A DNA stretch of 64,000 nucleotides from positions 342,334-406,333 of the forward strand of contig JAURXZ010000049.1 in the NCBI GenBank assembly GCA_030654175.1, written 5' to 3'. The DNA is from Bacteroidia bacterium (GTDB lineage Bacteria > Bacteroidota > Bacteroidia > 2-12-FULL-35-15). Under the pieces are notes generated by a model, which did no database searches, was not told the origin of the DNA, and saw nothing but the letters and a program-made list of their open reading frames with translations. Position numbers and translations under genes: made by a program. This document shows, in pieces, positions 1 to 64,000 of this stretch (position 1 is its first letter; the number at the start of each line of letters is the position of its first letter).

Positions 1-381
1 ATGGGAAGTACCGGAAATTGGAAAGCATTGCGCTTTTTAAATAATGTGTCCTATAGTCAATATACCATTATTACAGCGGGTGATAAAGAAAATGAACTCT
101 TCGCTCAACATATTGTTTCACGTGATTTTGTTAATATAGAAGAAGTATTGAATGTTTCAAAATTAATGATATGTCATGGGGGCAACGGAACTATCTACCA
201 AGGATTGATTAAAGGAATTTACATGCTTTGCTTAACCAGTCATTTCGAACAAGAGTGGAATGTACATGCTCTTGAACGTTTAAATTATGGTTGTTCAGCC
301 AATGATTTTAGTATTAGCGACTGGGATAAGACTATACGAAAACGATTAAGTACTAAACCTGCAACTTCTGAAATTTTCTGA
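1..381 (+). CDS. Glycosyltransferase, UGT/MGT-like, C-terminal fragment
   Basis: This is the C-terminal part of a GT-B fold glycosyltransferase cut by the left edge of the window. The first visible residues (GSTGNW) resemble the strand that opens the C-terminal nucleotide-sugar-binding domain of UGT/MGT enzymes, so the Met at base 1 is probably internal and the gene starts upstream. The motif HGGNGTIYQGL (residues about 59-69) matches the donor-binding HGGxGT signature of glycosyltransferase families 1 and 28. The family moves a sugar from a nucleotide-sugar to a lipid, polyketide or other acceptor; the acceptor cannot be told here. The reading frame ends at TGA after 126 visible codons. No neighbour in the window shares the pathway. 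Confidence 0.72.
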   Translation: MGSTGNWKALRFLNNVSYSQYTIITAGDKENELFAQHIVSRDFVNIEEVLNVSKLMICHGGNGTIYQGLIKGIYMLCLTSHFEQEWNVHALERLNYGCSANDFSISDWDKTIRKRLSTKPATSEIF

Positions 382-770
382 TTTCAAAAAGCTGTTTTTT
401 TTATTGGCTCGTTTCCCCAAAACTGTAATTTTTTAAATCTAATTCATAGTCTGGCCGATTCCGTATTGCTAAAAGAAGAATCAGAAACGATTTATTAAAA
501 AAAAATATTGAGACAAATGAACGCAAAGGTCCCGAAATTTTTTTTCCGACTTTTTATTTATTGGTAATTGAATGAAAAGGATATTACCTATTTCTTTATA
601 CTAGTTTTTCGAAAAATATTTAAGGATTTTACATTTAAAATGTTCGAAATTACCGAAGGTCTATCGTTGTTTTCCTTTCAGCGAAACCTGAAAATTCAAA
701 GGTGATGGGAAAAGTGAAATAAATAGCTGTTCAAACCGTATTTTCTATACTTTTCCTTTTTTATAACACC
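382..770. other. Intergenic gap, nothing recognised
   Basis: About 390 AT-rich bases lie between the glycosyltransferase stop and the end of the convergent DUF465 gene. Neither strand carries a coding frame of credible length, and no clear terminator hairpin, tRNA or repeat copy was seen. Confidence 0.5.
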
Positions 771-1007
771 CTAATATCTTAGATTTAGTAAGTCTGAAAT
801 TTGATCCTTCAAATGTACACGCTTCATTCTTAATCCATTTAATACCTCGTCTTTTGTTATCTCAGCGCCTGTTTCAATGCGATGAATATCAATGTCAACA
901 TTTTCATATTCATCGAATATTTTTTTAAAATGTTGGTCATTCATTTTTAAATCATGAATTTTTTGTTTGTGCTGAGGGAACTCGTTTACTAAATTGTGTT
1001 TTTCCAT
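771..1007 (-). CDS. DUF465 (YdcH-like) small protein
   Basis: A 78-residue, highly charged, probably all-helical protein. The N-terminal half contains the pattern H-x-I-x-x-L-K-x-x-D-x-H-F-x-x-[IL]-F-x-[ED]-[YH] (about residues 18-34), the hallmark of the DUF465/YdcH family. The C-terminal half (LRMKRVHLKDQISDLL) fits the second helix of the family hairpin, where K(R)xxLKD is typical. Family members are 70-80 residues long, so this is full length. The function of the family is not established. The gene stands alone, convergent with the glycosyltransferase fragment. Confidence 0.7.
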   Translation of the reverse strand: MEKHNLVNEFPQHKQKIHDLKMNDQHFKKIFDEYENVDIDIHRIETGAEITKDEVLNGLRMKRVHLKDQISDLLNLRY

Positions 1008-1430
1008 GAGATTATATTTTTTATCTAAAGTATATTTTTTACTGTTTTCTGTTACTGACTTAAGTCATATACAGCTATGATATTGATCATTCAGCTTATT
1101 GGATGATTTACAAGATATTGATTTTTAATAATTTGAAATAAAATGCATTAAATTGACTATTATTCAATATCTTTTATCAAATAGATTCGATATTTTGTAA
1201 GTCGTTCCGATAAAGGTTTGTATTAAGTTGCTGACAGTAAGGTGTTTGTAATTTTTCATTCGGTTCTAGAATCGACTTAGCCCAATTCGATAATTGAAAT
1301 GTTTTTAAACTTTGAATTTAAATTGCAAGAATTGATTTTAAATGGAAGTTTAAATAATAGACAGTTAAAAAGCCCTGAAATCAATAATTTTTGCAATAAT
1401 TAAAATAAATGTTCGACCTTTACAATCTGA
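1008..1430. other. Intergenic region between divergent genes
   Basis: About 420 AT-rich bases lie between the start of the minus-strand DUF465 gene and the start of the plus-strand rlhA-like gene, so promoters of both should lie here. No exact TAnnTTTG box was found; the nearest sequence before the plus-strand gene is around 1387-1396 and has one extra base in the spacer. No coding frame is supported. Confidence 0.4.
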
Positions 1431-3293
1431 ATGAAAAAGAAAATTGAAATACTATCACCTGCCAAAAATTTGGTTCAGGGAATGGCGGCTATTAATGCCG
1501 GTGCAGATGCTGTGTATATCGGAGCACCACAATTTGGGGCTCGTTCCAATGCTACCAACTCTCTTGAAGATATTGAGGAATTGATACAATATGCCCACCT
1601 GTTCAAGGCTCAGGTTTTTGTGGTTATTAATACCATTTTGTATGATCATGAATTGGCAGATTGTAAAAAACTGATCTATCAATTATATGATATCGGTGTG
1701 GATGCCCTTATTGTTCAGGATATGGCCTTAATGGAAATGGACCTGCCTCCAATTGTTATTCATGCCAGTACACAGGCAAATAACCGGGATCCTAAACATG
1801 TGAAATTTCTTAAAGATGCCGGAATGAAACGCGTTGTTTTGGCCAGGGAGTTAAATTTAGATCAGATCAAGGATATCAGTAAAGCCACCGATGTTGAATT
1901 AGAATTTTTTGTTTCAGGTGCTCTTTGTGTTTCTTTTAGCGGTAATTGTTATATGAGCATTGCCAATGGCGAACGTAGTGCCAACAGAGGCTCTTGTGCT
2001 CAAAACTGCCGTTTGCCTTATAATTTAACTGATGGGACTGGAAAAACGTTAATAGCCAATAGTCATTTGTTGTCCATTAAAGATCTGGACCTCAGTGACC
2101 AATTGCCTAATTTGATAGAAGCCGGAATTACTTCTTTTAAAATAGAGGGAAGGTTAAAGGATATGGTTTACGTTAAAAATAACACGTCCTATTTGCGTAA
2201 GAAATTGGATGCGTTTTTAGAAAATAACGATACCTACCAAAAAGCATCTTCCGGAAAAACGCATTACAACTTTGAAGCAGAAATGGATAGAAGTTTTAAC
2301 AGAGGTTATACCGATTATTTTGTAAACAAACGCACCGAAAAAATTGGTTCCTGGGATAGCCCAAAATCACAAGGACAATTGATAGGGAAATTGGTAGGAG
2401 TGAAGGCGAACGGTTATGTGATTGAAAATTACGATAAACTGAACAACGGTGACGGACTTTGTTTTTTAAATGAAAATGGCGAGCAGGATGGTGTTCAAAT
2501 AAATATTATCATTAATAATATTGTTGTCCCTAATACCTTTAAAACAATAACTCCCGGAACACTTATTTATAGAAATTCGGACGCTGCATTTAATAAATTG
2601 GTGGAGAGAGAAGATAGCACCATAAGGAAGATAAGTGTAAAACTAAAATTCACTGAAACAAACGATGGATTTCAATTAGTTGCTACTGATGAAGATGGAC
2701 ATGAGAGCCTGTCTGCTTTTCAAGCAGAAAAGGAAGTAGCAAAAAATGAGGAATCGACAGTACCTAATATCAAAAAAAATCTTTCTAAAACAGGAAATAC
2801 ACCTTTTGTTGTGGATGAGATAGAAATTGAATTTTCGAAAAATTGGTTTTTGCCCATTTCTAAAATAAACGAAGTACGGAGAGTTGTACTTGAGCAATTG
2901 ATCGATATCAGGGTAAAACAATATCATCGCGAAGAATTTCAAATAACAAAAACGGATCATCCTTACCCTGTTTCTAAATTAGATTTTACTTACAATGTTT
3001 CTAATCAATTGTCGCGTTCGTTTTATAAACGACATGGTGTAACCGATATAGAAAAAGCATTTGAATTGCAATGGGATCCCGGAAAATCGCGGGTGATGAC
3101 AACAAAATACTGCGTTAAATATGAATTAGGTAAATGCGCCAGGTTTCAAAAAGCTACGATGGGGGAAAAACTTGTTGAACCGCTTACGTTAAAACATGGG
3201 GAAAATGAATACAAATTGAAATTTAATTGCAAGCCTTGTGAAATGGAAATTTGGGAGAAAGATGCAGAATTAGAGTTTGAGGAGGAGGATTAA
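1431..3293 (+). CDS. rlhA: U32-family protein, RlhA-type 23S rRNA hydroxylation enzyme
   Basis: The 620-residue product matches E. coli RlhA (formerly YdcP) in length and order of motifs. Examples are GADAVYIGAPQFGAR (about residues 24-38), VVLARELNLDQI (about 134-145), the cysteine-rich core GALCVSFSGNCYMS with RSANRGSCAQNCR (about 163-199), and SFKIEGRLKDMVYVKN (about 235-250). The C-terminus (about 560-610) carries TTKYCVKYELGKC and KFNCKPCEMEI, like the RlhA C-terminal cysteines. RlhA is needed for 5-hydroxycytidine formation at C2501 of E. coli 23S rRNA, and the conserved cysteines are thought to hold an Fe-S cluster. Many databases call such proteins 'peptidase U32', but no peptidase activity is implied for this branch. 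The ATG is preferred because the family starts with ExLSPAK immediately. It is monocistronic. Confidence 0.85.
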   Translation: MKKKIEILSPAKNLVQGMAAINAGADAVYIGAPQFGARSNATNSLEDIEELIQYAHLFKAQVFVVINTILYDHELADCKKLIYQLYDIGVDALIVQDMALMEMDLPPIVIHASTQANNRDPKHVKFLKDAGMKRVVLARELNLDQIKDISKATDVELEFFVSGALCVSFSGNCYMSIANGERSANRGSCAQNCRLPYNLTDGTGKTLIANSHLLSIKDLDLSDQLPNLIEAGITSFKIEGRLKDMVYVKNNTSYLRKKLDAFLENNDTYQKASSGKTHYNFEAEMDRSFNRGYTDYFVNKRTEKIGSWDSPKSQGQLIGKLVGVKANGYVIENYDKLNNGDGLCFLNENGEQDGVQINIIINNIVVPNTFKTITPGTLIYRNSDAAFNKLVEREDSTIRKISVKLKFTETNDGFQLVATDEDGHESLSAFQAEKEVAKNEESTVPNIKKNLSKTGNTPFVVDEIEIEFSKNWFLPISKINEVRRVVLEQLIDIRVKQYHREEFQITKTDHPYPVSKLDFTYNVSNQLSRSFYKRHGVTDIEKAFELQWDPGKSRVMTTKYCVKYELGKCARFQKATMGEKLVEPLTLKHGENEYKLKFNCKPCEMEIWEKDAELEFEEED

Positions 3294-3387
3294 ATTATTA
3301 TACATTTTCTTTATTTGTAGTGGCTTATCTTTTGTATTGATAAATTATAATTAATAAATTTTTTATCAATTAAATTATAAAACAATT

Positions 3388-3600
3388 ATGGAAAACATCA
3401 TCAAAACAATTGCAGAAAAAGCTGGTATTTCTGAATCACAAGCAAAATTAGCAACAGAAACGTTAATTTCTTATTTAAAAAATAAAATGCCCGGAGGTAT
3501 TGGAGGGCAAGTTGAAACATTTCTAAAATTAAGTTCCGATACTAAAGAAGGTTTAGGAGAAAAGGTCAAAGAAAAAATATCTAACGTTATGGGTAAATAA
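3388..3600 (+). CDS. Small protein with DUF2267/DUF2780-like pattern
   Basis: A 70-residue protein with an AGISESQAKLATE...YLKNKMPGGIGGQ pattern. This recalls the helix-turn-glycine segment of small DUF2267/DUF2780-type proteins, where a helix ending in LPGG follows an 'xISxxQA' cap. The sequence is mostly helical and charged, with no signal peptide or membrane segment. Function is unknown and the family assignment is tentative. It is 94 bp downstream of the U32 gene and is followed at once by a strong hairpin terminator, which supports it as a real short transcription unit. Confidence 0.6.
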   Translation: MENIIKTIAEKAGISESQAKLATETLISYLKNKMPGGIGGQVETFLKLSSDTKEGLGEKVKEKISNVMGK

Positions 3601-3929
3601 GTCCACAAAAAAAACAAGGTGATTGAAAAACATTACCTTGTTTTTTTTATGAAAAAAATGTACTGTTTACAAGCTCCATTCAATTCAATTCTTTTACTTC
3701 AACGTTGAATGAAAATGAAAGGAAGAATATTAAAATTATGTTTAAATTTAAATGAATAACAATATCCTATTCAAAGCTTTGGCACAAATCTCGGCAGGCG
3801 AAATATGACTGTAAAGAAGTCTTTTTTAACCGCGCATGAATTGAGCCTGTCAATCGGAAAATTACATTGATTATAAAAATATTTGAAATTTAGAAGGCTT
3901 TAAATAGTGAAAACGTTGAAGATGTTTTT
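3601..3929. repeat. Intergenic gap with a decayed dispersed palindrome (3785-3860)
   Basis: Apart from the terminator at 3607-3648, this gap holds a degraded palindromic element at about 3785-3860. A left half like tctcggcaggcgaaatatga is followed some 50 bases later by ttgagcctgtcaatcg. The halves resemble the better preserved elements at 41561-41632 and 55375-55445 (TCGACAGGCTCA-type ends). No gene is seen. Confidence 0.35.
3607..3648 (+). terminator. Rho-independent terminator after the 70-aa gene
   Basis: The arms ACAAGGT and ACCTTGT pair, extended outwards by an A-run against the T-run, giving a stem of roughly 13 bp with a loop of about 13 bases and eight Ts. It begins within 10 bases of the stop codon. 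The flanking A and T runs could make it work in both directions. Confidence 0.75.
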
Positions 3930-4676
3930 TTAAATTTTATTTAATCGTTTTAAAAACTCCTCTTTTTTTCGTTGTGAAACATCAACAGTGCTGCCATCAC
4001 TCATGATAACATAACCGCCTCTTCCGCTATGGTATTGTTTTATGTATTCCATATTTACCAGGTGGGAATGGTGAATACGGATAAAATTATGCTCACTTAA
4101 AAAATCTTCAAATTCTTTAAGATTTCTGCTAACCATTATTTTAGTATTATTTGTAAGGTAAACATTGGTGTATTTTCCATCGGCCTCACATCTGATAAGA
4201 TCTTTTATTTCTACAAAAACAAGCCCTGTTTGTGTGGTAAGGCCAAGCTTACCGCTCTCGCTGCGTAAGGTATTATAGTTTTTGTTTAGCGCTTCTATGC
4301 TTGGAAATGAATTTTCTTTTTTATGTTTTTCTGCTTCACTTACCGCCCTGATCAATTCTTCTTCATCAACAGGTTTTAATAAATAATCAATCGCGGAAAA
4401 CTTAAATGCTTTGATGGCATATTTGTCGGAAGCGGTCACAAAAATTACTGAAAAATTTTGGTTCCCAACTTTACTTAATAGATCAAATCCTGAACCTCCG
4501 GGCATTTCAATGTCTAAAAAAACCAGATCGGGATTTAATTTATTAATTAATTCCAAAGCTTTATCCGCGGAGTCGGCAGTATCCAATATAGTTACATTTG
4601 GGCAATTCTCTTTCAATAATAGGGTTAATAAAGCTCTACCATTTTTTTCATCATCTACAATAATTGCTTTTAGCAT
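3930..4676 (-). CDS. LytTR-family response regulator
   Basis: 248 residues. Residues 1-120 form a CheY-like receiver: acidic pair VDDE at 8-10, phospho-acceptor Asp55 in LVFLDIEMPG, Thr/Ser around 81, and the conserved Lys101 in YLLKPVD. Residues about 150-248 form a LytTR DNA-binding domain, with the typical LIRCEADGKYTNVYL, MVSRNLKEFE, FIRIHHSHLVNMEYI and DVSQRKKEEF segments. It is a transcription regulator acting in the cytoplasm. The gene starts 12 bp after the stop of the histidine kinase gene, so the two form an operon and very probably a cognate pair. The target is not shown by sequence; the divergent surface-protein operon is the obvious neighbour. Confidence 0.92.
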   Translation of the reverse strand: MLKAIIVDDEKNGRALLTLLLKENCPNVTILDTADSADKALELINKLNPDLVFLDIEMPGGSGFDLLSKVGNQNFSVIFVTASDKYAIKAFKFSAIDYLLKPVDEEELIRAVSEAEKHKKENSFPSIEALNKNYNTLRSESGKLGLTTQTGLVFVEIKDLIRCEADGKYTNVYLTNNTKIMVSRNLKEFEDFLSEHNFIRIHHSHLVNMEYIKQYHSGRGGYVIMSDGSTVDVSQRKKEEFLKRLNKI

Positions 4677-4688
4677 ATCATTATTTTT

Positions 4689-7685
4689 TTAGGTTAATGG
4701 TATTGAAATATAAACTAATGTTCCTTCGGGCTCATTGCTTGCATTCGTTTTATCAATATACTTTACAGTAATATTTGTATTTTTTATATAATTGATAATT
4801 TTCATCCGCTCTTCTGTATTACTCATCCCTATTGATTTTCTTTTTTCTGATAAATTGTTTTTCATTTCAAAAGAACGGGTTCGGCCAATTCCGTTATCCT
4901 CGATCTCTATTATCAAATTTTTTCCATTGGGTACAAATGTTAAATTTAAAATTCCATCTTTTCCTTTTGGCCATAAACCATGATGAATCGCATTTTCAAC
5001 ATAGGGCTGAAGTAACATGGTTGGAATTTCAATGTTTTCAATATCTAAGGAGGGGTCAATATTTAAATTAAAAACAAAATTATGATCCACTCTTAATTGT
5101 TCCAGTTCTACATATAGGGATATTAAATTTATGGCCTCTGTCAATTGCATATACGCGGATGAAGAATGTTCTAAAGATAACCGGATCAATTTTGAAAATT
5201 TCCCTAAATATTTATTCGCTGCAATTTTATCATCAGTGGCAATAAATAATTTAATAGAATTCAGGCAATTAAAAATAAAATGCGGATTCATTTGTCCTTG
5301 AAGTGCCTTTAGCTCCAAGGTTGCATAATTTTTATTTATTTTAGTCTTGGATTCTTCTTTTTTGCGAATATTTTCTATTCTAAAATAAATGAGCGTTAAA
5401 AATGCAACTACTAATAAAACAGATACAATAATATAAAATGGAAGTGTTTTCCAAAAAGGGAAAGGGATGTTAAATGCGATAGATTGTTCTTTATTAATGG
5501 CAGTATTCACGCTTCCATATATTCGAACCCTGAATACATATTTACCTGGCGATAAACCCAGATAGCTTGCAAATCGTGCTTTTGTTGGATTCCCCCATTC
5601 CTGATCTTTACCATCCAGCTTATATTGGAATAAAATATTTTTGGATTTAGTGAAGATCGGAGCGGTGTATTGAAATTCAATTTTTTTAATATTCCTTGAT
5701 ATTTCGAAAAGTGAATCAGTATAAATTAATTTATTTTCATCTACTAAAATTTTTTCAATTGTTAATTCCGGATTGTAATTTACTTTACCTGTTTTTTTTG
5801 TATCCACAATGGCTACTCCCGCCAATGTAGGAAACCATATATGGCCATCAGTATCTTTCAACCCCGCAGGCTGAAAACCACCGGTACATTCCGAGTTTTT
5901 TAGTCCATCTTCTCGGCCATAATGTATGGTATTTAAAAACTGACTTTCACCGTCAGCATATTTGTTTAGATCGTTCCGCTTTATGGAATAAATTCCATGG
6001 TCGGTGCTTATCCAAAAATTGTCATCATCATCTTCCAGGATACAAGATGTAAAATCATCCATAAAGTTTTTCGATTGATTAAAAACGGAAAATTTATCAT
6101 CTTTAAAACGGTTGATACCACCTCCATAAGTGGCAATCCAAATGCTGCCTTCTTTATCTTCATAAGCATAACGTATATCGTTATGAGATAATCCGTTTTT
6201 TGTAGTATACATATCCACTTTTCCGTTTTCAATAAAACCTAATCCGTTTTTTGAACAAAACCAGATCCTTCCTCTTCGATCCTGAGTAATGTGCTTAACA
6301 GTACCGATCAATTTATTATCTCCAAATGAATTGAATTTTCCATTTTTAAAAGTATATATACCGGCATCGGTTCCTACCCAAATTACACCTTGATTATCCT
6401 GAAACAAGCTCAGGACAATATTGTTGGATTGATTAGCATTAAGAGGGAAATGTTCGTAATTCCCATTTTTATAACGGTATAGCCAATTTCCATAGGTTCC
6501 GATCCAGTAATTGTTTTCGTTATCCTCCAGCAGGGACCATACACAACCTATCTCCGGTTTATTAAAACGGGAATATTTTATATCTTTAAATTGTGTGATG
6601 CCTTGACAAAAATTTGCTATTAAGATGGAATTATCCTTGGTTTTGATTATCGCTCCAACGGCATCTGACAACAAACCGTCTTTGGCGGAGTAAGAAGTAA
6701 ATGTTTTTAATTTCATTTTGTTGACTCCGGCATCCGATGTGCCAACCCATAAATTTTGCTCTCTGTCCTCATAAACAATAGATAAATTATTGGAGGATAA
6801 TCCGGATGTTGTGTTATAAAAAGAAATAGTTCCATTAACTAAATGTGTTAATCCACTTTTTGTAGCCACCCATATATTTTCATCATTATCGACAAGGAAA
6901 TCTGTTAATGATCCTTGCTCCTTTAGTTTCTCAGGAAGTTGGTATTCGCTATAAATGCCATCTATTAGCCGAAAAAGCCCTGAATTTGTGGATACCCAAA
7001 GCTTGTTTCCGGGACTCTTTTTTATAAAAAATACTTTTTCTTTTATCTGCGGAATTAATATAAGTTGTTTGTTCTTATACCTGTACAATCCACTAGTTGT
7101 GCCTATATGCAAAGAGCTATCACTTAAATTATACTGGATTTTAGTAAGTTTGATGGAATCAATCGGCAATTTTAAAAGAGGAGAAAAATCCCCGTCAATT
7201 AACTTAAATATTTTATTATTTTCTGTGCCAACTACTAAATCGCCATTTTCATTTTCACACATGTCTTTTACTGTAGTGTTTTCATCGCCATTAATGGTAA
7301 CAGTTTCGAAGGTTCCTTTGTGATACTTTAGTAGTTTACCATTTAATGTAGCCATCCACAAAACACCATTTCTATCCTCAACAAAATTTTTAATGCTATT
7401 ATTTGGTAAACCTGTTGTATTTAATGTATTAAACAATTTTAATATTATTCCATCGTAACGTAACAATCCATTAAAAGTAGCTATCCATAAAAAACCGGCT
7501 TTTGTTTGAAAAATTTTCAGAATGGTATTTTGTGGTAAACCGTTTTCTGAATTAAAAGTCTCTACCACATAATTTGTATTCACTTCTAAGCTCTTTTCTG
7601 AAATAAAAGGTACTTGCGCTGTGGACACAAGAGTTCTCAGAAGTAATGCTACTAACAGGTATTTGAATATTCGGGAATAAAACAT
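4689..7685 (-). CDS. Propeller-type sensor histidine kinase (LytS-like output)
   Basis: 998 residues with an N-terminal signal peptide (about 1-24). About fourteen two-component-regulator propeller repeats (about 35-660) follow, each with a pattern like VxEDxxGxLWIGTxxGLxRY, which should build beta-propellers in the periplasm. Next come a Y_Y_Y immunoglobulin-like domain (about 675-735, with FQYKLDGKDQEW and SPGKYVFRV) and a single membrane segment (about 743-763). The cytoplasmic part is a His_kinase (PF06580 type) module with the phospho-acceptor His in QMNPHFIFNCLNSI (about residue 801), and an ATPase with N-box NAIHHG (about 895) and G-box DNGIGRTRS. The periplasmic region presumably senses a ligand, as in the polysaccharide-sensing propeller kinases of Bacteroidota, but the ligand is unknown. 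It is co-transcribed with the LytTR regulator. Confidence 0.92.
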   Translation of the reverse strand: MFYSRIFKYLLVALLLRTLVSTAQVPFISEKSLEVNTNYVVETFNSENGLPQNTILKIFQTKAGFLWIATFNGLLRYDGIILKLFNTLNTTGLPNNSIKNFVEDRNGVLWMATLNGKLLKYHKGTFETVTINGDENTTVKDMCENENGDLVVGTENNKIFKLIDGDFSPLLKLPIDSIKLTKIQYNLSDSSLHIGTTSGLYRYKNKQLILIPQIKEKVFFIKKSPGNKLWVSTNSGLFRLIDGIYSEYQLPEKLKEQGSLTDFLVDNDENIWVATKSGLTHLVNGTISFYNTTSGLSSNNLSIVYEDREQNLWVGTSDAGVNKMKLKTFTSYSAKDGLLSDAVGAIIKTKDNSILIANFCQGITQFKDIKYSRFNKPEIGCVWSLLEDNENNYWIGTYGNWLYRYKNGNYEHFPLNANQSNNIVLSLFQDNQGVIWVGTDAGIYTFKNGKFNSFGDNKLIGTVKHITQDRRGRIWFCSKNGLGFIENGKVDMYTTKNGLSHNDIRYAYEDKEGSIWIATYGGGINRFKDDKFSVFNQSKNFMDDFTSCILEDDDDNFWISTDHGIYSIKRNDLNKYADGESQFLNTIHYGREDGLKNSECTGGFQPAGLKDTDGHIWFPTLAGVAIVDTKKTGKVNYNPELTIEKILVDENKLIYTDSLFEISRNIKKIEFQYTAPIFTKSKNILFQYKLDGKDQEWGNPTKARFASYLGLSPGKYVFRVRIYGSVNTAINKEQSIAFNIPFPFWKTLPFYIIVSVLLVVAFLTLIYFRIENIRKKEESKTKINKNYATLELKALQGQMNPHFIFNCLNSIKLFIATDDKIAANKYLGKFSKLIRLSLEHSSSAYMQLTEAINLISLYVELEQLRVDHNFVFNLNIDPSLDIENIEIPTMLLQPYVENAIHHGLWPKGKDGILNLTFVPNGKNLIIEIEDNGIGRTRSFEMKNNLSEKRKSIGMSNTEERMKIINYIKNTNITVKYIDKTNASNEPEGTLVYISIPLT

Positions 7686-8507
7686 TTTATATTGAATAAA
7701 TAAGACAAAAAAATTCAGAGCAAACAGAAAAACTGAGATTATTTTTTAGATAATGTCATTGGCAAAAAGTGATTTTAAAGAAAAAAAAAATTCTGTTATA
7801 TAATCAACGCCTTATTTAACTCAATATTCTTGAAGCAAATGAAAGTAGTTTTTTTTAATTACTAATAATCGAAAGTAAAATTAAGGAAAAAATACTACTG
7901 TTTGTGATTATACCCAATATGTGCATATAAGAGGGTATGTGAAAGAGGATAGTCTATCCGACTTTAAATAAAATTTTAAGTCTTTTCTAAATTAACTTCA
8001 TTAGTATGAAAAAAATCTTCTGTCCAAATTAATAAAATTGGGCAGATCAATCTTTTTCGAATCCCGATTAATAATTAATAATAGTGAAAAAATTTGATGA
8101 TGTTAAAGAGTTATGATTTGAGCATTGAGCTCCTGGATCGTGGTAGAAGTTTGATGACATTTTATTTTGAGTATCAAAGAAATGTTTATGTGTGAATGTT
8201 GTAACTTATTATAATAGTAGTGTAACACTTGCCGGCATTTACTTGTTGACCTTTGTTGTATGAATTGATCTATGGGAGTTTCAAGACTGAGATAAGCGAC
8301 AAATTGAAAACAAAAATCAAGTGTATGGGAAACAACATAAACTATACAATTGTAATAATCGAAATAATTTCAATTTTCAACTTACTCGATGAAGCCAAAT
8401 TTAACTCACTTGTTCTTTAAACAACTCGCCTGTTAATTGGTTAAAAAGTCACGGAGTATAGTTTTTAATTTTAATAAAAAATTTAACAATAAATTCATTC
8501 ATAAGTC
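7686..8507. other. Long regulatory gap between the kinase gene and the surface-protein operon
   Basis: 822 AT-rich bases separate two divergent transcription units, so promoters of both must lie here. No gene is supported: the longest tidy plus-strand frame noticed is 32 codons from 8097. No copy of the window's palindromic repeats was seen. The length is unusual for this window and leaves room for regulator sites or a long 5' leader. A possible promoter for the plus-strand operon is listed separately. Confidence 0.5.
8437..8466 (+). promoter_or_regulatory. Possible Bacteroidota-type promoter of the surface-protein operon
   Basis: TTG at 8437-8439, then 19 bases, then TAGTTTTT at 8459-8466. 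This resembles the Bacteroidota -33/-7 pair (TTTG / TAnnTTTG) with one mismatch in the -7 box. It lies 41 bases before the ATG. The call rests on the motif alone. Confidence 0.35.
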
Positions 8508-11500
8508 ATGAGAATTTCTTATAAACGATTTTTTATCAGCCAATTTTTTTTATTGGCTTTAATATTGCCACTTTCCACCATAAAAGCTGCTGTATTTTCA
8601 GGTGTATATCCTGTTGGAAATTCAGCTCCTTTATATACAAAGATAAGCCAGGTGGCTGATTCATTGGATAATGCGACAATAACAGGTAATGTAATTTTTG
8701 AATTACAATCTGATTATGATGGAACTGTTGGTGAAGTTTTACCTATAACGTTTAAACAATTTATTGTTTCAGGAGGCAGTTGGACCGTTACCATAAGACC
8801 CGCTGCCGGAGTTACTTCAAGGATTACATCAGGAGATCCAGGTTCTTCACTTTCTTTGATTCAATTAAACGGAATCAATAATTTAATAATAGATGGAAGA
8901 CCAGGAGGAGTGGGTAATTCAGAATGGACTATTCGAAACACGAGAGCGATAGCTCCTGTTGGTTCTGTTTTTACCTTTATTAATGATGCAACTTTTAATA
9001 CATTAAGTTATTTATCTATAGAAGGACAAACTCCATCCGGTTCAGGTTTGATTCTTTTCTCCACATCTACTGCTACATTAGGTAATAGTAATAACAGTAT
9101 TTCAAATAATTTGATACACGATCGTACTGATTTCCCTGGTTTTCCGGGCGTTGCGATCTATTCTGCGGGCAGCAACACAGCAAGAAATAAAAATAATAGT
9201 ATTATCAGCAATGACCTCTACAACTGGGTAAATTATGGTATCAATATTTCACCGGGTGGAAATGGCGAAGGGTGGCAAATTACTGGAAATAATTTTTACA
9301 ATACTCAAGCTACAAATTCATTGAGTCAAACTTCAATTCAATTTTTGGCTGGTGCTTCTTCATTTTCAAATACAATTTCGGCTAACTATATTGGAGGCCA
9401 AATGCCCGGAGCTGCAGGAGGCCCATGGAGTAATTCCGGTGCTGCTGCATTTAACGGTATCATTACTAATGTAGGGACAACAGGAGCTACAACGATCTCT
9501 AATAATTTCATTCAAAATATATCTTTAACAAGTACAAGCACTTCTTCTTTTACCGGTATTTCTTGTGCTGCAGGTTCTATTGTAATTACAGGAAATACAA
9601 TTGGTTCTTCTTCAATACCTTCAAGTATTACTATTGCGGGATCTTCAACTTTTACAGGTATTAATACTTCCACTGCGGGCAGTTCAACTATTCAAAATAA
9701 TACTATCGAATACATTTCCTCTTCGGGAGTTAGCGCGGGGGCTCAGGTTAGAGGTATAGTTTGTGCCGGTACGGGAATTAGCAATGTTACCGGAAATAGT
9801 ATTTCTAATCTTTCGAGTGCATGCTCCTCTACAAGTAATACTTCAGCTGCATTAACAGGTATTTATATTAATAGCTCAGCTGCAGGCCAGCTTTATTCTT
9901 TTAATTCTATTCATGCACTTATTGGGACTAATTCAAGTGCAAATACCGCTGTGCTTGGAATAACCATATCTAATACAGGGAGCGGTTCCATTCTTTCAAA
10001 CAGAATTTTTGATCTTTCCAATAGTACCTCAGGCAATTTAGGGGGGCTTGCAGGAATCTTTCTTTCAGGTGGGAATTGGGGCCTTACTAATAATATGATC
10101 TCGCTGACGAATACATTTACAAATGATATTTCTGTAAAAGGTATTTGGGATAACTCAACAGCTACAAGCACAAATAAGTTTTACCATAATTCAGTTTTTA
10201 TTTCCGGATCCGGGAATATCACAAATCTGACATACGCTTTATTAAGAAGTGGTAATTCAACGGTTTCAATAAAAAATAATTTCTTATATAACAACAGATC
10301 GGGCATATCCAATTACGCATTGGGCAATACTTCCGGAACTCCTGCAACTGGTTGGGCCAGTGGTGCTTCCAGTAATAATTTTTTTGTAACCGATCAGGTA
10401 AACTCTGTAAACGATTGGGGGAATGGTTCACAATCCTTCATTAGTTGGAAATCGATTTCTCATAGCGATATTAATTCTTATTACGAAACAACCAATAACA
10501 TAACCCCTGCTGTTTTTGTTAATCCAATTTCAGGGAATTTAAAAATAAGCCTGTCTTTTGCTGCCAGTGCTTCAAATCTTGAATCACGAGGAGTTGTAAT
10601 TTCGGCTGTTACTAATGATGTTGATAATGACTCAAGACCAGGTCCTATCGGTTCTATCAATGGCGGTGGCACTTTACCGGATATTGGAGCTGATGAGTTT
10701 GATGGAGTTCCTTTTACAAAAGATATTGGAGTTACAGCTTTGATTTCTCCTTCTGTTTTTTCTTGTCCGGGTTCATCTGAGTTAATTCGATTTAAAGTTA
10801 CCAATTATGGATTACCAATAAATCTGGCTACTGATAATATTACTATTAATTCATCTGTTAATGGACCTAATCCTATTGCATTTTCTCCGATAGTGCTTAA
10901 TTCGGGAACTTTGGAAAGTGATTCAAGTATCATTATTACAGCATCTTCTTCTTATGATATGTCTGCAACAGGAACTTTTACTTTTTATGCATACTCATCA
11001 TTTTTAGGTGATACCTATTTCAATAATGATTCATTACCTCCTGTTGCAATTACCCTTACACAAATTGTGGCCTTACCGGTAACGAATGACTTTTCGGGAT
11101 TTACAGGAACGAACCTTACAGGTGTATTTCCTGACTGGACTGAAGCGGCAGGAACTATACCAACAGGCACAACTTCATTATGGATTTCACAAACAAATAT
11201 GGGCGGATTAGGGAATACATCTGCGAGAATTAATCTGTATTCGACCGCAAAAAATGAATGGACTGTTGGTCCGAAATTTAATGCTACAGCAGCAACAAAA
11301 TTAAGATTTTCGGCCGCAGTCACAGTGAAAAACTCTACAACAGCGTCAGCAGTTATGGGTTCTGATGATGAAGTTAAAGTGATGCTTTCAACTGATTGCG
11401 GTCTATCTTGGTTTCCAGTATTTACGATGAACAGTTCATCAAATCTGTCGCAAATTTTAACTTCTCAGGTTGTTCCACTTGGTATGTATGCAGGGCAACG

Positions 11501-14500
11501 TATCATTGTAGCATTTTATGCTACTGATGGTTCAACAGATAATACTGAAGATTATGATTTTCATATCGACAATGTAAATATTTCCGACAATATCGGAGGT
11601 TACGACCTTGGTGTAACCTCTTTATTGAATCCGGTTACAACAGGATGTTATGGTACTAATGATTCAATTAAAGTAACTCTAAGAAATTTCGGACCTGAAA
11701 CAATTATTTTTTCTTCTGCAAATGCTACCCTTACTGCAAATGTAACAGGACCAATAAATCAAACATTCTCTACTGTTATCAACACAGGAAGCCTAGCGCC
11801 TTGGTCCGACACCACAGTAGTTATAACTTATGCTCTTAATCTTTCAACGCCAGGAACATATACGATCAATACATTTTCAACCATTGCACCTGATTATGAT
11901 TCGACAAACAATGCAATGGCTCCGGAGTTGCGCACAAATGCAATTCCGATGAATCTGCCCGATCATAATGATTTTACAGGTTTTACAGGGGCAAATCTTA
12001 GTGCTGTTTTCCCGAACTGGATGGAGGCCGCTGGTGCAGCACCAGCCGGAACTACATCAACATGGCTTTCACAAACCGGATTAAATTCTCCGGGTAACAT
12101 TACTGCACGCATAAATTTATATACAACAACAAAAAATGAGTGGCTCATCAGCAAAAAATTCAAGCCAACTGTTACAACCAAATTAAAATTTTCTGCTGCA
12201 GTAACAAATTATAATTCCATAACTATAAGTGATCTGATGGGAACTGATGATGCTGTATCTGTTATGGTGTCTACAAATTGCGGTGTATCATGGTTTCCTG
12301 TGTTCACGATGAATAAAAATAATAACCTAACTGCGACCTTACAACCATTTACTGTTAACTTAAGTTCATTTGCCGGTGTTGATATTTTAATGGCATTCAA
12401 AGCAACTGATGGACCAACAGATGATTCTGAAGATTATGATTTTCATCTTGATAATGTGGAGATCAGGGACTTTTTTTCGATCGATATTGGTGCAAAAAAT
12501 GTGATCACTCCTGCTGCCAATGGTTGTTCGGGCATAAATGAAACTATCACCATTGGTGTTAAAAATTATGGAACAAACACGCTTAATTTCAGTATTACCC
12601 CAATGACATTAAATGTTAGCATTTCAGGTGCTAGCACACAAAGCTTTAGTACCGTTATTTCTTCCGGCATTCTTTTGCCTGATTCTATTTTCAATGCTGT
12701 ATCAACTTCGATCGCTAATTTTTCTACTGTTGGAACACATATAATAAATGCAACTGCAACTTTATCAGGAGATGGAAATAATGGGAATAATTCTTTTGCT
12801 ATCCCTGCCTCATTTATTGTAACAACTGTATCAAACTTCCCATATACAGAAAGTTTTGAAACCACAGTTTCGGGTTGGTCTATTCAACAAATTTCAGGAA
12901 CAGGTTTATGGACCTATTTAAATGGAACTGGAAACAACCCTGCCTTATCAGCAAATTCAGGTACTAAAATGGCTTATTTTAATTCTTATGCTAATGGCTT
13001 TTCAAATGCCATTTCAAGATTATCAAGTACTTGTTTAAACTTTACAAATTTAAATTCTCCGAAACTTGAGTTTTATTTATCGCAGGATAATGCGTACCAA
13101 TATAACAAAGACAGTTTAATGGTGGTTGTATCAACAGATGGTGGTGTAACGTGGAGCCCAAGTATATTAGCGCTTTCAAGATATAATCAAACGTATGCAA
13201 CACCTGGATGGAAAAAATTCTCTGTTTGTCTTGATCAGTATGCAGGCATGTCGGGTATTAAAATTGGGTTTATTGCTAAAAGCGCATTTGGTTCAAACAT
13301 GTATATTGATGATGTAAACATTTCGGAAACAACTCAACCTGTTGCCGGATTCATCAGCTCTTCAGCCAATCTACTTTGCGGAGGCATGAATACATTCCTC
13401 AATTTGTATTCGTATTCAGGTAGTATTCAGTGGCAACAATCTCAGGATGACATTTCATATACAAATATTACTGGAGCAAATTTAGATACACTAACTTCTC
13501 CTGACTTATGGAGTACTACATTTTTTAGAGTGATCACCAGCTTTAACAATGTATGTATTGTCACTGATAGTTCTACTTCTATTCAGGTAGATGTTTTGCC
13601 GGCACCACAAATAGATCTTGGCGCGGATTCAATTATTTGTGCAAGCTCTTATGTGTTGAATGCCGGGGTTCAGGATCCCGGAACTACCTTCGAATGGAGT
13701 AACGGAAGCACAGATCAAACGCTTACAGTAACAATTTCAGGACAATATTATGTTGTGGGTACTTCCAGCTTTTTCTGTCAAACAGCGGATACTATTAATA
13801 TTACATTAAAAACTCCAGTTATTGTAAATGCCGGCATTGATCAAACTATTTGTGCTGGTGGCAATGCTCTTTTATCAGCTGCAGGAAGTGGAACTTCTTA
13901 TTTATGGAATACAGGTGCAACCTCTTCGGCAATAAATGTAACACCTGCTTTAACTTCAATGTATTTAGTTACAGCTTCCGGAAGCAATGGATGTGTTGCA
14001 AAAGATTCAGTTAAAGTCATAGTTAATTCTTCATCATTTGTAAATCTTGGTCCTGATATTTCACAATGTGCAAGCACTGTCACTGTTAATGCAGGCAACA
14101 GTTCATATACCTATTTATGGAGTACAGGAGCAACCACTCCATCTATAAATATTACCAACAGTGGAGTTTATTTTGTAAAGGCTACCATCATTGGTGGATG
14201 CAGTGCTTACGATACAATTTCAGTGACGCTTAATCCTGCTATTACTGTTAATCTCGGGCAAAATATCACCCAGTGTGGCGGAAATGTTTTCTTAAATGCA
14301 GGTAATGCCGGCAGTACTTACAGTTGGAACACCGGTTCAACAAACCAAAATATTACAACTTACTCTGGTGGTACTTATTACGTTACTGTAACAAACATTG
14401 GTGGTTGTTCTGCATCTGATACAATATTGGTTAATATCAAACCGTTGCCAGTTGTAAATCTTGGACCTGATGTTTTGGCATGTACTCCTAATATTACATT

Positions 14501-15566
14501 GAGTTCATCCTCAACTGGTAGTTATTTATGGAGCACTGGCGCAACCACACAAAATATTTTGGTTAGTAATGCAGGCACTTATTCATTAACTGTGAATTTA
14601 AATGGTTGTATTTCTAAAGACACTGTAATTGTTTCTCTTTCCACTGCTCCAACTGTAAATTTAGGACCTGATCTTTCATCATGTTCCAGTTCGGTTTTAT
14701 TAAATGCAGGAAATACGGGATCTACTTATTTGTGGAATACCGGTGTCACCGCTCAAACGATTGAGGCTACTACTAGTGGTAATTATTCTGTAGAAGTAAC
14801 ATCACCGGGTGGCTGCATTGGATCAGATATGATATCAGTAACTATTCTTCCATCAGTTTCTGCAAATGCAGGAGCGGATATTACAGTATGCCCCGCTTCC
14901 ACTGTTCAATTGTCAGCATCAGGTGGATTAACCTATTTGTGGAATAATAGCATTACTGGTCAAAGTATCAGTATCATGCCGGTATCCAGTTCAACATATA
15001 CAGTAAGTGTTATTGATGATAACGGATGTACCGGTACAGATGAAGTAAATGTAATTGTTGGAACAGCACCAATAGCTGATTTTACTGCAATTGCAAATGG
15101 TGGGACAATTGTAATAACTAATAACTCTGCCAATTCTTCCGCTTATGTATGGGATTTTGGAGACGGTGCTGCCCTTGATGTTTCAACAGCACCGAGTCAT
15201 ACTTATTTAATAACCGGAATGTACACTATAAAACTTGTTGCAGTGAACGGATGCGGGATGGATACAGCTTTTCAAACACTAAACCTTACTGTAGGAATCG
15301 AGGAAGAAGAATTTGCAAACGCAGTAACTGTTTATCCGGTGCCTTCTGCCGGGATTATAACGGTGGATATCAAAAGTACTTATGCTGAAAATGTATCCAT
15401 TAAAATTTTATCTCCGGACGGCAGAATAGTAGGGGAGAAGGTAATGGAAAGATATTCTTCCGGTCTGGCAACATTTGATCTTACCAACTTACCATCAGGT
15501 TATTATTTTGTTCAGGTAGTAAATGATAAAATGGTTATTAATAAAAAGATAATACTTCAAAGATGA
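8508..15566 (+). CDS. Giant T9SS type A surface protein with beta-helix and Ig-like repeats
   Basis: 2352 residues. A signal peptide (1-27) leads into a right-handed beta-helix region (about 60-690, rich in N-x-I-S-N-N and S-x-N-T-I turns). A conserved DNDSRPGP...GGGTLPDIGADEFDG block follows (about 705-735). Then come three rounds of a CARDB-like domain plus a choice-of-anchor-J-like domain (about 738-1611), with anchor repeats at 861-1028 and 1151-1321 clearly duplicated. One Ig-like domain (1613-1698), seven Ig-like repeats of about 66-72 residues (1699-2188, pattern VNLGPD-C...LNAG...YLWSTGAT...GGC) and a PKD domain (2185-2263, YVWDFGDG) lead to a type A T9SS sorting domain (about 2270-2352, VYPVPSAG...SGYYFVQV). 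The protein should be exported across the outer membrane and anchored or released at the surface. An adhesive or structural role is inferred; no enzyme motif was seen. The next gene overlaps it by 4 bp. Confidence 0.9.
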   Translation: MRISYKRFFISQFFLLALILPLSTIKAAVFSGVYPVGNSAPLYTKISQVADSLDNATITGNVIFELQSDYDGTVGEVLPITFKQFIVSGGSWTVTIRPAAGVTSRITSGDPGSSLSLIQLNGINNLIIDGRPGGVGNSEWTIRNTRAIAPVGSVFTFINDATFNTLSYLSIEGQTPSGSGLILFSTSTATLGNSNNSISNNLIHDRTDFPGFPGVAIYSAGSNTARNKNNSIISNDLYNWVNYGINISPGGNGEGWQITGNNFYNTQATNSLSQTSIQFLAGASSFSNTISANYIGGQMPGAAGGPWSNSGAAAFNGIITNVGTTGATTISNNFIQNISLTSTSTSSFTGISCAAGSIVITGNTIGSSSIPSSITIAGSSTFTGINTSTAGSSTIQNNTIEYISSSGVSAGAQVRGIVCAGTGISNVTGNSISNLSSACSSTSNTSAALTGIYINSSAAGQLYSFNSIHALIGTNSSANTAVLGITISNTGSGSILSNRIFDLSNSTSGNLGGLAGIFLSGGNWGLTNNMISLTNTFTNDISVKGIWDNSTATSTNKFYHNSVFISGSGNITNLTYALLRSGNSTVSIKNNFLYNNRSGISNYALGNTSGTPATGWASGASSNNFFVTDQVNSVNDWGNGSQSFISWKSISHSDINSYYETTNNITPAVFVNPISGNLKISLSFAASASNLESRGVVISAVTNDVDNDSRPGPIGSINGGGTLPDIGADEFDGVPFTKDIGVTALISPSVFSCPGSSELIRFKVTNYGLPINLATDNITINSSVNGPNPIAFSPIVLNSGTLESDSSIIITASSSYDMSATGTFTFYAYSSFLGDTYFNNDSLPPVAITLTQIVALPVTNDFSGFTGTNLTGVFPDWTEAAGTIPTGTTSLWISQTNMGGLGNTSARINLYSTAKNEWTVGPKFNATAATKLRFSAAVTVKNSTTASAVMGSDDEVKVMLSTDCGLSWFPVFTMNSSSNLSQILTSQVVPLGMYAGQRIIVAFYATDGSTDNTEDYDFHIDNVNISDNIGGYDLGVTSLLNPVTTGCYGTNDSIKVTLRNFGPETIIFSSANATLTANVTGPINQTFSTVINTGSLAPWSDTTVVITYALNLSTPGTYTINTFSTIAPDYDSTNNAMAPELRTNAIPMNLPDHNDFTGFTGANLSAVFPNWMEAAGAAPAGTTSTWLSQTGLNSPGNITARINLYTTTKNEWLISKKFKPTVTTKLKFSAAVTNYNSITISDLMGTDDAVSVMVSTNCGVSWFPVFTMNKNNNLTATLQPFTVNLSSFAGVDILMAFKATDGPTDDSEDYDFHLDNVEIRDFFSIDIGAKNVITPAANGCSGINETITIGVKNYGTNTLNFSITPMTLNVSISGASTQSFSTVISSGILLPDSIFNAVSTSIANFSTVGTHIINATATLSGDGNNGNNSFAIPASFIVTTVSNFPYTESFETTVSGWSIQQISGTGLWTYLNGTGNNPALSANSGTKMAYFNSYANGFSNAISRLSSTCLNFTNLNSPKLEFYLSQDNAYQYNKDSLMVVVSTDGGVTWSPSILALSRYNQTYATPGWKKFSVCLDQYAGMSGIKIGFIAKSAFGSNMYIDDVNISETTQPVAGFISSSANLLCGGMNTFLNLYSYSGSIQWQQSQDDISYTNITGANLDTLTSPDLWSTTFFRVITSFNNVCIVTDSSTSIQVDVLPAPQIDLGADSIICASSYVLNAGVQDPGTTFEWSNGSTDQTLTVTISGQYYVVGTSSFFCQTADTINITLKTPVIVNAGIDQTICAGGNALLSAAGSGTSYLWNTGATSSAINVTPALTSMYLVTASGSNGCVAKDSVKVIVNSSSFVNLGPDISQCASTVTVNAGNSSYTYLWSTGATTPSINITNSGVYFVKATIIGGCSAYDTISVTLNPAITVNLGQNITQCGGNVFLNAGNAGSTYSWNTGSTNQNITTYSGGTYYVTVTNIGGCSASDTILVNIKPLPVVNLGPDVLACTPNITLSSSSTGSYLWSTGATTQNILVSNAGTYSLTVNLNGCISKDTVIVSLSTAPTVNLGPDLSSCSSSVLLNAGNTGSTYLWNTGVTAQTIEATTSGNYSVEVTSPGGCIGSDMISVTILPSVSANAGADITVCPASTVQLSASGGLTYLWNNSITGQSISIMPVSSSTYTVSVIDDNGCTGTDEVNVIVGTAPIADFTAIANGGTIVITNNSANSSAYVWDFGDGAALDVSTAPSHTYLITGMYTIKLVAVNGCGMDTAFQTLNLTVGIEEEEFANAVTVYPVPSAGIITVDIKSTYAENVSIKILSPDGRIVGEKVMERYSSGLATFDLTNLPSGYYFVQVVNDKMVINKKIILQR

Positions 15567-15964
15567 AAAAGCTAAACAAAGCCTTAATTAAATGTGCAGT
15601 AATTATTGTAATAATTGGATTTTCTTTTCTGAGATCCAGCGCGCAAGGTACGCTTCTTAACGAAACTACTCTGGAAAGAACCATGTATCAGAATAATCAG
15701 AATGGCTTGAACCCTTTTGATAACATTTTGGAACAGCATTTTTTTATGCTCGATAATAAGATCACTGCAAGGGATATGGAAAGGCTTATTCAGAGAATTA
15801 AAAAGGAGGGAAATGTAGTATCTATTTTAAATGAAGAAGATAAAATAATTGTATTGATCAATAAAAATGAGATGCAGGACGCATCCTATAGAATAAAATC
15901 TTTCTGTGAATCCTTGAAAATTTCAGTGATAAGCAATTATGTACTTTTTTATTTTAAAAAATAA
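15563..15964 (+). CDS. Small exported protein of unknown function, translationally coupled
   Basis: 133 residues. A positively charged start and hydrophobic stretch (about 8-27) ending in RSSAQ form a signal peptide with a likely cleavage site after SSA. The mature part of about 105 residues is mixed alpha/beta, ending in IKSFCESLKISVISNYVLFYFKK, with one cysteine and no T9SS sorting domain. I do not recognise the family. Its ATG overlaps the stop of the giant upstream gene (ATGA, 4 bp), so translation is probably coupled. It sits between T9SS substrates, so it could be an assembly or export accessory of the surface proteins, but nothing in the sequence proves that. Confidence 0.7.
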   Translation: MKKLNKALIKCAVIIVIIGFSFLRSSAQGTLLNETTLERTMYQNNQNGLNPFDNILEQHFFMLDNKITARDMERLIQRIKKEGNVVSILNEEDKIIVLINKNEMQDASYRIKSFCESLKISVISNYVLFYFKK

Positions 15965-15975
15965 TTAATCATATC

Positions 15976-15982
15976 GGGAGGT
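15976..15982 (+). promoter_or_regulatory. Canonical Shine-Dalgarno site, rare in this window
   Basis: GGGAGGT lies six bases before the ATG at 15989, a near-perfect anti-SD match. Most genes here lack such a site, as is usual in Bacteroidota, so it stands out and fixes the start of the following gene. Confidence 0.65.
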
Positions 15983-15988
15983 AATAAA

Positions 15989-18900
15989 ATGAAAAGAATT
16001 TTATCCATATTATTTTTGATTGTTTTCTTCAATATTAAGAATTCAACTGAATCGGTTGCTCAATGCAGTTCGATTCCAGCTGCGGATATTTGTGCGAACG
16101 CACCGGATATTTGTGATCTGACCGGTTACTGTGGTTCAACTTCAGGAACATATACATCCGATATTCCAACAGGTATTACTTGTACCTATTCAATTGAAAA
16201 TAATTCATATTTAAAGTTCACAGCTATATCCAGTACTGTAAGCATCACGGTAAATGTTCCATCATGCAGCAGTTCTCTTTCAGGAGTTCAGATGGTTATT
16301 CTTCAAACTTCTAATTGCACTAATTTTACTACTATTTCAAATTGTGGATCAATTGCCTTAGGAGCAACACAAGTGATAACCGCAACTGGCTTAACCCCCG
16401 GACAGGTTTATTATATAATGATAGACGGTAATGCCGGTGCTATTTGTGATTACACAATTTCTGCTGCAACTGGTGTTGGAACTTGTTGTCCTGTTCAGGC
16501 GAATGCAGGGGCAGATGTTGAAATATGTAATGGAGATAATACAACATTGACTGCAACCGGTGGTAACTCTTATTTATGGACACCAGGTAATTTTACTACT
16601 CCATCAATCAATGTTAGTCCTTCTTCAACTTTGCGTTATACTGTTGCAGTATCCAATGATTCGTGTACCGTAAAAGATAGTGTACTTGTTACTGTTCATT
16701 CACTTCCAACTGTTGATGCAGGTATTGCAAATTCAATTTGCAATGGTGACTCGCTTACATTACAACCAAATGTTAGTTCAAATTTAACATTGAATTCGCC
16801 TTTAACATTTAGTAATCTGGTTCGTTATTCAATAGCGAACCTTGATACTGCTTTTTCTCCATTACAAGTATCGGGTATAAATGGAACTATAAATTCAAAT
16901 TCTGTTGCATCAGTATGTTTTGAAATTACTCATGCAAATGATGCTGATCTTGATATTTTTCTATACTGCCCTGATGGAACAGTATTAGAGCTTAGTACCG
17001 ATAACGGTGGTACCAGCAATAATTATATTAATACCTGTTTTACTTCTTCTGCTTCACAGCAGATCGTAAGTTCATTAGCACCTTTCACAGGTAATTTCAT
17101 ACCTGAAGGAGCAGGTGGTTTGGCATCTTTCGCAGGTTGTTCTGCAAATGGCACCTGGAAATTGGGTGTCTATGATGATCTTACAGGGGCAAATGTCGGT
17201 TCAATCGAAAACTGGAGCTTAACTATTAATAATCCTTTGGTTGATACTGTTGTTACTTATGCATGGAGTCCTGCTATTGGAATAACTGGAGTAACTTTAA
17301 AAAATCCAATAGTTTATCCATCCACCCCAACTACCTATTCTCTTATTGCAACAAATGCAAAAGGTTGTAGCAGCACTGATGTTGTAAATGTAACGGTTAA
17401 TCCATTGCCTTTAGTAAATGCAGGAACGGATACAACTATATGCAGCGGTACTTCATTTTACTTTAACGGATCAGGCGCGACTACTTATGCCTGGCTACCT
17501 TCTGGTAACCTGAATGATGCAGCTCTTCAACATCCGCTTGCAACGCCTGTTGTTACTATAACATACACTTTAACAGGAACAAGTAGTGATGGTTGTTCAG
17601 TTATAGATTCTGTAACTATCACTGTTAATGCTACACCAGATGTTAATGCAGGAATGGATGGCGGTATTTGCAACGGAGATTCTGTACAATTGATAGCTAC
17701 TGGTGGAACCGCATATAGTTGGACTCCTGCAACCGGATTAAATAATCCTTCAATTGCAAATCCAAATGCATCCCCTATGGAAACTACAACTTACATAGTA
17801 ACCAGTAATAATTTAGGATGTATTGGTTCTGATACTGTAATTGTAACTGTTGGTCTGATCAATGCAAATGCCGGAAACGATACAACAATATGCAAAGGCG
17901 AAAGTATACCGATGAATGCTTCGGGTGGTACATCCTATAGCTGGTTGCCGGTAACAGGATTATCTTCTGTTATCGTTTCAAATCCGGTAGCTTCTCCTGT
18001 TGTAACTACAACCTATACTGTTACTATTTCGTCAGGACAATGTTCTGATAATGAAACTATAACTGTTTTTGTAAATCAACCTTCAATTATACAAATAAGT
18101 AATGATACCATTCTTTGTTTAGGTGGTAGTGTAAACTTAGTTGCTACTGGTGGTATATCCTACTCCTGGGCACCAACCGAAGGTTTAAACAATTCTTTAA
18201 TTGCTAACCCTGTTGCTACTCCAAATTATACCAATGCGTATACGGTATCAGCTACCGATGTTAATGGTTGTATATCAACCGAAACAGTGATAATTGATAT
18301 TAATCCTTTACCAAATGTTAATGCAGGTAATGATGTTGCGATTTGCCAAGGTGCCAGTATAACTTTAAATGCAACCGGTGGAAATTCTTTTAGCTGGAGT
18401 CCTTCATCGAGTTTGTCATCTGCGGTGATATCGTCTCCTGTGGCATCTCCGGCTTCAACTACTGATTTCATTGTTACAGCAACTTCTGTTAATGGTTGTA
18501 CTGATAAAGATACTGTGAAAGTAACAGTGAACAGTTCCACTTTAGCGGTTACAAGTACGTCATCTAATGTTATTTGTTTTGGCGGAAATACCGGTAGTGC
18601 CAGTGTTATAGCTTCCGGTGGAACAGGTGTTTACAATTATTATTGGTTTCCTGGTGCATATAGTGTTTCGGATGTTAATAATTTATCAGCTGGTACTTAT
18701 ACGGTAACTATTACTGACCCTAATACTTCATGCGTAAAAACTTCTGTTATTACAATAGGTCAACCTGCTGATTTAATTGCAGCTTTCAGTCCTTCTGCTA
18801 CAGTTGCTGAAGCTCCTGTAACTATTTATTTTACCAATAATTCAATTGGCGCAATTGCCTACAGCTGGTCGTTTGAAGGTGCTGATGTTTCAAGTTTAAC

Positions 18901-19270
18901 TGATGCATCACATGTTTACACAAATTCAGGAACCTACACTGTTCAGTTGATAGCGTCAACTTCATTGTGCCACGACACCGCACAAATAACTGTTTTTATT
19001 GAAGATCAAGCCCAATATACTTTACCGAATATTTTTACTCCAAATGGTGATTTGAATAATGACATTTTTACTTTCAATGGAACGGGAATGGAAAACTTTA
19101 ATGCTAAGATATTTAACAGATGGGGTACAAAATTATATGAATGGAATGATCCCAAAGGCGGATGGAATGGCGAAAATCAGCCTGCAGGAGTTTATTATTA
19201 TACGTTGGAATTTAACTCAAATTCAGGTGCATTAAAATCGATTACTGGTTTTGTAAACCTTTTAAGATAA
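15989..19270 (+). CDS. T9SS type B surface protein with P-domain and Ig-like repeats
   Basis: 1093 residues. A signal peptide (about 1-25) is followed by a cysteine-rich N-terminal domain (26-165) and Ig-like repeats. A proprotein-convertase P/Homo B-type jelly roll follows (about 270-415, with ADLDIFLYCPDGT, GTWKLGVYDDLTG and SIENWSLTI). More Ig-like repeats of about 75 residues (418-850), an SprB-like repeat (853-927), a PKD domain (927-991) and a gliding-motility-associated C-terminal type B sorting domain (1011-1093) complete it; the last shows LPNIFTPNGDLNND, FNRWGTKLYEW and GGWNG...GVYYY. Type B substrates are typically exported by T9SS and processed through the PorU/PorZ-dependent route or by partner proteins. 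The P-domain is without a visible protease domain, so it is likely a binding module. It is the third gene of the operon. Confidence 0.9.
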   Translation: MKRILSILFLIVFFNIKNSTESVAQCSSIPAADICANAPDICDLTGYCGSTSGTYTSDIPTGITCTYSIENNSYLKFTAISSTVSITVNVPSCSSSLSGVQMVILQTSNCTNFTTISNCGSIALGATQVITATGLTPGQVYYIMIDGNAGAICDYTISAATGVGTCCPVQANAGADVEICNGDNTTLTATGGNSYLWTPGNFTTPSINVSPSSTLRYTVAVSNDSCTVKDSVLVTVHSLPTVDAGIANSICNGDSLTLQPNVSSNLTLNSPLTFSNLVRYSIANLDTAFSPLQVSGINGTINSNSVASVCFEITHANDADLDIFLYCPDGTVLELSTDNGGTSNNYINTCFTSSASQQIVSSLAPFTGNFIPEGAGGLASFAGCSANGTWKLGVYDDLTGANVGSIENWSLTINNPLVDTVVTYAWSPAIGITGVTLKNPIVYPSTPTTYSLIATNAKGCSSTDVVNVTVNPLPLVNAGTDTTICSGTSFYFNGSGATTYAWLPSGNLNDAALQHPLATPVVTITYTLTGTSSDGCSVIDSVTITVNATPDVNAGMDGGICNGDSVQLIATGGTAYSWTPATGLNNPSIANPNASPMETTTYIVTSNNLGCIGSDTVIVTVGLINANAGNDTTICKGESIPMNASGGTSYSWLPVTGLSSVIVSNPVASPVVTTTYTVTISSGQCSDNETITVFVNQPSIIQISNDTILCLGGSVNLVATGGISYSWAPTEGLNNSLIANPVATPNYTNAYTVSATDVNGCISTETVIIDINPLPNVNAGNDVAICQGASITLNATGGNSFSWSPSSSLSSAVISSPVASPASTTDFIVTATSVNGCTDKDTVKVTVNSSTLAVTSTSSNVICFGGNTGSASVIASGGTGVYNYYWFPGAYSVSDVNNLSAGTYTVTITDPNTSCVKTSVITIGQPADLIAAFSPSATVAEAPVTIYFTNNSIGAIAYSWSFEGADVSSLTDASHVYTNSGTYTVQLIASTSLCHDTAQITVFIEDQAQYTLPNIFTPNGDLNNDIFTFNGTGMENFNAKIFNRWGTKLYEWNDPKGGWNGENQPAGVYYYTLEFNSNSGALKSITGFVNLLR

Positions 19271-19275
19271 GCAAC

Positions 19276-22200
19276 ATGTGTAGAATAGTTAAAATATCAT
19301 TTTTATTAATCCTGCTAGCATTGGCCTTTTCAAATAAGGCTCTTGCCTGCCATGGTGTAGGTTTGGTAAATCTTACAGGAGTAGTGTCAGGTGGAAATCT
19401 TATAATTAATGCTGAATCGGGCGCTGCAACCTGTGGATGCGATCCATACAGGATGGAAGTGGAATTAACATGTATCAATAAACCATTTACAGGTACTACT
19501 AATTATTTTTCAGCATCAATGGTGAAAACCGGATGTAACCAGGAGCCGTTTCCGGCAATTATAATTCCTTTGGGTTCATTGTGTCCCGGAACAACCTACC
19601 AGTGGAGAGGGCTTGAACATGTGTTAGGTGTTACTAATGATAATCCTTTAGGACCATTTTCTCAAGCTTTTACTTTTACAACAGCAGGTGTAATTACACC
19701 AATTTCCTTAACGGTATCAGCAAGTCCGGCATCCTTATGTATTCCAAATTCTTCCATACTTACAACAGTTGCTTCCGGTGGATGTGGTAGCGGATACACG
19801 TATTCATGGGATAACGGTTTTAGTACGGAAAGTACGTTAACAGTTACACCAACAGTAACTACAACTTACAATGTAACGATAACCGATGCTTGTTCCGGTT
19901 ATACTCAAACCGAGCCTGTAACAGTTACTGTTGGTCAGGCACCAGCCGGTGGTACAGCTTCAGCAACTCCATTGCCATTATGTTCGGGTGGTACCACAAC
20001 TGTTACTTTAGCATCCTCTTCGGGAAATATCCAGTGGCAGACCGCTCCAGGCCCAATTGGGCCATGGACCAATGTGGTAGGAGCTACCAGTGCAACTTTA
20101 ATTTTAGGGCCACTTACGGTGACTAAATTTGTGAGGGCTAATGTTACCGGTACTTGTGGCGGATCTGTTTTTTCTAATTCATTGATTGTTCAAGTTAAAC
20201 CAATACCAACAATTACCATTGCAAATGAAGCAATTTGTAACGGGCAAACAGCCACACTTACTGCAATTCCCAGTATTGCAGGAGGTACCTTTTTATGGAA
20301 TAATTCAATGAGCACCGGCAGCATCAATATGAATCCGGCTGTTACCACTTCTTATAGTGCTACTTATACGCTTAATGGTTGTACTAGCCCTGTTGCAAAT
20401 GCCACAGTAACTGTAAATACTGTTCCCACATTAACAACAAATGATTCAACAATATGTTTAGGTCAATCTGCAACACTCAATGCGATTTCGGATATTGCAG
20501 GAGGCACCTATTTATGGCAACCTGGAAATGGAACTTCCGCATCAATAACAGTTACCCCATCCGCTACCACTACTTATACAGTTAGCTATACATCAAATGG
20601 CTGTTCAAGCATACCTGCCTTGTCAACTGTAACTGTTAACTTTTCGCCCGGTGTTTCTGCAGGTTCAGATATTGCTATCTGTTCCGGTTCTTCTGCTGTA
20701 TTGACCGCATCCGGTGCAGTTACTTATCAATGGTCAACCGGCTCAACCAATCCATCAATAACTGTTTCACCAACTGTCACTACCTCTTATATTTTAAGTG
20801 GATTTTCAAATTCTTGTCCCGGCAAGGATACTGTAACTGTTATCGTTTCTCAACCTTTATCTGTTACAGCCACATCTTCAAATTTATTATGCAATAATGT
20901 TTGTTCAGGAGAAATTTCTGTTAATGCAAGCGGTGGTATAGGGGTGTTCAATTATTTATGGAATCCTTCTGTGTCCACATCTTCATTGGGTAGTGATCTT
21001 TGTGCGGGAACTTATAAAATAATTGTTGAAGATTCTATAGGTTGTGCTGATTCTGTTTCTGTAAATATAACAGAACCATCAGCACTCACATTCTCAATGT
21101 CGGTTTCTGCTGCAAGCTGCAATGGGACTTGTGATGCTACTGCCCAGGTTGTTGTAAGTGGTGGAACATCGCCTTATTCTTATTTGTGGCAAAATGGAGA
21201 TACGAATGCACTTGCTGATAATTTATGCGATGGAATTCAAACACTCGAAGTAACAGACGCAAATAATTGCGCACTTTTATTAGATACGGTTATTTATGAA
21301 CCTTCAGCGGTAACGGCAGTAATTTCTCCTGCAAATTCTATAATTTGTATAGGATCTTCAGTAACGATGCAAGCTATCGGAACAGGAGGGACAGGGAGTT
21401 ATTCTTATCTGTGGTCCTTAGGAAGCACTACCGCATCCATTACTGTTTCGCCAATTATAACTTCACAATATTCGGTGATAGTATCAGATAATAATGGATG
21501 TTCTTCTTCTTCCATTAATTCCAATATCCAGGTTAAAGATTCAATTGATGTTTTTATTAATTACCAAACAGTAGTTTGTGCAGGAGTATCAACCACTCTG
21601 AGTGCTACTGCAAATGGGGGAGATGGAACCTATAATTTTATTTGGCAGCCCGGTAACATAAACACTGCAAGTATAACCATTACACCCATTCAAACTACAA
21701 CTTATACTGTAGTGGTAACAGATGGCTGCGGTACTCCGGCAGTAACTGAATTAATTACTCTTACTGTATCTCCGGCTCCTGTTGCAAATTTTTTTAGTGA
21801 CACCGCATTTGTGTGTGCCGGTGGATGTGTGCTATTTACAGGTATTTCAACAATTCAACCCGGTTCAACAAATAATTATCAATGGACTTTCGAAGATGGA
21901 ACTGTTAATTTTGGAAAAGAAACTCAAAAATGTTTTAATGTACCCGGAACTTTCGATGTAAGTTTAACAGTAACTTCTGCTAATGGCTGTAGTGATGATA
22001 TTTTACTTCAGGACTATATAACAGTCGGTTCACTTCCTGTTGCCAATTTTACATACGATCCGGAAACCCCCACTGATTTAAACCCACTGGTAAATTTCCA
22101 TGATAATTCTACTTTTTCTAATCAGTGGTCCTGGAATTTTGGTGATGATTCCTTACAGTCTAATGAACAAAATCCTTCACATATTTTTGGAGCAACTGGT

Positions 22201-22560
22201 GCCTATTGTATAACTCTTCTTGTTAAAAGTGAACTTGGATGTGTTGATAGCACTATCAGGTGTATCACTGTAGAGCCTGAAAGTACACTTTTTATTCCCA
22301 ACACATTTACTCCTAACAGTGATAATCTAAACAGCGTTTTTAAGGTTTATAGCGCAGGTTGGGATATCGATTTTTTTGAAATGAGAATTTTCAATCGTTG
22401 GGGAAATGAAATTTTTAATACAAATGATATTCTGGAAGGCTGGGATGGTAAAGGTAGCGATCCCGGAGTGGCTTTAGGTACTTATGCATATCATATTAAA
22501 ATTCAAGACAAACAGAATCGGGTACGCACCTGGAAGGGGCATATAAATATAATAAGATAA
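19276..22560 (+). CDS. T9SS type B surface protein with Ig-like, SprB-like and PKD repeats
   Basis: 1094 residues, starting 5 bp after the previous stop. A signal peptide (about 1-24, ending NKALA) precedes an N-terminal domain with several cysteines (25-140, including TCGCDPYRMEVELTC) and Ig-like repeats (about 145-525). Two SprB-like repeats (about 529-678, pattern C.G.C...VSGGTSPYSYLW), more Ig-like repeats, two PKD domains (about 834-917 and 920-999; YQWTFEDGT and WSWNFGDD) and a type B sorting domain (1008-1094) follow, the last with FIPNTFTPNSDNLN, FNRWGNEIF and EGWDGKG. SprB-type repeats are known from the gliding adhesin SprB. A cell-surface adhesin role is inferred. It is the same length as its upstream neighbour and shares its C-terminal order, so the two may be paralogues. 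Confidence 0.9.
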   Translation: MCRIVKISFLLILLALAFSNKALACHGVGLVNLTGVVSGGNLIINAESGAATCGCDPYRMEVELTCINKPFTGTTNYFSASMVKTGCNQEPFPAIIIPLGSLCPGTTYQWRGLEHVLGVTNDNPLGPFSQAFTFTTAGVITPISLTVSASPASLCIPNSSILTTVASGGCGSGYTYSWDNGFSTESTLTVTPTVTTTYNVTITDACSGYTQTEPVTVTVGQAPAGGTASATPLPLCSGGTTTVTLASSSGNIQWQTAPGPIGPWTNVVGATSATLILGPLTVTKFVRANVTGTCGGSVFSNSLIVQVKPIPTITIANEAICNGQTATLTAIPSIAGGTFLWNNSMSTGSINMNPAVTTSYSATYTLNGCTSPVANATVTVNTVPTLTTNDSTICLGQSATLNAISDIAGGTYLWQPGNGTSASITVTPSATTTYTVSYTSNGCSSIPALSTVTVNFSPGVSAGSDIAICSGSSAVLTASGAVTYQWSTGSTNPSITVSPTVTTSYILSGFSNSCPGKDTVTVIVSQPLSVTATSSNLLCNNVCSGEISVNASGGIGVFNYLWNPSVSTSSLGSDLCAGTYKIIVEDSIGCADSVSVNITEPSALTFSMSVSAASCNGTCDATAQVVVSGGTSPYSYLWQNGDTNALADNLCDGIQTLEVTDANNCALLLDTVIYEPSAVTAVISPANSIICIGSSVTMQAIGTGGTGSYSYLWSLGSTTASITVSPIITSQYSVIVSDNNGCSSSSINSNIQVKDSIDVFINYQTVVCAGVSTTLSATANGGDGTYNFIWQPGNINTASITITPIQTTTYTVVVTDGCGTPAVTELITLTVSPAPVANFFSDTAFVCAGGCVLFTGISTIQPGSTNNYQWTFEDGTVNFGKETQKCFNVPGTFDVSLTVTSANGCSDDILLQDYITVGSLPVANFTYDPETPTDLNPLVNFHDNSTFSNQWSWNFGDDSLQSNEQNPSHIFGATGAYCITLLVKSELGCVDSTIRCITVEPESTLFIPNTFTPNSDNLNSVFKVYSAGWDIDFFEMRIFNRWGNEIFNTNDILEGWDGKGSDPGVALGTYAYHIKIQDKQNRVRTWKGHINIIR

Positions 22561-22629
22561 AAACTTTACAGTAAATAATTAACATTAAATTTTAAACAAT
22601 TGAGTATCCATAAATTAAATAGAAAAAAC

Positions 22630-25600
22630 ATGAAAACTATCTACTATTGTCTGAATGCTAAATTCAGAACTGCCATGTTGATGGTGATTTTAACAACGAA
22701 TATTTTCATTGTCAAATCACAGAACATTACAAACTACAGTTTTTCGGCCACTGCCGGAACATATACTCCATTGGTTGGTGCAACTGTTGTACCGCTTTCC
22801 GGAGGGACTGTTGATGATGGTTATTACAATAACCTTCCGATTGGATTTACCTTTACATATATGGGAGTTCCATCTACAACCTTTTCAGCCAGTACAAATG
22901 GATGGATGACGTTGGGACAGAATATAACAGTTTCCGGTAATGCGAACCTTTTAACCACAGGAGGTAGCCCACGACCAGTTATTGCACCTCTTTGGGATGA
23001 CATTGATATGGTGGTTGGTACACTTTCTTACCAAACATCTGGATTAGCCGGCAATAGAATTCTTACTGTTGAATGGTTAAATGAAGCATGGAATTATACT
23101 GCAACCTCAGGTGTTATTTCGTTCCAGTCTAAATTGTATGAGAGTACAGGAGTCGTGGAATTTATTTATCGCCAGGAAGCAGGAGCAGTTCTTGCTGGAA
23201 CCGCATCGATTGGTATCACAGCTTTAGCAACGGGGGCAGGTAATTATCTTTCTCTAAATAATTCAGGAACTTCACCAATTGTAAGTTCAACAACAGCCAC
23301 AACTAGTATAAGCACAAAACCAGCAGATGGGCAAACCTATACTTTTACTCCTGCTGCTGCCCCTTCAGCTCCAGGTTCTTTAGCAATTACTCCTGTTGGA
23401 ATGACAACTATGACAGTTTCATGGCTTGATAATTCAATCAGCGAAAGTGGTTTTTATGTGTACCGTTCTCTTGATAATGTTAATTTTAATTTAGTTGGTA
23501 CTATCCCAACTACAACGTCAACTACAACCGGAACTTCTTATTCGTTAAATCAGATAGGCTTAACAGCTAATACACAATATTATTACAATATTGTTTCTTT
23601 TAATGAGGCATTCCTTTCAATAGCTATCAATGGAAATGCTACTACTTTACCTGCAACTTTTTGTGGAAACAGAACGGTGGGTCCAACAGGGAATTATTTA
23701 TCATTAACCGCTGCATTTGCTGACATTGCTTTAAATGGTCTTCAATGCTCAAGTACTCTTGAATTACAAGCAGCGTACGTAAGTACTGTTGAAACGTTTC
23801 CTATAACAATTCCTTTTTTCGGAAATAACAGTACCACTACTTTAACAGTTCGACCGGAAGTTGGTGCAACTAATTTATCTATTATAAGTGATTCTTTACA
23901 AACATTAAATTTAAACGGAACAGTTGCATTAGTTTTTGATGGTCGTGCCGGAGGAGTTGGCTCTTCTGCTTTAACTATTGGAAACACAAGGATTTCCGGT
24001 GCTGCTATTTCATTTATAAATGGGGCTTCCTATAATAATTTTCATGATCTGTTAATTAAAGGAGTTAATACTTCAGTAACAGGAGGAGTTATAACTTTCC
24101 TTACCTCAACAAGTGCAACTGGAAATAACTACAATACATTCCAAAATAATAATATTAGTGATGGAGCCACTACTCCAACTAACTTGATTTATTCAGCAGG
24201 ATCAGTGTCAGCGCCCAATACAGGAAATGCTGTTTTGAATAATAACTTGTTTAACTTTTTCAGCCCCACATTAACAACTGCAGCCGTATCAGTAGCAGTT
24301 AATAATAGTGCCTGGACCATTTCAAATAATAGAGTTTACCAGGAAGTAGCAAGAACTTACACTACCGGTACAATACACTATGGAATCAGAGTTGTGTCTT
24401 CAACAGGGATCAACTTTACAATAAACAATAATACTGTAGGATATTCATCAATGTCGGCAACGGGTGTTTATATTATGGATGGTACTGTTGCAACTCGTTT
24501 TTCTGCCATTTCCTTAACAGCAGACGAAGCCGGTCCTAGCAATATTCAAGGGAATATCATAAATAATATTTCTTTAAAAACGGCTAACACCAGTTCTACT
24601 ACTACAGGCGTTTTTTCTGGAATTGCTGTATTGGGAGGCTCTGTTAATATTGGTACTACTTCCCCAAATTTGATCGGTTCAGGTATTGCAAATGATGTGA
24701 TCGCTATTACTTCTACTGTTTCAGCAGGTGCCTTAGTTGGAATTTACACCACTTCTTCAGGAACAATGAATATTTCAAATAATAAAATCGGAGGTTTTTC
24801 TGCTTCCGGAGCAGCTACCATTGGAAATACGATTAGAGTGATTAATACTGCAGGTTCAGGAAGCTATACCATTTCAGGAAATGAAATTGGAAGTTTAACG
24901 TTAGCTGATAATATGCGTACAGGGATAATGGGAACTACCACTGCTTCAACCGATGTTACCGGAATTGAAAATACATCTTCCGGAACTTCCTTAATTTCCG
25001 GGAACAAGATCTATAATTTATCCTCCTTTGGTACAGGTACTGCTGGTCAGATAAGGGGTATTTCAAGTACTGCCGGGATTTCCACCATCTCTAATAATGA
25101 GATAAGTTATTTAACAACAGCTGGTGGTGCAACAGGAACAACAATAACTACTGCAAGTGTAATTGGAATTTCGAAAAGTGGTACAACTGCAAATCAGTCT
25201 GTTTCCGGTAATACTATTTCAAATTTGTCAAATATTTCAGTTGCAGCTGCAGTATCAGTTAATGGTATCTGTTACACAGGAGCCACTACAGGTTCAAATC
25301 TTGTTTCTAAAAATACTATTCGCAATTTAAGTGCTGTAACAACTGGTCTTGGTTTGTTAAACGGTATTAATATAAGTGGTGGATTTTCAACATTTGCAAA
25401 CAACATGATCAGCTTGGGATTGGATGCTGCAGGAGCAAGTGTTGCTTTAGGAAATTTATCATTAAGCGGAATTCGTTTAGGAACAACTGCTAAAAATAAT
25501 TTTTATTTCAATTCTGTTCATATTACAGGATCCAATGTAACCACAGGTACCGCATCCTCACAAGGTTTTATACGTACCGCGGTTGATTCCGTTGAGATCA

Positions 25601-28600
25601 AGAATAATATTTTCGTTAATACCCGTTCAAATTCAACAGGATCCGGTAAGCATTATGCAATTAATCTTAACCTGGCAACTACTGTTACTGCAGGGAATAA
25701 TGACTATTATTTTCCGAATGGAATGATGGGAGTGGTTGCAACCACTGATTATCCTTTATTAGGAAATTGGAAAATAGGGACAGGTCTGGATGTAAGTTCT
25801 ATTAAGGTTGATCCAATGTTTATTTCTGCAACTGATTTGCATATAAATAATAGCACCGCTTCTTCACTTGAATCAGGCGGGGTTGTGATAGCTGGCGTAA
25901 GTACTGATTTTGATGGTGATTCAAGACCGGGACCTGCAGGTTCTATTAATGGTGGTGGTACTAAGCCTGATATAGGTGCCGATGAATTTGATGGTATTCC
26001 AATTAACCTGGATATGGGCGCAACTGTTTTAGTTAGCCCTTTAACAACTGGATGTTATGGTACTGCTGAAACCGTAAGAGTGAGGATCAAAAATTATGCG
26101 GGTGCTGCAATGGACTTCAGTTCAAATCCTATTACAGTGAATGTACAGGTTACGGGACCAAACCCAATTGTATTTACACCGGTGGATATTTATAGTGGAA
26201 CACTTGCTTCAGGTGCAACATTGGATACTACTATTAGTACAACTTATAATATGATCGTTGCCGGCCAATATATATTCAAGGCTAGTACTGTACTTGCGGG
26301 TGACGCAAATAACGGGAACGACAGTATGTCGCTTGTAACTGTTAATGTTTCAGGTGGTAATGCCAACGCTTCCGCCTTGGATATTTGCAACGGACGTTCA
26401 ACCACGCTAATGCTTTCCGGTTATAATGGCACTATTCAATGGCAAAATTCTATTGATGGAGGTACTGTGTGGAACAATGAAACTGATCCGCTTAGTACAG
26501 CAGCAAGTTATGTGGTTTCTCCTGTATCCAATATAAAATATCGTGCATTTGTTTGTGGTCTTCATCCATCCGATACTTTGGATATAAATGTTATTACCAC
26601 ACCCGGACCTATTACTCTTGGCGAAACAAGATGTGGACCAGGACCTGTTACTTTGTCGGCAACAGGCACCGGAACTTTGTTATGGTACGATGCATCCATT
26701 GGGGGCAATAGAGTTAATACCGGAAGCTCATTCTCCACATCTATTTCAGCAAACACTTCGTATTATGTAAGTGATGTTGCAGGTGGCGTTTCAGAACGTG
26801 TTGGTAAAACAAATCAAGGAACATCAAGCTTTATCAGCACCTTAAAATATGGTGTTTTGTTTACTGTTAATACACCTGCACGTATTGATAGTGTTCATGT
26901 ATATCCAACAGGAACGGGTACAGTAACAATTCAGATACTTGATCCTTCCACGCAGGCTGTTCTATATTCAGCAGTACCTTTTTCTTTATCAGGAACAGGT
27001 ACTCAAAAAATAGCAGTTCCTGTTGCCATTTCATTGATCCCGGGGAATTATAAAATGAGTATGTCTTACACCGGCATAACAAATATTGTAAGAACCACAT
27101 CAGGTGGACCTTTCCCATACACATCCCCTTCAGGTGCTGTTTCAATAACTTCCGGAGCTACCGGTACAGCAACCAGTACTTCTTATTACTGGTTTTATGA
27201 TTGGGTGATCACAACAGGTTGTGAAAGTTTAAGAACACAAGTTACTGCAACAATGACGGCTCCTCCTGCAATGAGCATTTCTACAACTGATGCACTACTT
27301 TGTTATGGCGACAGCACAACCATTGCCATAAGCAGCGGAAACCCATATACATATACCTGGTCACCGGCTGGTTCTTTAAATACTACAACCGGTACTTCCG
27401 TGGTTGCAAAACCAACCGTAACTACTAAATATTTTGTAAACGCTGTGGATGGATCATCTTGTGCCAATGTGGATTCAATTACTATTGTGGTAAAAGAACT
27501 TCCTACTTTGACGTTGGCTTCCTCACCATCAATAATTTGTTTTGGAAATAGCTCTCAAATTGCAGGACGATCCATGCATTTAGGTTCTGCACTATTGGAT
27601 GAAAATTTCAATGTTGCTCCAACTAACTGGACAATTACAAACACAAGTAATCCGGCTGGTTTACAATGGGCTTTTGTTACAAGTTTTGGAGTAAACACAA
27701 TGAATGGAACTCCTTTTGCTTTTGTTGACAGTGATTCTCCCGGGTCAGGTACTATTGTCAACTCAGTATTAACCGGACCTGTAGTAAACACAACAGGATA
27801 TGATTCATTGGTTTTAAGTTTTGACCAGTATTACCGTAATTCGACCTCAACAATTGCCACTGTAGAGGTATTTAATGGTACCACATGGGTTCAGATTTAT
27901 AAACCAACAGCCACTATCGGAAGTTGGACAACTTCTAATATCCGGAATATCAACATCACCCAATATTCTAATGCGAATTTGCAAATCAGGTTCAGCTATT
28001 TCGGTGATTATGATTGGTCTTGGGCTATTGATAACGTGAAAATATCCACCTATATGAAAAACGATTTCAACTGGACCGGTAATGGTTTGTCTGCAACTCA
28101 TATTTCAAATCCTATAGCTACGCCTGCGGTAACTACAATGTACAATGTTACAGTTACAGATCCATCTACAACCTGTTCAATGAAGGACTCAATAGAAATA
28201 ACAGTTAATTCAAACCCAATAGTAAACTTGGGAGTGGATACTGCAATTTGTTCTAATTTGAGTTTAACATTGGATGCAGGTTTAAATTATACCGCTTACG
28301 TATGGTCAACAACCGCTACAACACAAACTGTTACCGTTAATACAGCCGCTGTTTATAGTGTTACTGTTACTGATGCGAATGGTTGTAATGGTACTGATGC
28401 CATTAATGTTGCAATAAATACAGCGCCCGTAATTTCTTTAGGTGTTGATTCTATAATTTGTGATGGACAAACAGTAGCGCTTACTCCGGGCATAGGTTTT
28501 ACAGAATATAACTGGTCAACAGGAGCAACTACTTCTGTGGTTGCGGCAATGAGTGCCGATGATTATTCTGTAATTGTAACTGACGTAAATCAGTGTAAAG

Positions 28601-29760
28601 GGTATGATACAGTTACAATAACTGTTAATGCTTTACCTGTTGTTAGTTTAGGTGCAGATATTGCTTTTTGTCAGAATGATTCAGGAGTTCTTGATGCGGG
28701 AGCAGGCTTTGTATCTTACAGTTGGTCAAATAGTACTTCCTTACAAACAACCACTGTTTCAACTGAAGGAACTTATTCTGTAACGGTTACGGATAATAAT
28801 GGTTGCAGTAACTCAGATGCAATAACAGTTGTTGTTAATGCATTACCTGTTATTGATCTTGGTGTTGATCAAACATTTTGTTTGTATGATTCATACACTC
28901 TTGATGCCGGAAATGGTTTTATTACCTATGCATGGTCTGATAATTCAACATCACAAACATTAACTGTTATGACAGCAGGAACTTATTCTGTAACTGTAAC
29001 TGATAATAATAGCTGTAGTAATTCTGATGCGATTGTTGTTATAGTTAATGTGTTGCCGGTTGTTGATCTTGGATCTAACATATCATTCTGTATGAATGAT
29101 TCTGCCATACTTGATGCCGGTAATGGGTTCTATTCATATAGCTGGTCGGATAATTCAACTTTACAAACCTTAACAGTAAGCACAGCAGGAACCTATTCTG
29201 TAACTGTAACAGATGTTAATGGATGTAATAATTTTGATGCATTATCGGTTGTTGTTAACGCATTGCCTGTTATCAGCCTTGGACCGGATACCGTAATTTG
29301 TAAAAATGAAGAATTTGTCTTAGATGCAGGTTCAGGTTTCTCAAGTTACTTATGGGATAACAGTGCTACCACTCAATCTGTTATTGTGGATGGTGATGTA
29401 CTTGCAGCCGGTGATTATAGCTATTCAGTTATTGTTTCAGGAAGCAATGGATGTGAAGCTACTGATACCGTTATTGTAAAAGTAGATCTTTGCGCAGGTA
29501 TCAATGAAGAGAATGAAGTTGCTGTGTTTAGCCTTTATCCGAATCCTTCTCAGGGGGAGTTTACAATTACAACTACATCATCTTCAAAAAATGACATAGT
29601 TATAGAAGTTGCAGATATTGAAGGCCGGGTTATTTATAAAGAAAAAATAAGCCAGTTTACTTCAAAAACTATTCAATTAAATAATGCAGCTCCCGGAATT
29701 TATTTTGTAAAAATTCAGGATGCAGGTAACAATAGAATTCAAAAATTAATTATTAATTAA
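22630..29760 (+). CDS. Giant T9SS type A surface protein, second beta-helix adhesin
   Basis: 2376 residues from the ATG at 22630; a frame from TTG at 22600 is open, but the signal peptide fits the ATG. A signal peptide (about 1-30, ending IVKSQ) precedes an N-terminal beta domain (about 31-240) and a fibronectin type III domain (about 246-340, with MTVSWLDNSISESGFYVYRS). A right-handed beta-helix (about 430-1060) and the DGDSRPGP...PDIGADEFDG block (1092-1122) are shared with the first gene of the operon. Then follow a CARDB-like domain (1127-1239), Ig-like and anchor-J-like domains (to about 1810), six Ig-like repeats (about 1861-2287, five of exactly 70 residues) and a type A sorting domain (about 2294-2376; LYPNPSQGEF...APGIYFVKI). 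The architecture mirrors the first gene, so the operon is bookended by two paralogous giants. Function beyond surface display is not visible. Confidence 0.9.
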   Translation: MKTIYYCLNAKFRTAMLMVILTTNIFIVKSQNITNYSFSATAGTYTPLVGATVVPLSGGTVDDGYYNNLPIGFTFTYMGVPSTTFSASTNGWMTLGQNITVSGNANLLTTGGSPRPVIAPLWDDIDMVVGTLSYQTSGLAGNRILTVEWLNEAWNYTATSGVISFQSKLYESTGVVEFIYRQEAGAVLAGTASIGITALATGAGNYLSLNNSGTSPIVSSTTATTSISTKPADGQTYTFTPAAAPSAPGSLAITPVGMTTMTVSWLDNSISESGFYVYRSLDNVNFNLVGTIPTTTSTTTGTSYSLNQIGLTANTQYYYNIVSFNEAFLSIAINGNATTLPATFCGNRTVGPTGNYLSLTAAFADIALNGLQCSSTLELQAAYVSTVETFPITIPFFGNNSTTTLTVRPEVGATNLSIISDSLQTLNLNGTVALVFDGRAGGVGSSALTIGNTRISGAAISFINGASYNNFHDLLIKGVNTSVTGGVITFLTSTSATGNNYNTFQNNNISDGATTPTNLIYSAGSVSAPNTGNAVLNNNLFNFFSPTLTTAAVSVAVNNSAWTISNNRVYQEVARTYTTGTIHYGIRVVSSTGINFTINNNTVGYSSMSATGVYIMDGTVATRFSAISLTADEAGPSNIQGNIINNISLKTANTSSTTTGVFSGIAVLGGSVNIGTTSPNLIGSGIANDVIAITSTVSAGALVGIYTTSSGTMNISNNKIGGFSASGAATIGNTIRVINTAGSGSYTISGNEIGSLTLADNMRTGIMGTTTASTDVTGIENTSSGTSLISGNKIYNLSSFGTGTAGQIRGISSTAGISTISNNEISYLTTAGGATGTTITTASVIGISKSGTTANQSVSGNTISNLSNISVAAAVSVNGICYTGATTGSNLVSKNTIRNLSAVTTGLGLLNGINISGGFSTFANNMISLGLDAAGASVALGNLSLSGIRLGTTAKNNFYFNSVHITGSNVTTGTASSQGFIRTAVDSVEIKNNIFVNTRSNSTGSGKHYAINLNLATTVTAGNNDYYFPNGMMGVVATTDYPLLGNWKIGTGLDVSSIKVDPMFISATDLHINNSTASSLESGGVVIAGVSTDFDGDSRPGPAGSINGGGTKPDIGADEFDGIPINLDMGATVLVSPLTTGCYGTAETVRVRIKNYAGAAMDFSSNPITVNVQVTGPNPIVFTPVDIYSGTLASGATLDTTISTTYNMIVAGQYIFKASTVLAGDANNGNDSMSLVTVNVSGGNANASALDICNGRSTTLMLSGYNGTIQWQNSIDGGTVWNNETDPLSTAASYVVSPVSNIKYRAFVCGLHPSDTLDINVITTPGPITLGETRCGPGPVTLSATGTGTLLWYDASIGGNRVNTGSSFSTSISANTSYYVSDVAGGVSERVGKTNQGTSSFISTLKYGVLFTVNTPARIDSVHVYPTGTGTVTIQILDPSTQAVLYSAVPFSLSGTGTQKIAVPVAISLIPGNYKMSMSYTGITNIVRTTSGGPFPYTSPSGAVSITSGATGTATSTSYYWFYDWVITTGCESLRTQVTATMTAPPAMSISTTDALLCYGDSTTIAISSGNPYTYTWSPAGSLNTTTGTSVVAKPTVTTKYFVNAVDGSSCANVDSITIVVKELPTLTLASSPSIICFGNSSQIAGRSMHLGSALLDENFNVAPTNWTITNTSNPAGLQWAFVTSFGVNTMNGTPFAFVDSDSPGSGTIVNSVLTGPVVNTTGYDSLVLSFDQYYRNSTSTIATVEVFNGTTWVQIYKPTATIGSWTTSNIRNINITQYSNANLQIRFSYFGDYDWSWAIDNVKISTYMKNDFNWTGNGLSATHISNPIATPAVTTMYNVTVTDPSTTCSMKDSIEITVNSNPIVNLGVDTAICSNLSLTLDAGLNYTAYVWSTTATTQTVTVNTAAVYSVTVTDANGCNGTDAINVAINTAPVISLGVDSIICDGQTVALTPGIGFTEYNWSTGATTSVVAAMSADDYSVIVTDVNQCKGYDTVTITVNALPVVSLGADIAFCQNDSGVLDAGAGFVSYSWSNSTSLQTTTVSTEGTYSVTVTDNNGCSNSDAITVVVNALPVIDLGVDQTFCLYDSYTLDAGNGFITYAWSDNSTSQTLTVMTAGTYSVTVTDNNSCSNSDAIVVIVNVLPVVDLGSNISFCMNDSAILDAGNGFYSYSWSDNSTLQTLTVSTAGTYSVTVTDVNGCNNFDALSVVVNALPVISLGPDTVICKNEEFVLDAGSGFSSYLWDNSATTQSVIVDGDVLAAGDYSYSVIVSGSNGCEATDTVIVKVDLCAGINEENEVAVFSLYPNPSQGEFTITTTSSSKNDIVIEVADIEGRVIYKEKISQFTSKTIQLNNAAPGIYFVKIQDAGNNRIQKLIIN
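28211..29260 (+). repeat. Five tandem 210-bp repeats coding Ig-like domains
   Basis: Unit boundaries fall at 28211, 28421, 28631, 28841, 29051 and 29261, so the period is exactly 210 bp (70 codons) for five units; a sixth, longer variant follows to about 29490. Units 3-5 are the most alike (TAGTYSVTVTD with N-x-C/S and DNST). Frame-preserving repeats like these expand and contract by recombination. Confidence 0.8.
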
Positions 29761-29808
29761 AAAAAATGGGGTTCCGGATTTACCGGGACCCCATTTAATT
29801 TTTTTTAT
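29761..29808 (+). terminator. Strong terminator of the surface-protein operon
   Basis: The arms AAATGGGGTTCC (from 29764) and GGGACCCCATTT (to 29796) pair over 12 bp with one G-T pair, followed by AATT and a run of eight Ts. It begins directly after the stop of the last T9SS gene, so it marks the end of the operon. Confidence 0.85.
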
Positions 29809-29987
29809 CATGTCATTGCTTGTCCCTGTAGTTGAAAATTGTTTTTTACCAAAAGGCAACCTGGAATAAAAAAATATTTTTGATTTGTATTTTTTATCAC
29901 CGGTGATTTATTTGATCGAAATGTTTAAAAACAATTTAATATTCCATATGCAGTAAAAAAATATTAAGCTTTAAAACAGCGACCAAA

Positions 29988-30152
29988 ATGAGAAAAACAA
30001 AAATAATCTTACGAATTCTTTCATATTCAGATCTGTATAATGAAATAGAACTCATAAATTATTCATACGAACAATTATACGATATTTTAAGAAGTTACAT
30101 CTTTAGGGATTTGATGGATAAAAATATTAAAGTGCAATTCGGTAAATTATAA
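29988..30152 (+). CDS. Possible 54-aa protein, unknown
   Basis: An ATG-to-TAA frame of 54 codons begins MRKTKIILRI and ends VQFGKL. It is helical and tyrosine- and isoleucine-rich, with paired charges, and codon use looks like that of neighbouring genes. There is no Shine-Dalgarno site, but few genes here have one. No family is recognised. It could be chance, since AT-rich DNA gives frames of this size only occasionally. Confidence 0.35.
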   Translation: MRKTKIILRILSYSDLYNEIELINYSYEQLYDILRSYIFRDLMDKNIKVQFGKL

Positions 30153-30343
30153 AATTTCTGTACTCTCTCCGGTACATTTCTGTTTTTTTAAATACCTGAA
30201 TAACCTCGATAAAGGAAAACAAACCAATTAGCGTTTGTCCATAGAGTCATTATTAATCATATTACTCCCAAATATCAGCCTCAGATTCATAGTTTTAAAA
30301 TTATGATTCAGTTTGGTTTGTTTAATGAAAAAGTCTTAAAGTA

Positions 30344-30449
30344 GCGTCATTTCGAGGGCTTCAGCCCCCTTCGTCAGGCTCAGGATAAACTCCGCAGTCT
30401 CATATCCTTGTTTGAGATTGCTTCAGTCGTACCTCCTTCGCAATGACGC
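30344..30449. repeat. Dispersed palindromic repeat, GTCATT-type ends
   Basis: The element opens with GCGTCATTTCGAGG and closes with CCTTCGCAATGACGC, which pair with each other apart from a few bases. The interior holds TGAGATTGCTTC, also found in the copy at 38767-38857, and a CTTCGTCAGGCTCAGG segment like the other palindrome family in this window. It resembles the REP-like or MITE-like intergenic palindromes common in Bacteroidota. Confidence 0.6.
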
Positions 30450-30584
30450 AAGAAATTTAATGCTGACTTTATGGAAAGACCCTAATTACAAGGCGTTTTT
30501 TGAAAATACAGCAATTTAACCAAATTGTTGACCAGTTTATTGTATCCCTTACCATTGAAATGTTTTCACAAAGTATAAAAAGCG

Positions 30585-30592
30585 TAAATTTG
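30585..30592 (+). promoter_or_regulatory. -7 box TAAATTTG before the J-domain gene
   Basis: An exact TAnnTTTG match, the Bacteroidota -7 element, with a TTTTC at 30563-30567 near the expected -33 distance. It lies 77 bases before the ATG at 30670. Confidence 0.5.
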
Positions 30593-30669
30593 TAACAATA
30601 GCCCTTTTGGCAATTCGGTCTTTAATTTCATTATAACCGGGCATCATTTTTTAAACGTTAATAAATAGT

Positions 30670-31116
30670 ATGAAAAGAATTGGAGATTACAGAAAGCTTT
30701 TAGGTGTTACCAACACAGTAGGATTAAAGGAATTAAAAACCGTTTACAGGGATTTTATGAAAGAAAATCATCCTGATAAATTTCATGACAATCATTCTCT
30801 AAAATTGGAAGCCGAAGAAAAAAGCAAGTCTATTATCGCGGCTTATCATTTTTTAGTGAGCATTGATCCTGAAACTCAGAAACAAAATCTTCCGGAATAT
30901 ACTGCTACTATTACTAATTCCATAATTGTGGATTTTCAACACAAAGGCCTTACTCTGAAAATAAACTTTTCGGACGGTAGTGTTTATGAATACTTTAATG
31001 TTCCCAAAAACATTTATATTAAACTGGTAAATGCCGATTCGCAAGGAAGATTTGCCAGAAGACATATTTTCAGTTCTTACCTTTATAGGAATATCACAAA
31101 GGCGGTAACTGTTTAA
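30670..31116 (+). CDS. J-domain / KTSC-domain fusion protein
   Basis: 148 residues. Residues 1-70 look like a J-domain: DYRKLLGV, LKTVYRDFMKENHPDKF with the invariant HPD at about 34-36, and a third helix LEAEEKSKSIIAAYHFL. Residues about 78-145 match the KTSC fold: SIIVDFQHKGLTLKINFSDGSVYEYFNVP, then NADSQGRFARRHI and a terminal SYLYRNI. J-domains recruit and stimulate DnaK/Hsp70. KTSC domains are usually small stand-alone proteins or are joined to nucleases and lysyl-tRNA synthetases, and their role is unclear. The fusion suggests a DnaK client adaptor, but that is inference. The gene is monocistronic with its own promoter-like box. Confidence 0.8.
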   Translation: MKRIGDYRKLLGVTNTVGLKELKTVYRDFMKENHPDKFHDNHSLKLEAEEKSKSIIAAYHFLVSIDPETQKQNLPEYTATITNSIIVDFQHKGLTLKINFSDGSVYEYFNVPKNIYIKLVNADSQGRFARRHIFSSYLYRNITKAVTV

Positions 31117-31139
31117 TTGCATTAATTATCTTTTTGTTT

Positions 31140-31236
31140 ATTTGGGCGTTCCCCTTTCTAAAAAGAAAGGGGCGGGCTTTCCGCTTCAATCTTTTCTAAA
31201 CAGAAAAGGATTTACGCTGCAATCCCTAACGCAAAG
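31140..31236 (+). repeat. Nested-hairpin dispersed repeat, copy 1
   Basis: This runs from TTTGGGCGTTCC to TGCAATCCCTAACGCA. It contains two small hairpins, CCCTTTCT/AGAAAGGG and CTTTTCT/AGAAAAGG, separated by GGCGGGCTTTCCGCTTCAAT. A copy in reverse orientation lies at 57948-58053 with the same order of blocks but different hairpin sequences. It occupies most of the space between the J-domain gene and dcp. Confidence 0.75.
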
Positions 31237-31324
31237 AAACTGCCCTTACAATACACATTTTTGTTCCGTAATTTTAATTCGGAAATTTCAAATCAAATAA
31301 ATAATTGCCATAAAAATCAACAAC

Positions 31325-33376
31325 ATGAACAATCCATTATTGCAAAAATTTAATACTCCATTTAATACTATTCCGTTCGAAGAAATTAAATTGGAACATT
31401 ATAAACCTGCTATTGTAACCTCTATTGAAGCAGGGAAACAAGAAATTAAGGCGATAAAAAATAATCCTGAAACTCCTGATTTCAAAAACACAATAGAAGC
31501 TTTAGAAAGAAGCGGCAAAACGTTGGATGTAGTCTCCAGCATTTTTTTTAATCTGAATAGCTCCGAAACGAGTGATGCTATGCAGGCAATTGCTCAGGAA
31601 GTATCTCCTTTGCTTTCTGCTTTTGGTGATGATATTTTAATGGATGATGAATTATTTAAAAGAATTAAGGCAGTTGTGGAAACTACCGATGCAGATAAGC
31701 TTTCCACAGAACAGGCAATGCTGTTGCAAAAAACGTATAAAAGTTTTGTAAGAAATGGTGCTAATTTAGATGATGTATCTAAAGAAAAGCTTAAAGAATT
31801 GAATACTAAATTATCTAAACTAAGCCTTACTTTTGGTGAGAATTTATTAAAATCCTCCAATAAGTTTGAACTTTGGATCACTGAAGAATCTGACCTGGCT
31901 GGGCTTCCGGAAGGTGTTAAAGAAGCTGCTTTAATGGCTGCAAAAAGTAAAGGCAAAGAAAATGCCTGGTTAATTACCTTAGATTATCCTTCCTATATAC
32001 CTTTTATGATGTATGCCGATGTTAGGCAACTAAGAGAGCAGTTATACAAGGCGTTTGGTTCGAGATCATTTAATAACGATGAGTTTAATAATGAAGAAAT
32101 TGTTAAACAAATTGCCATTGCAAGACACGAAAAAGCCAATTTGTTAAATTATGTTTCTTATGCCGCTATTGTGCTTGAAGAACGTATGGCGGAAACAGCT
32201 GAAAATGTGAATAATTTATTAAATGAATTGCTGGAATATGCAAAACCCATTGCAATAGAGGAATTACAGGAAGTTCAGAACATGAGTAACATGTTGGGCG
32301 GCCCTTCAGCAATGGAACGTTGGGACTTTTCTTATTATTCAGAAAAATTAAAAAATGAAAAATTTGCTATCAATGATGAAATTCTAAAACCATATTTTCA
32401 ACTGGAAAAAGTAATTGAAGGCGCTTTCATTACCGCTGAAAAATTATACGGTATCACATTTGAAAAGCGAGATGATATTCAAACCTACCACAAGGAGGTA
32501 ACAACCTACGAAGTGAAAGACGAAAAAGGAAAACATCTGGCTGTTTTTTATGCTGATTTTTTTCCACGCGAAAGTAAAAGAGATGGTGCATGGATGACCT
32601 CTTTCAGCGGACAAAATAAATATGATGGAACCGAGCAACGGCCACATGTTTCAATAGTTTGTAATTTTACCAAACCCACAGAAACAAAACCTTCCTTGCT
32701 TACCTTTAATGAAGTAACAACGTTGTTTCATGAATTCGGACATGCTTTGCATGGGATTTTTGCCGATGGATATTTCGAAAGTTTAAGTGGAACCTCTGTT
32801 TATTGGGATTTTGTGGAGCTTCCATCACAATTGATGGAAAACTGGTGTTATGAAAAAGAATGCCTGGAATTATTTGCCAAACATTACAAAACAAACGAAG
32901 TAATTCCTATTGAACTGGTTCAGAAAATAAAAGACAGCGCTAATTTTATGAGCGGTTACCAAACCCTGCGCCAGATAGGATTAGGCAGATTGGACCTGGC
33001 TTGGCATAACCTGGCAGAGTTGCCAACAATTTCAGTAAGTGAGTTTGAGGCTAAGGCAACTAAAGAAACGGACTTATTCCCTCCTCTAAAAGGAATTAAT
33101 TCATCCTGTGCTTTTGGACATATTTTCCAGGGAGGATATGCTGCCGGTTATTATAGCTATAAATGGGCTGAAGTATTAGAGGCAGATACATTTGAATACT
33201 TTTTAGAAACCGGTATTTTTAATAAGGAAACAGCAAAAAAATTTAAAGATAATATCCTTTCCCGAGGCGGAAGCGAGCATCCAATGCAGCTTTATAAAAA
33301 ATTCAGAGGGCAAGAACCTTCTACCAAACCTTTGCTTAGAAAAAGCGGATTGTTGAAGAATGAGAAGGTGAGCTAA
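31325..33376 (+). CDS. dcp: Peptidyl-dipeptidase Dcp-type M3 metallopeptidase
   Basis: 683 residues, the usual Dcp length (about 680). The zinc site HEFGHALH lies at about 468-475, and the third ligand Glu is in YFESLSG about 25 residues later. SVYWDFVELPSQLMENW and the C-terminal GHIFQGGYAAGYYSYKWAEVLEADTF (quoted in part) are typical of the M3 family. No signal peptide is seen, so it is probably cytoplasmic and recycles peptides by releasing C-terminal dipeptides. M3 also includes oligopeptidase A (PrlC); the DFVELPSQ block and length favour Dcp, but the exact specificity is not certain. It is monocistronic. Confidence 0.87.
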   Translation: MNNPLLQKFNTPFNTIPFEEIKLEHYKPAIVTSIEAGKQEIKAIKNNPETPDFKNTIEALERSGKTLDVVSSIFFNLNSSETSDAMQAIAQEVSPLLSAFGDDILMDDELFKRIKAVVETTDADKLSTEQAMLLQKTYKSFVRNGANLDDVSKEKLKELNTKLSKLSLTFGENLLKSSNKFELWITEESDLAGLPEGVKEAALMAAKSKGKENAWLITLDYPSYIPFMMYADVRQLREQLYKAFGSRSFNNDEFNNEEIVKQIAIARHEKANLLNYVSYAAIVLEERMAETAENVNNLLNELLEYAKPIAIEELQEVQNMSNMLGGPSAMERWDFSYYSEKLKNEKFAINDEILKPYFQLEKVIEGAFITAEKLYGITFEKRDDIQTYHKEVTTYEVKDEKGKHLAVFYADFFPRESKRDGAWMTSFSGQNKYDGTEQRPHVSIVCNFTKPTETKPSLLTFNEVTTLFHEFGHALHGIFADGYFESLSGTSVYWDFVELPSQLMENWCYEKECLELFAKHYKTNEVIPIELVQKIKDSANFMSGYQTLRQIGLGRLDLAWHNLAELPTISVSEFEAKATKETDLFPPLKGINSSCAFGHIFQGGYAAGYYSYKWAEVLEADTFEYFLETGIFNKETAKKFKDNILSRGGSEHPMQLYKKFRGQEPSTKPLLRKSGLLKNEKVS

Positions 33377-33410
33377 TTGGGTTCAATAATAGAGAAATAA
33401 ACGCATTAGA

Positions 33411-33474
33411 TAGGCATAAACAAAGCAACACTTAAATAAACGCTATGAGTAGCGTTTATTTAAATGTTGGTGGC
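33411..33474 (+). repeat. attC-like hairpin element 1 with GTTGGTGGC end
   Basis: The near-perfect hairpin at 33426-33469 has 20-bp arms (CAACACTTAAATAAACGC against the matching arm, one mismatch) and a 4-base loop. It runs into GTTGGTGGC at 33466-33474. The same 9-mer ends the element at 34430-34512. It has no T-run, so it is not an ordinary terminator. Confidence 0.6.
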
Positions 33475-33692
33475 TTAAGTGGGAAGAAAGAAAAGCCATA
33501 TTTTCATAATTAAAACATTTTTTTTACCTATACATCCCGAAAAAATTATTTGTACCCGGACTTTTTTAACGCTTAGACTTTTTTGTTGAAATGAAACTAA
33601 GGAGTCACGACCATCAGGTGTTTTTCCCCTTCGCAATTGCAAATACTTCTGTTTGCATTGACAATGATTACATAAAAAAAAAAAAAAACAAC

Positions 33693-34232
33693 ATGAAAAA
33701 AACAACCATTCTATTTGTACTTACAGCCTTAGTTGCTTGTAACCAAAACCCAAATCAAGAAACAAAAAACACCAAAGTGCTTTGGGCGGAAAGTGCCAAG
33801 TCTATTCTACCTATGGAAGCAGATACTTCGTGGAGTATAGAGGTTTGGATTGCTGATTCTATACAAAAAGAAAAAATATTTTCATCCATTACTCATGCTG
33901 TTTTATCAGGTAAATTGAAAGCGTATGCGGATTATCCAAATAAAGAATTTACTGTGCAAGAATTTAAGAACACTTTAGTGAAATGGGATTCGTCAGTTGT
34001 TGTTGAAGACCCAAACAATTCAGGTGTTATGATTAATGCACCACTTTTAATTGAATTAACTCCTGATAATATTGTACAAATAAATTTTAATGAAAAAATC
34101 GAGTTTGATACTTTATCCTATACTATAAACAAAAAGGTTTCAATAGTCTCATTTTTCAGTTATAAATATAATGCAAACTGGGAACTTTGTAAGGATAACA
34201 AAAAAGTATTTGATGTCAAACTCAACAATTAA
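33693..34232 (+). CDS. Orphan lipoprotein, candidate cassette gene
   Basis: 179 residues from ATG 33693; the open frame continues 34 codons upstream, but the signal peptide and the lipobox LTALVAC fit the ATG. The lipidated Cys is about residue 16. The mature protein is charged, soluble and mixed alpha/beta, with SWSIEVWIADSIQKEKI and a C-terminal FDVKLNN, and belongs to no family I recognise. A run of 14 As just before the start could vary by slippage. It lies between the two hairpin elements that end in GTTGGTGGC, with about 1 kb between the two ends, which is the size and content expected of a mobile gene cassette. Confidence 0.7.
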   Translation: MKKTTILFVLTALVACNQNPNQETKNTKVLWAESAKSILPMEADTSWSIEVWIADSIQKEKIFSSITHAVLSGKLKAYADYPNKEFTVQEFKNTLVKWDSSVVVEDPNNSGVMINAPLLIELTPDNIVQINFNEKIEFDTLSYTINKKVSIVSFFSYKYNANWELCKDNKKVFDVKLNN

Positions 34233-34429
34233 TTAAACCATAAATAAGAAAAGCATTGGAATAAGTGTAAGCACTTTTTGTATTTAGGCAATGGAAGTAC
34301 ATTTCAATTTATTTCAAAACGCATTTAGACAATTTTATGCGCCATGAGAGTTTTGTTCTTTTTTAGACAGTTTTATAGTTTTAAGAATTCATAGAAATGG
34401 ATTTTATTTCCCTGAATAAAGGACTTACA

Positions 34430-34512
34430 GCCGCTAACACAAAATATGCAATACCTTTTCTAAAACGCTCAAAAGGCTAATGCACGGCATCGCATATTTG
34501 AACGTTGGTGGC
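34430..34512 (+). repeat. attC-like hairpin element 2 with GTTGGTGGC end
   Basis: The outer arms at 34430-34449 (GCCGCTAACACAAAATATGC) and 34492-34512 (ending GTTGGTGGC) pair over most of their length with a few bulges. An inner stem CCTTTT/AAAAGG and an unpaired spacer lie between them. The terminal boxes GCTAAC and GTTGG pair as the R boxes of attC sites do, although they do not match the strict RYYYAAC/GTTRRRY consensus. Confidence 0.6.
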
Positions 34513-34527
34513 AATTAAGAACACATC

Positions 34528-34767
34528 TTAAAATACTCCAAGCTCATCTTTATTTTTATCCTGATAACCAAATTCGTCATCACCTAATCCCTTACCATTG
34601 TATTTGCCATACTTTAATATGGTATATACCATCCAAAAAATTAAAAATGGTGAAAACAAGAGCATACCTATTGCAAAACTTAATGTTGATTCAAATTGAA
34701 GTAATACACAATAAATAAATACGTATAAAGTCACAAAAACAATGGAAAAAGTATCATTACGTAACAT
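34528..34767 (-). CDS. Small two-helix membrane protein, unknown
   Basis: 79 residues. Two hydrophobic segments (about 6-22 and 28-50) are followed by a short charged tail with GKYNGKGLGDDEFG and several acidic residues. No family is recognised. It is on the strand opposite to the lipoprotein gene and lies just beyond the second GTTGGTGGC element, so it may be another cassette gene whose outer border is lost. The ATG is at the end of the frame and no alternative is better. Confidence 0.5.
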   Translation of the reverse strand: MLRNDTFSIVFVTLYVFIYCVLLQFESTLSFAIGMLLFSPFLIFWMVYTILKYGKYNGKGLGDDEFGYQDKNKDELGVF

Positions 34768-35084
34768 CAGTTCAAGTTTATATATATGCCACTATAAAAC
34801 TATGCCAAAGCTCATAGACTTGAAATAAATGGATCTGTGGTCAAAAAATCCCACCTCTTCCAAATTGCATTTCCACATTTTCATCCTCACATAAAAATAA
34901 CTATTAGAGTACCTACAATATGCTTGGGCTTTTGTAAACTGCATTGAAAAGGATTTATCTTCTCTCTCTTAGATCAAAATGTTTATTGGATTTTTTAATA
35001 ATATATTTCATCTATTCAATTGACCAAATTCATGGTTATAAAAACCAAACCGATTTACTTTTATGATGTCATTTGATTTGCAAA
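34768..35084. other. Gap between divergent genes, no gene seen
   Basis: About 315 AT-rich bases, with promoters of both flanking genes expected. A TATATTTC (35002-35009) is one base from the TAnnTTTG box, but no -33 element is at the right distance. No third GTTGGTGGC element is present. Confidence 0.4.
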
Positions 35085-37277
35085 ATGATGAAAAATTATG
35101 AAAGTATGAAATCATTAAAATATATTTTTGAACCTCGTTCTGTGGCAGTTATTGGAGCTTCTGCTACAGTAGGCACCATTGGAAATGCAATTTTCTCTAA
35201 CATCCTTCAATCTTTTTTTAAAGGTATTGTATATCCTGTAAATCCAAAGTACGACAGTATAATGAGTGTCCGGGCTTATAATAATGTTATTACAATTCCC
35301 GATTCAATTGATCTGGCCGTTATTGGAGTTCCTAAAAAGGCTGTTAAAAATGTTATAAAACAATGCGCTGAAAAGGGAGTAAAAGGAATAGTACTGATCA
35401 CTGCCGGTTTTAAAGAAATAGGTGAAGAAGGAAAAAAATTAGAAGAGGAAATTACTGCGCTTGCCAATAAAAACAATATCGCTTTATTAGGCCCCAATTG
35501 TTTAGGGATCATAAATACACAGGAAGAGATCAGCCTGAATGCGAATTTCGCCATTAGTATGCCACGGGCCGGCAATGTTGGTTTGATCTCCCAAAGTGGT
35601 GCTATTGGTGTGGCTGCGCTAGGATATGCGTATCAGCACGGCTTGGGCATTTCAAAATTTATTTCTATTGGAAACAAGGCAGTAGTGGATGAAAGTGATG
35701 TATTGGAATATTTGATTGATGACGAGGAAACACAAATAATAACGATGTATGCCGAAGATATCGATCATCCTGCACGGTTTTATGAAATGGCAAATAAAGC
35801 AAATGCAAAACAAAAACCAATTATAATAATTAAAACAGGCAGGTCGGTTAGAGGGGCTTTGGCTATTCAATCTCACACCGGGGCCTTATCAAGTTCCGAC
35901 ACTGCATACGATTCGCTTTTTGCTCAATGCGGAGTTATTCGTGTTGAAACTCTTGCACAATTATTTGAATATGCAAAAGGATTTACCTCTTTGATCCGTC
36001 CGAAAGGAAATCGGATTGCAATTGTTACCAATGGAGGAGGAATGGGTGTTATTGCTACGGATGCCGCTGAAAGAAATGGTTTGGAAATGGCAACCTTCGA
36101 ACCTGATACGCTGCAGGCCTTAAAAATAGTATTGCCCGGAACAGCCAATAGCCATAACCCTGTGGACATAATTGGTGATGCTGATGCGCAACGGTTAAGT
36201 GATACACTTGATGAAATTGTTAAGGATAAAAATGTGGATGCAATTGTTGTTTCCGTTACTCCAACCGTGGATACGGATATGAATGCTGTTGCGGCCAACC
36301 TTTGTGATTTTGCAAAGGCCAATCCTGAAATGCCTCTTTCAGCCAACCTCATGTCCCTTAAACCGGAACCCTCATTTTTAGAGTTATTGAAAAAAGCAAA
36401 TATTCCCTATTTTGATTTTCCTGAAACCAATATCAGAGTGCTGGCCGCAATGATAAAATATTATGAATGGATAGATCGCGCACCTGTTAAAATTGAAAAA
36501 TTTGAAGTAAAGAAAAAAAAGGCGCATGAACTTTTAGATTCTATTAAAAAAGAAAGGAGAACACGATTTACCGAACCGGAATCCTATCAGCTTTTGGAAG
36601 CCTATGGAATGAAGGTGGTGGATTACCGGTTTGCAAAAAAACTGGATAATGTTTTAATTGCTGCAAACCAGATTGGTTATCCTGTTGTTTTAAAAATCGT
36701 TTCACCTGATATATTACATAAAATTGATATTGGCGGATTGAAGATAAATTTGAAAGATGATAATGAATTAAGGAAAGCTTATCATGAAATTAATGAAAGT
36801 ATAAAAAATAAAAAAAACGATTTCGAAATTCACGGGTTTTTAATTCAAAAATATTTTACTGAAAAAGGTATTGAATTAATTGCAGGAGCCAATTTAATAA
36901 AAGGCTTTGGTTCTCTTATTATGTTTGGTCTTGGTGGAACGTTTGTTGAGTTGTTTAAAGATGTTGCATTCCGGTTAGCTCCGCTTAACAGGCATGATGC
37001 GCTCAATATGATCAAACAAACCAAAGGTTATCAGATCCTGAAAGGTTTCCGCGGGCAGGCTTCTTATGATATAGAATCTATTATTGATTACCTGTTGAGA
37101 TTATCTCAATTGTTGATGGATTTCCCTGAAATAAAAGAACTGGATCTGAATCCTATTAAAGTATTGGAGGATAATAAAGGAATTGTAATCATGGATGCAA
37201 AGGTTATTCTTGATGAGAGTATTGTGTCCATGGTAAAGCCAAAAATAAAATTGAAAGAAGTAGCTCTTGATGTTTAA
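35085..37277 (+). CDS. Acyl-CoA synthetase (ADP-forming), fused alpha-beta type
   Basis: About 731 residues. ATG at 35085 is chosen; 35073 (TTG) and 35106 (ATG) are also in frame, and the family begins close to YIFEPRSVAVIGAS. The order is CoA-binding Rossmann domain (about 10-110), succinyl-CoA-ligase-like domains with QSGAIG and the phospho-His region QSHTGALSSSDTAYD (about 260-275), then an ATP-grasp domain (about 500-725) with QIGYPVVLKIVSPDILHKIDIGG (quoted in part) and LIMFGLGGTFVELFKD. The family makes ATP from acetyl- or acyl-CoA plus ADP and phosphate, or runs the reverse. Fused proteins of this length (AcdAB type) are common, and no acetyltransferase domain is attached. Substrate chain length cannot be told. 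Confidence 0.88.
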   Translation: MMKNYESMKSLKYIFEPRSVAVIGASATVGTIGNAIFSNILQSFFKGIVYPVNPKYDSIMSVRAYNNVITIPDSIDLAVIGVPKKAVKNVIKQCAEKGVKGIVLITAGFKEIGEEGKKLEEEITALANKNNIALLGPNCLGIINTQEEISLNANFAISMPRAGNVGLISQSGAIGVAALGYAYQHGLGISKFISIGNKAVVDESDVLEYLIDDEETQIITMYAEDIDHPARFYEMANKANAKQKPIIIIKTGRSVRGALAIQSHTGALSSSDTAYDSLFAQCGVIRVETLAQLFEYAKGFTSLIRPKGNRIAIVTNGGGMGVIATDAAERNGLEMATFEPDTLQALKIVLPGTANSHNPVDIIGDADAQRLSDTLDEIVKDKNVDAIVVSVTPTVDTDMNAVAANLCDFAKANPEMPLSANLMSLKPEPSFLELLKKANIPYFDFPETNIRVLAAMIKYYEWIDRAPVKIEKFEVKKKKAHELLDSIKKERRTRFTEPESYQLLEAYGMKVVDYRFAKKLDNVLIAANQIGYPVVLKIVSPDILHKIDIGGLKINLKDDNELRKAYHEINESIKNKKNDFEIHGFLIQKYFTEKGIELIAGANLIKGFGSLIMFGLGGTFVELFKDVAFRLAPLNRHDALNMIKQTKGYQILKGFRGQASYDIESIIDYLLRLSQLLMDFPEIKELDLNPIKVLEDNKGIVIMDAKVILDESIVSMVKPKIKLKEVALDV

Positions 37278-37376
37278 AATATCAGGAGACTGTTCAAATG
37301 TTAAATGAAAATATTTTATCATCAGAACAATTTTAGATAGCTTTTAAACAAGCTCTAAAATAAAAACGAAGAAAAA

Positions 37377-38603
37377 ATGCGAATCTTGAATTTTTGTATA
37401 GCGATTATAATTTTTTTTCTTTTTGTGAAATTTTTGCATAATGAAATACCTCAAACTATGGTTATTAAATTAAATAGTGTTGCAAAAAAGTTCCTGGGGC
37501 CCGTGGCTATGGACAGTCCTAAAGATGGTACCGGGCGTTTGTTTATATGCGAACAATCCGGAAAAATAAAAATTGTCAAAAACGGAAAAATATTGAGTGA
37601 ACCCTTTTTGAATGTCAGTCACAAACTGGATAGGATGAATAAAATATATTCGGAAAAAGGATTGCTTGGAATTGCTTTTCATCCAAAATATAAAACTAAC
37701 GGAAGATTTTTTATTTATTACAGTGCCCCTTCAAAAGCGCGAGGCAGCGATCATAAAAGTATATTGGCGGAATATAAAGTTTCGTCAAATGCTGATATCG
37801 CTGACCCGGGCTCGGAAAAAATTATAATGGAAGTGGAACAACCCGAATCAAATCATAATGGCGGACAACTTGTATTTGGCCAAGATGGTTTTTTATATGT
37901 TGGGCTGGGCGATGGTGGAGGGGCGGGTGATGAACATGGTGCAATAGGAAACGGACAGGACCTTAATACACTTCTTGGGAAGATCCTTCGCCTGGATATT
38001 GATAATTCATCGGAATCGGCAGGTTCAAAGCAGCCCTATGGCATTCCATCTGATAATCCTTTTGTGAACAATAAAAATGCTAGATCAGAAATATGGGCCT
38101 TTGGTTTACGAAATCCTTGGCGCTTTTCTTTCGACAGAAAAACAGGCGAACTTTTTTGCGCGGATGTAGGGCAGAATAAGTGGGAAGAGATCAATATAAT
38201 TGAAGCCGGTAAAAATTATGGCTGGAGAATCATGGAAGGAAATCATTGTTATGAGCCTTCAACAAATTGCAATCAAAAGGATCTCGTTCCCCCTATTGCG
38301 GATTATAACCATGATGTTGGTATCAGTATAACAGGCGGATTTGTTTACCGGGGGAAAGCAATCCCGTCTCTTGTTGGTAAATATGTTTTTGGTGATTGGA
38401 AAGGAAAACTTTTTTACCTTGAAAAAAGTGCTGATAAATGGAATATCGTGAACATGGTGATTGAAGGCAAAAAGGATAATGACATTGGATTAGATATCAA
38501 CAGCTTTGGTGAAGATGAGAAGGGGGAGATCTATATTTTAACACAAAAATTCACTGGTAATCTAATTGCAAATGGAGAAGTTTTTTTGATCAGTGGAAAT
38601 TAA
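37377..38603 (+). CDS. PQQ-type sugar (glucose/sorbosone) dehydrogenase-like protein
   Basis: 408 residues with an N-terminal hydrophobic anchor or signal (about 5-22). A six-bladed propeller of the GSDH family (glucose/sorbosone dehydrogenase) follows. Key segments are KGLLGIAFHPKY, ESNHNGGQLVFGQDGFLYVGLGDGGG, EIWAFGLRNPWRFSFD and ADVGQNKWEEINII. These match soluble PQQ-dependent glucose dehydrogenases, which oxidise sugars in the periplasm, but the same fold covers proteins without PQQ and with unknown substrates. No cytochrome c domain is fused. It lies 99 bp after the acyl-CoA synthetase and could be read through from it. Confidence 0.82.
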   Translation: MRILNFCIAIIIFFLFVKFLHNEIPQTMVIKLNSVAKKFLGPVAMDSPKDGTGRLFICEQSGKIKIVKNGKILSEPFLNVSHKLDRMNKIYSEKGLLGIAFHPKYKTNGRFFIYYSAPSKARGSDHKSILAEYKVSSNADIADPGSEKIIMEVEQPESNHNGGQLVFGQDGFLYVGLGDGGGAGDEHGAIGNGQDLNTLLGKILRLDIDNSSESAGSKQPYGIPSDNPFVNNKNARSEIWAFGLRNPWRFSFDRKTGELFCADVGQNKWEEINIIEAGKNYGWRIMEGNHCYEPSTNCNQKDLVPPIADYNHDVGISITGGFVYRGKAIPSLVGKYVFGDWKGKLFYLEKSADKWNIVNMVIEGKKDNDIGLDINSFGEDEKGEIYILTQKFTGNLIANGEVFLISGN

Positions 38604-38766
38604 TTAGAGAGTGTGCTCAATTATTTCATTACTCCTGAAGAGTTTTTGCGATGAAGGATCTTGCTTTCCATAGCACCTGTTTAAATTTTATTGTTTATGT
38701 CCTTAGTTCAAAACTATGCACTTTCAGTGCAAGAGTTTCAGTTTCTGCAAAAATTCACTTGTTACT

Positions 38767-38857
38767 GTCATTGCGAGAGCACTTTTGCGATCGAAGCAAT
38801 CTCAGTTACTAGTGTGAGATTGCTTCATCACGCCCCAAAACGTGATTCGCAAGGACG
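38767..38857. repeat. Dispersed palindromic repeat with perfect inner hairpin
   Basis: The element starts GTCATTGCGAG and ends CGCAAGGAC. Inside, GAAGCAATCTCA (38793-38804) and TGAGATTGCTTC (38815-38826) form a perfect 12-bp stem with a 10-base loop. It is related to the copy at 30344-30449. It lies between convergent genes and may also stop transcription. Confidence 0.65.
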
Positions 38858-38890
38858 TTTTAAATTAGCATTTGTTAAAAGAATTTCATC

Positions 38891-40339
38891 CTAAAACCGG
38901 AAACCAAACGTTAACATAAATGTGGAACTATTAAATTCGTTTTTAACTGAATTTAAATCAAGTCCGGCAGGGTTGTATAAAAATTCATGAGAGGTATGTT
39001 GTGAAAATACATTGGCAAAATCAATAAAATAATTATTTTCTCTGAAACCAATTCCTGCTGTCAGATTGGTGGTATTTTCATTCTTGTTTGCCCCGTTTTT
39101 GAAAGGGCTGCCATACAATGCATAACCAAGACGGAAAGCAAAAGGATCAAAGCGAATTTCACCACCAACCCGTAAATTGCCTGTAGCAGCGTATCTTGAG
39201 CGGATCGTTTTGTTTATATCAGTAAATACATTAGGACTTGAATATAATTGTGCGTAGGTATAATCAATAAATTCATACTCTATGTTCACTAAAGCCATTT
39301 TATCTATTATAAAACCAATGCTTCCAATTGCTCTGAATGGAGTTGTAACCGAATAATTAAATGAACCCTGAGGGGAAGCTGCATTGTAAATTACTCCGCT
39401 GTCCAGGTCTGATCTCATAGAACTGTTGTATGAATCCGAAAGGTTAATAACGGTTGGAGAGTGGATAGCCGCTCCAATGCGCAACCATTCAGTTGTTCTT
39501 ATTATCATTCCAAATTTAAAATTAAGGCCTGAACCATTGGTTTTTAAATTCTGTACAAAGGAAAATGATTTGAAATTGTCAATCGTATCGTTTACATCTA
39601 CCTCCTCATATTCAGCACTTTCACTATAATTGGCATTTACAATTCCCAGGGTGGCTCCCACATATAATTTACTTTTATAATTTCCGCCAAAACTTAAAAC
39701 TGTTTCACCCATCGAACCACTTGTTTCTACTGCCTTTTTTTGTAATTCTCCGTAATTTGTAATTACATGGTTGTAATTTATCGAATCGGTATTCGGATTA
39801 AATAAATAGGTTCGCCAGGCCAGATCTGTTGAAAACAGTTCGAAATCAGAGCTTGAATGACCATTGGCTTCTGCTACATAAGTATCCAGCAATGAACTTG
39901 TTTTATTACTCCCCTGAATACTTATCCGGTTTTGGAAACTATTGGTTCTGTTATATCCAAATCCGAAATTTAAAGATTCCCAACCTGTATTATTTCCTTC
40001 GCTAAAATTAAAGGTCGTTACAAATCCAATATTCCCAAAATTAAAATTTAATTTTCTGTCGGTCGAATTGGTAGTATTATAAGTTGAAGATGTACGTTGC
40101 GAAAAAATGGAAGGACTAATAGAGAATTCGGTTTTGCGAAAAATAGCAATGCCTGCCGGATTAAAACTCAAAGTAGAAATGTCTCCGCCCAATGCCCCCA
40201 TTGAACCAGCCATTGATGAAAACCGGGCGGTCCCTCCAAATGTAAGTTGTGAATATCTTATGGCATCAATATCGTTCTGACAATCGGCTGTAAACGAAAA
40301 AAATAAAGTAATTCCGAATAGTGCTATGAGTTTTTTCAT
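38891..40339 (-). CDS. FadL/OmpP1-like outer membrane protein
   Basis: 482 residues with a signal peptide (about 1-20, ending TADCQ). The mature N-terminus DAIRYSQLTFGGTARFSSMAGSMGALGGDISTLSFNPAGIA (quoted only as pattern: a TARxxxMgGAxgALGGD...NPAGla block) is the hallmark of the OmpP1/FadL/TodX transporters. Alternating hydrophobic strands continue to a C-terminal aromatic (GFRF), as in outer membrane barrels. The family carries hydrophobic compounds such as fatty acids or aromatics across the outer membrane; the substrate is unknown. The next gene on the same strand is only 42 bp upstream, so the two may be co-transcribed. Confidence 0.82.
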   Translation of the reverse strand: MKKLIALFGITLFFSFTADCQNDIDAIRYSQLTFGGTARFSSMAGSMGALGGDISTLSFNPAGIAIFRKTEFSISPSIFSQRTSSTYNTTNSTDRKLNFNFGNIGFVTTFNFSEGNNTGWESLNFGFGYNRTNSFQNRISIQGSNKTSSLLDTYVAEANGHSSSDFELFSTDLAWRTYLFNPNTDSINYNHVITNYGELQKKAVETSGSMGETVLSFGGNYKSKLYVGATLGIVNANYSESAEYEEVDVNDTIDNFKSFSFVQNLKTNGSGLNFKFGMIIRTTEWLRIGAAIHSPTVINLSDSYNSSMRSDLDSGVIYNAASPQGSFNYSVTTPFRAIGSIGFIIDKMALVNIEYEFIDYTYAQLYSSPNVFTDINKTIRSRYAATGNLRVGGEIRFDPFAFRLGYALYGSPFKNGANKNENTTNLTAGIGFRENNYFIDFANVFSQHTSHEFLYNPAGLDLNSVKNEFNSSTFMLTFGFRF

Positions 40340-40381
40340 TGTTATAAATTTTCAATATTTAGCATAGAAAAATATGGATTT

Positions 40382-41485
40382 TCATTTTCTTCTCCCTCTG
40401 TAAAATTCCTGGGTGCTCCTGTTAAAATCAGAATTAAAGTTCCTCCGACCCTGATTATGTCTGTAAAAATAGTTAGTTGCATTTGGATAACGTCTGTAGT
40501 AACGATTGGGTTGGTTGTAATACCACCATCCGAAATGATAACTTGGTAAACCATAAAAATGAATAGGTCCGTTCAATGGCCAGTAAAATCCCATTTGAAA
40601 CCACCAAGGATATGGATACCAATAATTTGTACCATACCAATACGGATAACCGGCCCAATAAGGATAGGGAGCAACTTCGTAAACTTTATTTACCTCTCTT
40701 GGCTCATTGGAACTGGCATATACATCATCATCATAGCTATCATCCGTTGAATATTTTTTTGACATATCTTGTAACTCTTTTTGTACAACTGTGTCTTTTT
40801 GAATTCCTTGCTTCCAATTTTCATATTCAATTCCCTTGGCTTTTGCTATTTCAAAGTTCAGTGAATCGGCCTTTTGTTTTATTAACGCTGGATTTCTGTT
40901 GTAAAGCTCTCCTAATACCGAAGTTGTTTTGATATTTTCGGAAAGTGCCGTTACCAGCTCCGGATTACCTAAGATTGAATTGTAAGCCGCTTTTACATCA
41001 TTCGGGAAGTCTTTTAAAAGGTCTTTATACTTTGTTTCGAAATCCTTGTGGATCTGGTCTATCTGGACTATTGTAGAATAATTGTTTTTTCCTAAATAGA
41101 TCGCTGAACTTTTTATTTTAGCCGGATATTTTTGTAATTTTTCTTCCAGTTCCTTTTTTGACCTGTCCTTATTTTCTATTAAAATTGAAATTATTTCAGG
41201 ATACCTTGTAATTTCCCAGAGTTGTTTTTGTGTATTCCGGTTATACGTTGAAATTAATTTTTTAAATGAATCACTCGATATCTTTTGTATTTCACTTAGC
41301 GTTTGAAACCCTTTTGGATGTGTAGATGCTATAAGGATGGAATTATAAACAGTATCAGGATAACTAAACAATGATGCCATGATAGAGGTATCATTCGAAA
41401 CAAGATTATCAAATGCTGTTGCATCATTCTGAGCCTTTATATCTATCGATAAAATAACCGCGATGAAAAGAAATATTTTTTTCAT
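40382..41485 (-). CDS. Exported protein with aromatic-rich C-terminus
   Basis: 367 residues with a signal peptide (about 1-18, ending IKAQ). The middle is helical and charged (about 20-265). The opening SLFSYPDTVYNSILIASTHP and the later RYPEIISIL weakly recall DUF3300 (ALYPDxLLxQIL...yP), but I cannot confirm this. From about residue 270 the sequence becomes extremely rich in Tyr, Trp and Pro (EVAPYPYWAGYPYWYGT and similar) and then in Tyr, Arg and Asn. Such tails may bind membranes or carbohydrates or form low-complexity assemblies. The gene precedes the FadL-like gene by 42 bp on the same strand. Confidence 0.72.
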   Translation of the reverse strand: MKKIFLFIAVILSIDIKAQNDATAFDNLVSNDTSIMASLFSYPDTVYNSILIASTHPKGFQTLSEIQKISSDSFKKLISTYNRNTQKQLWEITRYPEIISILIENKDRSKKELEEKLQKYPAKIKSSAIYLGKNNYSTIVQIDQIHKDFETKYKDLLKDFPNDVKAAYNSILGNPELVTALSENIKTTSVLGELYNRNPALIKQKADSLNFEIAKAKGIEYENWKQGIQKDTVVQKELQDMSKKYSTDDSYDDDVYASSNEPREVNKVYEVAPYPYWAGYPYWYGTNYWYPYPWWFQMGFYWPLNGPIHFYGLPSYHFGWWYYNQPNRYYRRYPNATNYFYRHNQGRRNFNSDFNRSTQEFYRGRRK

Positions 41486-41560
41486 TTTTTTCTGACATTA
41501 ATATTTAGCCTGTTTAAAATTTATTTATTTGAATAAGAATATCAAATCAACGTCTGTGCG

Positions 41561-41632
41561 CATATTTCGACAGGCTCATTATGACCGCGAGAGACGGCCA
41601 TTCAGTTCTTGTCGAAGGCTGTGCCTGGGCAA
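41561..41632. repeat. Dispersed palindromic repeat, TCGACAGGCTCA type
   Basis: Begins with TTTCGACAGGCTCATTATGAC and ends TTGTCGAAGGCTGTGCCTG; the halves pair partly. The element at 55375-55445 contains the same blocks in a different arrangement. The surrounding 297-base gap (41486-41782) holds nothing else recognisable. Confidence 0.55.
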
Positions 41633-41782
41633 ATTTATCTCCTTAACTTAAAGCCATTATCTGATTACGTAGTTTGTATGAACTGTTAACCTTAATTACC
41701 TTCTTTGCCAATTAAATAAATATGGGCGAGCTAAGAGAAATGCATAATTTATCGAAAATTTACAATAACCAGTTTGATTGAA

Positions 41783-42166
41783 TTAATGCTCTTGCGGCTC
41801 TTTTGTTTTTTTGTTTTTGTCCAAATATTTTTCAATTAAGCCCGGGATCTTTTCAAATACTGATCCTAAACCTTTGGATTCACGAGTTGGAATAAATTGT
41901 ATTTCGCTTCCTTTTGTAACTAAAAAACCAACAGGCCCCATTCCCAAACCGGCTCCACCACCTACACCTTTTCCTTCTCCCTCATTTGCATCTTTCATAA
42001 CGCCTTTGCCTTCACCCATTCCTCCACCAAACCCCAGACCTACCGACATAACAGGTACGCAAGAGAATTCACCCAATTGAAATTGCTGTCCAATAATTGT
42101 TTCCGTTTTTGCTTCATTTTTTAAAAATTCGGTGATCTTACCGAAACTGTCATTAAAGTTGTCCAT
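41783..42166 (-). CDS. GerW/YtfJ-like protein
   Basis: 127 residues. The pattern SFGKITEFLKNEAKTETIIG, then VPVMSVGLGFGGGMGEG and a GGGAGLGMGPVGFLV stretch, matches the GerW/YtfJ family (sporulation protein YtfJ of Bacillus), including the central glycine-rich segment. The family is also found in bacteria that do not form spores, where its job is unknown. The C-terminus is lysine-rich. It starts 16 bp after the stop of the DUF2953-like gene upstream on the same strand, so they are one operon; in Bacillus ytfJ lies beside the DUF2953 gene ytfI, which supports both assignments. Confidence 0.82.
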   Translation of the reverse strand: MDNFNDSFGKITEFLKNEAKTETIIGQQFQLGEFSCVPVMSVGLGFGGGMGEGKGVMKDANEGEGKGVGGGAGLGMGPVGFLVTKGSEIQFIPTRESKGLGSVFEKIPGLIEKYLDKNKKTKEPQEH

Positions 42167-42182
42167 GTTCTTAATTATTAAT

Positions 42183-42689
42183 TTATGATTTGATATATGC
42201 CCGGATTATCCGGAAAAAATTATTTTCTATTTCAAGTATTATTTCATTCTCATGAAAAAAATTTATTTCCATTCTTTTGTTTGTTTTAAAGCTCAAAAAA
42301 CTTAATAAAGGATAAATAATCCCATTTAGCATCATTTCATCAAAACTGATATTCAGATAGAATTTATTTACTTTAAAACTTTTAACAATGGCCTTTATTT
42401 TTCTGATCGAAATTCTGTTAGGACCTTTCCCTGATTGTTTTTTGATCTGTTTCTTCTTTTGTTCTTTTTGTTCTTTTTGGGCTAACAGGTCTATTTGTTT
42501 TCGCCAACCGGCAATTTTTAAATCCAGGAACAAAGAATTTTCATTGAAAAATAATTGCGCTTTTATCAACCTATGAAACCTAAGCCTTAATAAACCATTT
42601 ATTGTATTTATTTCTAAATAAAATGGAGCAAAAAGAACATAAATAAAAATTGAAACAATTATTATCAAAAATATTAGTAAACCTATCAT
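42183..42689 (-). CDS. DUF2953-like membrane-anchored protein
   Basis: 168 residues. One N-terminal membrane helix (about 3-22) is followed by a beta-rich part (LEINTINGLLRLRFHRLIKAQLFF), a lysine- and glutamine-rich linker (about 70-95, QKEQKEQKKKQIKKQ) and a second segment resembling DUF2953 (VNKFYLNISFDEMMLNGIIYPLL). Sequence similarity is weak, and the assignment leans on the adjacent GerW/YtfJ-like gene, its usual partner. It would face the periplasm or cytoplasm from a single anchor. No enzyme motif is seen. Confidence 0.6.
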   Translation of the reverse strand: MIGLLIFLIIIVSIFIYVLFAPFYLEINTINGLLRLRFHRLIKAQLFFNENSLFLDLKIAGWRKQIDLLAQKEQKEQKKKQIKKQSGKGPNRISIRKIKAIVKSFKVNKFYLNISFDEMMLNGIIYPLLSFLSFKTNKRMEINFFHENEIILEIENNFFRIIRAYIKS

Positions 42690-42872
42690 TTAACCAAAAT
42701 TTTTATGATGCAAAACTATTCTAATTCACTCTGTAAGAAAATGATAACGGTCAACGCGTCCTGTGATTATTGTTATCCTTAAATTTTTCAGAGGAAGAAC
42801 TGAATTATTTTTTGTTTAAAATTTAACCAAGCGCTAAGTATTTTGTAAGTCTAAATTCAGTTCCTTTGTATC

Positions 42873-43712
42873 ATGTCACTTTTCATCACATCTTTGAATT
42901 CCGGAAGCAATGGAAATTGTTATTTTATTGGTAATGATCAGGAAGCTGTATTAGTTGATGTTGGTATATCCTGCCGTGAAATTGAAAGACGGATGTTGCG
43001 TTTAGGATTGTCCATGAATATTGTAAAAGCAATATTTATATCTCATGAACACGCTGATCATATTCGTGGTGTTGTCGTATTAGCAAGGAAATACCAATTA
43101 CCTGTTTACATTACCCCTTCCACATTAAAAAATAGTCCGATAAGTCTGGAGAAAGAGCTTGTCAGATCCTTCATAGCTCATCAACCTGTTACTATTGGCG
43201 GACTTTCGGTTACTGCATTTTTGAAATTTCATGATGCTTCTGAACCTCATAGTTTTATTGTTGAAGGCAACGGAGTGAAGATTGGCGTTTTTACGGATAT
43301 AGGTGCTCCTTGTGAACAATTGATCCACTATTTTAAGCAATGTAATGCTGCTTTTCTGGAAGCTAATTATGATGAAGAGATGCTTGAGAAAGGGAGGTAT
43401 CCTTTTTCATTGAAAAAAAGGATCACAGGTGGTCACGGACATTTATCCAATAAACAGGCTTTAGATCTATTCATTGAACATCAACCTGTTTTTATGACCC
43501 ATTTAATATTGTCCCATCTTTCTAAAGATAATAATTGTCCGCAGCTTGTTTATAATTTGTTTAGGAAGCATGCCAATATGGATCTTAATGTTGTTGTGGC
43601 TTCCAGATTTCAGGAAACATCAGTTTATACCATCCGGAACAATAATTTCAATGATCCAATAAAAGGTATTACCGCTTTTTCAAAGCAAACTTCACAGATG
43701 ACTTTATTTTAA
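42873..43712 (+). CDS. WalJ/YycJ-like metallo-beta-lactamase-fold hydrolase
   Basis: 279 residues. The opening LNSGSNGNCYFIG...VLVDVGIS and the metal motif SHEHADH (His58, His60, Asp62, His63) mark the YycJ/WalJ branch of MBL-fold proteins. Later ligands fit HDASEPHSF and FTDIG, with SHLSKDN near 209-215. WalJ-type proteins are 5'-3' DNA exonuclease-like enzymes acting in the cytoplasm, with roles in replication or repair suggested in Firmicutes. No walRK genes are nearby. The family length is 250-270 residues, so this is complete. The gene is followed by a weak hairpin and a long gap. Confidence 0.82.
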   Translation: MSLFITSLNSGSNGNCYFIGNDQEAVLVDVGISCREIERRMLRLGLSMNIVKAIFISHEHADHIRGVVVLARKYQLPVYITPSTLKNSPISLEKELVRSFIAHQPVTIGGLSVTAFLKFHDASEPHSFIVEGNGVKIGVFTDIGAPCEQLIHYFKQCNAAFLEANYDEEMLEKGRYPFSLKKRITGGHGHLSNKQALDLFIEHQPVFMTHLILSHLSKDNNCPQLVYNLFRKHANMDLNVVVASRFQETSVYTIRNNNFNDPIKGITAFSKQTSQMTLF

Positions 43713-44059
43713 TATGTGAGTGGATATTTTGAATTAAATGTTCAATTTTTTTTCCAGTAAACTCTTCTTCTTAATTCCCCAACCCTGTGGAATTTTTTCC
43801 TCGTTTTTTTATTTATAACAGTTCTGAAAATTCAGTAAAAAACAATAGCCGTAAATTAATGGAAGGATAACAAGGTTTAAAAGTATTGAACTTGCTTGCA
43901 TTATGGTGTTTAATGCTTTTCCTGCCGCTTTTTAATGTTTATAAATCAATTGTCTGACTGCCCTTTTACCTATTAGTAATTATTTTGTAATTAATTTATT
44001 ATAATACGGCATGATTTTTCATCAACTATAGATTAATACCCGTCTTAAAATGGAATTTT
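43713..44059. other. Gap before cyanophycin synthetase
   Basis: 347 bases. A modest hairpin (AATTCC...GGAATT with T-run, about 43773-43798) may terminate the upstream gene. No gene, in particular no cyanophycinase, is present. An ATG at 44051 opens a short frame out of phase with cphA. Confidence 0.45.
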
Positions 44060-46699
44060 ATGGAAATAATTGAAATAAAAGTAATGCGAGGTTCAAATTA
44101 CTGGTCGGTTTACAATAAAAAATTAATTGTTTTAAAATTAGACCTTGGGATCCTTGAAAAAAAACCTACAAATGAAATTAGCGGCTTTTTAGATCGGATA
44201 AAAAAGCTGATTCCATCTTTGCAATGTCATCATTGTTCAGAAAATATTGAAGGTGGTTTTTTTAAAAGGGTAGAAATTGGAACCTGGATGGGCCATGTAG
44301 TTGAACACATTGCATTAGAAATTCAGGTTCTTGCAGGTATGAATTGCGGATACGGCAGAACCCGTTCTACAAATTCTGTTGGCGTATATAGCGTTGTGTT
44401 TGCTTATGAATTGGAAGATGCAGGCCGTTATGCCGCAGAAGCTTCTGTGAGAATAGCAGAAGCTTTAGTGGAAAATGTAACCTATGATATAGAGGAAGAT
44501 ATTATAGAATTAAATCGAATATTTGAAAAACAAAATTTAGGACCAAGTACTACATCTATTGTTAATGCGGCAGTGAATCGTAAAATCCCTTACAAGCGCC
44601 TAAACTCAGGTTCATTGATAACATTTGGGTATGGTTCTAAACAAAAGAAAATACGTGCAACTATAGCTGATTCTACCAGTGGCATCGGCATCGAAATAGC
44701 GTGCGACAAAGAAGAAACAAAAACATTGTTAAGTAATGCGCATATCCCTGTCCCTGAAGGAGTATTGGTATATGATGAAGAGGACATAAAAAGGTTGGTA
44801 GGAAGAGTGAAATTTCCATTAGTAATAAAGCCAATTGATGGAAATCATGGCAGGGGGGTGAGTACTAATATTCAGAATATAGAAAGTGCAATTGCTGCTT
44901 TCCATATCGCAAAATTGGAATCATCTGAAGTGATCATGGAAGAGTTCATAAATGGTTTTGATTATCGTTTCCTGGTTATTAATTTTAAATTGGTAGCTGT
45001 GGCTAAGCGCACTCCTGCAATGGTAATTGGGGATGGTAATTCAACCATAGCGCAATTGGTTGAACAAACCAATCAGGATCCCGCCAGGGGAGAAGGTCAT
45101 GAAAAAGTACTTAGCATTATAAATGTGGATGAAAATACATTGAGCATTCTTGCGAAAAAAAATCTTTCGGTAGAATCTGTATTACCCTTGGGAGAGATTT
45201 TATTTTTAAAGGATACCGCAAATATAAGTACAGGTGGTACTTCAACAGATATGACGGATATTGTTCATCCTTATAATGTGTTTTTAGCGGAAAGGATAGC
45301 CCGTATTTTAAACCTGGATATTTGTGGAATTGATATTGTGGCCAGTGATATTAAAGTTCCTCTTACGCGTGAGGTTGGTGGAGTTGTAGAGGTAAATGCC
45401 TGTCCTGGTTTGCGCATGCATCTTAGCCCGGCAAATGGTTTAGCACGTAATGTTGCTGAACCAATAATGGAAATGATGTTTCCTGATAATGATAACGGCC
45501 GGATACCCCTGATAGCTGTTACCGGAACCAATGGTAAAACCACAACAACGCGCCTCATTGCACATTTGGCAAAACATGCCGGTGGGTATAAAGTGGGGTA
45601 TACTACTACAGATGGGATCTACATACAGGATCACGCAATATACTATGGTGATTGCACTGGTCCTATGAGTGCTGAAACGGTTTTGCTTGACCCAACTATT
45701 GATTTTGCTGTATTAGAATGCGCCCGGGGTGGAATAGTTCGCTCCGGACTTGGTTTTGATACCTGCGATATTAGTATCGTAACAAATATTACTGAAGATC
45801 ATTTAGGATTAAAAGATATTCATACACTGGAGGAGATGGCAAAAGTTAAAATTGTAGTTCCTCTCTCAACTAAAGAAAGCGGTTATGCAATACTCAATGC
45901 TGATGATGATCTGGTATATAATATGCGTGATGAATTAGATTGTAATATCGCATTGTTCAGCATCGATCAGGAGAATAAAAGAGTGAAGAAACATTGCGAA
46001 GAAGGCGGTTTAGCTGCTTTTGTAGAGAACGGCTATTTAACAATATGTAAGGGGAAATGGAAAACACAAATCAATAAAATTATCGACATCCCCTTAAGCC
46101 TGAATGGCCGGTCGGGATGTATGATAAAAAATCTGTTGCCTGCCACCTTGGTTGGTGTAATACAGAATTTTAGTATCAACGATATTCGGGAGGCATTGCA
46201 ATCTTTTATTCCATCACCTTTGCAAACACCCGGGCGAATGAATATTTTTAATTTTAAAGAATTTGATCTTATGATCGATTATGCACATAATATTGATGGA
46301 TTTATGGAGCTAAAAAAATTTCTTGATAAAACAGGTGCCTCAGCAAAAATTGGAATAATTTCCGTTGCCGGTGATCGCAGGGATGAAGATATTCGTATCA
46401 TGGGTAGTTTATCTGCTGAAATGTTTGATGAAATAATTATAAGACATGATGAAGATATGAGGGGGATGCCGGAGGAAGAAATGACCCGGTTATTGATGGA
46501 AGGAATAAATCGTGTTAACGCTGACCTATCAGTTAAAATAATATCTGATGAGTTCCAAGCCATACAGTATGCAATTGATAACGCTAAGAAAGGCCATTTC
46601 ATAACGCTTTGCAGTGAAAAAGTTCTTGAAAGTATTGAGTATCTGGAAAATGCAAAAGCCAAAGAAGCGAATTCTGAAATGGTTTTAGTTAACGCTTAG
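44060..46699 (+). CDS. cphA: Cyanophycin synthetase
   Basis: 879 residues, the length of classic CphA (about 870-900). The N-terminal domain begins IKVMRGSNYWSVYNKKLI, close to the CphA start RGPNYWS. The ATP-grasp domain (about 210-470) contains PLVIKPIDGNHGRGVSTNI and ends with EVNACPGLRMHLSP. The Mur-ligase-like domain (about 490-870) shows the P-loop AVTGTNGKTTTTRLIAH and later FDLMIDYAHNIDGF and SVAGDRRDEDI. CphA makes multi-L-arginyl-poly-L-aspartate, adding Asp with one active site and Arg with the other. A cyanophycinase (CphB) gene is not visible in the window. The CHAD gene follows after 25 bp. Confidence 0.95.
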   Translation: MEIIEIKVMRGSNYWSVYNKKLIVLKLDLGILEKKPTNEISGFLDRIKKLIPSLQCHHCSENIEGGFFKRVEIGTWMGHVVEHIALEIQVLAGMNCGYGRTRSTNSVGVYSVVFAYELEDAGRYAAEASVRIAEALVENVTYDIEEDIIELNRIFEKQNLGPSTTSIVNAAVNRKIPYKRLNSGSLITFGYGSKQKKIRATIADSTSGIGIEIACDKEETKTLLSNAHIPVPEGVLVYDEEDIKRLVGRVKFPLVIKPIDGNHGRGVSTNIQNIESAIAAFHIAKLESSEVIMEEFINGFDYRFLVINFKLVAVAKRTPAMVIGDGNSTIAQLVEQTNQDPARGEGHEKVLSIINVDENTLSILAKKNLSVESVLPLGEILFLKDTANISTGGTSTDMTDIVHPYNVFLAERIARILNLDICGIDIVASDIKVPLTREVGGVVEVNACPGLRMHLSPANGLARNVAEPIMEMMFPDNDNGRIPLIAVTGTNGKTTTTRLIAHLAKHAGGYKVGYTTTDGIYIQDHAIYYGDCTGPMSAETVLLDPTIDFAVLECARGGIVRSGLGFDTCDISIVTNITEDHLGLKDIHTLEEMAKVKIVVPLSTKESGYAILNADDDLVYNMRDELDCNIALFSIDQENKRVKKHCEEGGLAAFVENGYLTICKGKWKTQINKIIDIPLSLNGRSGCMIKNLLPATLVGVIQNFSINDIREALQSFIPSPLQTPGRMNIFNFKEFDLMIDYAHNIDGFMELKKFLDKTGASAKIGIISVAGDRRDEDIRIMGSLSAEMFDEIIIRHDEDMRGMPEEEMTRLLMEGINRVNADLSVKIISDEFQAIQYAIDNAKKGHFITLCSEKVLESIEYLENAKAKEANSEMVLVNA

Positions 46700-46724
46700 T
46701 TTATTTTCATCTTAATTTTTCGAT

Positions 46725-47546
46725 ATGAAAGTAAATTCTGAACTCAAAAATAATTTTATAGCACGAACCAATGCTATTGACGCATTATTGGAAAAACCTG
46801 TTCAGAAATTTACTGTTAAGGATTTTCATCAGCTTCGTGTTGAAATTAAAAAACTAAAAGCTCAATTTAAACTGGTGAATTTTTGTTCAAAAAAATTTGA
46901 ATGGAAAAAACATTTCCATTCCTTTCAATCTGTTTTCCAGCAGGCCGGCAAGGTTAGAGAACTTCAGGTGGAAGCAGCAGCACTGAAAAAATATGCTATT
47001 TATAAGGGACTCAAAGCGTATATAGAAAATTTAAAAAAAGCCAGGCAAAAAGAAATGTTTGTTTTCTTATTGATGATAAATAAGGACTTAAAAAACCGGT
47101 TGAAAAAATCAAAAAAAATAGTTCTTTCTATAATTGAAACAATACATAAAAAAGATGCAAAAAAATATTTGAATAAAAAGCGTAAACAAATTGGAAATTT
47201 GATTAGTGGCAAACAGTTAAAAATAAAGGTCGCTCATGAACTTCGTAAACATATAAAGGAGCTTTACTACAACATTAAAAGTTTAAATTTCCCTAAACAA
47301 ATTAAATTAGTTAAAGAGACCGAGGCCTTTCAAAATACGCTTGGTAAATGGCATGATTGTGTGGTTATAAGGGGACATTTGAATGAAGCAATGAAGCATA
47401 AAACTGAAATGGGGACATCAGAAATAAAACAACTTAAAAAAGTAATTGTCAAACTTTCTGCTGATTGTGAAATTTTGTTTAAAAAAATAAATACTGCGAT
47501 CTATAAAGAACGGGCCTTGCAAAATCTCACGTCAGCAGCGTTTTGA
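46725..47546 (+). CDS. CHAD-domain protein next to cyanophycin synthetase
   Basis: 273 residues, nearly all helical, very rich in Lys, with conserved-histidine pattern of the CHAD family. It shows VKDFHQLRVEIKKLKAQFKL (His35), the second repeat VAHELRKHIKELYYNIKSL (about 170-190) and the closing ALG/LGKWHDCVVIRGHL (about 206-220). CHAD proteins bind polyphosphate and localise to polyphosphate granules. No CYTH domain is fused. It begins 25 bp after cphA on the same strand, so it is probably co-transcribed. This suggests a link between cyanophycin and polyphosphate storage, or that CHAD helps form cyanophycin granules; both are inference. Confidence 0.82.
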   Translation: MKVNSELKNNFIARTNAIDALLEKPVQKFTVKDFHQLRVEIKKLKAQFKLVNFCSKKFEWKKHFHSFQSVFQQAGKVRELQVEAAALKKYAIYKGLKAYIENLKKARQKEMFVFLLMINKDLKNRLKKSKKIVLSIIETIHKKDAKKYLNKKRKQIGNLISGKQLKIKVAHELRKHIKELYYNIKSLNFPKQIKLVKETEAFQNTLGKWHDCVVIRGHLNEAMKHKTEMGTSEIKQLKKVIVKLSADCEILFKKINTAIYKERALQNLTSAAF

Positions 47547-47703
47547 GTGTTTTTTTAATTTTTAATTTAGGTCTTTAAAATAAAAAAAATTTTAGTTTTA
47601 TTATTTCCCCGAAGGCAGGCCGGAGTTTTTTTATTTGTTTATTTTTTTTCTGTGGAACTCTGCATTTCATTTGAGTATGCTGAGGAAGCAGTAACCATTT
47701 TAA

Positions 47704-49611
47704 TCAAGGCCTTACTATTATTATATTTTCGTCCTCATATTTCAGCTGATTATTATCCAGAAGCCATTGAATAGTTCGTATTCTTTTGTCTTCATTACCT
47801 TCAGTTACTGCATTTACAAGGTTTGTAAGTTGCATCGGATGAACGGCAAGTAATTCTTTTATTTGCCGGCTGATGCTGTCAAATTCATCGGTATGTAAAG
47901 TTTTTTTATTTTCCTCTAAACAAACATCACATTGATTGCAACGATGGGTATTGGTTTCTCCAAAGTAAGCAAGTAAGATCTGGCTGCGGCATTTATGATT
48001 ACTGTCCGAATAATGTATCACAGCTTCCATCCTTTCAATAGCTCGTTGTTTAAGCAATGCGAGGTTTTCTTTTGAGATGGTCAAGTTTTTTACATCAATA
48101 CGTTCCTGTTCAAATGTAAGTTGAGGCAACTCTGTTTGTGGCGCATACGTGAGCAGTTGATGCTGTTGCAGATAATTCAATTTTTTTATGATCTCGTCAC
48201 GCGAAACATTCATTTTTTTTGCAATATCAAATTCATTGATTTTTACAAAATTATCGAACAGCCCTGAGTAGGAGCGGAGCAGAAGTTTGATAAAACCATC
48301 AAATGCAGATGAGGCAATTTGGAATTTATACAGATCTTCCCGATTGAGTTCAAATTTAATTCGTGAAGGCTGATGGAGTGCATCGGTACTGGAGATATAA
48401 CCTTCTTTTTCTAAAAATTTTAAACTATTAAAAACCGTCAGTGCATGTAATTTATAAGTATCGCATAATCCAACAATATCAAAATTATACGTAACCCCTG
48501 CTCCCGAACCTGTTGGGATCTGATAATAGTTGGCTAATGCCTGGTAGGTTTGTTTTATTTCTTCAATACCCGGAAAGCTGGTAGTAACATTGCGTTCAAG
48601 TTCCATTTTATCTCCCTTATTATAAAGTAAAATAGAATATGCTTTTTGTTCGTCACGTCCTGCACGTCCTGCTTCCTGAAAATAGGCTTCCAATGAATCG
48701 GGCAAATCAATATGAACTACAAAACGAACATCAGGTTTGTCAATTCCCATTCCGAACGCATTGGTACAAACTATTATCCGTGTTTTGTTTTGCATCCAGT
48801 TGCTTTGCTTAAGGTCACGGGTTTTGGCATCTAAACCGGCATGGTAAAAATCAGCAGCTATATTATTGCTTCGTAAATAATTAGAAATATCCTGTGTTTT
48901 TTTACGGTTGCGAACATAAACAATGCCCACACCTTTTAAATTGTGAGCTATTTTTACAAGCCTTGCCAATTTATCTTCTTCATGAATTACCACATAAGAA
49001 AGGTTTGTACGTTCAAAACTTTTTTGTAAAACATTCGATTTTTTAAATCGTAATTTTTCCTGGATATCTTTTACCACTTCAGTTGTAGCAGTTGCTGTTA
49101 ATGCCAATACAGGTATGTTTGGAAGAAGTTCCCGTAATGTTTCGATCTTTAAATAGCTTGGTCGGAAATCGTATCCCCATTGTGAAATGCAATGTGATTC
49201 ATCGATCGCGATCAGGTTCACTTTCATTTTTTGCAGACGAACCTTTACGATCTCTGTTTCTAACCGTTCAGGCGAGAGGTATAGAAATTTAATATTGCCA
49301 TGAACGCAATTGTCAAGCGCGATATCAATTTCACGTTTGTGCATGATGGATGTGATCGCAATTGCTTTGATTCCTTTATTAACAAGGCTGTCAACCTGAT
49401 CCTTCATCAATGCAATTAAAGGAGAAACCACAATGCAAATACCCTCTTTGGCTAAAGCAGGAACCTGAAAACAAATTGATTTCCCCCCACCGGTTGGTAA
49501 TAGCGCCAATGTATCATTGCCTTGCAGCACAGAATGGATGATATCTTCCTGTAATGGACGAAAGTTTTTATACCCCCAGTATTGCTCTAATATTTCGTGG
49601 ATGGTTGACAT
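47704..49611 (-). CDS. recQ: RecQ-family ATP-dependent DNA helicase
   Basis: 635 residues. Motif I LLPTGGGKSICFQVPAL (about 37-53), motif II IAIDESHCISQWGYDFRPSYL (quoted in part, about 135), TATATT, and the motif VI region FQEAGRAGRD (about 315-325) are intact. The RecQ zinc-binding cysteines appear as CRSQILLAYFGE...HRCNQCDVC (about 553-578), followed by a winged-helix part. A C-terminal HRDC domain is not recognisable, so the tail is the shorter RecQ form. The enzyme unwinds DNA during recombinational repair. It overlaps no neighbour. Confidence 0.93.
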   Translation of the reverse strand: MSTIHEILEQYWGYKNFRPLQEDIIHSVLQGNDTLALLPTGGGKSICFQVPALAKEGICIVVSPLIALMKDQVDSLVNKGIKAIAITSIMHKREIDIALDNCVHGNIKFLYLSPERLETEIVKVRLQKMKVNLIAIDESHCISQWGYDFRPSYLKIETLRELLPNIPVLALTATATTEVVKDIQEKLRFKKSNVLQKSFERTNLSYVVIHEEDKLARLVKIAHNLKGVGIVYVRNRKKTQDISNYLRSNNIAADFYHAGLDAKTRDLKQSNWMQNKTRIIVCTNAFGMGIDKPDVRFVVHIDLPDSLEAYFQEAGRAGRDEQKAYSILLYNKGDKMELERNVTTSFPGIEEIKQTYQALANYYQIPTGSGAGVTYNFDIVGLCDTYKLHALTVFNSLKFLEKEGYISSTDALHQPSRIKFELNREDLYKFQIASSAFDGFIKLLLRSYSGLFDNFVKINEFDIAKKMNVSRDEIIKKLNYLQQHQLLTYAPQTELPQLTFEQERIDVKNLTISKENLALLKQRAIERMEAVIHYSDSNHKCRSQILLAYFGETNTHRCNQCDVCLEENKKTLHTDEFDSISRQIKELLAVHPMQLTNLVNAVTEGNEDKRIRTIQWLLDNNQLKYEDENIIIVRP

Positions 49612-49614
49612 TGT

Positions 49615-49704
49615 AAATTTGATAATTTGAAAATGTGTTAATTTGAAAATGTGGTTTATTCAAATTTTTAAATTGTTAAATTCTCAAATTAATAAATTCT
49701 CAAA
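49615..49704. repeat. Short direct and inverted AT-rich repeats between recQ and the protease gene
   Basis: The 14-mer AATTTGAAAATGTG occurs twice, and AAATTCTCAAATTAAT occurs twice; several AATTTGA/TCAAATT blocks are inverse to each other. It is a simple-sequence expansion typical of Bacteroidota intergenic DNA. Confidence 0.55.
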
Positions 49705-52230
49705 TTAATGTATCACATTGATCTTCTTTACTGATTTTTCGGTGGTGGTGGATATTTCAACAAAGTAAATACCATTGGCTTCTCTTGTCAGATCAATGTT
49801 GTAAATGTCGTTTGAAACATTCGCAAGTGTTTTTACTGAAATAGTTTCACCAATAACATTTAACACTTTAATGGTTAGGTTTGCCGAAGTGGTTAGGTTT
49901 ACGGCCACATTAAATAATCCATTACCTGGATTTGGATATATGTTGAACGAAGAATTAAAATCATTGTCAGTAACCGATGTTGGACCACTCGTAATATTTA
50001 TATTGTCGATGTATAACAATTGCCCCCAGCCGCTTTTATTTTCAAAAGCAATTTTTAAAGAACTTTGCCCTATATAACTATTCAGGTTAATAGTTTCAGT
50101 TCTCCATTGAGTGGAAGTAGGAACAAAAGCGCTTGTATTATCAGGGGCAGTGGCTAATAGTGTACTTCCTTTTTGATAAACCCTGTTCCAGGATGAGCCG
50201 CAGTCATTGGTTACTGAGACTATTAAAGAATCTTTATATGTTGCACTGTAACGTGCATAGGCAACATCAAATGTAAGGGTAACGGGTGTAACAGCACTCG
50301 TAAGATCCAAATATGGTGAGTAAATAAAATCACTTTCTCCTGAGATATCAGAACTTGGATTATTATTCATTTTTGCAGAAGCAGTACTTGTACCAAATCC
50401 TCCGGCAGCAGTTACTTTGGCCCATGTTATGTTTGCATCAGGATTGCCGATTGTCCAATTGCTTGATGGGAAAACACCCTGAAAGTTTTCTGTTTGTGGA
50501 AGTGTTACAACAGGAGATGCGCTGATAATTGAAAATGTATTTGTTGATGAATCGTTTGGTGCATTTTGTTCAGTAGTACCATTTGGATTGCTTGTATATG
50601 ATTTTAAGGTATGCGAACCAACGCTCACTCCAGTGATGCTTGCAAGAGTGATAGTAGTGGAAACATTAGTATTTAAACTGCCTGTCCAGCTGTATGTTTG
50701 TAATGCACCGGCATCTAATTTATAGTTAATGGTGCATGAAGTTAAGGTGGCAGAGCCATAGTTTTTTAATGTAACCTGAGGTGTGATTGAAGTATTACAA
50801 CTGGAGTAGCCGTTAGCAGGTGCACCAATAGATTGAATAGCTGCATCATTTGCAAAAGCAGGAGGAGTACTGTTGGGGTCAAAACCATCTGCCGTTGTTG
50901 CACCTGTGTTTCCCGGATCCAACCAAAATTTTAATTGTGTGCTGTTTGTTCCTGCACCCAACCAGGAGGTTGAAAATTTACCATAATAATCATTCATGCT
51001 TGAAGGAGCTGCACCACAAGAGGAAGGCCCACCATATAATTGCCCGATAATTCTTTTGTTTTGATCAAAGAGCGGAGAACCTGATGAACCGGGTTCTGTA
51101 CATCCTGTGGTCCATTCACCTGTTTGCCAGCAGTCCGCGCTGTTATAAGTACCCGTTATTGCAGGGGTTAATGCCTCTGAGATCTTTTTTATATCACCAC
51201 TTGGATGATGAATTGCAATTTCTGATGTAGGGGGGACATTGATAGCTGACCAACCATTGAAATACGGTGAATACGTTGATGGAACAGTTCCTCCAATTAA
51301 ACCTCCTGTGATCTCAACCAAACAAAAATCTGTTCCTGCATCACGTGCTCTCAAGGTAGATGTATTTAACGATTGAGCTGTGGATGGAGAGGTTCCAGGT
51401 GCGGTGCAACCAGGTGCTTCCCAGTTAAAACGGAATACCCAGGTGGCAAAGTCATTACTTGAACTGCAATGGTTGGCAGTTAATACATAAGGTTTCGAAT
51501 CCTGAGGTACATCATTTATCAACGATCCGGTACAAAATTCACTTCCGCCAACAACTAAACAAACCACTCCCTTTTTTTCATTTTGCCAGTTAGCACCTAG
51601 AGGGCAGTTAACATTCAACTGGCAGGAGCCCCCATCGCCAAATGCTTTTTCAGTAAATTCTTTAACACCTCTGTAACCATGTGTTACCCTGAATAAATTC
51701 AGACGGCCCTGGTTTGCAACTTCTAATGGTTCAAAATATTCAATTACCAATGCATCACCGGGTATCAGATCGGTGGCAAACTTTCTGCTGATGTCGTTAT
51801 TTTGGTTTGTAAAGGCACCGATAATATATTTTTTATTATGAGTGTATATAAATAATTTTGCACCTTCAGGAATAAAAAAATCATCGAAAGCAAGGTTTAA
51901 AGAGGCCGCCCCTGCTGATTTTATTCCAAGCTGAAATATTTTGTCACCATTAGCCAACGTGATCCATTTCCCGGAATTTTTAAGATCATAGTTTACAAAA
52001 TGGTTAAAACCAAAGCGGAACGGGCCCTTGTTTTGAGAATTGATCTCATCTTCTGCTTTAAGCACTGCTAAATCAAAAGAAGGCATATTTTTAAATTCAA
52101 CCTCCTCGGTTGATTGAAAATTTTTATCGAAACTTAAGGGTTTACCACCTTGACCAAGTTGGGCAGTCGCAATATTCCCGAATAGCAAGCTAATAGATAA
52201 GAAAAAGCCGGTGAGTATGTTTTTTTTCAT
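49705..52230 (-). CDS. T9SS type A exported trypsin-fold endopeptidase (lysyl-endopeptidase-like)
   Basis: 841 residues. A signal peptide (about 1-23, ending IATAQ) is followed by a propeptide-like region (24-200). A chymotrypsin-fold domain (about 205-440) has His in TANHCSS (about 252), Asp in GTDFCLVEI (about 298) and Ser in EPGSSGSPLFD (about 383), a complete triad with many cysteines. The layout is closest to Achromobacter lysyl endopeptidase (S1 family), but Lys specificity is not shown. A CARDB-like (about 460-560) and an anchor-J/CUB-like domain (about 575-745) precede the type A sorting domain (about 765-841; IYPNPGNGLF...ANGIYFVEI). It is presumably a secreted or surface protease. 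Confidence 0.87.
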   Translation of the reverse strand: MKKNILTGFFLSISLLFGNIATAQLGQGGKPLSFDKNFQSTEEVEFKNMPSFDLAVLKAEDEINSQNKGPFRFGFNHFVNYDLKNSGKWITLANGDKIFQLGIKSAGAASLNLAFDDFFIPEGAKLFIYTHNKKYIIGAFTNQNNDISRKFATDLIPGDALVIEYFEPLEVANQGRLNLFRVTHGYRGVKEFTEKAFGDGGSCQLNVNCPLGANWQNEKKGVVCLVVGGSEFCTGSLINDVPQDSKPYVLTANHCSSSNDFATWVFRFNWEAPGCTAPGTSPSTAQSLNTSTLRARDAGTDFCLVEITGGLIGGTVPSTYSPYFNGWSAINVPPTSEIAIHHPSGDIKKISEALTPAITGTYNSADCWQTGEWTTGCTEPGSSGSPLFDQNKRIIGQLYGGPSSCGAAPSSMNDYYGKFSTSWLGAGTNSTQLKFWLDPGNTGATTADGFDPNSTPPAFANDAAIQSIGAPANGYSSCNTSITPQVTLKNYGSATLTSCTINYKLDAGALQTYSWTGSLNTNVSTTITLASITGVSVGSHTLKSYTSNPNGTTEQNAPNDSSTNTFSIISASPVVTLPQTENFQGVFPSSNWTIGNPDANITWAKVTAAGGFGTSTASAKMNNNPSSDISGESDFIYSPYLDLTSAVTPVTLTFDVAYARYSATYKDSLIVSVTNDCGSSWNRVYQKGSTLLATAPDNTSAFVPTSTQWRTETINLNSYIGQSSLKIAFENKSGWGQLLYIDNINITSGPTSVTDNDFNSSFNIYPNPGNGLFNVAVNLTTSANLTIKVLNVIGETISVKTLANVSNDIYNIDLTREANGIYFVEISTTTEKSVKKINVIH

Positions 52231-52285
52231 TTTGAAAATATTTATTATTTAGTCACGAAATAAAATAATTTGCCTTTGAATATGT

Positions 52286-52317
52286 TAAAGATAGGGATTT
52301 TAAAAAACAAAAACAAA
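52286..52317 (-). promoter_or_regulatory. Promoter-like pair before the protease gene
   Basis: On the minus strand a TTTG (52317-52314) is followed after 20 bases by TATCTTTA (52293-52286), one base from TAnnTTTG. It lies about 55 bases before the start codon. Confidence 0.5.
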
Positions 52318-52393
52318 TTGGTTTTCATACAAATTATACATTTTTTTTACTTAGAAACAGATGGGAATTTGCATTGAATTCAATTTTTTTTTA

Positions 52394-52431
52394 TTAAAAA
52401 AAACACCTGTTACGATTTCTCGAAACAGGTG
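52394..52431 (-). terminator. Terminator after the thioredoxin-fold gene
   Basis: On the minus strand the arms CACCTGTT and AACAGGTG (52404-52411 and 52424-52431 in plus coordinates) form an 8-bp stem followed by a long T-run. It lies 26 bases past the stop. Confidence 0.75.
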
Positions 52432-52456
52432 ATTAATTATACTAATTGATTGAATT

Positions 52457-53896
52457 TTATTTTTTAATTTTTTCTTTTTCAAGTGCTTCAATAAAATTAC
52501 CTAATTGTTCGGTGTCAATTCTTTTTGCTTTGATAATTTTATTTTCATCCAATAAATAAACTACAGGTGTGCTGTAAATGTCATATATTTTTTTTGTAAC
52601 CGCTCTCCTGTATTGATCCGGTTCATGTACGTTGATCCAGTTCAACTTGTTTTCGCGGATAAATTTTTTCCATTCTTCCGGTTTATCTTCCGTTTCAATA
52701 GCATAAACTTCCACACCTTTTTCTTTCAGTTTTTTGTAAAGTTCGGCAAGTTTAGGAACTTCTTTTTTGCAATGTCCACAGCCATGATCCCAAAATATAA
52801 GAACCGTATAATTGGCTTTAACATCATATAAAGAAACGTATTTACCGGTTGTATCCAACATGTTTATTGACGGGGCTTTTTTACCCAACAATAATGGTTT
52901 TAGGGTATATGCGCGTGTGGTGATTTTATGTAATTGCGTTGAATCAACCCAGAATGCCTGTTTGGTAGCATAATATTTTTCCACCATGTGTACAAATACT
53001 GCATCCATTCCCATTATGTTTGAGCTCTCATAATTATAGGTTAACCAATAAATAATGTACTTGAACATTTCCTGGTTTGCTTTTGCTTTTGCTGCCAGGT
53101 AATCTACGGAAACATTTATGGAATCAGGGATCTGAGCTGTTAGTTTATCCATATACTGCTTGATCTTGGTATGGAAAATAGGGGTGCGTAACAACCTGTC
53201 GTCACTGAAATCAATATTGTCGAAAAAATGTGCTTTATAATAACGGTAAGCAAAAGTGGTATCTTTTTTACCATTTGCAAGCATTGGTGCTTCCGGAACA
53301 TCAATTTCTTCCATTGCTTTAAACAGTTTGGCAACAAAAGTTGTAGGGTTGTCTTTAATAAAGCTGAGTTTATAATCTTTTACTTCCTTATCAATCCCCG
53401 ACATTTTATCAATCAGTAACTTTGTGGAATCTTTATTGGTTTTAGTTGTTGCTTTGTAAAGGTCTCTTAATGGCTCAATTTGCTTTTGTTTACCGGCCAT
53501 AAAAGTTTGGTAATCGTAAAAGAATTTGTTTTCGGCAGAGCCTTTTACTTTCATGAATTTTATATAGTCGGTAGTATCGGTTTCCAATGAGAAATTTTGT
53601 TCCGCATCCATCACAAAATCAAAATATTTTTTATTTGGGGGTACAAATAAGTAAATTCCTTCGGGATACTTTTCAGTACCTTTAAATACCACTTCGCCTT
53701 TGGCATTTACTTTTGCCGAATCTTTTATATATTGCTTATCTCCATAATAATTAGCCAAAAGGCAGGTAGAGCCTTCTTTTAAACCCTTGGCCGTGATCTT
53801 AATGTTGTAACCATTATCCTGCGGATTACCTGCAATAATATGAGTAGTGGCAAGGATAGTTATCAGCGTGATTGTTTTAGCAAAAAAGGAATTCAT
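52457..53896 (-). CDS. Thioredoxin-fold lipid/surface stress protein (DUF4369/DUF5106/TlpA type)
   Basis: 479 residues from ATG 53896; an upstream in-frame ATG (53938) adds 14 residues, but the signal peptide (MNSFFAKTITLITILA) fits the later one. An N-terminal DUF4369-like beta domain (about 22-110, with LLANYYGDKQYIKDSAKV) precedes a helical DUF5106-like middle (about 130-330). A C-terminal TlpA/AhpC-TSA thioredoxin domain (about 335-475) has the redox pair in WDHGCGHCKKEVPKL (Cys about 372 and 375). It would reside in the periplasm and reduce or isomerise disulfides of exported proteins, a plausible help for the cysteine-rich T9SS proteins here. CGHC is the active site of DsbA/DsbC- or protein-disulfide-isomerase-like proteins. 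Confidence 0.84.
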   Translation of the reverse strand: MNSFFAKTITLITILATTHIIAGNPQDNGYNIKITAKGLKEGSTCLLANYYGDKQYIKDSAKVNAKGEVVFKGTEKYPEGIYLFVPPNKKYFDFVMDAEQNFSLETDTTDYIKFMKVKGSAENKFFYDYQTFMAGKQKQIEPLRDLYKATTKTNKDSTKLLIDKMSGIDKEVKDYKLSFIKDNPTTFVAKLFKAMEEIDVPEAPMLANGKKDTTFAYRYYKAHFFDNIDFSDDRLLRTPIFHTKIKQYMDKLTAQIPDSINVSVDYLAAKAKANQEMFKYIIYWLTYNYESSNIMGMDAVFVHMVEKYYATKQAFWVDSTQLHKITTRAYTLKPLLLGKKAPSINMLDTTGKYVSLYDVKANYTVLIFWDHGCGHCKKEVPKLAELYKKLKEKGVEVYAIETEDKPEEWKKFIRENKLNWINVHEPDQYRRAVTKKIYDIYSTPVVYLLDENKIIKAKRIDTEQLGNFIEALEKEKIKK

Positions 53897-54239
53897 AAAA
53901 ATTGATTTTTTTGGGTTAATAATGCAATTAACGTACAATTATTGTAGTGTTTTGAAGATTTACAAATTTCATGTTTAATGATACAATTATAGCTATTTTT
54001 TTGCAGATTTTATGTCACAATAAGAGTGCCGTAAATTGAGAAATGTTATTGGCATGTATTTTTAATTGAAAATCAGTAACTTACAAAGTGTTAAAAAATA
54101 TTAAAATTTAAACTGGCTTAAAATCAGTAAAAGAAAAATGGAATTAGAATTAACCAATTAGTCTGAAATTTTTGATTAATTTTGCACCTTAAATTTAAAA
54201 CAATTTTAACATTAATTTTACTTACAAAAAATCGATCAA
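53897..54239. other. Gap between divergent genes
   Basis: 343 AT-rich bases. A TAATTTTG box (54177-54184, listed separately) precedes the plus-strand gene. No frame or RNA gene is seen. Confidence 0.45.
54177..54184 (+). promoter_or_regulatory. -7 box TAATTTTG before the small T9SS gene
   Basis: An exact TAnnTTTG match 55 bases before the ATG at 54240. No clear -33 box at the right distance is visible. Confidence 0.45.
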
Positions 54240-55286
54240 ATGAAAAAAATTTACACATTACTTTCCGTTTTATTATTCGCAGGTTCGGTGAATGTAAAAG
54301 CTCAGGATACTTTGCTATATGAAGGATTTCAATTTGTTATGGATTCATACCTTATCTCAGTTACCAGTCCACCGGTTGGAACGAATACCGACAGCATGTG
54401 GTATAATTATGATGCCGACCAGTTAGCTGATGGCGCAGGTGGAACAAATGCACGCCCTGATGATTGGTGGCAAATATTAGCATTCGCTGATTCCAATTTA
54501 TATATTCAGGGAACTACTGATACTAATATTGTAATGGGCGCTAATTCATGGTTTTCATCGCCAGGACAAGCTGATAATTGGTTGATCACTTCTAATGTTC
54601 AATTAGGTGACCATGATACATTATTCTGGAAGGCTGCTCCAAGACAAACCCCACGCTACTGTGATGGTTATGAAGTGAGATTATCTACTACAACCAATAG
54701 CGATCTTGCGTTTACCAATGTATTGTTTACTGCAGCGGAAATGACCGCAATAAGCGGAACCAGTGCAGATTCTACATTTAGTGGTTATACTTTTTCTACA
54801 CCGGGTTTTGTACACGGGCTGGATGGTACGTATACTGAATTTGATAATGATTCAGCACGTTTGATCGGTATATTAAAACCTTTTTCTATGCCATTAGATG
54901 CTTATGCAAATCAAAACGTATTTATTGCATTTCACCATACCTCATTTGATGACAACCTTATCTCAATTGATGATATCATGATTCGTGGTACTGCATCAAA
55001 TCCTATCGCTGGGATCAATGAAAATAAATTTGATCTGAATTTGAATGTTTTCCCAAATCCAGCTGGAGATAATGCACAGTTGAATTTTCAGTTAACAGCT
55101 GAAACAGAAGTTACAATTAATGTAAATGATGTTACCGGCAAGTTGGTTTATTCCGAAAACAAAGGTTCATTAGCTTATGGCCGTCATTTTGCAACTATTA
55201 ATACTGCTGCTTTAGCAAATGGTTTTTACACGATTGCGGTACAAACTAAAAATGGTACAAGTACTACTAAATTGATCGTTCAATAA
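54240..55286 (+). CDS. T9SS type A exported protein with anchor-J-like domain
   Basis: 348 residues. A signal peptide (about 1-21, ending VNVKAQ) leads to a choice-of-anchor-J/cleaved-adhesin-like domain (about 23-255). This domain shows ADNWLITSNVQLGDHDTLFWKA, PRYCDGYEVRLSTTTNSD and, near its end, VFIAFHHTSFDDNLISIDDI (quoted only in part). It closes with a type A sorting domain (about 265-348; LNVFPNPAGDNAQ...LANGFYTIAV). Such domains bind carbohydrates or other proteins; no enzyme signature is visible. The gene has its own promoter-like box and a perfect terminator, so it is a single-gene unit. Confidence 0.87.
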   Translation: MKKIYTLLSVLLFAGSVNVKAQDTLLYEGFQFVMDSYLISVTSPPVGTNTDSMWYNYDADQLADGAGGTNARPDDWWQILAFADSNLYIQGTTDTNIVMGANSWFSSPGQADNWLITSNVQLGDHDTLFWKAAPRQTPRYCDGYEVRLSTTTNSDLAFTNVLFTAAEMTAISGTSADSTFSGYTFSTPGFVHGLDGTYTEFDNDSARLIGILKPFSMPLDAYANQNVFIAFHHTSFDDNLISIDDIMIRGTASNPIAGINENKFDLNLNVFPNPAGDNAQLNFQLTAETEVTINVNDVTGKLVYSENKGSLAYGRHFATINTAALANGFYTIAVQTKNGTSTTKLIVQ

Positions 55287-55305
55287 TATAGAGTATCAAC
55301 GAAAT

Positions 55306-55345
55306 AAAAAATCCCCGCTGAGCAATTTCAGCGGGGATTTTTTTG
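55306..55345 (+). terminator. Perfect hairpin terminator after the small T9SS gene
   Basis: Arms AAAAAATCCCCGCTGA and TCAGCGGGGATTTTTT pair over 16 bp with a 6-base loop and a T-run. The symmetric A/T flanks allow function on both strands. Confidence 0.92.
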
Positions 55346-55374
55346 TTTTTAAAGTGGATTGCTAATTGCGTGTT

Positions 55375-55445
55375 GTCAGCCAAAGCTTGTCGAAGGCTGT
55401 GCGATGGCGCCCCACATGAATCGACAGGCTCAGCATGACCATCGC
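55375..55445. repeat. Dispersed palindromic repeat, TCGACAGGCTCA type
   Basis: GCTTGTCGAAGGCTGTGC is followed by TCGACAGGCTCAGCATGACC. The blocks match those of the element at 41561-41632, and the interior forms a hairpin. It lies between the convergent small T9SS gene and prfC. Confidence 0.6.
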
Positions 55446-55478
55446 TCAAAGTGTTTTTCTTACCCTTTATTTATAATA

Positions 55479-57068
55479 TTATTCCTCTTTAAACTCAGAG
55501 ATAAAGTGGAAATGTATCTCCGGATTTTTCTCTTGCGCCATTTGCAGCGCCCATGCCGATTCAGCTAAAAATACAGGTCGGCCTTCTTTGTCGGTTGCCA
55601 TGTGATGTAGCTTTTCGAAGATAAACTCTTCCATCTTTTTCTTATTCTTACTGCTTATCCAGCAAGCTTTAAAAAGAGAGATATGCTCAAAATTACAGGA
55701 GGCAGAATATTCACTTTTTAAACGGTGTTGAATTACTTCGAACTGAAGTGCCCCAACAGTTCCAAGAACTTTACGGTTATCTGTCTTTTTTGTGAACAAT
55801 TGCGCAACACCTTCATCCGTTAATTGTTCGAGGCCTTTGTTTAATTGTTTTGTTTTTAAAGGATCGGCATTTACCACATATTTAAACAATTCAGGAGAGA
55901 ATTGAGGAATTCCTTTAAAATTCATTTTTTCTCCTTCCGTTAAGGTATCTCCGATCTTGAAAATGCCGGAATCATAGAGCCCGATGATGTCACCAGGGTA
56001 TGCCTCATCCACCACATTTTTTTCCTGAGCCATAAAAGCCGTAGGATTTGAGAATTTTAAAGTGCGGTTTTCCCGAACATGATAATAATTTTTATTCCGC
56101 TCAAATTTTCCTGAACAGATCCTTAAAAATGCTATCCTGTCGCGATGTTTAGGATCTAAATTAGCATGTATCTTAAAAACGAATCCGGTGAAATTTTTAT
56201 CATCAGGGTGTATAATTTTCAGATCTGTTTCGCGGGAACGTGGAGTAGGGGCAATTTTAATAAATCCATCCAAAAGTTCACGCACTCCAAAATTATTTAC
56301 AGCACTGCCAAAAAATACCGGGGAGATCATTGCTTCCAGATAGTCTTCAATTTCAAATTCGGAGTAAACACCTTCAATTAATTCTACATCATGACGTAAA
56401 ATATTGGCAAAATGTTCACCAATAATTTCATCAATTGCTCCATCGCTCAGGTCTTTTATCTCAATTGAATTTTCGGTGGATTGTTTTTCACCCTGGTTGA
56501 AAAGGATCAAACTTTTCTCATACAAATTGTAAACGCCTTTAAATGTTTTTCCTATGCTTATGGGCCATGTTAAGGGGCGAAGGTCGATCCGCAATTCTTT
56601 TTCTATCTCGTCCAACAGGTCAAAAGGATTTTTTCCTTCACGATCCATCTTATTGATGAAAACTATAACAGGAGTTTTGCGCATACGGCATACTTCAAGC
56701 AGTTTACGTGTTTGAGGCTCTACACCTTTTGCACAGTCGATAACCATTATAACGCTGTCTACGGCAGTAAGAGTGCGATAGGTATCTTCAGCAAAATCTT
56801 CGTGGCCGGGAGTATCCAATAAATTTATTTTAACGCCTTTGTATTCAAAACCCATTACAGATGTTGCTACCGAAATACCACGCTGGCGCTCAATTTCCAT
56901 AAAGTCGGAAGTAGCGTGTTTTTTGATCTTGTTTGATTTTACAGCTCCTGCTTTTTGAATAGCTCCACCAAATAAAAGCAACTTTTCAGTTAATGTAGTT
57001 TTACCGGCATCGGGGTGAGAGATAATACCAAAGGTTCTGCGTTTTTCTATTTCTTCTTTTAAAGCCAT
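55479..57068 (-). CDS. prfC: Peptide chain release factor 3
   Basis: 529 residues, the usual RF3 length. The GTPase motifs are intact: G1 [15 protein letters not shown] (about 16-30), G2 region [15 protein letters not shown]3 [18 protein letters not shown] and G4 VFINKMDRE. Domains II and III follow, with the RF3-specific [15 protein letters not shown] near 435-450 and [16 protein letters not shown] at the C-terminus. RF3 is a GTPase that speeds the release of class I release factors from the ribosome after termination. It stands alone on the minus strand. Confidence 0.95.
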
Positions 57069-57118
57069 TGTATTACGAATTACGAATTTTATCGAATCAC
57101 GAATCTTTGTTTGTTAAA

Positions 57119-57231
57119 GTCATCCCGAGCGGAGTCGAGGGATCTTTTTATTGATTACTAAAGTGTTGATTAAAAGGGAATATACCTTCTTAGCATCCTA
57201 ACAAGATTCCCCCAAATTGGTTGGAATGACA
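57119..57231. repeat. GTCATCCCGAGC-type palindromic repeat
   Basis: The left end GTCATCCCGAGCGGAGTCGA and the right end TTGGAATGAC are inverse in their outermost bases; AGGGATC and GATTCCC in the interior can pair too. It lies between prfC and rplS and belongs to the same broad class of ATGAC-ended intergenic palindromes. Confidence 0.5.
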
Positions 57232-57257
57232 TAAATTTATCCTATTTAATGCCAAAA

Positions 57258-57302
57258 TAAAAAACCCCAACTCTTCCCGAAAAGGGAAGGGAAGGGGTTT
57301 TA
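57258..57302 (-). terminator. Terminator after rplS
   Basis: On the minus strand, AAAACCCCTTCCCTTCCC pairs with GGGAAGAGTTGGGGTTTT across a TTTTC loop (14 of 18 positions), followed by a T-run. It begins 17 bases after the rplS stop. Confidence 0.75.
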
Positions 57303-57319
57303 TAAATATTATAATTTAA

Positions 57320-57670
57320 TTATTGTTTTTTCTCAGCGATACGAGCTGCTTTTCCAGTTAAGCCACGTAGATAGAATACACGTGCTCTGCGAACAACACC
57401 AACTTTGTTTATTTCAACTTTGTCGATATATGGAGAACATACAGGAAATACACGTTCTACACCAACTGAATTACTCATTTTACGAACTGTAAAAGTTTCA
57501 GTAGCTCCAGCACCTTTACGCTGAATAACAACACCTTGATATTGCTGAACGCGTTCTTTTTCGCCTTCTTTGATTTTATAATGAACAGTAACAGTATCAC
57601 CAGCTTTGAACTTAGGGTGACTAACTTTTATTGACATTTGGTCTTCTACGTATTTTAATAACTGGCTCAT
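57320..57670 (-). CDS. rplS: Ribosomal protein L19
   Basis: 116 residues, standard for bL19. Diagnostic segments are [43 protein letters not shown] (quoted in part), [20 protein letters not shown] and [22 protein letters not shown]19 sits at the 30S-50S interface of the ribosome. A -7 box lies upstream at 57720-57727. The usual partner trmD is 1.7 kb upstream on the same strand, separated by an opposite-strand TPR gene and a repeat element. Confidence 0.96.
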
Positions 57671-57719
57671 AAACTTTGTTTTTATACTATTTTAAATCAA
57701 TATCCCTTAAAAAGGAATG

Positions 57720-57727
57720 CAAATATA
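57720..57727 (-). promoter_or_regulatory. -7 box TATATTTG before rplS
   Basis: An exact TAnnTTTG on the minus strand, 50 bases before the rplS ATG. A TTTTC-like -33 candidate is near the expected distance. An own promoter fits the separation of rplS from trmD. Confidence 0.6.
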
Positions 57728-57947
57728 GTTTATTTTCTTAGATTGGAAAAATAATTTTCGAAAAATATAATCTGAAGCGATTTTTGGCTCCTGAATTTAT
57801 GTGTTTTTTTGAAAAAAGAGGAAGAAAACGTCCCTAAATACAGCAATATGATGTTTTGGGATCTTTAAAACTGAAATTTACCTGCTTTTTATCTCCGGGT
57901 TTTGAATAAAGCAAAATAAAAGCTGAGAACTCTTTCATTTGCGGATG

Positions 57948-58053
57948 CTGCGTTAGGGATTGCAACGAAAATCCTTTCCCGATTTTTCTTCGGGAAAGAT
58001 TGAAGTGGAAAGCCCGCTCTTTTTCTTTTTTTAGAAAAAGGAACGCCCAAATA
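57948..58053 (-). repeat. Nested-hairpin dispersed repeat, copy 2 (reverse orientation)
   Basis: Read on the minus strand this goes from TTTGGGCGTTCC through AGCGGGCTTTCCACTTCAATC to TTGCAATCCCTAACGCA. The two internal hairpins are TTTTTCT/AGAAAAA and CTTTCCCG/CGGGAAAG, differing from copy 1 (31140-31236) in sequence but not in place. Rest of the 523-base gap between rplS and the TPR gene holds the two divergent promoters. Confidence 0.75.
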
Positions 58054-58166
58054 TTGCTTTTGACTCATCTGTCTTTTATTGCCCACACGCCAAAAATGTG
58101 TTTTATTCACACTATATCAAGTGTTTCCTAATAACAGATCCCAAAGCAAAGTATCACATAAATTTA

Positions 58167-58174
58167 TATATTTG
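58167..58174 (+). promoter_or_regulatory. -7 box TATATTTG before the TPR gene
   Basis: An exact TAnnTTTG match 19 bases before the chosen ATG (58194); a start at 58098, upstream of the box, would be excluded. Confidence 0.6.
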
Positions 58175-58193
58175 CATTATAAATAATAGAAAT

Positions 58194-59318
58194 ATGAAAC
58201 ACTTACACTTAACATTAACCATCGTTATTAGTATTCTTTTATCTTTTTCGGCATATTCGCAAAAATCGGGTGAAAATTACTACAAAAAAGGGACTGCAAA
58301 ATCAATTGCAGGGCTGTATAAGGAAGCATTAGAAGATTTTGATAAGGCTGTTAAATTAAGTCCGGAAGAGATCAGCTACCTTTTTGCCCGGGCTGCAGTA
58401 AAAAGTGAGTTAGAGGATTATGCTGGAGCTATACAGGACTATTCTTCAGTTATTGAATTGAAGCCTGATTATGCAGAAGCTTATTTTTACAGGGCCTATA
58501 CCAAGGATATGCTGGAAGATTATGAAGGTGCAATTAAAGATTATGATAAAGCGATCAAGATCAACCCTGATTATCTTCAGGCTTATCATAACCGTGCTAC
58601 TGCTAAAGATAAATCGGGAGATTTTTCAGGAGCTGTTGAAGATTATAGTAAAGCAATACTTAGTAAACCGGATTATTTCACCTATATAAACAGGGGGAAA
58701 GCGCAGTATGAGTTGAAAGATTATGCCAGCGCTATTCGCGATTATGATAAAGCAGTGGATGTAAATGCAAATGATGTGGAAGTATATTTTTTACGTGGCT
58801 ATGCTAAAACAGGAAGTAAGGATTATGTGGGTGCAATAAAAGATTTTGAAAAGGCATTGGAATTTACGCCTGAGGATGCCAGAATATATAACGGAAGAGC
58901 TTTGGCTGCATTGGGAATGAATGATTTTAAAGCTGCTTTTCACGATCTTAACTATGCAATTGAGTTGAAATGGGATTACGAAGAACCCTATTATAACAGG
59001 GGCTTTGCAAGAAGTGAGTTGGAAGATTACACTTTGGCATTGAATGACCTTAATAAAGCGATAGAATTAAAACCAAATTATTATCAAGCTTATTTTTTGA
59101 GAGGGGTAATGAAAAGCAAATTGAACGATTTTAAAGGCGATATAGTAGATTTTAACAAAACCATTGAATTAAAACCTGATTTTGCAGATGCCTATTATAA
59201 CAGGGGGATATCTAAAACCAGAAGCGATGATAAAGAAGGGGCTTGTTTAGATTTTAATAAATCAATTAAACTGGGTAGTTCTAAAGCTGAGCAAGTTATA
59301 AAGGATTATTGTAAGTAA
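58194..59318 (+). CDS. Exported TPR-repeat protein
   Basis: 374 residues from ATG 58194. The frame is open from 58098, but the later ATG gives a proper signal peptide (about 1-22, ending SAYSQ) and sits just after a -7 box. The remainder is about ten tetratricopeptide repeats of 34 residues with consensus YYxRGxAKxxLxDYxGAIxDYDKAIELxPDYxxA. The last repeat ends with ACLDFNKSIKLG. The protein is probably periplasmic and acts as a scaffold for protein-protein contacts; the partner is unknown. The frame runs opposite to trmD and rplS between which it lies. Confidence 0.88.
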   Translation: MKHLHLTLTIVISILLSFSAYSQKSGENYYKKGTAKSIAGLYKEALEDFDKAVKLSPEEISYLFARAAVKSELEDYAGAIQDYSSVIELKPDYAEAYFYRAYTKDMLEDYEGAIKDYDKAIKINPDYLQAYHNRATAKDKSGDFSGAVEDYSKAILSKPDYFTYINRGKAQYELKDYASAIRDYDKAVDVNANDVEVYFLRGYAKTGSKDYVGAIKDFEKALEFTPEDARIYNGRALAALGMNDFKAAFHDLNYAIELKWDYEEPYYNRGFARSELEDYTLALNDLNKAIELKPNYYQAYFLRGVMKSKLNDFKGDIVDFNKTIELKPDFADAYYNRGISKTRSDDKEGACLDFNKSIKLGSSKAEQVIKDYCK

Positions 59319-59334
59319 AAAAACTGTTTTTTTG

Positions 59335-59386
59335 AATCCTAAACTTTACATTCTGCATTTAGAATTTAGAGTTTAGGATTTTTTTA
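59335..59386. terminator. Bidirectional terminator between TPR gene and trmD
   Basis: AATCCTAAACTTTACATTCT pairs with AGAATTTAGAGTTTAGGATT (17 of 20 positions), with flanking A and T runs. It lies between two convergent genes and can serve both. Confidence 0.85.
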
Positions 59387-59392
59387 TGTCTT

Positions 59393-60067
59393 TTATTTTA
59401 ATAGATCCGGTCTTCGTTTTTGGGTGCGTTCAATGCTTTGTTCATGTCGCCATTCTTCAATATTTTTGTTGTGCCCTGATAATAATATGTCGGGCACTTT
59501 CCATCCATTATATTCGGCAGGACGTGTGTAAACAGGGGGAGCTAATAAATTATCCTGAAAAGAGTCGGTTAAGGCCGATGTTTCATCGGAAATAGCTCCA
59601 GGAATAAGCCGGATTATACTATCACAAATTACCGCAGCAGCTAATTCTCCACCGGAAAGAACATAATCGCCAATAGAAATTTCTCTGGTGATCAAATGTT
59701 GGCGTACACGCTCATCCACGCCCTTGTAATGTCCGCAAAGGATAATAATGTTTTTGAATGTGGAAAGGTGATTTGCCATTTTTTGGTTCAATGTTTCACC
59801 ATCAGGGCTGGTATATATTACTTCATCATACTGCCGTTCGGCTTTTAAAGCATTAATACAATTGGCAATAGGTTCTATGCCCATTACCATTCCGGCACCA
59901 CCACCAAATGCATAATCATCAACACTCTTTTGCTTGTGTGTTGAATAATCGCGAAGGTTAATTAAATTAACTTCCACGATTCCTTTTTCGATAGCGCGTT
60001 TTAAAATACTATGTTGAAAAGGGCTTTCTAATAATTGTGGTAAAACGGTAATAATATCTATACGCAT
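59393..60067 (-). CDS. trmD: tRNA (guanine-N1-)-methyltransferase
   Basis: 224 residues from ATG 60067, the usual TrmD start ([10 protein letters not shown]); a longer frame from 60100 adds 11 residues with no family match. The SPOUT knot motifs are clear: [14 protein letters not shown] (about 48-61), [38 protein letters not shown] (quoted in part) and [16 protein letters not shown]. TrmD methylates G37 at N1 in tRNAs that read CNN codons, preventing frameshifting. It is the expected neighbour of rplS, but the two are separated here, and rpsP and rimM are not upstream. Confidence 0.96.
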
Positions 60068-60169
60068 GATGCGAGGTTGAATTTTATGACAATTTAACAA
60101 TTTGGCAATTAGGCAATATGGTTAAGTAAATTAAGCAATTGGCTATTGCATAATTGCACAATTGTAAAA

Positions 60170-60595
60170 TTACAGTTTAAGTTTCAATGTTTTTTTTTCA
60201 TAATCGATCACCCCTTTATACTTCAATAATATATCACTGCCTAATACCCCATCAATTTGTGGTAATCCCACCTGGTGATAAGATTTATTTACATGTGACA
60301 AATCCAATAAAATTGTATTATAATCCAGTATCTCAATCTCTCCGATCTTTATTTTTTTTATTGACGTAAAATGGCTTTTCATGGTGCTTGTCCCTAATCC
60401 GCTGGATAAGTTATCATGTTTGCCGAATTTTTTATTGGTGACAAATTTTGCAATACGTTTTTTATCAAACACTGTTTTTGATGCGCCTGTGTCAATAATC
60501 ACATTGGCAACTTTGCGGTTAATATATAATTTTATGATCAAATGGAACCCTTCACCACCAATGGAAAGAACTTTAAAAGGGATGATTGTTTTCAT
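60170..60595 (-). CDS. Retropepsin-like aspartic protease
   Basis: 141 residues. The single catalytic motif NVIIDTGASKTVFD (about 32-45) is the Asp-Thr-Gly of clan AA retropepsins, and the later PQIDGVLGSDIL matches the conserved ILG-type C-terminal core of that fold. One motif per chain means it must act as a homodimer, as in retroviral proteases. No membrane segment or signal peptide is evident, so it is probably cytoplasmic. Substrate is unknown. It precedes trmD by 102 bp on the same strand. Confidence 0.78.
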   Translation of the reverse strand: MKTIIPFKVLSIGGEGFHLIIKLYINRKVANVIIDTGASKTVFDKKRIAKFVTNKKFGKHDNLSSGLGTSTMKSHFTSIKKIKIGEIEILDYNTILLDLSHVNKSYHQVGLPQIDGVLGSDILLKYKGVIDYEKKTLKLKL

Positions 60596-60678
60596 ATATT
60601 TTTAAAGAGTTGAAATAAAAGAAATAGATTTTTATTTACCTTATTCATTAAATTCATTTATCAATTGATCTTTGTAAA

Positions 60679-61230
60679 TTACTGCAAAGCTAAATACAAT
60701 CCTGCTATATAAGTTTTGGCATCTTTAATATTTCCTGTTTTTATAAGACTTTTAAATTCTTTTGAATCCATTTCAACCACTGAAATGTATTCATTTTCAG
60801 TTTCCAATCCGCCACCTTCTGATATTTTGTCGGCATTGGTAACGGTTGCATAATAAATATAAAAACACTCAGAACTATAACCGGGAGAAGCGAAGCAGGA
60901 AACCAGGAGTTTAATGTTTTCAGGGGCTATCCGATAGCCGACTTCTTCTTCAACCTCTCTTATAGCAGTTTGTAAGGGTTCTTCTCCTTCATCAATTCTT
61001 CCTGCTACTATTTCCAATATAGGTTCTTTTATTTTAGATGAAATAGCATATCGGAATTGTTTGGTAAGAATTATTTTATCAGTTTCTGTATTTAGGATCA
61101 ATACAGCAGAGGCATCTTCCCGATTTAAACGAAGACGTGCAAAGTTATTATTATGCTCATCAATTATTTCGGCTTTTTCGATAATTAACCGTTCATTAAA
61201 AATGATCTCCTCTTTGAGTATTTTAAACAT
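60679..61230 (-). CDS. NUDIX hydrolase, ADP-ribose pyrophosphatase-like
   Basis: 183 residues. The Nudix box GRIDEGEEPLQTAIREVEEE (starting at Gly77, ending with VGY) fits GX5EX7REUXEEXGU exactly. The preceding KQFRYAI and following PGYSSECFYIYYA match the ADP-ribose pyrophosphatase branch (also GDP-mannose pyrophosphatase NudK-like). It would clear toxic nucleotide sugars in the cytoplasm. It is unclear which of these substrates it prefers. It is 83 bp upstream of the retropepsin gene and may be read in the same direction. Confidence 0.85.
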   Translation of the reverse strand: MFKILKEEIIFNERLIIEKAEIIDEHNNNFARLRLNREDASAVLILNTETDKIILTKQFRYAISSKIKEPILEIVAGRIDEGEEPLQTAIREVEEEVGYRIAPENIKLLVSCFASPGYSSECFYIYYATVTNADKISEGGGLETENEYISVVEMDSKEFKSLIKTGNIKDAKTYIAGLYLALQ

Positions 61231-61563
61231 ATTAATTTTTTTATTTAAAAATACATATTTTTTGTTTCTGATAAGGGTTCGAATTTTTCTAATGACGTTT
61301 CGTACGTTTTTTTAATTGTTCTTTTGCTGATTTTTTTTTGCCGCAGAGGATGCATACTGTAAAAGGATAATATTTGTTAGTGAAGTTTTTTTGTGCTGTC
61401 TTTTTGGTGATTTCGAACTTGTTTCGGAATCGCATAGATGCTGAAACCATGGATAGCCATCACGGCAGGCAAGTGTAGCATGACCTAACGTCAATTTATC
61501 TTAAATTACATTGGAAGAATATTTTACTTGGACTAAATTCTGGGGCGTATAAAAAAAATGCAT
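61231..61563. repeat. Gap with a decayed palindrome half (about 61455-61490)
   Basis: 333 bases between the NUDIX and ligD genes. The segment around 61455-61490 (ATCACGGCAGGCAAGTGTAG and ATGACC) resembles half of the GGCAGGC/ATGACC palindromes. A 60-codon minus frame here is rich in Ser and Lys and looks spurious. Confidence 0.35.
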
Positions 61564-64000
61564 TCAGGCAAAAGAATAACTTTTATGTTCGTGTTTTTCG
61601 AGTAGGTTCAGGCATTTTTCAAGATCTATTCCTTTTCCTAAAACACCGGAAAATAAGTCTCCTTTTTTTTCTATTCTTTTTAAAGAGTTGTAGATGTTAA
61701 AATCTTGAGGACTAAGTCCATATTTTACTTCTTCCCATTTCAGAGGCATTGATACAGTAGCGCCTTTTCTGGGCCTTAAGCTATAAACAGAAGCAATAGT
61801 TTGTCCTCTGCGGTTTTGCAAATGATCTAAATAGATCATTTTATTTCCACGCTTTTTCAAATTCCGATCAAGGCTTGTGAAGTTTGGAAGTTGCTCCTGA
61901 GTATACATACAAATTAAATGCGCAAAGTCCTTCAGCTGGTCATACGTGTATTTTTTTTGAGTTGGGACATATACATGTATACCTGTAGAACCTGATGTTT
62001 TAACATAGCTTTCGGCCCCAACACTTTTTAAAATATCGTGAATAACATTGGCCGTTTCAATTACCTGTTCAAAAGTGTTTTTTTCGGAAGGGTCGATATC
62101 AATAATTAAATAGTCAGGTTTATCTAATTGTTTTATGGTGGAGTGCCAGGGATTAAATTCTATACACCCCAGATTGTTTAAATAAGCTAAAGTAGCTTCC
62201 ATGTTACAAATAATGTAGTTAATGTTTTTATTGACAGATCCGGAAAATATCGTATAACTATCTATCCAATCCGGTGCGTCATCGCCTGCATCTTTATGGT
62301 AGAAACCTTTTTCGTTAATTCCATTGGGATTACGATATAATGACTCCGGCCTGTCCTTTAAATATGGTAAAATGTATTTTGAGATGCTTTGATAATAATT
62401 AATTACATCACCTTTGGTGAGGCCTTCCTCAGGCCAGAATACTTTTTTTACATTTGTTATTTTAACGTTTATTTTTCCAAAGGCGATCGTTTTTTCATTT
62501 TGATTTTCCGGTACGTCAGACCGTTCCTTTCCATTCTTTTTTTTTGTTTTTACAGGCTCTTCTTTAATAGATTCCTTTTTTATTGGTTTTATAGCATCCA
62601 TAGTAATTTCATTTGCTTTTTTATCCTCACGTAATCTTAAAAAGACCGCTTGTCGTAAATGCCCGTCATTGGTCCATTCGGTATATTTTATTTCACATAC
62701 CAAAACTGGTCTTAGCCAAGTAGCCGGAGTATTTGTTTTGAAGAGTTCATCAAAGGGGGATTTTTTTTGAATTAGTGGTTTAAATAATTTACCCAGTTCC
62801 TGTAATTTTTTTGCATTAAATCCAGTACCTGTATGGCCAATGTATTCAAGCTTATTTTTATTCCACGTTCCAAGGATCAATGCTCCGAAATTTTTTCTAC
62901 TGCCTGCAGGTTGAGTAAAACCGGCAATTATTGCTTCTACTGTTTTGTGATGTTTAATTTTTAACCAATCATTAGTTCTTATTCCCGGATAATAGAATGA
63001 ATCCGCCTTTTTAGCAATGATTCCTTCCAGATCATTTTTCTCTGCTATTTTGAAAAATTCGTTTCCTTTTTCTACAATATGATCTGAATATTTTATTACT
63101 TCATTTTTTTTATTGAGTACTTGTTTAAGCAGTTTTTTTCTTTCAATAAGTGGAAGACTGCAAGTGCTTTTTGAATTTATGGAAAGTAGATCAAATACCT
63201 GAAATTGTATGGGATGCTTGTCGTTGATGGAATAATGTTGTAATAATTGGAAATCAGATTTACCGTTTTTATCCATTACTACGATCTCTCCGTCTACAAC
63301 TGCATTTATGTTTAATTTTTGTAAGGCATTAACCACTATTGGGTAGGAATCGTTAAAAGTGTTTCCATTCCTTGAATACAGGCTGATATTTTTTTTGTTT
63401 ATTTCGGCAATAGCACGATAACCATCCCATTTTATCTCATATATCCAGTCTTTCGAGCTAAATGGTTGATCCGTTTCTTTAGCGAGCATTGGCTTGATAT
63501 AGTTACCCAGCTTTATGGTTTCTCCTGGTAAATACCTGCTGTTTTTTCGTTTTACTAAAACAAGGTCTTCTTCTTCATTTTTATTGTCGGCTTCGTTCTC
63601 TGTCTTTTCTTCGCTATTAGAAGCTTTAGTGGGCCCGGTTTTAGTGTTTTTATTTTTAATAAGCCATTTATTAATTGGAGATCCTTTGGACGTGTGCTCT
63701 TCACTGCTATATGTTTCTTTTACCGCAAATTCATCGTTATGCTTTATGAGCAGCCAGGCATTTTCAGATTTTCCTTTTATTTTTACTAATACAAATTCGC
63801 CTTTTAATTTTTTACCATGCAATCTGAATTTCAGGTTACCTTGCTTTAATCCTTGCTTCAGTTCTTTTTCTGCAATTTTTTTTTCTGAATTCTCAATATC
63901 AGATAAATAGCCTTCATCCCATATTTCCACAATGCCGGCTCCATAATTACCTTTGGGAATTATACCTTCAAAGTTTTTATAACTATATGGATGGTCCTCT
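61564..64000 (-). CDS. ligD: ATP-dependent DNA ligase LigD, 5' end outside the window
   Basis: At least 811 residues; the frame stays open past the right edge (the residues before the first internal Met read EDHPYSYKNFEGIIPKGNYG, a LigD phosphoesterase segment). Order of domains: 3'-phosphoesterase (ending about 90 residues in), ligase with the adenylation site YEIKWDGYRAIAEI and later WLKIKHHKTVEAII, and a C-terminal primase-polymerase (about 475-780) with IIDIDPS, TSGSTGIHVYV and RKGATVSMPLKW. This PE-LIG-POL order is that of Pseudomonas LigD, not the POL-first mycobacterial order. LigD repairs double-strand breaks with Ku; no ku gene is within the window. Confidence 0.93.
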   Translation of the reverse strand, partial: EDHPYSYKNFEGIIPKGNYGAGIVEIWDEGYLSDIENSEKKIAEKELKQGLKQGNLKFRLHGKKLKGEFVLVKIKGKSENAWLLIKHNDEFAVKETYSSEEHTSKGSPINKWLIKNKNTKTGPTKASNSEEKTENEADNKNEEEDLVLVKRKNSRYLPGETIKLGNYIKPMLAKETDQPFSSKDWIYEIKWDGYRAIAEINKKNISLYSRNGNTFNDSYPIVVNALQKLNINAVVDGEIVVMDKNGKSDFQLLQHYSINDKHPIQFQVFDLLSINSKSTCSLPLIERKKLLKQVLNKKNEVIKYSDHIVEKGNEFFKIAEKNDLEGIIAKKADSFYYPGIRTNDWLKIKHHKTVEAIIAGFTQPAGSRKNFGALILGTWNKNKLEYIGHTGTGFNAKKLQELGKLFKPLIQKKSPFDELFKTNTPATWLRPVLVCEIKYTEWTNDGHLRQAVFLRLREDKKANEITMDAIKPIKKESIKEEPVKTKKKNGKERSDVPENQNEKTIAFGKINVKITNVKKVFWPEEGLTKGDVINYYQSISKYILPYLKDRPESLYRNPNGINEKGFYHKDAGDDAPDWIDSYTIFSGSVNKNINYIICNMEATLAYLNNLGCIEFNPWHSTIKQLDKPDYLIIDIDPSEKNTFEQVIETANVIHDILKSVGAESYVKTSGSTGIHVYVPTQKKYTYDQLKDFAHLICMYTQEQLPNFTSLDRNLKKRGNKMIYLDHLQNRRGQTIASVYSLRPRKGATVSMPLKWEEVKYGLSPQDFNIYNSLKRIEKKGDLFSGVLGKGIDLEKCLNLLEKHEHKSYSFA

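Follow-up and report, generated by a model that had tools for sequence, protein, structure and literature searches.

The feature by which integrons are identified is an integrase carrying a special domain, which is considered necessary for handling the folded attC. The title of a study cited in PMC2426708 presents the IntI-specific domain as necessary for the activity of integron integrases. Bacteroidota are included among the phyla that carry integrons (PMC8618304), and those reported for Bacteroidetes comprise a complete integron in Salinibacter ruber and In0 elements consisting of IntI only (PMC9024848). In the open literature, subscription papers aside, nothing closer to the Bacteroidota system described below was found.

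The window analysed here is a stretch of 64,000 nucleotides from a Bacteroidia bacterium. It includes a short block for which the original prediction, made by reading the nucleotide sequence, had proposed the layout of an integron cassette. We conclude that this block very probably represents a single gene cassette from a Bacteroidota capture system of the integron type and occupies a dispersed attI-like site, with dcp on one side and an acyl-CoA synthetase gene on the other.

Results

Structure of the cassette block

The features of the block and its flanks are the following.

31325-33376, plus strand: dcp, left flank (ORF; annotation from the first reading and the sequence)
33426-33474, plus strand: w1, attI-like insertion site 3′ of dcp (sequence, fold and core likeness)
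33426-33469, plus strand: hairpin of w1, perfect 14-bp stem
33452-33474, plus strand: core of w1, GCGTTTATTTAAAT followed by GTTGGTGGC; putative exchange point between G33466 and T33467
33467-34504, plus strand: cassette, 1038 bp, from TTGGTGGC... through the G of the w2 right box (delimited by the spacing of the two junction boxes)
33693-34232, plus strand: cassette gene, putative lipoprotein of 179 aa (ORF)
34430-34512, plus strand: w2, attC-like site (covariance model R1, 73 bits; R2, 56 bits)
34430-34438, plus strand: left box of w2, GCCGCTAAC, then spacer ACA
34442-34449 and 34492-34499, plus strand: stem arms of w2, AAATATGC and GCATATTT, with the loop (34450-34491) between them
34504-34512, plus strand: right box of w2, GTTGGTGGC, preceded by spacer GAAC
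34528-34767, minus strand: two-helix ORF of 79 aa after the cassette
35094-37277, plus strand: acyl-CoA synthetase (ADP-forming type) gene, right flank (ORF)

Sequence and fold confirmed that w1 and w2 are structured elements, both terminating in GTTGGTGGC (33466-33474 and 34504-34512), with a spacing of 1038 bp and one ORF enclosed. When folded as single-stranded DNA, both were better than dinucleotide shuffles (z = -6.3 for w1 and -2.4 for w2). Both elements had been described as attC-like hairpins, and covariance models had been suggested as a check. This description held for w2, a clear match to both models, but w1 gave only a weak, partial match to R1 (21.5 bits, E 0.04), no full-length match to R2, and has an attI-like core.

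The ORF at 33693-34232 has a lipoprotein-type N-terminus. As predicted, its product was not recognised; a Pfam search with the 179-aa sequence returned only GldN, below the cut-off (E 7e-4). Homologues are present in many congeners. In one of them, G015, the gene is present as two tandem copies flanked by two attC-like sites. At the other homologue loci that were checked there was no attC match nearby, so the lipoprotein is regarded as belonging to a captured gene family, not to a cassette-only one. The orphan two-helix ORF said to follow w2 is present, but it does not form part of a cassette. Downstream of w2, the window contains neither a GCCACCAAC left box nor a further attC-like match to models R1 and R2; no second attC-like site encloses this ORF, which is outside any closed cassette. 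Orthologues of the acyl-CoA synthetase were found in congeners (74-77%) with dcp not nearby. In the search for an empty site, dcp was absent from the searched flanks of the relatives that have the synthetase, and no relative was syntenic. Neither an empty site nor movement of the block between strains was observed.

The attI-like sites

Cassette arrays that are not preceded by an attC have their junction in a shared sequence, approximately TTACAA..AAACATGCGTTTATnnAnTT followed by GTTR. Such attI-like array starts were found on contigs C6, C27 and C44 of the same genome and in the congener G017, with variant forms on C21 and C31. These sites are located directly 3′ of ordinary genes and no recombinase is adjacent. 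The w1 core, GCGTTTATTTAAAT followed by GTTG, has the same layout as these sites (GCGTWTATRNANTT followed by GTTR) and as the attI identified on C32. This core and the position after dcp led us to read w1 as an attI-like site, which on sequence grounds is more likely than an attC. Two attI-like leaders on different contigs, L113 (about 8440-8600) and L326 (about 7360-7524), have a block of about 150 bp in common. A TATATTTG box and a hairpin resembling a terminator lie within it, as though the landing platform itself had been copied.

The attC-like family

A homologue of w2 with a compensatory change in the stem was found on contig C19 (locus L025). Model R1 identified further copies on C19, C21, C31 and C6 and in congeners G015, G017 and G022, and pattern and locus searches added congener G027. 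From left to right, the sites consist of NNNNNYAAC, the spacer ATN, a first stem arm, a loop of 9-147 nt, the second stem arm, the spacer NNCC and GTTRNNNNN. They show the attC features of AAC and GTT ends, paired L boxes, an unpaired central spacer and a variable terminal structure. In an alignment of 31 sites, AAC and GTT were (nearly) invariant and the C before GTT was conserved in at least 90%; its counterpart in attC is the conserved G next to AAC on the bottom strand (PMC2727003). The inner stem was 97% paired, and compensatory changes with both sides altered occurred at 6 of its 8 pairs. The outer boxes were 78% paired, with the lowest values at the three middle letters, an imperfection that is expected if, as in integrons, the following cassette completes the right box. 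The outer 8 pairs are symmetric, with one pair mismatched in some sites; this outer stem has no single-base bulge, and the asymmetry seen lies in the spacers, which have 3 and 4 bases. All 55 right boxes were GTTR and only 5 fit the R box consensus of attC, GTTRRRY, in agreement with the original observation that the boxes depart from the strict consensus.

The prediction had also taken GTTGGTGGC as the signature of the hairpins, a proposal that had to be discarded. This sequence occurs 49 times in the genome, compared to 31 times for the reversed pattern, a mild enrichment, and most of the copies are in coding DNA; the non-coding hairpin copies are those of w1, w2 and the C19 cluster. In the family, no right box is more frequent than GTTGGTGGC. 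The true box is GTTRNNNNN, the variable letters of which are copied from cassette to cassette.

Model R2, built from the cores of the 31 sites, matched 8 of the 36 genomes of the genus. A model for this sequence type of attC found matches in 3 of 296 genomes across the phylum, suggesting that the letters of attC are lineage-specific and that only the chain rule described below travels. No Rfam family fits the hairpins, and no exact attC motifs were found in the viral contigs searched. On the minus strand of C19, attC-like sites at 7297-7383, 6395-6449 and 4649-4702 of L025 have unrelated orphan genes between them. Different genes between hairpins of this type, which had been named as a check, were thus found elsewhere in the genome and also in congeners. 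One C19 cassette contains, in its non-coding part (L025, 6474-6803), five degenerate copies of a repeat spaced by about 54 bp.

Complementarity between consecutive sites

The chain rule states that each left box, when reverse-complemented, gives the right box of the site before it. Of 16 consecutive site pairs, 13 followed it exactly, while the mean after shuffling was 1.6 and none of 10,000 shuffles reached the observed value. The left box matched the right box of its own site in only 1 of 16 cases, and the expected 9-mer was found within 4 kb upstream 35 times and downstream once. Cassettes that end in an attC with a left box complementary to their own start, a criterion for integrons, were therefore present in the arrays. 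The left box complements the start junction of its own cassette and not the adjacent right box, which is the pattern left by cassettes that were closed and joined at G^TT. For the window cassette, 7 of the 9 letters match; from the w2 left box, reverse-complemented, GTTAGCGGC was expected and GTTGGTGGC was found, a difference of two transitions.

A generic finder that combines the chain and the stem detected 46 units in 740 kb of loci from the genus and 1 in a scrambled control, and none in 391 kb from other organisms. A second set, composed of 20 loci from outside the genus and plasmids, contained 41 same-strand chained units compared to 4 in the control. As the class 1 plasmid record has a single cassette, it provided no positive control for this test.

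Integrases associated with the arrays

As originally noted, there is no integrase adjacent to the block, and the same is true of most arrays in this genome. The integrase, attI and first attC were located on C32.

C32:159996-161085, minus strand: IntI-like integrase (IntI-like match)
C32, junction at 161223: attI, TTGCGTATAATATAGA followed by GTTATGCCG, on the divergent side of the integrase
C32, ending at 161727: first attC-like site, the left box of which, GCAGCATAAC, fits the attI junction with one mismatch

Congener G033 has the same arrangement plus a chained unit. On C44, the array has an attI-like start and three attC-like sites, and the left boxes GGGCATAAC and then ACCTATAAC continue the chain.

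The suggestion that a tyrosine recombinase could be linked to such arrays was borne out in congeners and in other Bacteroidia; on C32, the recombinase adjoins an attI and a first attC. In congeners G026, G025, G008, G006 and G010, arrays are directly downstream of IntI-like recombinases; the G026 gene ends 100 bp before four chained cassettes. A short tandem coding repeat (CSLNKRPCSVNKR) lies upstream of the G026 integrase (L240, 7367-7853). Many integrase genes are located 100-140 bp from a contig end with their 3′ end towards the break (G399:C19, G450:C21, G049:C16, G510:C6, G047:C132 and G050:C24, among others), as if the assemblies stop at the attI or at a repeated array.

No integrase from this genome or from the 36 genomes of the genus passed the TIGR02249 cut-off. 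The IntI-like recombinases of the genus match this model on both sides of a gap at about profile positions 181-239, and the array-linked enzymes score 180-199 bits, compared to a cut-off of 265 and a score of 508 for IntI1. The distance between KGxKDR and HxLRHS is 58-61 aa in the array-linked enzymes, 66 in a XerC/D-type protein encoded on C51 and 100 in IntI1. The array-linked integrases are therefore missing about 40 residues, which correspond to the IntI-specific domain, and do not belong to the IntI subfamily as defined by it. Their best family is NF040815 (227.6 bits for the G010 enzyme; cut-off, 220), and the best relative of solved structure is XerA (5hxy), with IntI4 in third place. 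In a tree, they are apart from two Xer proteins; long branches leave the position of IntI1 unfixed.

Relatives of these recombinases were detected in 129 of 247 sampled Bacteroidia genomes. The family is wide, only some members are linked to arrays and many have no array nearby. Within the genus, there was no clear association between the presence of an IntI-like recombinase and this sequence type of attC, because other congeners carry other types. Of the 20 loci from outside the genus, about 15 have an attI core near 100 bp past the integrase stop codon, and about 10 of the 13 loci with more than 2.3 kb downstream had at least one chained unit. The same layout was found on plasmids of Chryseobacterium sp. 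SNU WT5 and Rufibacter tibetensis. On plasmid 1 of the latter (L386, 10267-15862), the integrase is followed by eight genes in the same direction, mostly hypothetical, and by chained attC-like sites. In 27 leaders the attI core, nTATAAAcaA followed by GTTA, lies mostly 77-111 bp after the integrase stop codon; their consensus is TngCgcaTATAAAcaAGTTA. Thus, as in integrons, an attI is found beside the integrase at the start of the array.

Cargo and putative promoters

Most cassette genes have no Pfam family; those recognised encode AbiEii, two PIN domains and a TPR protein. In the cassette regions of L295 (1943-4386) and L118 (1673-4322), the cargo includes a PIN toxin, an AbiEii toxin gene pair and a gene resembling those of DNA methyltransferases, next to which is a gene of unknown family.

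The -7 box of Bacteroidota is TAnnTTTG. Within 74 sites, which are related to each other, this motif occurred 28 times in sense and never in antisense orientation, compared to about 4 and 8 in shuffles. The sense-only boxes sit in the attC-like loops (for example, L025, 7297-7388, and L110, 6579-6739), where they could perhaps act as promoters for the next cassette. About 10 of the 27 leaders also have TAnnTTTG immediately 3′ of the integrase stop codon, and it occurs in several attI-like leaders; these boxes are candidates for the cassette promoter Pc.

Discussion

The original prediction spoke of a lone cassette block of a Bacteroidota recombination system in which structure is conserved and sequence is variable. 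The different genes between hairpins and the recombinase-linked arrays agree with this proposal. Its working seems to be that of an integron, and we classify the system as a new integron variant since it departs from the strict definition in the integrase domain and in the GTTRRRY box.

The sequences show that each cassette ends in an attC-like site that can form a hairpin from one strand, with outer boxes NNNNNYAAC and GTTRNNNNN, that the cassettes had been closed and joined at a single point within GTTR, and that arrays start from attI-like sites. In the mechanism that we propose, the enzyme would be the IntI-like tyrosine recombinase that in several genomes adjoins attI and an array and on C32 adjoins attI and the first attC; it would cut at G^TT and recombine a double-stranded attI with a folded single-stranded attC. 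As the IntI-specific domain is missing, we can only infer that the array-linked integrases recombine a folded attC. The lipoprotein cassette would have been inserted in the window in trans by the C32 integrase. The block may be fixed or still excisable, and it may be expressed from its own promoter or by read-through from upstream.

Other explanations must be weighed against this reading. The block could be a two-attC fragment of a once longer array, a CALIN-like relic, in which w1 is a true shortened attC. The perfect 14-bp stem of w1, its AAC and GTT boxes, its partial match to R1 and its right box, the commonest of the family, point in this direction. However, in addition to having no full-length R2 match, w1 lacks the typical spacer asymmetry and its stem runs into the boxes, whereas its core (GCGTTTAT... 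followed by GTTG) fits the attI-like sites and, like them, it follows a housekeeping gene. We therefore regard this explanation as possible but rather unlikely. It is considerably less probable that canonical integrons from other bacteria imported all of the cassettes, which would now be inert attC clusters without an integrase (CALIN). Such an origin would agree with the failure to find an integron integrase above the curated cut-off in the 36 genomes and with the fact that most arrays of this genome have none adjacent, but not with the integrase and attI on C32. In congeners and other Bacteroidia, arrays built alike come immediately after a dedicated recombinase with an attI, and right boxes that so seldom fit GTTRRRY are unlike those of canonical sites.

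Because they are repeated, intergenic and located after genes, the hairpins could instead be terminators or scattered palindromic repeats (REP/MITE, or ends of the IS200/IS605 type) that have no role in cassettes. Repeats of this kind do not predict that a box complements that of the preceding site across 0.5-4 kb of unrelated DNA, a relation that exceeded the control again in the second, independent set. No Rfam family fits the hairpins, and no transposase was linked to the arrays read in the genus. This origin is highly improbable.

Returning to the integron-type reading, we consider it likely that integrons of this kind are widespread in Bacteroidia, with IntI-like integrases devoid of the IntI-specific domain, their own attI and attC, satellite attI-like sites within the genome and sometimes promoter-bearing attC loops, and that they were overlooked because searches require the domain. 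Arrays with integron logic behind such integrases make the need for the domain directly testable. They also open a large pool of cassettes in a phylum for which few complete integrons have been reported in surveys. The plasmid copies in Chryseobacterium and Rufibacter imply that the system can travel, and the toxin-antitoxin-like and many orphan-family genes in the cargo suggest that it may be a main route by which Bacteroidota shuffle unknown genes.

Among known systems, REP and IS200-type repeats are dispersed hairpins with unrelated neighbours, unlike the sites described here, in which complementarity between neighbours is far above the control. The integrons reported for Bacteroidetes (PMC9024848) share with this system the phylum, in its older sense, and the idea of a capture platform; however, they were found with IntI models, while the present system is below the TIGR02249 cut-off and occurs in Bacteroidia. 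The window block and several other arrays of this genome resemble CALIN in having no adjacent integrase, but they differ in that an integrase and attI exist elsewhere in the genome and that several arrays begin at their own attI-like site. A CALIN is defined by two or more attC sites that the published covariance model recognises, with no integrase near; the window has one clear attC-like site by our own models. The best family for the array-linked recombinases, NF040815 of NCBIfam, is named XerA-type or "site-specific tyrosine recombinase/integron integrase". Unlike what the name alone would convey, the enzymes considered here are linked to attI and cassette arrays, and they differ from the family by extra N-terminal domain(s) of about 100-200 residues. 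With respect to class 1 and chromosomal integrons (IntI, attI, attC and Pc), the integrase lacks about 41 residues, scores below TIGR02249 and usually points towards the array, the right box is GTTRNNNNN instead of GTTRRRY, and the outer 8-bp stem has no single-base bulge. Both kinds of systems share an integrase adjoining attI, cassette arrays, the chain complementarity, attC sites with two box pairs, an unpaired spacer, a variable terminal loop and a C before GTT, and a cargo that is mostly unknown or related to toxins and defence.
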